Source: Paenibacillus sp. FSL H7-0331 (GTDB taxonomy: Bacteria; Bacillota; Bacilli; Paenibacillales; NBRC-103111). From it: a stretch of DNA of 16,653 nt. The position numbers were made by a program, and so were the translations under genes. The DNA is taken from NCBI RefSeq assembly GCF_001956045.1, contig NZ_MRTH01000070.1:1-16653 (forward strand), read 5' to 3'. Positions within the stretch are counted from its first letter, which is position 1. Every line of letters begins with the position of its first letter. The notes beneath the pieces are model-generated. The model saw only the letters and a list, made by a program, of their open reading frames with translations, searched no databases and was not told where the DNA came from. Positions 1 through 16,653 of the stretch are shown one piece after another.

Positions 1-359
1 GTGTTTATGTCGGTATCGGGGCTATTCAGTCTAATTCGATCGTTAAACCAATGCCCATCCGGCACCTCTAAGCCGGCATTATACATGGTATTAAGAATGA
101 TGGGCTTTGACGTATCTGCCACTACGTTTCTAGAGGGAATTATTGTGTCTGTGTAGACCGAGTTCATTACATTTTGGGCAAATAATGTATCATTTTTAGT
201 TGTATTGAGCGAAAGTGAAGTATGTATACGACCTGAGGCAGCTTTATTACTTGCAGCATCTGTGACCGTCTCTTCTGCGATTGTCACTATGGGCGACTGA
301 ATTCCTAACATGAGTGCAGTTAAAGCACATACTAGCATTCGTCCCAGATTATTTATCAT
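1..359 (-). CDS. Secreted protein, N-terminal part (cut by window edge)
   Basis: An open frame of 119 codons without a stop runs from an ATG at 359 to the left edge, so only the N-terminus is visible. The start is supported by AAGGAG at 372-367, 7 bases upstream. Residues 1-28 look like a signal peptide: a short start with one Arg, a hydrophobic stretch with LVCALTALML, then a polar region beginning around ETVTDAAS. The following part is rich in Ser, Thr, Asn and Asp, as is common for exported proteins; a segment around residue 100 reads GLEVPDGHWFND. I do not recognise the family. No membrane segment other than the signal is visible in this part. A small upstream ORF (401-511) and a strong Shine-Dalgarno site at 549-556 lie in its leader region. 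The existence of the gene is fairly safe; its function is unknown. Confidence 0.7.
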   Translation of the reverse strand, partial: MINNLGRMLVCALTALMLGIQSPIVTIAEETVTDAASNKAASGRIHTSLSLNTTKNDTLFAQNVMNSVYTDTIIPSRNVVADTSKPIILNTMYNAGLEVPDGHWFNDRIRLNSPDTDIN

Positions 360-400
360 TTTATTTCTCCTTAAATAAAATTATTAAGTAAGTGATCCAT

Positions 401-511
401 TCACTTCTCGCTCGTTTTCCATATGAATGCCCATCTAGACATGGTTCTTGTATTACTCTTATCAACAAGATACAACAACGGTGAAATTACTACTAAATAT
501 CGATAGCTCAT
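401..511 (-). CDS. Possible small hydrophobic peptide (36 aa)
   Basis: ATG at 511 to TGA at 401 gives 36 residues beginning MSYRYLVVISPLLYLVD, a hydrophobic stretch of about 12 residues, followed by a basic tail (SNTRTMSRWAFIWKTSEK). It ends 41 bases before the start of the secreted-protein gene, so it could be translated from the same leader. Support is weak: the bases before the ATG hold only a poor ribosome-binding site (AGGA 12 bases upstream), and I recognise no family. It may instead be a relic of a larger membrane protein, since in-frame stops lie just upstream. Confidence 0.2.
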   Translation of the reverse strand: MSYRYLVVISPLLYLVDKSNTRTMSRWAFIWKTSEK

Positions 512-525
512 GACATCACTCAATC

Positions 526-556
526 CTAGTTATACTTTTCCAATATGTTCACCTCC
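526..556 (-). promoter_or_regulatory. Strong Shine-Dalgarno followed by a five-codon ORF
   Basis: GGAGGTGA (556-549) is a near-perfect Shine-Dalgarno sequence. Five bases further is a TTG codon (543-541) that opens an ORF of only five codons (LEKYN, read as MEKYN if initiated) ending in TAG at 526. Either this is a very short leader ORF upstream of the secreted-protein gene, or it marks the start of a gene since lost by frameshift. The sequence alone cannot separate these. Confidence 0.35.
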
Positions 557-778
557 ACCCTCATAAGGATAGGCCAAAAAACACAGAGTCCGGTTGTCCA
601 TAAGCAGTTGCTTAAGTAAATGTTGACTCTTAACCTACTTAATAGATTTACGATACTAACTGTATCTTCAATAATTTTGATACATTTTGTACCATGTGTA
701 AATTATAATTCATTAAATTAAAAAAGGTTATCATACTATGCTGTCGATTCTTGTATGAAATAGAATGAATCCTGTATT

Positions 779-901
779 ACGGAAGCCCATAGTAATGCTG
801 AAATTAAATGGTGTTATATGGGGGATATCGATGTTGAAATGGTTCCAGTAGCCAATTTTGATGCAACTACCCCACAGGAGTGGGCCCGGTCATTTTCATG
901 A
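779..901 (+). pseudogene. Possible gene scrap, about 40 codons open
   Basis: One plus-strand frame is open from just after a TAG near 775 to TGA at 899-901, and the translation has a protein-like composition: it includes MGDIDVEMVPVANFDA and then TTPQEWARSFS. The only in-frame ATG is at 818 and it has no ribosome-binding site. I do not recognise the family. The surroundings lack a promoter or any other coding signal, so a relic of an old gene or a chance ORF are the two options; I lean slightly to a relic. Confidence 0.2.
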
Positions 902-1069
902 ATTTAACTGGATTTCGCCTTAGGCGCTCGAACAGATTGTAAGCCAGTAACTTGAAACAACAAATCGATCCTCCTCAGGGAATATTCATTGCAGTCAGTT
1001 TTGGGCATTACATCTTATAAAAGTGAGTGAGAGGTGTCAAAGAAATATAGAACAACTCAAAGTTCAATA

Positions 1070-1111
1070 AAACAAGCTTAGAAGGTCCACATGCACCTAC
1101 TAAGCTTGTTT
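1070..1111 (-). terminator. Long stem-loop, possible paiAB terminator
   Basis: AAACAAGCTTAGAAGGT (1070-1086) can pair with ACCTACTAAGCTTGTTT (1095-1111): 16 of 17 positions match around an 8-base loop. Read on the minus strand the right arm runs into a T-rich stretch (TTGTTTTATTG), which fits a terminator for the operon ending at 1319, although it lies about 200 bases past that stop. On the plus strand there is no T-run. Confidence 0.5.
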
Positions 1112-1144
1112 GACGAAGATGATTAGTTTACTTACTCTTTTGTG

Positions 1145-1318
1145 TCAGCATATATTAGAAGAACGGTTCTGAAGCGGAAATATACAGACTGTTCCCGGTT
1201 CTGCTCCGCTCCATGACAGGCTGATGGAGTTTGTATTACGACTCGTACTGGTTAAAGACTTATTGCTAGCCCATGCCGGCAAAGTAATATATACGGCTAA
1301 TTGAGCTAGCGTGTCCCC
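1145..1318 (-). pseudogene. Relic of a fibronectin type III domain
   Basis: Directly after the paiB stop codon, and in the same reading frame, 57 codons stay open until TGA at 1147-1145. The translation contains LPAWASNKSLTSTS and then RNTNSISLSWSGAEPGT. This matches the start of fibronectin type III repeats in secreted Paenibacillus enzymes, where a Pro-x-Trp linker leads to a Leu-Thr-Ala-Ser-like strand, a Thr-Asn-Ser-Ile-Ser-Leu-Ser-Trp strand and then a turn. The rest of the domain (the second half with its conserved Tyr) is missing and there is no start codon or ribosome-binding site. I read it as leftover coding DNA of a large extracellular protein. Recognition is from memory of the family pattern, over only about 40 residues. 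Confidence 0.45.
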
Positions 1319-1936
1319 TTAGCTAAATGACCTAGGATTTTGTTTCATAAGAGAAGAAATTTTTTGCTCGTCTGTATTTTCGATCTTCTCTAGCTGTTGA
1401 ATAACCAATTCCTGTCGTTGTATTGAATGGTTTTGGCTTAACTTTGCTTTCCCTTCTATTCTGTTAATTTTCATTTTAAAGCCCTGAACTCCTTTATTCA
1501 AACCACTTAGAAAGTCGGGGTCTATATCCTGCAACCTGTAGGAACTATTAGGGGTCTCGTACTTCAATACCATATCGGTTAAGGAAACCATTAACTCATT
1601 TTCGTCATCTATAAGTTCGACATCCCCGTATACATGAACGGTCACATAGTTCCATGTTGGAACTGCCTTATTCGTCTCATACCAAGAAGGAGAGATATAA
1701 CAATGAGGACCATGAAATACCGCTAACACAATTTGATTCCTAATGTCTTTCCATTGAGGATTTGGACGAGCAAAATGCCCGTATAAATACATATGATTTT
1801 TATCGAGAATTAATGGCAAATGGGTAGCATATGGTGTCCCATCATGTTGAGAAAACAATGTAGCAAAACTATTTTCTCTAATAATCTTATAGGCAATTGA
1901 TATATCCGTAATTTCAAAATGTGAAGGTATGTACAT
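1319..1936 (-). CDS. paiB: PaiB family FMN-binding protein
   Basis: A protein of 205 residues starting [11 protein letters not shown], the typical N-terminus of PaiB. An ATG six codons further upstream (1954) is open, but the Shine-Dalgarno AGAGGAG lies inside those codons and sits correctly before the ATG at 1936, so 1936 is the start. The split-barrel FMN-binding fold is suggested by the segments [37 protein letters not shown] and [13 protein letters not shown], all characteristic of the family, followed by a C-terminal part with [21 protein letters not shown]. In Bacillus subtilis PaiB acts with PaiA to lower extracellular protease synthesis and sporulation; the biochemical role of the flavin-binding fold is not settled. 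The length is close to that of the known protein. It is the last gene of the minus-strand set marR-like - paiA - paiB; the 129-base gap before it may carry its own promoter. Confidence 0.9.
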
Positions 1937-1964
1937 ATGGTGTTCTCCTCTCATACATTAAAAA

Positions 1965-1992
1965 TTTATAAGTGTTTTTAATCATAAACCAA
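1965..1992 (-). promoter_or_regulatory. Possible secondary promoter for paiB
   Basis: On the minus strand a -35-like TTGGTT (1992-1987) is followed after 16 bases by a -10-like TATAAA (1970-1965), about 30 bases before the paiB start codon. The gap between paiA and paiB (129 bases) is large for an operon, which makes a separate promoter reasonable. The area is very AT-rich, so chance matches are likely. Confidence 0.3.
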
Positions 1993-2065
1993 TAATAGGC
2001 AAAAGATCGGACTAGTAGAAGATCCAATTTAAATAATTATTACTGTACCAATCTGTCATCGCTCT

Positions 2066-2605
<540 letters not shown>

Positions 2606-2610
2606 TTAAA

Positions 2611-3063
2611 TCAATAATCTCTCTTGTTTCCCTTTTTTACAAATTCCCAGTCAATTTCTATATTTTTTCTAACTCTTTGAAGCAGATGAAAAATGGTTTC
2701 TGCTTCTTTTTCGGAAAATCCCGCTAATGCTACACTATTCGAATGATCATTTTCTCTTTTGATAAAAGGAAATACACTTTCCCCTTTTTCAGTTGGAAAC
2801 AGTTTATTTATTTTTTTGTTATGTTCATCATCTCTCTTTTCAATAAAGCCATTAATTTCAAGGTTTTTTATTGCACGAGCTGCGGTTGTTCGGTCTACTT
2901 TAATCATTTCAGCTAACTTTTCTTGAATTATTCCTGGGTTTTCACATATTCGGACAAGGTACAAATACTGTCCTTTTGTAAGGTCATATTCTTTAAATTC
3001 AATATTGCTTATAGAATCTAATGCCCTGGCAATCATTCCAATTTCGCGTAGGATTTCCTTCAT
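2611..3063 (-). CDS. MarR-family transcriptional regulator
   Basis: A 150-residue winged-helix protein. The recognition region is IIQEKLAEMIKVDRTTAAR (about residues 44-62), followed by AIKNLEINGFIEKRDDEHNKK, the wing with the conserved Asp-Arg-like turn of MarR proteins. The ends form the helical dimer interface: an N-terminal helix (IGMIARALDSISNIEF) and a C-terminal part with FSEKEAETIFHLLQRVRKNI. GGAG lies 8 bases before the ATG. It is the first gene of the paiA-paiB set, and palindromes overlap its promoter, which suggests that it controls its own operon. What ligand it senses is unknown; polyamines or another toxic small molecule are possible given the acetyltransferase next to it, but this is inference. 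Confidence 0.88.
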   Translation of the reverse strand: MKEILREIGMIARALDSISNIEFKEYDLTKGQYLYLVRICENPGIIQEKLAEMIKVDRTTAARAIKNLEINGFIEKRDDEHNKKINKLFPTEKGESVFPFIKRENDHSNSVALAGFSEKEAETIFHLLQRVRKNIEIDWEFVKKGNKRDY

Positions 3064-3104
3064 ATATGCAACTCCATCTTTTTTTATTAACCAGTATTTT
3101 AAAT

Positions 3105-3134
3105 AATATTATAATATTTTTGTTGCATTTGCAA
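3105..3134 (-). promoter_or_regulatory. marR-paiA promoter with overlapping palindromes
   Basis: Two perfect palindromes lie 4 bases apart upstream of the MarR gene: TTGCATTTGCAA (3123-3134; arms TTGCA/TGCAA) and AATATTATAATATT (3105-3118). On the minus strand the first contains a -35-like TTGCAA (3134-3129) and the second a perfect -10 TATAAT (3113-3108), with 15 bases between, or 17 bases if the -10 is read as the overlapping TAATAT. Palindromes over a MarR promoter are the usual sites for autorepression. Because the region is AT-rich, the second palindrome is weaker evidence than the first. Confidence 0.5.
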
Positions 3135-3200
3135 TAAAATAAAAACCTTTCTTTACAGCCCTTTAGTCCAATCGCTGCTCACCTAATACCTTGATTATAC

Positions 3201-3241
3201 AAAAAAGCAACTTTCACACACATAAATTGTGTAAAAGTTGC
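3201..3241 (-). terminator. Rho-independent terminator of the sugar operon
   Basis: Arms GCAACTTT-ACACA (3207-3220) and their partner (3227-3241) form a stem of about 14 pairs with one mismatch; on the minus strand it is followed by six T (3206-3201). It lies about 100 bases after the stop of the hydrolase gene at 3343 and is correctly oriented to end that transcript. The 100 bases between hold no recognisable gene. Confidence 0.85.
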
Positions 3242-3342
3242 ACTTTGATTTTGTGGAATTTTTCAGTGGTCTCCCCGTCAATCTGATGCGTCGCTGTTGC
3301 GAAACTCCATAGGAATCCATTCGGAACTGCCGTCCATTTTAC

Positions 3343-5994
3343 TTATTTAATACTGGTCACTTGAACGGGTCCAATGAGCCCGCTTGGCTCCTGCTGTGCG
3401 AAGGAGGATAAGAAGTCGCGTTGATCCTTCACTAGCGTATTCGTAACTTCGATGACAAGCTTGTTGATGCCCTTCTTGATCAACCCATTGATTTCCAAGC
3501 AGTAGGGCGGACAAATTCGCACTCCAACGTGCTCGCCATTTAACCATACTTCTGCCGTTTCATAGACCTCACCCAGCTCCAGCAAAACTCGGCTACTGGA
3601 TTCACTCCACTCGAAGTCCGTCTCATAACGGAAGGTTCCCGTAAAACGGGGCAAGCAGTCAGGCCGACTCATATTCGTTAAAGTCGCCAGTTTTCCCCAT
3701 TCCCTAAATCGAGGATATTGTTCGGATTGGGTGGTGGATACAGTCCATTCGCCTTTAAGTTCAAGATCCGACCCCAATGTATATGGCGGCAACGTGTCAT
3801 AACCTTCCAAATCTGCTCCATGGAGCAAAACAACGGATTCATACGGATGAATGACAAGCTGCACCTCAGTCACATCAGTATCCCCATTTACATCCAGCTT
3901 GGTCAACCGATTCAGGAAGGCATCATAGGCATATACATTGCCCTGGACCGGCAAATCCATCTTCGTTTTGATGGTTTGATGCGGGTGTTCATTAAAAAAC
4001 ATAAAAACATCCAAACCATCATGAAGATAGTGATAGTGCCGAAGATAGGGTTCGTTTTTGGCAAGTCTAATATCATAATATCCGTCTGCAATAAGTTCTT
4101 GTGACAGCTTGTCTAATGGCACTACCTTAACGTGCCTGTGATTGGCAAGGAGAGACAGTTCAGCAGAGACATCTTTGCCTTCGCTCGAACGTGAGGGCAA
4201 TTCGTTTATAAAACGAACGGCTAATCCTTGCTCGGCAAGCTGAGCCAAACGTCGAACCATCGCTGTCGGAAGCGCTTCGGCATAGGGCACGACCAGACAT
4301 TCATAAGCTTCGATATTTACCTGCAGCTTGCCATCTTTCACGTTGGCCGCATCCAGAAGAATATCTACGGGAAGAACATCGCAGTCAATTTGATGCTGCA
4401 TTAATTCCTTTACAGGCTTATGAAAATACATAGAATCTCCAGACCACTCGGCTTCAGCGTGATATATGACTGCAGCTGTCGCCACATGCCTTCCGCCTGA
4501 AATCAGGTGGCACATCCGATTCATATACCCATTTAAATACTTGTAGTAGCGGTACTGCGGATTTTTCCCGCTTGCATACATATGCGGCGGGCAATCCGGA
4601 TCCGGAAAAGCTTTCTGGGTAAAAGAATGCGGGACAAAATAATTGACTCCGCGAACCAACATATGGTCTGTGATCCATTTCATTAGTTTCAAGCCTTCCG
4701 CCCAGCCATATGCCCCATACACTTCACACATCGTCCGGCCTTGTTTTTTCGGATCGATGTGTCCAAGCGATACACCAAGCTTAGCGAGGCCATAGTGGAA
4801 AAATTCACTATCCGTATCGCCTCCCGGCTTGCTAAAAGACAATTCATCGAAGCCGGGGACAATCTGCCACAGCACCACATCAAGACCCGACATGTCTTGT
4901 CCCCACATTGAACGGAAGAAGTGTCCGGCGCCGGAGCCAAGCCTTGCATGCACGTTGTTGTCTTCAAGTACATGTCCAATGTATTCTACTCCGCGGGTTC
5001 TGCACCACTCTCCGATTTGGCTGCAAAAGTTGTCCGCGTAGAGCTTGCTGACAATATTCATATAGGTGTACCGTACGATATTGGTCTGTTCTCCCGCATC
5101 ATGCCAGAGGAGTGGCAGGTACTTACGGTAGTCCCCTCCTAACGCCTGCTCAAGCAAATCTGACATTTCACTGCTCCAAGGAAGCGGCACCCCTTTTTTT
5201 CCGGGCTTCGAATTGAAGTCAAAGGTTGTCTTATCATTGTAGAATCCGGGTTCGTCCGAAAAGAATCCGGCAAATGTCTTTCCGAAATCGGCCTTGTATC
5301 GTTCATACACAGCCTCATATACCGTATCGAGCAGAATACGAACGGAATCCCGATCTAGCGGGTTCAGATAATCTTCCTGCTGCTGGCTGCCGCCATCCTT
5401 ATTTTCAGAAATAATAAATACTCGCCAATACCCTTCCGGGATATCCCAATATAAGATCCCGTCTTGCACAAGGTCAGTAATGTCGGTACATTCACTGAGT
5501 AATGTTCCATTGGATGGATCTCGGCGTACCGCGACAACGGAAATTAATTTATTTTTGCCACTTGCGTTTTGGGGCTGCGAGATGGTCGGTCGAAGCCCAC
5601 GCATCAGCAAGGTATCCAGCAGCAGAGAGGTTCCTTGCGCAGGACCGAGCGTATCGATATAACGTTCACCCAAAAATTTGCGATGAAGCTCTTCCGGAGC
5701 TTCCTTTACTTTGCCTGCCGCATTTCCCGTTGGAAAATGGTCATCATCAAGCAACCATACCTTCATACCCCGATTCCGGGCTTCCTCCATAATAATGTCC
5801 ATGTCCGCCCACCATTTCGGTCCAAGAAAATCTGGATGAGGCCGAGCCTCCACACAAATGGCCCCGATTCCGGCTTCATGAACACGGACCATCTCCTCAC
5901 GAATCACCTTCTCTTCCTCGCCATGCTGCCAGAGAAAAGGAAGGATATAATTATGTTCTTGACCCTCAAGCACTTCCTTTAGACGATTGCCCAT
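3343..5994 (-). CDS. Glycoside hydrolase-like protein, cytoplasmic (GH106/GH2-like layout)
   Basis: The start is taken at 5994, not at the upstream ATG at 6027, because CAGGAGG (6006-6000) lies 5 bases before it; the protein is then 883 residues. The N-terminal third looks like a catalytic (beta/alpha) barrel: NYILPFLWQHGEEE near the start, a strand with VWLLDDDHFPTGNAAG (about 79-94) that resembles the Asp/Glu-containing Trp-Pro-Ser-Gly segment of GH106-type alpha-L-rhamnosidases, and FFSDEPGFYND (about 244-254), whose Asp-Glu is a good candidate for catalysis. The C-terminal 130 residues form a sugar-binding jelly roll as in GH2-related enzymes (ELGEVYETAEVWLNGEHVG, then INKLVIEVTNTL). No signal peptide is seen, so it should act in the cytoplasm on the sugar brought in by the transporter encoded upstream. 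The exact family and substrate are uncertain; rhamnose- or uronate-containing oligosaccharides are possible. Confidence 0.75.
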   Translation of the reverse strand: MGNRLKEVLEGQEHNYILPFLWQHGEEEKVIREEMVRVHEAGIGAICVEARPHPDFLGPKWWADMDIIMEEARNRGMKVWLLDDDHFPTGNAAGKVKEAPEELHRKFLGERYIDTLGPAQGTSLLLDTLLMRGLRPTISQPQNASGKNKLISVVAVRRDPSNGTLLSECTDITDLVQDGILYWDIPEGYWRVFIISENKDGGSQQQEDYLNPLDRDSVRILLDTVYEAVYERYKADFGKTFAGFFSDEPGFYNDKTTFDFNSKPGKKGVPLPWSSEMSDLLEQALGGDYRKYLPLLWHDAGEQTNIVRYTYMNIVSKLYADNFCSQIGEWCRTRGVEYIGHVLEDNNVHARLGSGAGHFFRSMWGQDMSGLDVVLWQIVPGFDELSFSKPGGDTDSEFFHYGLAKLGVSLGHIDPKKQGRTMCEVYGAYGWAEGLKLMKWITDHMLVRGVNYFVPHSFTQKAFPDPDCPPHMYASGKNPQYRYYKYLNGYMNRMCHLISGGRHVATAAVIYHAEAEWSGDSMYFHKPVKELMQHQIDCDVLPVDILLDAANVKDGKLQVNIEAYECLVVPYAEALPTAMVRRLAQLAEQGLAVRFINELPSRSSEGKDVSAELSLLANHRHVKVVPLDKLSQELIADGYYDIRLAKNEPYLRHYHYLHDGLDVFMFFNEHPHQTIKTKMDLPVQGNVYAYDAFLNRLTKLDVNGDTDVTEVQLVIHPYESVVLLHGADLEGYDTLPPYTLGSDLELKGEWTVSTTQSEQYPRFREWGKLATLTNMSRPDCLPRFTGTFRYETDFEWSESSSRVLLELGEVYETAEVWLNGEHVGVRICPPYCLEINGLIKKGINKLVIEVTNTLVKDQRDFLSSFAQQEPSGLIGPVQVTSIK

Positions 5995-6053
5995 AATAGC
6001 CTCCTGCTTCAACTTAGGTTCATTCATCCAATGCCTGCAGCCTGGATGAAAAT

Positions 6054-6086
6054 ATCCGCCCGGCTTCGATTCGAAGACGGGCGGAT
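6054..6086 (-). terminator. Hairpin between binding-protein and hydrolase genes
   Basis: ATCCGCCCG (6054-6062) pairs perfectly with CGGGCGGAT (6078-6086), and the stem continues inside with CTTCG/CGAAG after one mismatch. It starts 20 bases after the binding-protein stop codon. On the minus strand it is followed by ATTTTCATCC, a weak T-run. It is probably a partial terminator or an mRNA-stabilising hairpin that makes the binding protein more abundant than the hydrolase. Confidence 0.75.
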
Positions 6087-6106
6087 CATCTTGTTCGAAA
6101 AATTTA

Positions 6107-7687
6107 TTATTTTTTCACTTTCGCATACCATTCTCTAGCGCGCTTCGTTACTTCTTCGCCACCCGATTTGTTCCACTTATCTACAAATTCATCGAATTTG
6201 CTGATCGGGTATTGCCCGAGAATAATTTTGGTAGCGTATTCCACGTACAGCGTACGATTGTTAATGTCCGGGAAGCCGTCATAAACGCTGGCCGGCATAC
6301 CGTCTCCGGCAATGGTCTTGGCGTACTTCTGAGCCTCTTGCATATTTCGGTTAACCTGATCAACAGCCCACATTCTGTCTTCCGACGCTGTAATTTTGTT
6401 TAATTCGGTCATGAAGTCAAGTGTGGATATTTTTGAATAAGGATCAAGAACCAGATTCTCCTGACTACTCTTGTCATCCGGAAGTTTGACGGGTTTGCCG
6501 TCCTTCATCGTATGATGCATACCTTCCACGCCAAGGAATAGAGCGTTCCAATTTTTCTTGTCATACATGTTGTTCAACAGCTTCAGGGTGGCCATCAACT
6601 TCTTCTGATCCTTGGTGTTCTTGACAACCCATTGCGGTTCTAAAAACCTCTTCCAGGTGTAAAAACCTTTGAAGCCCGGGACTTCCGGTACGGGGAGGAC
6701 AGCAAAGTCAGGTTTCACACCAGTGTTCTTGAACGTATTTTCCATATATAAATTGCTCGTTTCCGCCCAATGGAAGAAACTGCCTGCTCTTCCGCCGTTA
6801 ACTTTTCCGTCCCACTTGGCCTTGTCGTTAAGGAGCGTTTCCTTATCCAATAATCCGTCCTTGTACAGCTTGGCGATGAACTCCAAGGCGGCTTTCATAT
6901 TCGGCGTCACCGCTGAATATGAAAGCTTGCCGTCGTACAGGTCCCATTGGGGATTCCCTTCGAACATGGCCACACCGTACATGGCGAACAGATGATCCAT
7001 CCAACGCGCCTCCTGACGTCCACCCGTCGGAAGCTCATCCTTCTGGCCGTTGCCATTGGGATCCTTGTCCCTGAATGCCTCTAGAACCTTGACATAATCC
7101 TCTTGCGTCTTCGGCATCGGCAGGCCCACTTTGTCCAGCCAATCCTTGCGGATCATGCCAGCGTATCTCCCGTAGTCCACCACACCGGGGATATAATAAA
7201 TTCTCCCCTGACCAGTAGGGTCGTTGGCCTTGACAATATCCCACATTTCCTTCGGAACGGCTTGCCATAGGTTCGGGGCATACTTGGGCAACAGGTCAGT
7301 CAGGTCGGCAATCGCGCCGTTTTTAGCCAGACTGTTTTCGATGCCTTCCTTGGGTAAGAACAGGTCCGGCATTTCGTTAGCTGCGATTTTCAGGTTCAAC
7401 TGATTCAGGTAATTAGTGCCTCCGTTCCACTCCACATAGGGATGGATGACGCCGACACCAAGCTTTTCCTTATATAATTCATACAGCTTGCTGCCTTTGG
7501 TGATCGGTTTATAACCGATGTTGGTGCCCCACACTTCAATATCGACAATTTCATCTGCATTGGCGGTCTGATTCTGGGTAGAAGATGAAGAACCTACGGA
7601 AGAGTTCGTGTTTCCGCTGCAGCCGGTGACAGCGGTGATCGCAAGGACACCAGCAGCTGATAATAACCCCATTTTTTTGAAATCCAT
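6107..7687 (-). CDS. Solute-binding lipoprotein of a sugar ABC transporter (LplA-like)
   Basis: A 526-residue lipoprotein. The N-terminus is a lipoprotein signal peptide: MDFKK, hydrophobic core, and the lipobox VTGC with the lipidated Cys at residue 23, followed by a Ser/Asn/Gln-rich flexible linker. The mature part has features of the large LplA/YtcQ group of CUT1 binding proteins, for example ANEMPDLFLPKEG near residue 110, GRIYYIPGVVDYGRYAGMI near 170 and DPNGNGQKDELPTGG near 210, the last a typical calcium-like Asp/Asn loop. It should sit on the outer face of the membrane and hand an oligosaccharide to the two permeases encoded upstream. Good ribosome-binding site (AGAGGGGG, 7-8 bases from the ATG). 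The 69-base gap after the second permease contains a small AGGCA/TGCCT hairpin (7725-7737). Confidence 0.92.
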   Translation of the reverse strand: MDFKKMGLLSAAGVLAITAVTGCSGNTNSSVGSSSSTQNQTANADEIVDIEVWGTNIGYKPITKGSKLYELYKEKLGVGVIHPYVEWNGGTNYLNQLNLKIAANEMPDLFLPKEGIENSLAKNGAIADLTDLLPKYAPNLWQAVPKEMWDIVKANDPTGQGRIYYIPGVVDYGRYAGMIRKDWLDKVGLPMPKTQEDYVKVLEAFRDKDPNGNGQKDELPTGGRQEARWMDHLFAMYGVAMFEGNPQWDLYDGKLSYSAVTPNMKAALEFIAKLYKDGLLDKETLLNDKAKWDGKVNGGRAGSFFHWAETSNLYMENTFKNTGVKPDFAVLPVPEVPGFKGFYTWKRFLEPQWVVKNTKDQKKLMATLKLLNNMYDKKNWNALFLGVEGMHHTMKDGKPVKLPDDKSSQENLVLDPYSKISTLDFMTELNKITASEDRMWAVDQVNRNMQEAQKYAKTIAGDGMPASVYDGFPDINNRTLYVEYATKIILGQYPISKFDEFVDKWNKSGGEEVTKRAREWYAKVKK

Positions 7688-7756
7688 TTTTTTTCCCCCT
7701 CTTAATGGTAATGATATATGTTTAAGGCAGCTTGCCTATAAACCGGAAAGGATGTT

Positions 7757-8626
7757 TTACCCTTTTACAGAGCCGATCATGGCTCCTTTGACAAAGTATT
7801 TCTGCAAGAAAGGATACACCAAAATGATCGGAATGATAGCAAAGATTACGGTCGCTGCTCTTAAGGTCCGCTCGTTATAGTTCAGATCAACCGTTGAAGC
7901 GGCACCCGCCATAATAACATTATCGTCGGTGATGAACTGCCGGATCTTGATCTGCAGCGGGAACCAGTTCGGATCTTGCAGGAAAAGGAGAGGATGCTGG
8001 AACTGGTTCCATAGCACCACACCATAGAATAGAGCCAGTGTAGCCAATACCGCCTTGGACAGCGGAAGCACGAATTGGAACAGCATCCGGAAATATCCGC
8101 TGCCCTCAAGGAAGGCAGCTTCTTCCAATTCTTTGGAGAATTGCTTGAAGAAGGTTCTCATGATGATTAGATTGAACGGATTCAGTATATGCGGTACGAT
8201 CAGAACCAGCGGATTATTATAAAGTCCGATGCCACGAACCGTCAGGAAGTAAGGCACGATAGGCGCCTTGAAGATCATCGCAATTACGATGCCTATCATA
8301 ATCACTGGCCCCCAGCGGAACTCTGGCTTCGACAATGGGTAAGCAAGCAAAGCGGTCATTAGCAGAGCCAAAAGTGTTCCGATCACCGTCGAACCCAAGG
8401 TCAAGAAGAACGATTTCCACAGATCGGGACGATCGATGATGTTCCCCCAGGAGTCTAACGTAAATTGCTTCGGCCATATCGTTACCAAGTTCATATCCAC
8501 AGCACTTTTGGAGCTAAGCGAGGTGGAGATCACCGATAGAAGCGGTATGAGCGCTATGATGGACAGCAGGATGAGTGATACTGTAATGGCAGTGACGAAT
8601 ACTTTTTCCCCTCTCGATTCAAACAT
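7757..8626 (-). CDS. Sugar ABC transporter permease (LplC/MalG-like)
   Basis: A 289-residue inner-membrane permease with about six hydrophobic segments, beginning with TAITVSLILLSIIALIPLL. The cytoplasmic EAA loop that docks on the ATPase is seen as ELEEAAFLEGSGYFRMLFQF followed by VLPLSK (about residues 167-192). The order of features and the end YPFLQKYFVKGAMIGSVKG are typical of the second permease in CUT1 systems of the LplB/LplC type. Its ATG comes 3 bases after the stop codon of the first permease, so translation is probably coupled; the Shine-Dalgarno GGATGGGGGG lies inside the end of that gene. No ATPase gene is encoded nearby, and a shared MsmX-type ATPase elsewhere is likely. Confidence 0.93.
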   Translation of the reverse strand: MFESRGEKVFVTAITVSLILLSIIALIPLLSVISTSLSSKSAVDMNLVTIWPKQFTLDSWGNIIDRPDLWKSFFLTLGSTVIGTLLALLMTALLAYPLSKPEFRWGPVIMIGIVIAMIFKAPIVPYFLTVRGIGLYNNPLVLIVPHILNPFNLIIMRTFFKQFSKELEEAAFLEGSGYFRMLFQFVLPLSKAVLATLALFYGVVLWNQFQHPLLFLQDPNWFPLQIKIRQFITDDNVIMAGAASTVDLNYNERTLRAATVIFAIIPIILVYPFLQKYFVKGAMIGSVKG

Positions 8627-8629
8627 GTC

Positions 8630-9535
8630 TTACCAGAGCCCCCCATCCGAAACTTTCTTCGACAGCCTATTGAAGACGTACACCAGGATAAATCCAATTA
8701 TCGACTGGAACAACCCTACCGCCGTCGCAAAGCTGTACTGCGCTTGCTGAATGCCTGTCCGGAACACGTACGTATCCAGGATATCTCCTACACTATAGGT
8801 CATCGGGGTGAGCAGATTGAACACTTGATCAAAGCCCAGATCCAAGAAGTTACCGATTTCAAGCAGGAACAGTATCAGCACGGTAGGTAAAAGAAGTGGA
8901 AACGTAATGTGACGAATTTGCCGGAACTTGGACGCGCCGTCAATCATCGCCGATTCATAGAGTTGAGGGTCGATCGCGCTGATCGCGGCCATATACACTA
9001 CCGTTCCCCAACCGGCATCCCTCCACATGGATGCGATCACGTAAACAGGCCGAAAGTATGCGCTTTCCTGCATTGCCAGCAGGGGTTCAAATCCAAACCA
9101 CCCGATTACAATGTTGAACAATCCGCTTAATGAAAAGAAATCGAAGATGATACCAGCAACAATGACCCAAGACAAAAAATGTGGAATGTACAGAGCAGTC
9201 TGGATCCCTTTCTTCAGCGCCGATTTTCGAATCTCGTTGATCATCAGCGCCAGTACAACGGGCATCGGGAAGACCAATACGAGCTTGAGAAAACCAAGCA
9301 TCAGCGTGTTGCCGAACACTCGGAAGAAGTCAAGATGGTGAAACAGGGTCCTAAAATGCTTGAGACCTACCCAGGGACTATCGATAAACCCTTTGAAAAC
9401 CGAATAGTCCTTGAAGGCGATTACAGCACCGGCCAGCGGAATGTATTTGAATACGATGAGAAAAATGATTCCCGGAATCGCCATCACATACAACGGCCAA
9501 AAAACCTTCATTCGATGAAATGCAACTGCTTTCAA
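8630..9535 (-). CDS. Sugar ABC transporter permease (LplB-like), first gene of operon
   Basis: A 301-residue membrane protein. It starts at a TTG codon (9535-9533) with GGGGG 7 bases upstream; the next in-frame ATG is eight codons on and lacks such a site. The N-terminus (VFWPLYVMAIPGIIFLIVFK, then YIPLAGAVIAFKDYSVFKG) is typical of LplB/YteP permeases, and the EAA loop reads LYESAMIDGASKFRQIRHIT followed by FPLLLP. About six transmembrane segments are visible. It is the first gene of the uptake operon and lies only about 40 bases from the predicted transcription start, behind a promoter with a two-part activator site and a cre-like box. Confidence 0.93.
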   Translation of the reverse strand: MKAVAFHRMKVFWPLYVMAIPGIIFLIVFKYIPLAGAVIAFKDYSVFKGFIDSPWVGLKHFRTLFHHLDFFRVFGNTLMLGFLKLVLVFPMPVVLALMINEIRKSALKKGIQTALYIPHFLSWVIVAGIIFDFFSLSGLFNIVIGWFGFEPLLAMQESAYFRPVYVIASMWRDAGWGTVVYMAAISAIDPQLYESAMIDGASKFRQIRHITFPLLLPTVLILFLLEIGNFLDLGFDQVFNLLTPMTYSVGDILDTYVFRTGIQQAQYSFATAVGLFQSIIGFILVYVFNRLSKKVSDGGLW

Positions 9536-9560
9536 TTTGATTCCCCCAATATCTAGTTGT

Positions 9561-9574
9561 TGAATTCGCTTACA
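9561..9574 (-). promoter_or_regulatory. cre-like box (CcpA site) at the uptake-operon start site
   Basis: On the minus strand TGTAAGCGAATTCA fits the Bacillus cre pattern TGNAARCGNWWWCA at every fixed position. It begins 5 bases after the -10 box, covering the expected transcription start, where CcpA blocks initiation. The kinase operon has a matching box in the same place, which makes chance less likely. Confidence 0.65.
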
Positions 9575-9579
9575 GTATA

Positions 9580-9608
9580 ACTATACAACTAGAGTATACA
9601 TTGCTCAA
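9580..9608 (-). promoter_or_regulatory. Promoter of the permease-permease-lipoprotein-hydrolase operon
   Basis: Minus strand: -35 TTGAGC (9608-9603), 17-base spacer, -10 TATAGT (9585-9580). Predicted start near 9573, giving a leader of about 40 bases before the TTG start codon. The -35 box is moderate, which fits dependence on an activator bound at 9611-9641. An inverted repeat CTAGTTG/CAACTAG (9553-9559 and 9586-9592) also frames this region. Confidence 0.7.
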
Positions 9609-9610
9609 TT

Positions 9611-9641
9611 GGGCATTTTTAAGTTTAAACAAGGTGATTTT
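9611..9641 (-). promoter_or_regulatory. Direct-repeat activator site, uptake operon
   Basis: Read on the minus strand, AAAATCACC (9641-9633) and AAAATGCCC (9619-9611) form two half-sites whose starts are 22 bases apart, two helical turns. The site ends 2 bases before the -35 box. The same layout, with near-identical sequence including the TTGT..AAACTT stretch between the half-sites, occurs before the kinase gene at 13296-13326. AraC-type proteins bind such direct repeats next to the -35 box, so the regulator encoded at 9689-11272 is the natural candidate. Confidence 0.7.
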
Positions 9642-9654
9642 ATAGAATAAATTG

Positions 9655-9677
9655 AAAACCACTCCTATATGGAGTGG
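9655..9677 (-). terminator. Terminator of the kinase/regulator operon
   Basis: CCACTCC (9659-9665) and GGAGTGG (9671-9677) form a perfect 7-pair stem with a 5-base loop; on the minus strand TTTT CAATTTATT follows. It starts 11 bases after the response-regulator stop codon. Confidence 0.85.
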
Positions 9678-9688
9678 CTAAGTACCGA

Positions 9689-11272
9689 TTAAACACTCGG
9701 TAGGTTCTTGCGGTATTCCCTGGGTTTGCACCCTGTCAGTTTCTCGAACAGTCGCGCAAAATGCTGAGTATCCGAGTATCCTACCATCTGGCAGATCTCG
9801 TACACTTTCAAATCTGTCTTCTCCAGCAGTTCTTTCGCTTTACCAATTCGGGTCTGCGTCAAAAAATTCATATAAGTATCCCCCGTCTTTTGTTTGAAAA
9901 ACTGGCTTAAATAATAGGGGCTGATGAAAAAACGTCCAGCTAGATCTGCTAGTGTGATCGGTTCATTGTAATGTGTAGATACGTATTCCTTAACCTCAGT
10001 GATAATGTCCTTTTTCTTGGGAATATTATGCTCCAGCTTGAACGTAATTATTCTTCTGATGACTTGAACCATCCATTCCTCTAGACGCTCTAACGTCCGG
10101 AACCGCGAAATGCCCTCTAGTGACAAAATATGACGGCCTAAGAAATCGTTTTGCTGCAGCTGCTGAAAGGACATCTTCCGAACACTTGATAGAAGGATGT
10201 TCAAACACTGTAGCTGGAGATCTGCCGGGCTCATGTCTGGTTCGGCTTCCATCCCTCGAAAGATCTCGCGGATGATACCTACACATTCCATCTCGTCCAT
10301 GTTGTCGAGACCAGCTTCCAATTTAGCTATCATCACTTCAGGAACAGGGTGAATCCGTCCTGTCAGATTCATGATCTCGGGAAATTGGATCACGGCGGCA
10401 GCCCCCTTGACGACTTTATAGCTTAATGCATAACGGGCTTCCTCAAAAGACTGGCTGATTCCAGTGGCCCGTTTCTGAACCGTACCTATTCCGACAGTCA
10501 TGGACAGTTCCAATTCCCGGTAGACCTCCTCCTTAAGACGTTGTACCGAACGAACCAGATTTCCATACTCGATGGAACTGCCTTGGGTAACCACCACTGC
10601 TACTTGGGCACCCGAATAACGAAACCGATACACTCCACGGTACTGCCCCAGGGCCAGATCGATTTGCCCGTACACCTGCTGAAGACTAAATTCCTTCAAA
10701 GCATCGACGTTGCCGTCGAATTCAAGCAAGATACAAGCGAACCAGACACCCTCTGTTGGAATTCGCGCAATCTGAAGCAGTTCTTCCATAAGTTCCGAAT
10801 TTTCGCTGTCGACATCTAGGACATCCCGCAAGGCGCTCTCTTGCATACGGCTGTGAACCTCTTGCTTTAATTCGTCCACTTCCTGTAGCTTGGCCCTGTC
10901 CGCACGTACCACCTCTATGACCTGATAAATGCAGTCGCGTAGCTCCTCTTCCTCAACCGGCTTATTGAGGTAAAACTGCACTCCCAGTTGAATGCCTCTT
11001 CGAGCATATTCGAAGTCGGCATAACCACTTAACAGAATGAATTTAGTCTGACTGCCCTTGTCTTTCAGCATTTTTATCATGTCAAGGCCGTCAGACTGTG
11101 GCATTTGAATATCCGTAATGACAATGTCCGGCTGCAGTTTTTGAATTATTTTGAACCCCTCCAAACCATTATAAGCTGCGCCGACGACCTCGCATTCCGG
11201 TATATAGCGGCTTATCATTTTTTTGAGACCTTCTACTATGCCTTTCTCGTCATCAACCAAGATCAACCTCAT
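9689..11272 (-). CDS. AraC-type response regulator (YesN-like)
   Basis: A 527-residue regulator with three parts. Residues 1-120 are a receiver domain: acidic pair Asp7-Asp8, phosphate-accepting Asp54 in DIVITDIQMP, Ser82 in LLSGYADFEYA and Lys104 in LNKPV. The middle (about 120-420) is a linker domain of the kind common in these Paenibacillus regulators, with a weak nucleotide-cyclase-like segment ELSMTVGIGTVQ. Residues 424-527 hold two helix-turn-helix motifs of the AraC family: ITLADLAGRFFISPYYLSQF and, near the end, VYEICQMVGYSDTQHFARLF, with the family ending GCKPREYRK. It is phosphorylated, in all likelihood, by the kinase encoded 41 bases upstream, and should bind the direct repeats before the transport operon and before the kinase gene. 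AAGGAGAGG lies about 11 bases before the ATG. Confidence 0.93.
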   Translation of the reverse strand: MRLILVDDEKGIVEGLKKMISRYIPECEVVGAAYNGLEGFKIIQKLQPDIVITDIQMPQSDGLDMIKMLKDKGSQTKFILLSGYADFEYARRGIQLGVQFYLNKPVEEEELRDCIYQVIEVVRADRAKLQEVDELKQEVHSRMQESALRDVLDVDSENSELMEELLQIARIPTEGVWFACILLEFDGNVDALKEFSLQQVYGQIDLALGQYRGVYRFRYSGAQVAVVVTQGSSIEYGNLVRSVQRLKEEVYRELELSMTVGIGTVQKRATGISQSFEEARYALSYKVVKGAAAVIQFPEIMNLTGRIHPVPEVMIAKLEAGLDNMDEMECVGIIREIFRGMEAEPDMSPADLQLQCLNILLSSVRKMSFQQLQQNDFLGRHILSLEGISRFRTLERLEEWMVQVIRRIITFKLEHNIPKKKDIITEVKEYVSTHYNEPITLADLAGRFFISPYYLSQFFKQKTGDTYMNFLTQTRIGKAKELLEKTDLKVYEICQMVGYSDTQHFARLFEKLTGCKPREYRKNLPSV

Positions 11273-11313
11273 CCCAATGCACCTCTCCTTCTATTATCGT
11301 GCCTAACATTGAC

Positions 11314-13095
11314 CTAAAGCTTAGGGATTAAGAATTCGACCGTCGTTCCACGATCAACCGCAGGACGAATCGTCACATAATACCGATCACCATAATGGAG
11401 TTTGATACGTTCGGCGATATTTTTAAGACCTAACCCGTTTCGCTCCGGTGCATCGGTTTCTTCGAGTTTATATTTGTCCGATTGAGCATCCTCCAGTACT
11501 GCAATCAGTTCTTTTTGTTTCTCCAAAGAAATACCGCCCCCGTCATCCGTTATCCGGATTAAGATTTCCCCATCTTCCGTCCAGACGCCTTCAATATCGA
11601 TATTCATGGGCCGACTGTAGTCCTCAAATCCATGGTTGATACTGTTCTCCACAATAGGCTGAAATATCAGCGGGATGATGGTGCAATTCAGTATCTCATC
11701 TGGGATTCTGATATCTAGTCTGAACATATTATCAAACCGGATGTTTTGAAGTTCTAAGTAATTGATCGTATAATCCAATTCATGCTTCACCGAATGATGT
11801 CTGCCCTCTTTACCTAAAGCTAGCCTAAACATGCGAGCCAGAATTTTAATCATACTGGCTGTCTCCTCATCATCTTTCATCAACGCCTTCATGCGGATGG
11901 ATTCCAAGGTATTGTACAACATGTGGGGGTTGATCTGATTTTGAAGTGCGATGAATTTAGCTTGACGCTGCTTGATCTCCGCGATATACACGTCTTCAAT
12001 TAAGGTTCGGATCGTTATAATCATTTTGTTGTAACTGTTCACCAGACTTCCGATCTCGTCATTGGCCTGCTCTTTCTCTATGGGCAAGTATTGGCCTGCT
12101 TCTGCCTGCTTCATACTTCTACGGAGCGCTTTAATAGGTCTTGTGATCGTATAGCTTAAACCAAGTGAGATGCAGGTTATGACCAGACAGCTCATCAGGA
12201 TCACGATCACCGTCATTCCTTTGATCTGATTAATTTTCTGCAGCAGCTTCGAGCGCGGAATTTCTGTTTTGATAAACAGATTTCCCTGTGAGGTGATTCC
12301 CGATAAAATAATTCGGTCATAGCTGCCGTCATCCTTGTTGTACTCTACTCCGGATTCAAGCACCTGCTGCCAGGATAAACGGCCGCTGGCGGCGTCGGAA
12401 TGATAGACGATTTCTCTTTGTCGATTGCTTATGACGACACTCATGCCATATTTATCCCGAGCCAAGACAAAATCATGATCAAGCTGCAGCAGTGTAAAAG
12501 GATCCAGATCGATGAGAAGTATGCCCGCATATGCCCCGTCTGAACTGAACAGTACCCTTCCTACCGTCACTACGGCTCCTGCCCCTTTATCCTCATAATA
12601 GGAACGGTCATGTAACCCGGTAATAAAAAACGTATCATCCGAATTGCGGAGCCGCTTGTACCACTCACGGGATAACAACATGTTCTCATTCACTCTACTT
12701 GTTGTACTGGTATATTGATACACGCTGTTATCGCGACTGATCAACATCACGGTACTGATCTCCGATTTGAGCAACGCAACCCGCATCAGTATCCGCTGGA
12801 CAGCAAATTTTTGAATAATCAACTCGTCCATGGGCAAACTTGGCTCTTCTCCGATCCTGTAGATCAATTCGTTTTCGACCAGTACCGACTTCGTGACCGT
12901 GTCATATTCTTTGATGAATTCGTTCAAAGTAGTTCTGATTTGGGACGTATACAGAGAGGCGAATTCTTGGGAGGAATCCTCAAGCCCCGCTGCCGATTGG
13001 TGGAAAATAATGGAACTAACACCAAGCAGCGGAATTACACATGCCAGAAGGTAACCTACCAATAATTTATTTTGGAACCTCATGTTTCTTATCAT
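11314..13095 (-). CDS. Sensor histidine kinase (YesM-like, PF06580 type)
   Basis: Start placed at 13095 (ATG), since AGGAAGG lies 8 bases before it; an in-frame TTG at 13116 has no good site. The product has 593 residues. A membrane segment at about 11-31 (KLLVGYLLACVIPLLGVSS) and a second at about 293-316 enclose an extracellular sensor part of some 260 residues, probably a Cache-type fold (VVTVGRVLFSSDGAYAGILL is typical). A HAMP linker follows (ITRPIKALRRSMKQAEAG). The phosphate-accepting His391 lies in NQINPHMLYNTLE. ATP-binding motifs are visible: PIVENSINHGFED (Asn484), ITDDGGGIS and ERNGLGLKNIAERI. It should sense an extracellular sugar or cell-wall signal and phosphorylate the AraC-type regulator encoded next in the operon. 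Its predicted promoter is about 160 bases upstream, leaving a long leader. Confidence 0.93.
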   Translation of the reverse strand: MIRNMRFQNKLLVGYLLACVIPLLGVSSIIFHQSAAGLEDSSQEFASLYTSQIRTTLNEFIKEYDTVTKSVLVENELIYRIGEEPSLPMDELIIQKFAVQRILMRVALLKSEISTVMLISRDNSVYQYTSTTSRVNENMLLSREWYKRLRNSDDTFFITGLHDRSYYEDKGAGAVVTVGRVLFSSDGAYAGILLIDLDPFTLLQLDHDFVLARDKYGMSVVISNRQREIVYHSDAASGRLSWQQVLESGVEYNKDDGSYDRIILSGITSQGNLFIKTEIPRSKLLQKINQIKGMTVIVILMSCLVITCISLGLSYTITRPIKALRRSMKQAEAGQYLPIEKEQANDEIGSLVNSYNKMIITIRTLIEDVYIAEIKQRQAKFIALQNQINPHMLYNTLESIRMKALMKDDEETASMIKILARMFRLALGKEGRHHSVKHELDYTINYLELQNIRFDNMFRLDIRIPDEILNCTIIPLIFQPIVENSINHGFEDYSRPMNIDIEGVWTEDGEILIRITDDGGGISLEKQKELIAVLEDAQSDKYKLEETDAPERNGLGLKNIAERIKLHYGDRYYVTIRPAVDRGTTVEFLIPKL

Positions 13096-13246
13096 AAAAG
13101 CATCCTTCCTATCCAACTTTTGCGCTCTACTTTCTTTCTCTAACTATTGTACCCGCCAAGATGCCTCGACGCTACCAAAGTATCTTAGGTAGAAAATAGT
13201 AATGACAATTATTCTTTTGTTACGAGTTGGAAAATCTAATATCCTT

Positions 13247-13260
13247 TGTATTCGTTTACA
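13247..13260 (-). promoter_or_regulatory. cre-like box (CcpA site) at the kinase-operon start site
   Basis: Minus strand TGTAAACGAATACA fits TGNAARCGNWWWCA at all fixed positions and is flanked by A/T as in strong cre sites. It begins 4 bases after the -10 box and so covers the expected transcription start, as at the uptake operon. Confidence 0.65.
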
Positions 13261-13264
13261 TGAA

Positions 13265-13293
13265 AATATACTTTAAGAAAAATAATTTATCAA
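13265..13293 (-). promoter_or_regulatory. Promoter of the kinase/regulator operon
   Basis: Minus strand: -35 TTGATA (13293-13288), 17-base spacer, -10 TATATT (13270-13265). Predicted start near 13258, so the leader before the kinase ATG is about 160 bases. I see no riboswitch-like structure in that leader. Confidence 0.7.
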
Positions 13294-13295
13294 AG

Positions 13296-13326
13296 GGGCA
13301 TTTTAAAGTTTTTACAAGGGCATTTT
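13296..13326 (-). promoter_or_regulatory. Direct-repeat activator site, kinase operon
   Basis: Two identical half-sites AAAATGCCC (13326-13318 and 13304-13296, minus strand) have starts 22 bases apart and end 2 bases before the -35 box. The arrangement and the sequence between the halves match the site before the transport operon, so the AraC-type regulator probably activates its own operon here. Confidence 0.72.
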
Positions 13327-13394
13327 CATGATTATTTTAGAACTTGTAGGTCTATATTCTGGATCGGATACAGTAAGTTGGACAGATGAATTGA

Positions 13395-13585
13395 GGGCTA
13401 GTAAATTTGAGTGCATCAGCCTTAGATCGATGGATTAAACAAAGTCAAAACTCAGGATCGTTTATGGAGAAGGCCAATCGTACTCCTGAAGAAAAAGTGC
13501 TCATCACCCTTCGTAAAGAAAATCAACGGCTAATGATGAAAACGATATTTTAAAGCAAGCAGAGCTGATCATAGGACGAAAGTAA
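13395..13585 (+). pseudogene. IS3 orfA fragment with frameshift
   Basis: The frame gives NLSASALDRWIKQSQNSGSF, then MEKANRTPEEKVLITLRKEN, both typical of the helix-turn-helix and leucine-zipper parts of IS3 OrfA. The N-terminal half is missing. After RLMM one base is lacking in a run of A (about 13538-13542); in the shifted frame the normal ending NDILKQAELIIGRK followed by TAA is read. Confidence 0.75.
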
Positions 13586-13845
13586 ATGTGATTCGCATAT
13601 CCCAGGCGTTACATACATTTAGAATTGAACGTTCACTAAGCCAAAAGGGATGCCCCTTCGACAATGCTGTTGCTGAAGCCATGTATAAGGTTTTTAAAAC
13701 GGAATTCGCTAATCCTGATTATTTCTTAAGCTCTGAACAGCTAGCTGTGGAATTAAGTGATTATTTTCACTGGTTTAACCATCATCGAATTCACGGGACG
13801 TTGGACTATCTCACTCCTGTTGAAGCCAAGGAAAGACCCTCATAA
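13582..13845 (+). pseudogene. IS3 orfB (DDE transposase) fragment
   Basis: The first codons VNVIR match the usual beginning of orfB just past the end of orfA, and then the sequence jumps to the C-terminal catalytic part: RSLSQKGCPFDNAVAEAMYK, with the last acidic residue of the DDE triad in the AVAEAM segment, and FHWFNHHRIHGTLDYLTPVE, the family ending. Roughly 200 codons carrying the first two catalytic Asp residues are gone, so it is inactive. A GTG start at 13588 could yield an 85-residue peptide, but no ribosome-binding site is seen. Confidence 0.8.
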
Positions 13846-13888
13846 TCGAGATTCAGAAGACCTCACGCATGACATACTAACAGTTTAC

Positions 13889-13902
13889 TTACCATTCGGT
13901 AA
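13889..13902. promoter_or_regulatory. Small palindrome between IS remnant and TetR gene
   Basis: TTACC-ATTC-GGTAA is a perfect 5-base inverted repeat. It resembles operators of some TetR-type regulators, but lies downstream of the TetR gene and no promoter is obvious. It could be the remains of a control region cut by the IS element or a weak terminator stem. Confidence 0.25.
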
Positions 13903-13926
13903 TTGGATGTAGCATAGAAGTTTCCT

Positions 13927-14505
13927 TCATGTAAGCGGGAAATCAGCTTCAAGATTCCGTTCAAGCAATGATCCCAATCGTTGAGCCATGAAGGAAGGAG
14001 CGTGAGGCTTTCCATTCTTGAACCACCATTCCATTACCCCTACGATAGCCGCCCCTAAAAATTGAATATCAACATCCTCACCATCAGTTAATCCTTGATT
14101 GCTCCCTTCGGGCATATCGTTCTCTTTCTTCTTTAACTCTTGGAGAAAAAACTCAAGGAATCGATTGCGGAAAAAAGAACCCCCTTTACTCGCTAACATC
14201 GCGGAGAAGAATAAATAATGACTCTCAAAATACTTGAACCATAACAACACCGCTTCCATATAATCGGCGTCATTGCCTGCGGAATCGCAGAGTTCCCGCA
14301 GCTCGTCAATATGTTCTTCGATGAGCTTATCCAGAAGATCAAATTTGTCCGTGTAGTGAAGATAGATGGTTCTTCGGCTAACATCTGCCCTGTCGGAAAT
14401 ATCTTGTATCGTAATCTGATCAAAATTTTTTTCAATCATCAGTTCAATAACAGCCGTTTTCATTGCTTCTTGGGATTTGCGTATCCTTCGATCCATCTTT
14501 GACAC
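13927..14505 (-). CDS. TetR-family transcriptional regulator
   Basis: A 192-residue protein. The DNA-binding part is at residues 1-55: RIRKSQEAMKTAVIELMIEK, then the helix-turn-helix ITIQDISDRADVSRRTIYLH followed by YTDKFDLLDKLI, the classic TetR signature. The ligand-binding half carries a TetR_C_7-like pattern (FLGAAIVGVMEWWFKNGKP, near residue 150), as in DhaS-like regulators. The start is a GTG at 14505 with GGTGA 7 bases upstream; an ATG three codons later is an alternative. It is transcribed away from an NAD(P)-binding oxidoreductase gene, and an 11-base perfect inverted repeat between the two genes is the likely operator. The inducer is unknown, perhaps a reactive or toxic compound handled by the oxidoreductase. 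Confidence 0.9.
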   Translation of the reverse strand: MSKMDRRIRKSQEAMKTAVIELMIEKNFDQITIQDISDRADVSRRTIYLHYTDKFDLLDKLIEEHIDELRELCDSAGNDADYMEAVLLWFKYFESHYLFFSAMLASKGGSFFRNRFLEFFLQELKKKENDMPEGSNQGLTDGEDVDIQFLGAAIVGVMEWWFKNGKPHAPSFMAQRLGSLLERNLEADFPLT

Positions 14506-14586
14506 TTGAGAATCACCAGCTTTCCTAAAAATAAATACACAATTATAAAGGATTTGTGAACTAATGCACGGAACCTGCCTTTTTAT

Positions 14587-14619
14587 TAATTGTAAACTTT
14601 CTATTTCTGTTTACAATTA
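14587..14619. promoter_or_regulatory. Inverted repeat, probable TetR operator
   Basis: TAATTGTAAAC (14587-14597) and GTTTACAATTA (14609-14619) are perfect 11-base arms around an 11-base spacer, centred between the divergent TetR and oxidoreductase genes. It could overlap the oxidoreductase promoter: TTTACA (14610-14615) could be its -35 box, with a weak -10 (CTTAAT/TTAATA) 17-18 bases on. Repression of the oxidoreductase by the neighbouring TetR protein is the simplest reading. A -10-like TATAAT for the TetR gene lies near 14545. Confidence 0.6.
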
Positions 14620-14713
14620 TACATAGTTGCTTCTTAATACACTAATGTGCATTTTATGTGCACGTAAGCGGATAGAGTTAATCATGATCACCAATCGAAG
14701 GAGGAACATCTCA

Positions 14714-15400
14714 ATGAAAATCGCGGTTATTGGAGCAACAGGGGCCACTGGGAGGAAAGTGATGGAGCGAGCACTTGAATTGGGACATGAGGTTGTAGCC
14801 GTGGCTCGCCGGCCGGAAGTCATCACACCCGCAGAGCGGCTCAGCACCCGGCAGGGGGATGTATTCGACGCGTCGAGTATGGCCAAAGCCATTGCCGGTA
14901 CAGATGTGGTAATCAGTTGCATAGGTCCAACCAAAAACTTCTCGCCGGGTACCTTCATGTCGCAGGGAATCCCGAATATCCTTGCGGCAAACTTCTCGCC
15001 GGGTACCGTCATGTCGGAGGGAATCCCGAATATCCTTGTGGCCTGTCAGCGTGCTGGAGTTAAGCGCCTAGTCATGCAGAGCGGCATTGGTCTGAGCGAC
15101 GGGAAAGAACTTTCCGCAGTCAATCGGTGGGCAATACGCATTAACCGGCGCATCTTCTCGAAGGCGATCAAGGACAAGGCCATTGCCGAGCGTGCGGTGC
15201 AACAGAGCGACCTAGATTGGGTTATTGTACGACCGGCCGGACTTCGTGACGTGGCTGCCACTTTGAAATATACGGCAGATCCCTCAGCCCGCATCGCTCC
15301 GTTCCTGCCGCTTCCCTTCTCAGACTGTGCTGACTGCCTCGTACGGGCGGCGACGAGTGAGCCAACCTGGGTAAGGAAGATCGTTAATGTTGGACGATAA
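14714..15400 (+). CDS. NAD(P)-binding oxidoreductase, NmrA/atypical SDR type
   Basis: The start at 14714 is set by AAGGAGG (14698-14704), 9 bases upstream, and by the protein beginning MKIAVIGATGATGRKVMERA, a Rossmann-fold N-terminus with the GxxGxxG dinucleotide-binding loop (residues 7-13). The product has 228 residues. Further family marks are VVAVARRPEVI, GDVFDASSMAKAIAGTDVVI, KRLVMQSGIGLSDGK and DLDWVIVRPAGL, typical of small atypical short-chain dehydrogenase-like proteins (NmrA, flavin reductase-like). It is cytoplasmic; the substrate cannot be told. Odd point: residues about 75-110 hold an 18-residue segment twice in tandem (NFSPGTFMSQGIPNILAA and NFSPGTVMSEGIPNILVA), encoded by a 54-base tandem repeat. 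Other members carry it once as far as I recall. The gene is divergent from tetR and probably under its control. Confidence 0.85.
   Translation: MKIAVIGATGATGRKVMERALELGHEVVAVARRPEVITPAERLSTRQGDVFDASSMAKAIAGTDVVISCIGPTKNFSPGTFMSQGIPNILAANFSPGTVMSEGIPNILVACQRAGVKRLVMQSGIGLSDGKELSAVNRWAIRINRRIFSKAIKDKAIAERAVQQSDLDWVIVRPAGLRDVAATLKYTADPSARIAPFLPLPFSDCADCLVRAATSEPTWVRKIVNVGR
14936..15043 (+). repeat. 54-base tandem duplication inside the oxidoreductase gene
   Basis: Copy 1 (14936-14989) and copy 2 (14990-15043) match at 50 of 54 bases. Each encodes 18 residues and keeps the frame. The four differences cause Phe/Val, Gln/Glu and Ala/Val changes plus one silent change in Ala, so the duplication is not brand-new or has been changed by selection or recombination. 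Confidence 0.95.
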
Positions 15401-15483
15401 CATACAGGTGAGATATATTTATGAACTTATTCATTATGGACATATCCTGTCTTATAAACAAATGACTACAATCCCAAGTCCAC

Positions 15484-15502
15484 TCCCACCGCTAGGTGGG
15501 GG
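15484..15502. repeat. GC-rich hairpin, perhaps an IS200/IS605-type end
   Basis: CCCACC-GCTA-GGTGGG forms a perfect stem extended by one pair. It lies 84 bases past the oxidoreductase stop without a T-run, so it is a poor terminator. On the minus strand the order CCCCCACC-TAGC-GGTGGGAGTGGAC resembles the hairpins seen at the ends of IS200/IS605-type elements after tnpB, but no tnpB is present here. Confidence 0.3.
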
Positions 15503-15664
15503 CTATTTGACGCTCACCATAAGCTAAGCGGCTCCGCAACACTGAAAAATTCAGCGTACATTACATATTTTTACATACATTTGCGGGTGGTATCAGCAAC
15601 GCTGGTACTCCCCCTATTAGAAAGAATCAGAGTTGACCCATGGCATATTGAATGTACAAAAAAA

Positions 15665-15730
15665 CCGTTACTTTCGTAAAATGGTTGAGTGGTACCTCCA
15701 TTTTACCAAGAAACGGCTTCTTTTTGTTTT
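15665..15730. terminator. Strong bidirectional terminator
   Basis: The outer arm CCGTT (15665-15669) pairs with AACGG (15712-15716), and the inner arms GTAAAATGG (15676-15684) and CCATTTTAC (15698-15706) pair perfectly. A T-run (TTCTTTTTGTTTT) follows on the plus strand, and seven A precede the stem, giving a T-run on the minus strand. It may end both the oxidoreductase transcript and the transcript of the DinB-like gene. Confidence 0.75.
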
Positions 15731-15812
15731 ATAAATTGAAGAAAGGGTGTCCTTCGGCCTTTGGGTCGATTTCAATCGATAATAGTACTACTGGCTTGAA
15801 TAATATAGTCAC

Positions 15813-15854
15813 AGCGGCAGCCCTGGACTGCAAAAAAAGTCCTAGACTGCCGCT
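15813..15854. repeat. Nested hairpin
   Basis: AGCGGCAG (15813-15820) pairs with CTGCCGCT (15847-15854), and inside it GGACT (15825-15829) pairs with AGTCC (15838-15842), separated by small internal loops and a loop with seven A. It may act as a terminator for the DinB-like gene read on the minus strand (it lies about 115 bases past that stop codon) or be an intergenic repeat. Confidence 0.5.
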
Positions 15855-15968
15855 ATTTGATTGAACTAACGTCAACATTAGCTTAACAATGGACACTTGC
15901 TTTTTGCATCATTTGGTGAGTTCCAAGTTCGTATAATATGGCTTAAATCCACCTGCTACACTTGATAT

Positions 15969-16487
15969 TCATTTATGTAGATATTTTGTCTTAATAACGT
16001 TCATATGGTGAGTTTCATGACCAGCTATGATAAAGGCAGCCGCACGTGCGGACAATGGGTGACCATTAAACTCTCCACTACGAAGAAAGGCTTCCTCTCG
16101 CAGATTCCCTATAAGAGTAAGCGTGGATTGTCGGACTGCGGAAAAATCCACAAGTACCTCTGCCAATGCTAAGTCGTCAAAAGACGCTAACTTTGCGAAG
16201 GTATCACGGTCATAACCAGGTAATTCCCGTGCGTCACCGCGTGCGATACGAAGAATTCGATAGTTCCATAACCGCTCGACATCAGTAATATGTCCTACTA
16301 CGGTTTTAAGTGCCCATTTCCCTTCAGCATATTGGAAAACGCCCTGTTCTTCAGATAGATCTTTCAACAACAACAGTGACTGGTCATGCAGGTTTCGCAA
16401 AATATCCACCAAATTCCCATCTGGCACCAAGCGGATATATTGCTCATATTTAGGTAGATATTCGTCCGACTTTGGTCTTGTGTTCAT
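15969..16487 (-). CDS. DinB/YfiT-like putative metal-dependent protein
   Basis: A 172-residue protein of the DinB four-helix bundle superfamily. The start at 16487 is set by GGAGG 5 bases upstream; the four upstream codons that could extend it (from a TTG at 16499) contain that site. The three metal-binding His expected in the family are seen: VVGHITDVERLWNYR (about residue 67) and AGHETHHMNVIKTKYL at the C-terminus. The N-terminus has PKYEQYIRLVPDGNLVDIL, typical of this group. Members include thiol transferases that use bacillithiol or mycothiol and many proteins of unknown role; the substrate here cannot be told. A promoter with an extended -10 box lies about 45 bases upstream, and the gene seems to be transcribed alone. 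Confidence 0.88.
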   Translation of the reverse strand: MNTRPKSDEYLPKYEQYIRLVPDGNLVDILRNLHDQSLLLLKDLSEEQGVFQYAEGKWALKTVVGHITDVERLWNYRILRIARGDARELPGYDRDTFAKLASFDDLALAEVLVDFSAVRQSTLTLIGNLREEAFLRSGEFNGHPLSARAAAFIIAGHETHHMNVIKTKYLHK

Positions 16488-16529
16488 AGGAACCTCCAAA
16501 TAGGGATTTAGTTAAAGACTTGAGGATTT

Positions 16530-16538
16530 ATTATACCA
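16530..16538 (-). promoter_or_regulatory. Extended -10 promoter of the DinB-like gene
   Basis: Minus strand TGGTATAAT is a perfect extended -10 box (TGnTATAAT), 42 bases before the start codon. The -35 region (CTCCTT-like) is weak, as is allowed with an extended -10. Confidence 0.6.
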
Positions 16539-16653
16539 TAATAAGGTATTTAAAGGAGTCTACTTACTGAATATTACTGCCCGTCCCTCGGTTTTAAGGG
16601 TTTATCTCACATATACTCACTCATTCGCAGGATTTCGTTGTCCTGTATAACAG

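What the first reader, a model, noticed from the sequence alone, without database searches (positions are those of the whole stretch)
13288..13326. Same module in front of the kinase gene: predicted autoactivation
Two identical AAAATGCCC half-sites, 22 bases apart, again end 2 bases before a -35 box that has a 17-base spacer to its -10. That the spacing of all parts (half-site, gap, -35, spacer, -10) is the same as at the transport operon suggests a shared, positively autoregulated switch, which can give all-or-none induction.
Basis: partly seen in the sequence, partly recalled or inferred. Interest (0 to 1): 0.75.

Follow-up and report, generated by a model that had tools for sequence, protein, structure and literature searches.

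The report
Predicted self-activating sugar-sensor promoter
In front of a bacterial sugar-sensing gene pair lies the same predicted regulator landing site as in front of the sugar transporter it controls, plus a probable glucose-repression site, so the sensor probably boosts its own production unless better food is present.

Summary
Two AAAATGCCC half-sites 22 bp apart end 2 bp before a -35 box with a 17-bp spacer, in front of a histidine kinase/AraC-type response regulator operon; the transport operon has the same layout, and the 13-bp gap is shared too. A matrix trained only on relatives' transport promoters ranks the kinase site second in the window (50.4 bits; best of 200 shuffles 1.6). In 392 genomes all 111 module matches at E<=1e-5 lie in genomes with this regulator or with remnants of its cluster. 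Best reading: the phosphorylated regulator activates both operons; CcpA represses both. All-or-none induction is neither shown nor testable from sequence. The transport-side module is near universal in relatives; the kinase-promoter operator is found in 20 of 32, weak in one, not found in 11. Two species carry one paralogous copy with it and one without: a natural experiment on feedback. Each component is a known kind; this is a clear new example.

The parts
13318..13326 (-). distal half-site AAAATGCCC, kinase promoter
13305..13317 (-). 13-bp gap TTGTAAAAACTTT, alike in the transport operator
13296..13304 (-). proximal half-site AAAATGCCC, kinase promoter
13265..13293 (-). predicted promoter TTGATA-17-TATATT of the kinase-regulator operon
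13247..13260 (-). cre-like site TGTAAACGAATACA over the predicted start (about 13258)
11314..13095 (-). sensor histidine kinase, 593 aa, phospho-acceptor His about 391 (TTG start at 13116 also possible)
9689..11272 (-). response regulator, receiver (Asp54) + AraC-type HTH, predicted to bind the operator
9657..9679 (-). terminator-like hairpin after the regulator gene
9633..9641 (-). distal half-site AAAATCACC, transport promoter
9611..9619 (-). proximal half-site AAAATGCCC, transport promoter
9580..9608 (-). predicted promoter TTGAGC-17-TATAGT of the transport operon
9561..9574 (-). cre-like site TGTAAGCGAATTCA over the predicted start
8630..9535 (-). ABC permease 1 (TTG start)
7757..8626 (-). 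ABC permease 2
6107..7687 (-). solute-binding protein; no Pfam or NCBIfam match, PDB matches to oligosaccharide-binding proteins such as AlgQ1 and AlgQ2
3343..6027 (-). glycoside hydrolase, alpha-L-rhamnosidase-like (Pfam GH106 over cut-off; NCBIfam equivalog far below cut-off)

Best explanation
The 31-bp element at 13296-13326 is the operator of the AraC-type response regulator encoded in the operon that it precedes. The kinase senses an oligosaccharide (directly or through the solute-binding protein) and phosphorylates Asp54; the phosphorylated regulator, probably a dimer on one face of the DNA, binds the direct repeat and helps RNA polymerase at the adjoining -35 box. It does so at the transport/rhamnosidase operon and at its own kinase-regulator operon: positive autoregulation. 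A cre site over the start of both promoters lets CcpA shut both off when preferred sugar is present. Shown here: layout, excess over chance, conservation, co-occurrence with the regulator, partial distribution at kinase promoters. Inferred: who binds, phosphorylation, sign of the effect, start sites, CcpA repression. Not claimed: bistability.
For: Cross-trained matrices find exactly the two window sites. Layout kept in relatives: gap 2 and spacer 17 the best fit in 32 of 35 transport and 11 of 17 kinase places. Profile R1: 75 matches at E<=1 in 38 sources, by position 40 transport or solute-binding-protein promoters, 21 kinase promoters, 11 divergent promoters, 2 window, 1 unassigned. Strict pattern: 13 matches in 9 of 104 genomes, 0 for the reversed control. 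All 51 regulator-bearing genomes of 392 have the module at E<=1e-5, 5 of 341 others do, and those five hold a shorter regulator or pieces of the cluster. Regulator has receiver and AraC HTH. AraC-like hybrid regulators in Bacteroides are predicted to use direct repeats 21 bp apart (PMC3878776). cre: full 14-letter match at 34 of 36 transport and 14 of 18 kinase promoters against 7 of 4000 random places; ccpA over cut-off in 6 of 6 relatives.
Against: No binding or expression data. Operator and regulator are neighbours, so co-occurrence is largely linkage, and part of the searched genomes supplied training rows. At E<=0.01 R1 also matches 30 regulator-negative genomes weakly, and 25 of these (above 1e-5) were not looked into. 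11 of 32 relatives show no operator at the kinase promoter, so autoregulation is not essential to the system. The window's distal transport half-site has two mismatches. XydSR, the nearest described system read here, is reported not to regulate itself (PMC3572039).
Confidence: 0.75

Rival explanations
1. The regulator binds the element but represses or only tunes the kinase operon (negative or homeostatic autoregulation), while activating transport.
For: The kinase promoter is near consensus in the window (10 of 12) and could work without an activator.
Against: The operator has the same position and spacing relative to -35 as at the transport promoter, next to and not over the promoter boxes, which is the activator position of AraC-type proteins (recalled).
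Confidence: 0.1
2. Another AraC-type protein encoded elsewhere binds the element at both promoters.
For: Searches of relatives' genomes show many candidate matches to the regulator per genome, so related proteins exist; the binder was not tested.
Against: 51 of 51 regulator-bearing genomes have the module, and the 5 of 341 without have a shorter regulator or cluster pieces. Apart from this regulator, the predicted DNA-binding proteins tested in the window are TetR- and MarR-like.
Confidence: 0.1
3. The element at the kinase promoter is a decaying copy of the transport promoter without function.
For: It is degenerate in some relatives and not found in 11 of 32.
Against: In the window both half-sites are perfect; the two promoter classes have their own consensus outside the operator (CTTTGAT against ATTGAG), so they have evolved apart while the operator was kept.
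Confidence: 0.05

Closest known systems
[quoted passage not shown] abstract and passages)
   Same: AraC-type response-regulator DNA-binding domain; direct repeats about two helix turns apart (average 21 bp there, 22 here) before polysaccharide-use genes.
   Different: HTCS join kinase and regulator in one protein; other sequence; no cre in the passages seen.
XydS/XydR of Clostridium cellulolyticum (PMC3572039; passages and first part of the discussion)
   Same: Kinase plus AraC-type regulator next to the plant-polysaccharide genes that it activates; gel shifts upstream of targets.
   Different: Reported not to regulate its own genes (data not shown there) and no binding found upstream of xydS; no such spaced element described.
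YesN/YesM of pneumococcus (PMC11034029; passages and section 17)
   Same: Name and general type of the pair.
   Different: No clear repeat motif was found there for YesN; a conserved AATTC was noted.
Xylo-oligosaccharide and aldouronate two-component clusters of Geobacillus and Paenibacillus JDR-2 (passages and references only; original papers not seen)
   Same: Two-component or regulatory genes beside ABC transporters for plant oligosaccharides; predicted cre in the JDR-2 cluster.
   Different: Operators not seen by me; the original papers may describe one.
CcpA cre boxes of B. subtilis (PMC3463425; abstract and passages)
   Same: Semi-palindrome with central CG; many strong boxes there have the start inside the box, as predicted here; the kinase site fits WTGNNARCGNWWWCAW fully, the transport site in 15 of 16.
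   Different: Position 10 is A here, T in the strong-box consensus; binding not shown.

Membership tests
YesM/YesN-type two-component system | receiver domain with phospho-acceptor Asp plus AraC-type HTH | tested here: met
   Pfam over cut-off, Asp54
YesM/YesN-type two-component system | kinase with His_kinase, HATPase and HAMP domains and extracytoplasmic sensor | tested here: met
   three domains over cut-off; dCache_1 below its cut-off (33.5 of 45 bits)
YesM/YesN-type two-component system | adjacent sugar ABC transporter with solute-binding protein | tested here: met
AraC-type class II activator site | two direct repeats about 21-22 bp apart, proximal one adjoining -35 | tested here: met
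AraC-type class II activator site | binding and activation by the named regulator | not testable with these tools
   needs gel shift, footprint and reporters
Positively autoregulated two-component system | regulator's operator in front of its own operon | tested here: met
   operator assigned to the regulator by inference
Positively autoregulated two-component system | own expression depends on the regulator | not testable with these tools
   no expression data
All-or-none (bistable) switch | two populations or hysteresis | not testable with these tools
   needs single-cell measurements; hexamers give no support
CcpA/cre control | cre consensus near the transcription start | tested here: met
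   start predicted, not mapped; the 15-letter pattern with leading W matches the kinase site only
CcpA/cre control | ccpA in the same genome | tested here: inconclusive
   6 of 6 relatives; window's genome not held

The most novel reading that the evidence does not exclude
A ready-made cassette (regulator operator, promoter, cre) came to stand in front of the sensor-regulator operon in one part of the family and was lost again in others, sometimes with the cre left behind. Where present it closes a positive feedback loop that CcpA can reset, possibly with hysteresis; P. rigui and P. periandrae would run a looped and an unlooped copy side by side.
Probability: 0.25. Interest if true: 0.6.

Novelty: new member of a known kind. 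Interest (0 to 1): 0.45.

Why it matters
The element is specific enough to find its regulon in whole genomes, joins substrate sensing and catabolite repression in one promoter design, and occurs at the kinase promoter in some orthologues and paralogues but not others, so what sensor autoactivation is good for can be tested in nature's own variants. In my paper searches (open-licence PMC only) I saw no operator described for an AraC-type response regulator of Paenibacillus; older subscription papers named were not seen.

Tried and rejected
All-or-none read from promoter strength: not borne out, kinase promoters nearer to consensus in 3, further in 6, tied in 8 of 17 pairs.

The 9-mer alone as a signal: not enriched; only the spaced pair is.

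Known RNA element in the long kinase leader: no Rfam match at gathering scores in the window.

Module without regulator: 5 of 341 regulator-negative genomes at E<=1e-5. L088 and L089 hold a shorter regulator missed by the threshold; L051 (kinase start, hydrolase end), L087 (hydrolase end) and L090 (kinase start) hold pieces of the cluster. The 25 further regulator-negative genomes with matches between 1e-5 and 0.01 were not examined.

Divergent regulon gene: no Pfam match for the four members given, no NCBIfam match for six, no PDB sequence match better than E 0.99 for one, AlphaFold model poor (mean pLDDT 48.8); so no fold search was made.

Rows dropped: places scoring under 22 of 31 and L012, L016, L027 from the transport matrix; L012, L016, L027, L015, L008:11625, L013:11626, L021:11626 from alignment A1; L006:14957, L012, L016, L027 from the transport set and weak kinase hits of L006, L008, L016, L021 from the kinase set; L017 from the tree (early stop in the regulator frame). 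L028 could not be tested at the kinase promoter (contig starts inside the gene) but bears the label 'none' in the tree.

Full report
What is there. On the - strand, upstream of a histidine kinase gene (ATG at 13095, 593 aa) followed 41 bp later by its AraC-type response regulator (9689-11272), two identical AAAATGCCC half-sites lie 22 bp apart and 2 bp before TTGATA-17-TATATT. The transport operon (two permeases, a solute-binding protein, a rhamnosidase-like glycoside hydrolase) has the same layout at 9580-9641 with a less perfect distal half-site, AAAATCACC. The 13 bp between the half-sites are also alike. A terminator-like hairpin (9679-9657) lies between the regulator gene and the transport operator; a hairpin with a T-run was found there in 20 of 24 loci examined, window included. 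So these are probably two transcription units with one promoter design.

Is it more than chance? The 9-mer alone is not. The spaced pair is: none in 300 simulated windows with up to 2 mismatches, two in the real one. Matrices trained only on relatives' promoters, window excluded, put these two places far above the rest of the window and above 200 shuffles, also when trained on the other class of promoter.

Relatives. The regulator found 37 loci; L001-L033, at 38% identity or more, share the gene neighbourhood as far as their contigs reach. A sequence-only profile R1 from 30 transport-side promoters, window excluded (A1), gives 75 matches at E<=1 in 38 sources of 781 kb: by position 40 at transport or solute-binding-protein promoters, 21 at kinase promoters, 11 at divergent promoters, the window's two, and one unassigned (L024:3229). 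A transport-side match is found in all 33, in L027 weakly (E 0.0038); only L012, L015, L016, L026 and L027 supplied no training row. Gap 2 and spacer 17 are the best fit in 32 of 35 transport and 11 of 17 kinase places.

Whole genomes. A strict pattern has 13 matches in 9 of 104 genomes and none for the reversed control. R1 was run on 392 genomes of the order, with stricter filters and 11 candidates scored per genome, so weak sites are undercounted: 81 genomes match at E<=0.01; 111 matches in 56 genomes reach 1e-5. The regulator at E<=1e-80 is in 51 of 392. All 51 have the module at 1e-5; 5 of 341 others do; at 0.01, 30 of 341 do, weakly. Of the five, L088 and L089 contain a shorter regulator, and L051, L087 and L090 only pieces of the cluster. 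103 of 111 matches are within 15 kb of a listed regulator gene; the other eight are these five, a small contig with another permease copy (L045), and two sites on other contigs of regulator-bearing genomes, at an orphan solute-binding-protein gene (L092) and a nucleoside-hydrolase-like gene (L091). Caveats: operator and regulator are neighbours, so much of this is linkage, and part of these genomes supplied training rows.

The missed part: cre. Directly after the -10 box both promoters have TGTAARCGAATWCA, a full match to TGNAANCGNWWWCA (a form of the consensus that I recall). Against WTGNNARCGNWWWCAW, as printed in PMC3463425, the kinase site fits fully and the transport site in 15 of 16 letters. 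With a leading W only the kinase site matches in the window. With up to one mismatch to TGWAANCGNTNWCA the window has 8 listed matches, 5 places since the pattern is nearly palindromic, two of them these promoters, against 1.2 matches expected. In A1, chosen on the operator alone, 10 of the 14 columns are at least 90% conserved. Over all places the match is full at 34 of 36 transport and 14 of 18 kinase promoters (window included) against 7 of 4000 random places; the places were found with a profile that includes these columns, so the share is somewhat flattered. CcpA is over the curated cut-off in 6 of 6 relatives; the window's genome is not held. Many strong cre boxes of B. subtilis have the start inside the box (PMC3463425); with a start 6-7 bp after the -10 box the same holds here (inference).

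Who has the loop. A leave-one-out kinase-promoter matrix finds the operator at z above 6 in 20 of 32 relatives (degenerate in some, such as L008, L011, L013, L021), weakly in L030 (z 4.4), and not in 11. On a regulator tree the strong-kinase-operator label needs 3 changes against a shuffled mean of 11.3, 0 of 500 as low (L011 and L013 were labelled 'none' there). With midpoint rooting it is missing in the deepest branches (L022, L024, L025, L027, L033) and in L031, L019, L015, L006, L012 and L016. L012 and L016 keep a full cre 170 and 138 bp upstream of the kinase gene; L006 keeps a full cre (164 bp) and, by R1 (model positions 18-87), the proximal part. L010 and L012 are both from P. periandrae PM10, L001 and L016 both from P. 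rigui JCM 16352: one copy with the kinase-promoter operator and one without in each.

Mechanism. The regulator has an intact receiver (Asp54) and an AraC-type DNA-binding domain. Direct repeats two helix turns apart with the proximal one next to -35 is what AraC-like hybrid regulators are predicted to use in Bacteroides as far as the repeat goes (average 21 bp; PMC3878776); the -35-adjoining position as an activator position is recalled. I conclude at 0.75 that the phosphorylated regulator activates both operons and CcpA represses both. Autoactivation is an inference from position. Bistability has no support here.

Known or new. Self-regulation of two-component systems, AraC-type direct repeats and cre boxes at the start are each known kinds. 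XydSR is reported not to regulate itself (PMC3572039); for pneumococcal YesN no clear repeat motif was found (PMC11034029). I file this as a new member of a known kind, with a useful natural experiment attached.

Noticed in passing
L001:5904-7724 (-); homologues in L002, L004, L005, L009, L011, L026, L090, L093, L097, L098: A probably secreted protein of about 560-600 aa, 61-89% identical between the ten members compared, stands behind its own copy of the module in L001, L002, L004, L005, L009, L026, L090, L093, L097 and L098. No Pfam, NCBIfam or PDB sequence match for the members tested; not found in the window.
   Followed up: partly
window 13395-13845: Pieces of an IS3-like transposase (Pfam rve_2 and rve_3 over cut-off at 13588-13845) about 70 bp beyond the distal half-site; DNA similarity to relatives ends near 13349-13359.
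   Followed up: partly
window 14935-15042: Two head-to-tail 54-bp copies (94% identical) inside the open frame at 14627-15400.
   Followed up: no
L029, L031, L032, L033 and L088, L089: Shorter forms of the regulator that lack much of the region between receiver and HTH yet have the module at the transport promoter.
   Followed up: no
L051, L087, L090: Pieces of the gene cluster (kinase start, hydrolase end) with the module still in front or beside, while no regulator reached the threshold in those genomes.
   Followed up: partly
L012 and L016 transport and divergent promoters: In these second copies the half-sites are 23 bp apart instead of 22, with the 2-bp gap before -35 kept at the transport promoter by eye; their HTH domains are 79% and 77% identical to the window's.
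   Followed up: no
L017 (P. thalictri) regulator: The regulator frame has an early stop (44 aa to the first stop) although modules at both promoters are kept.
   Followed up: no
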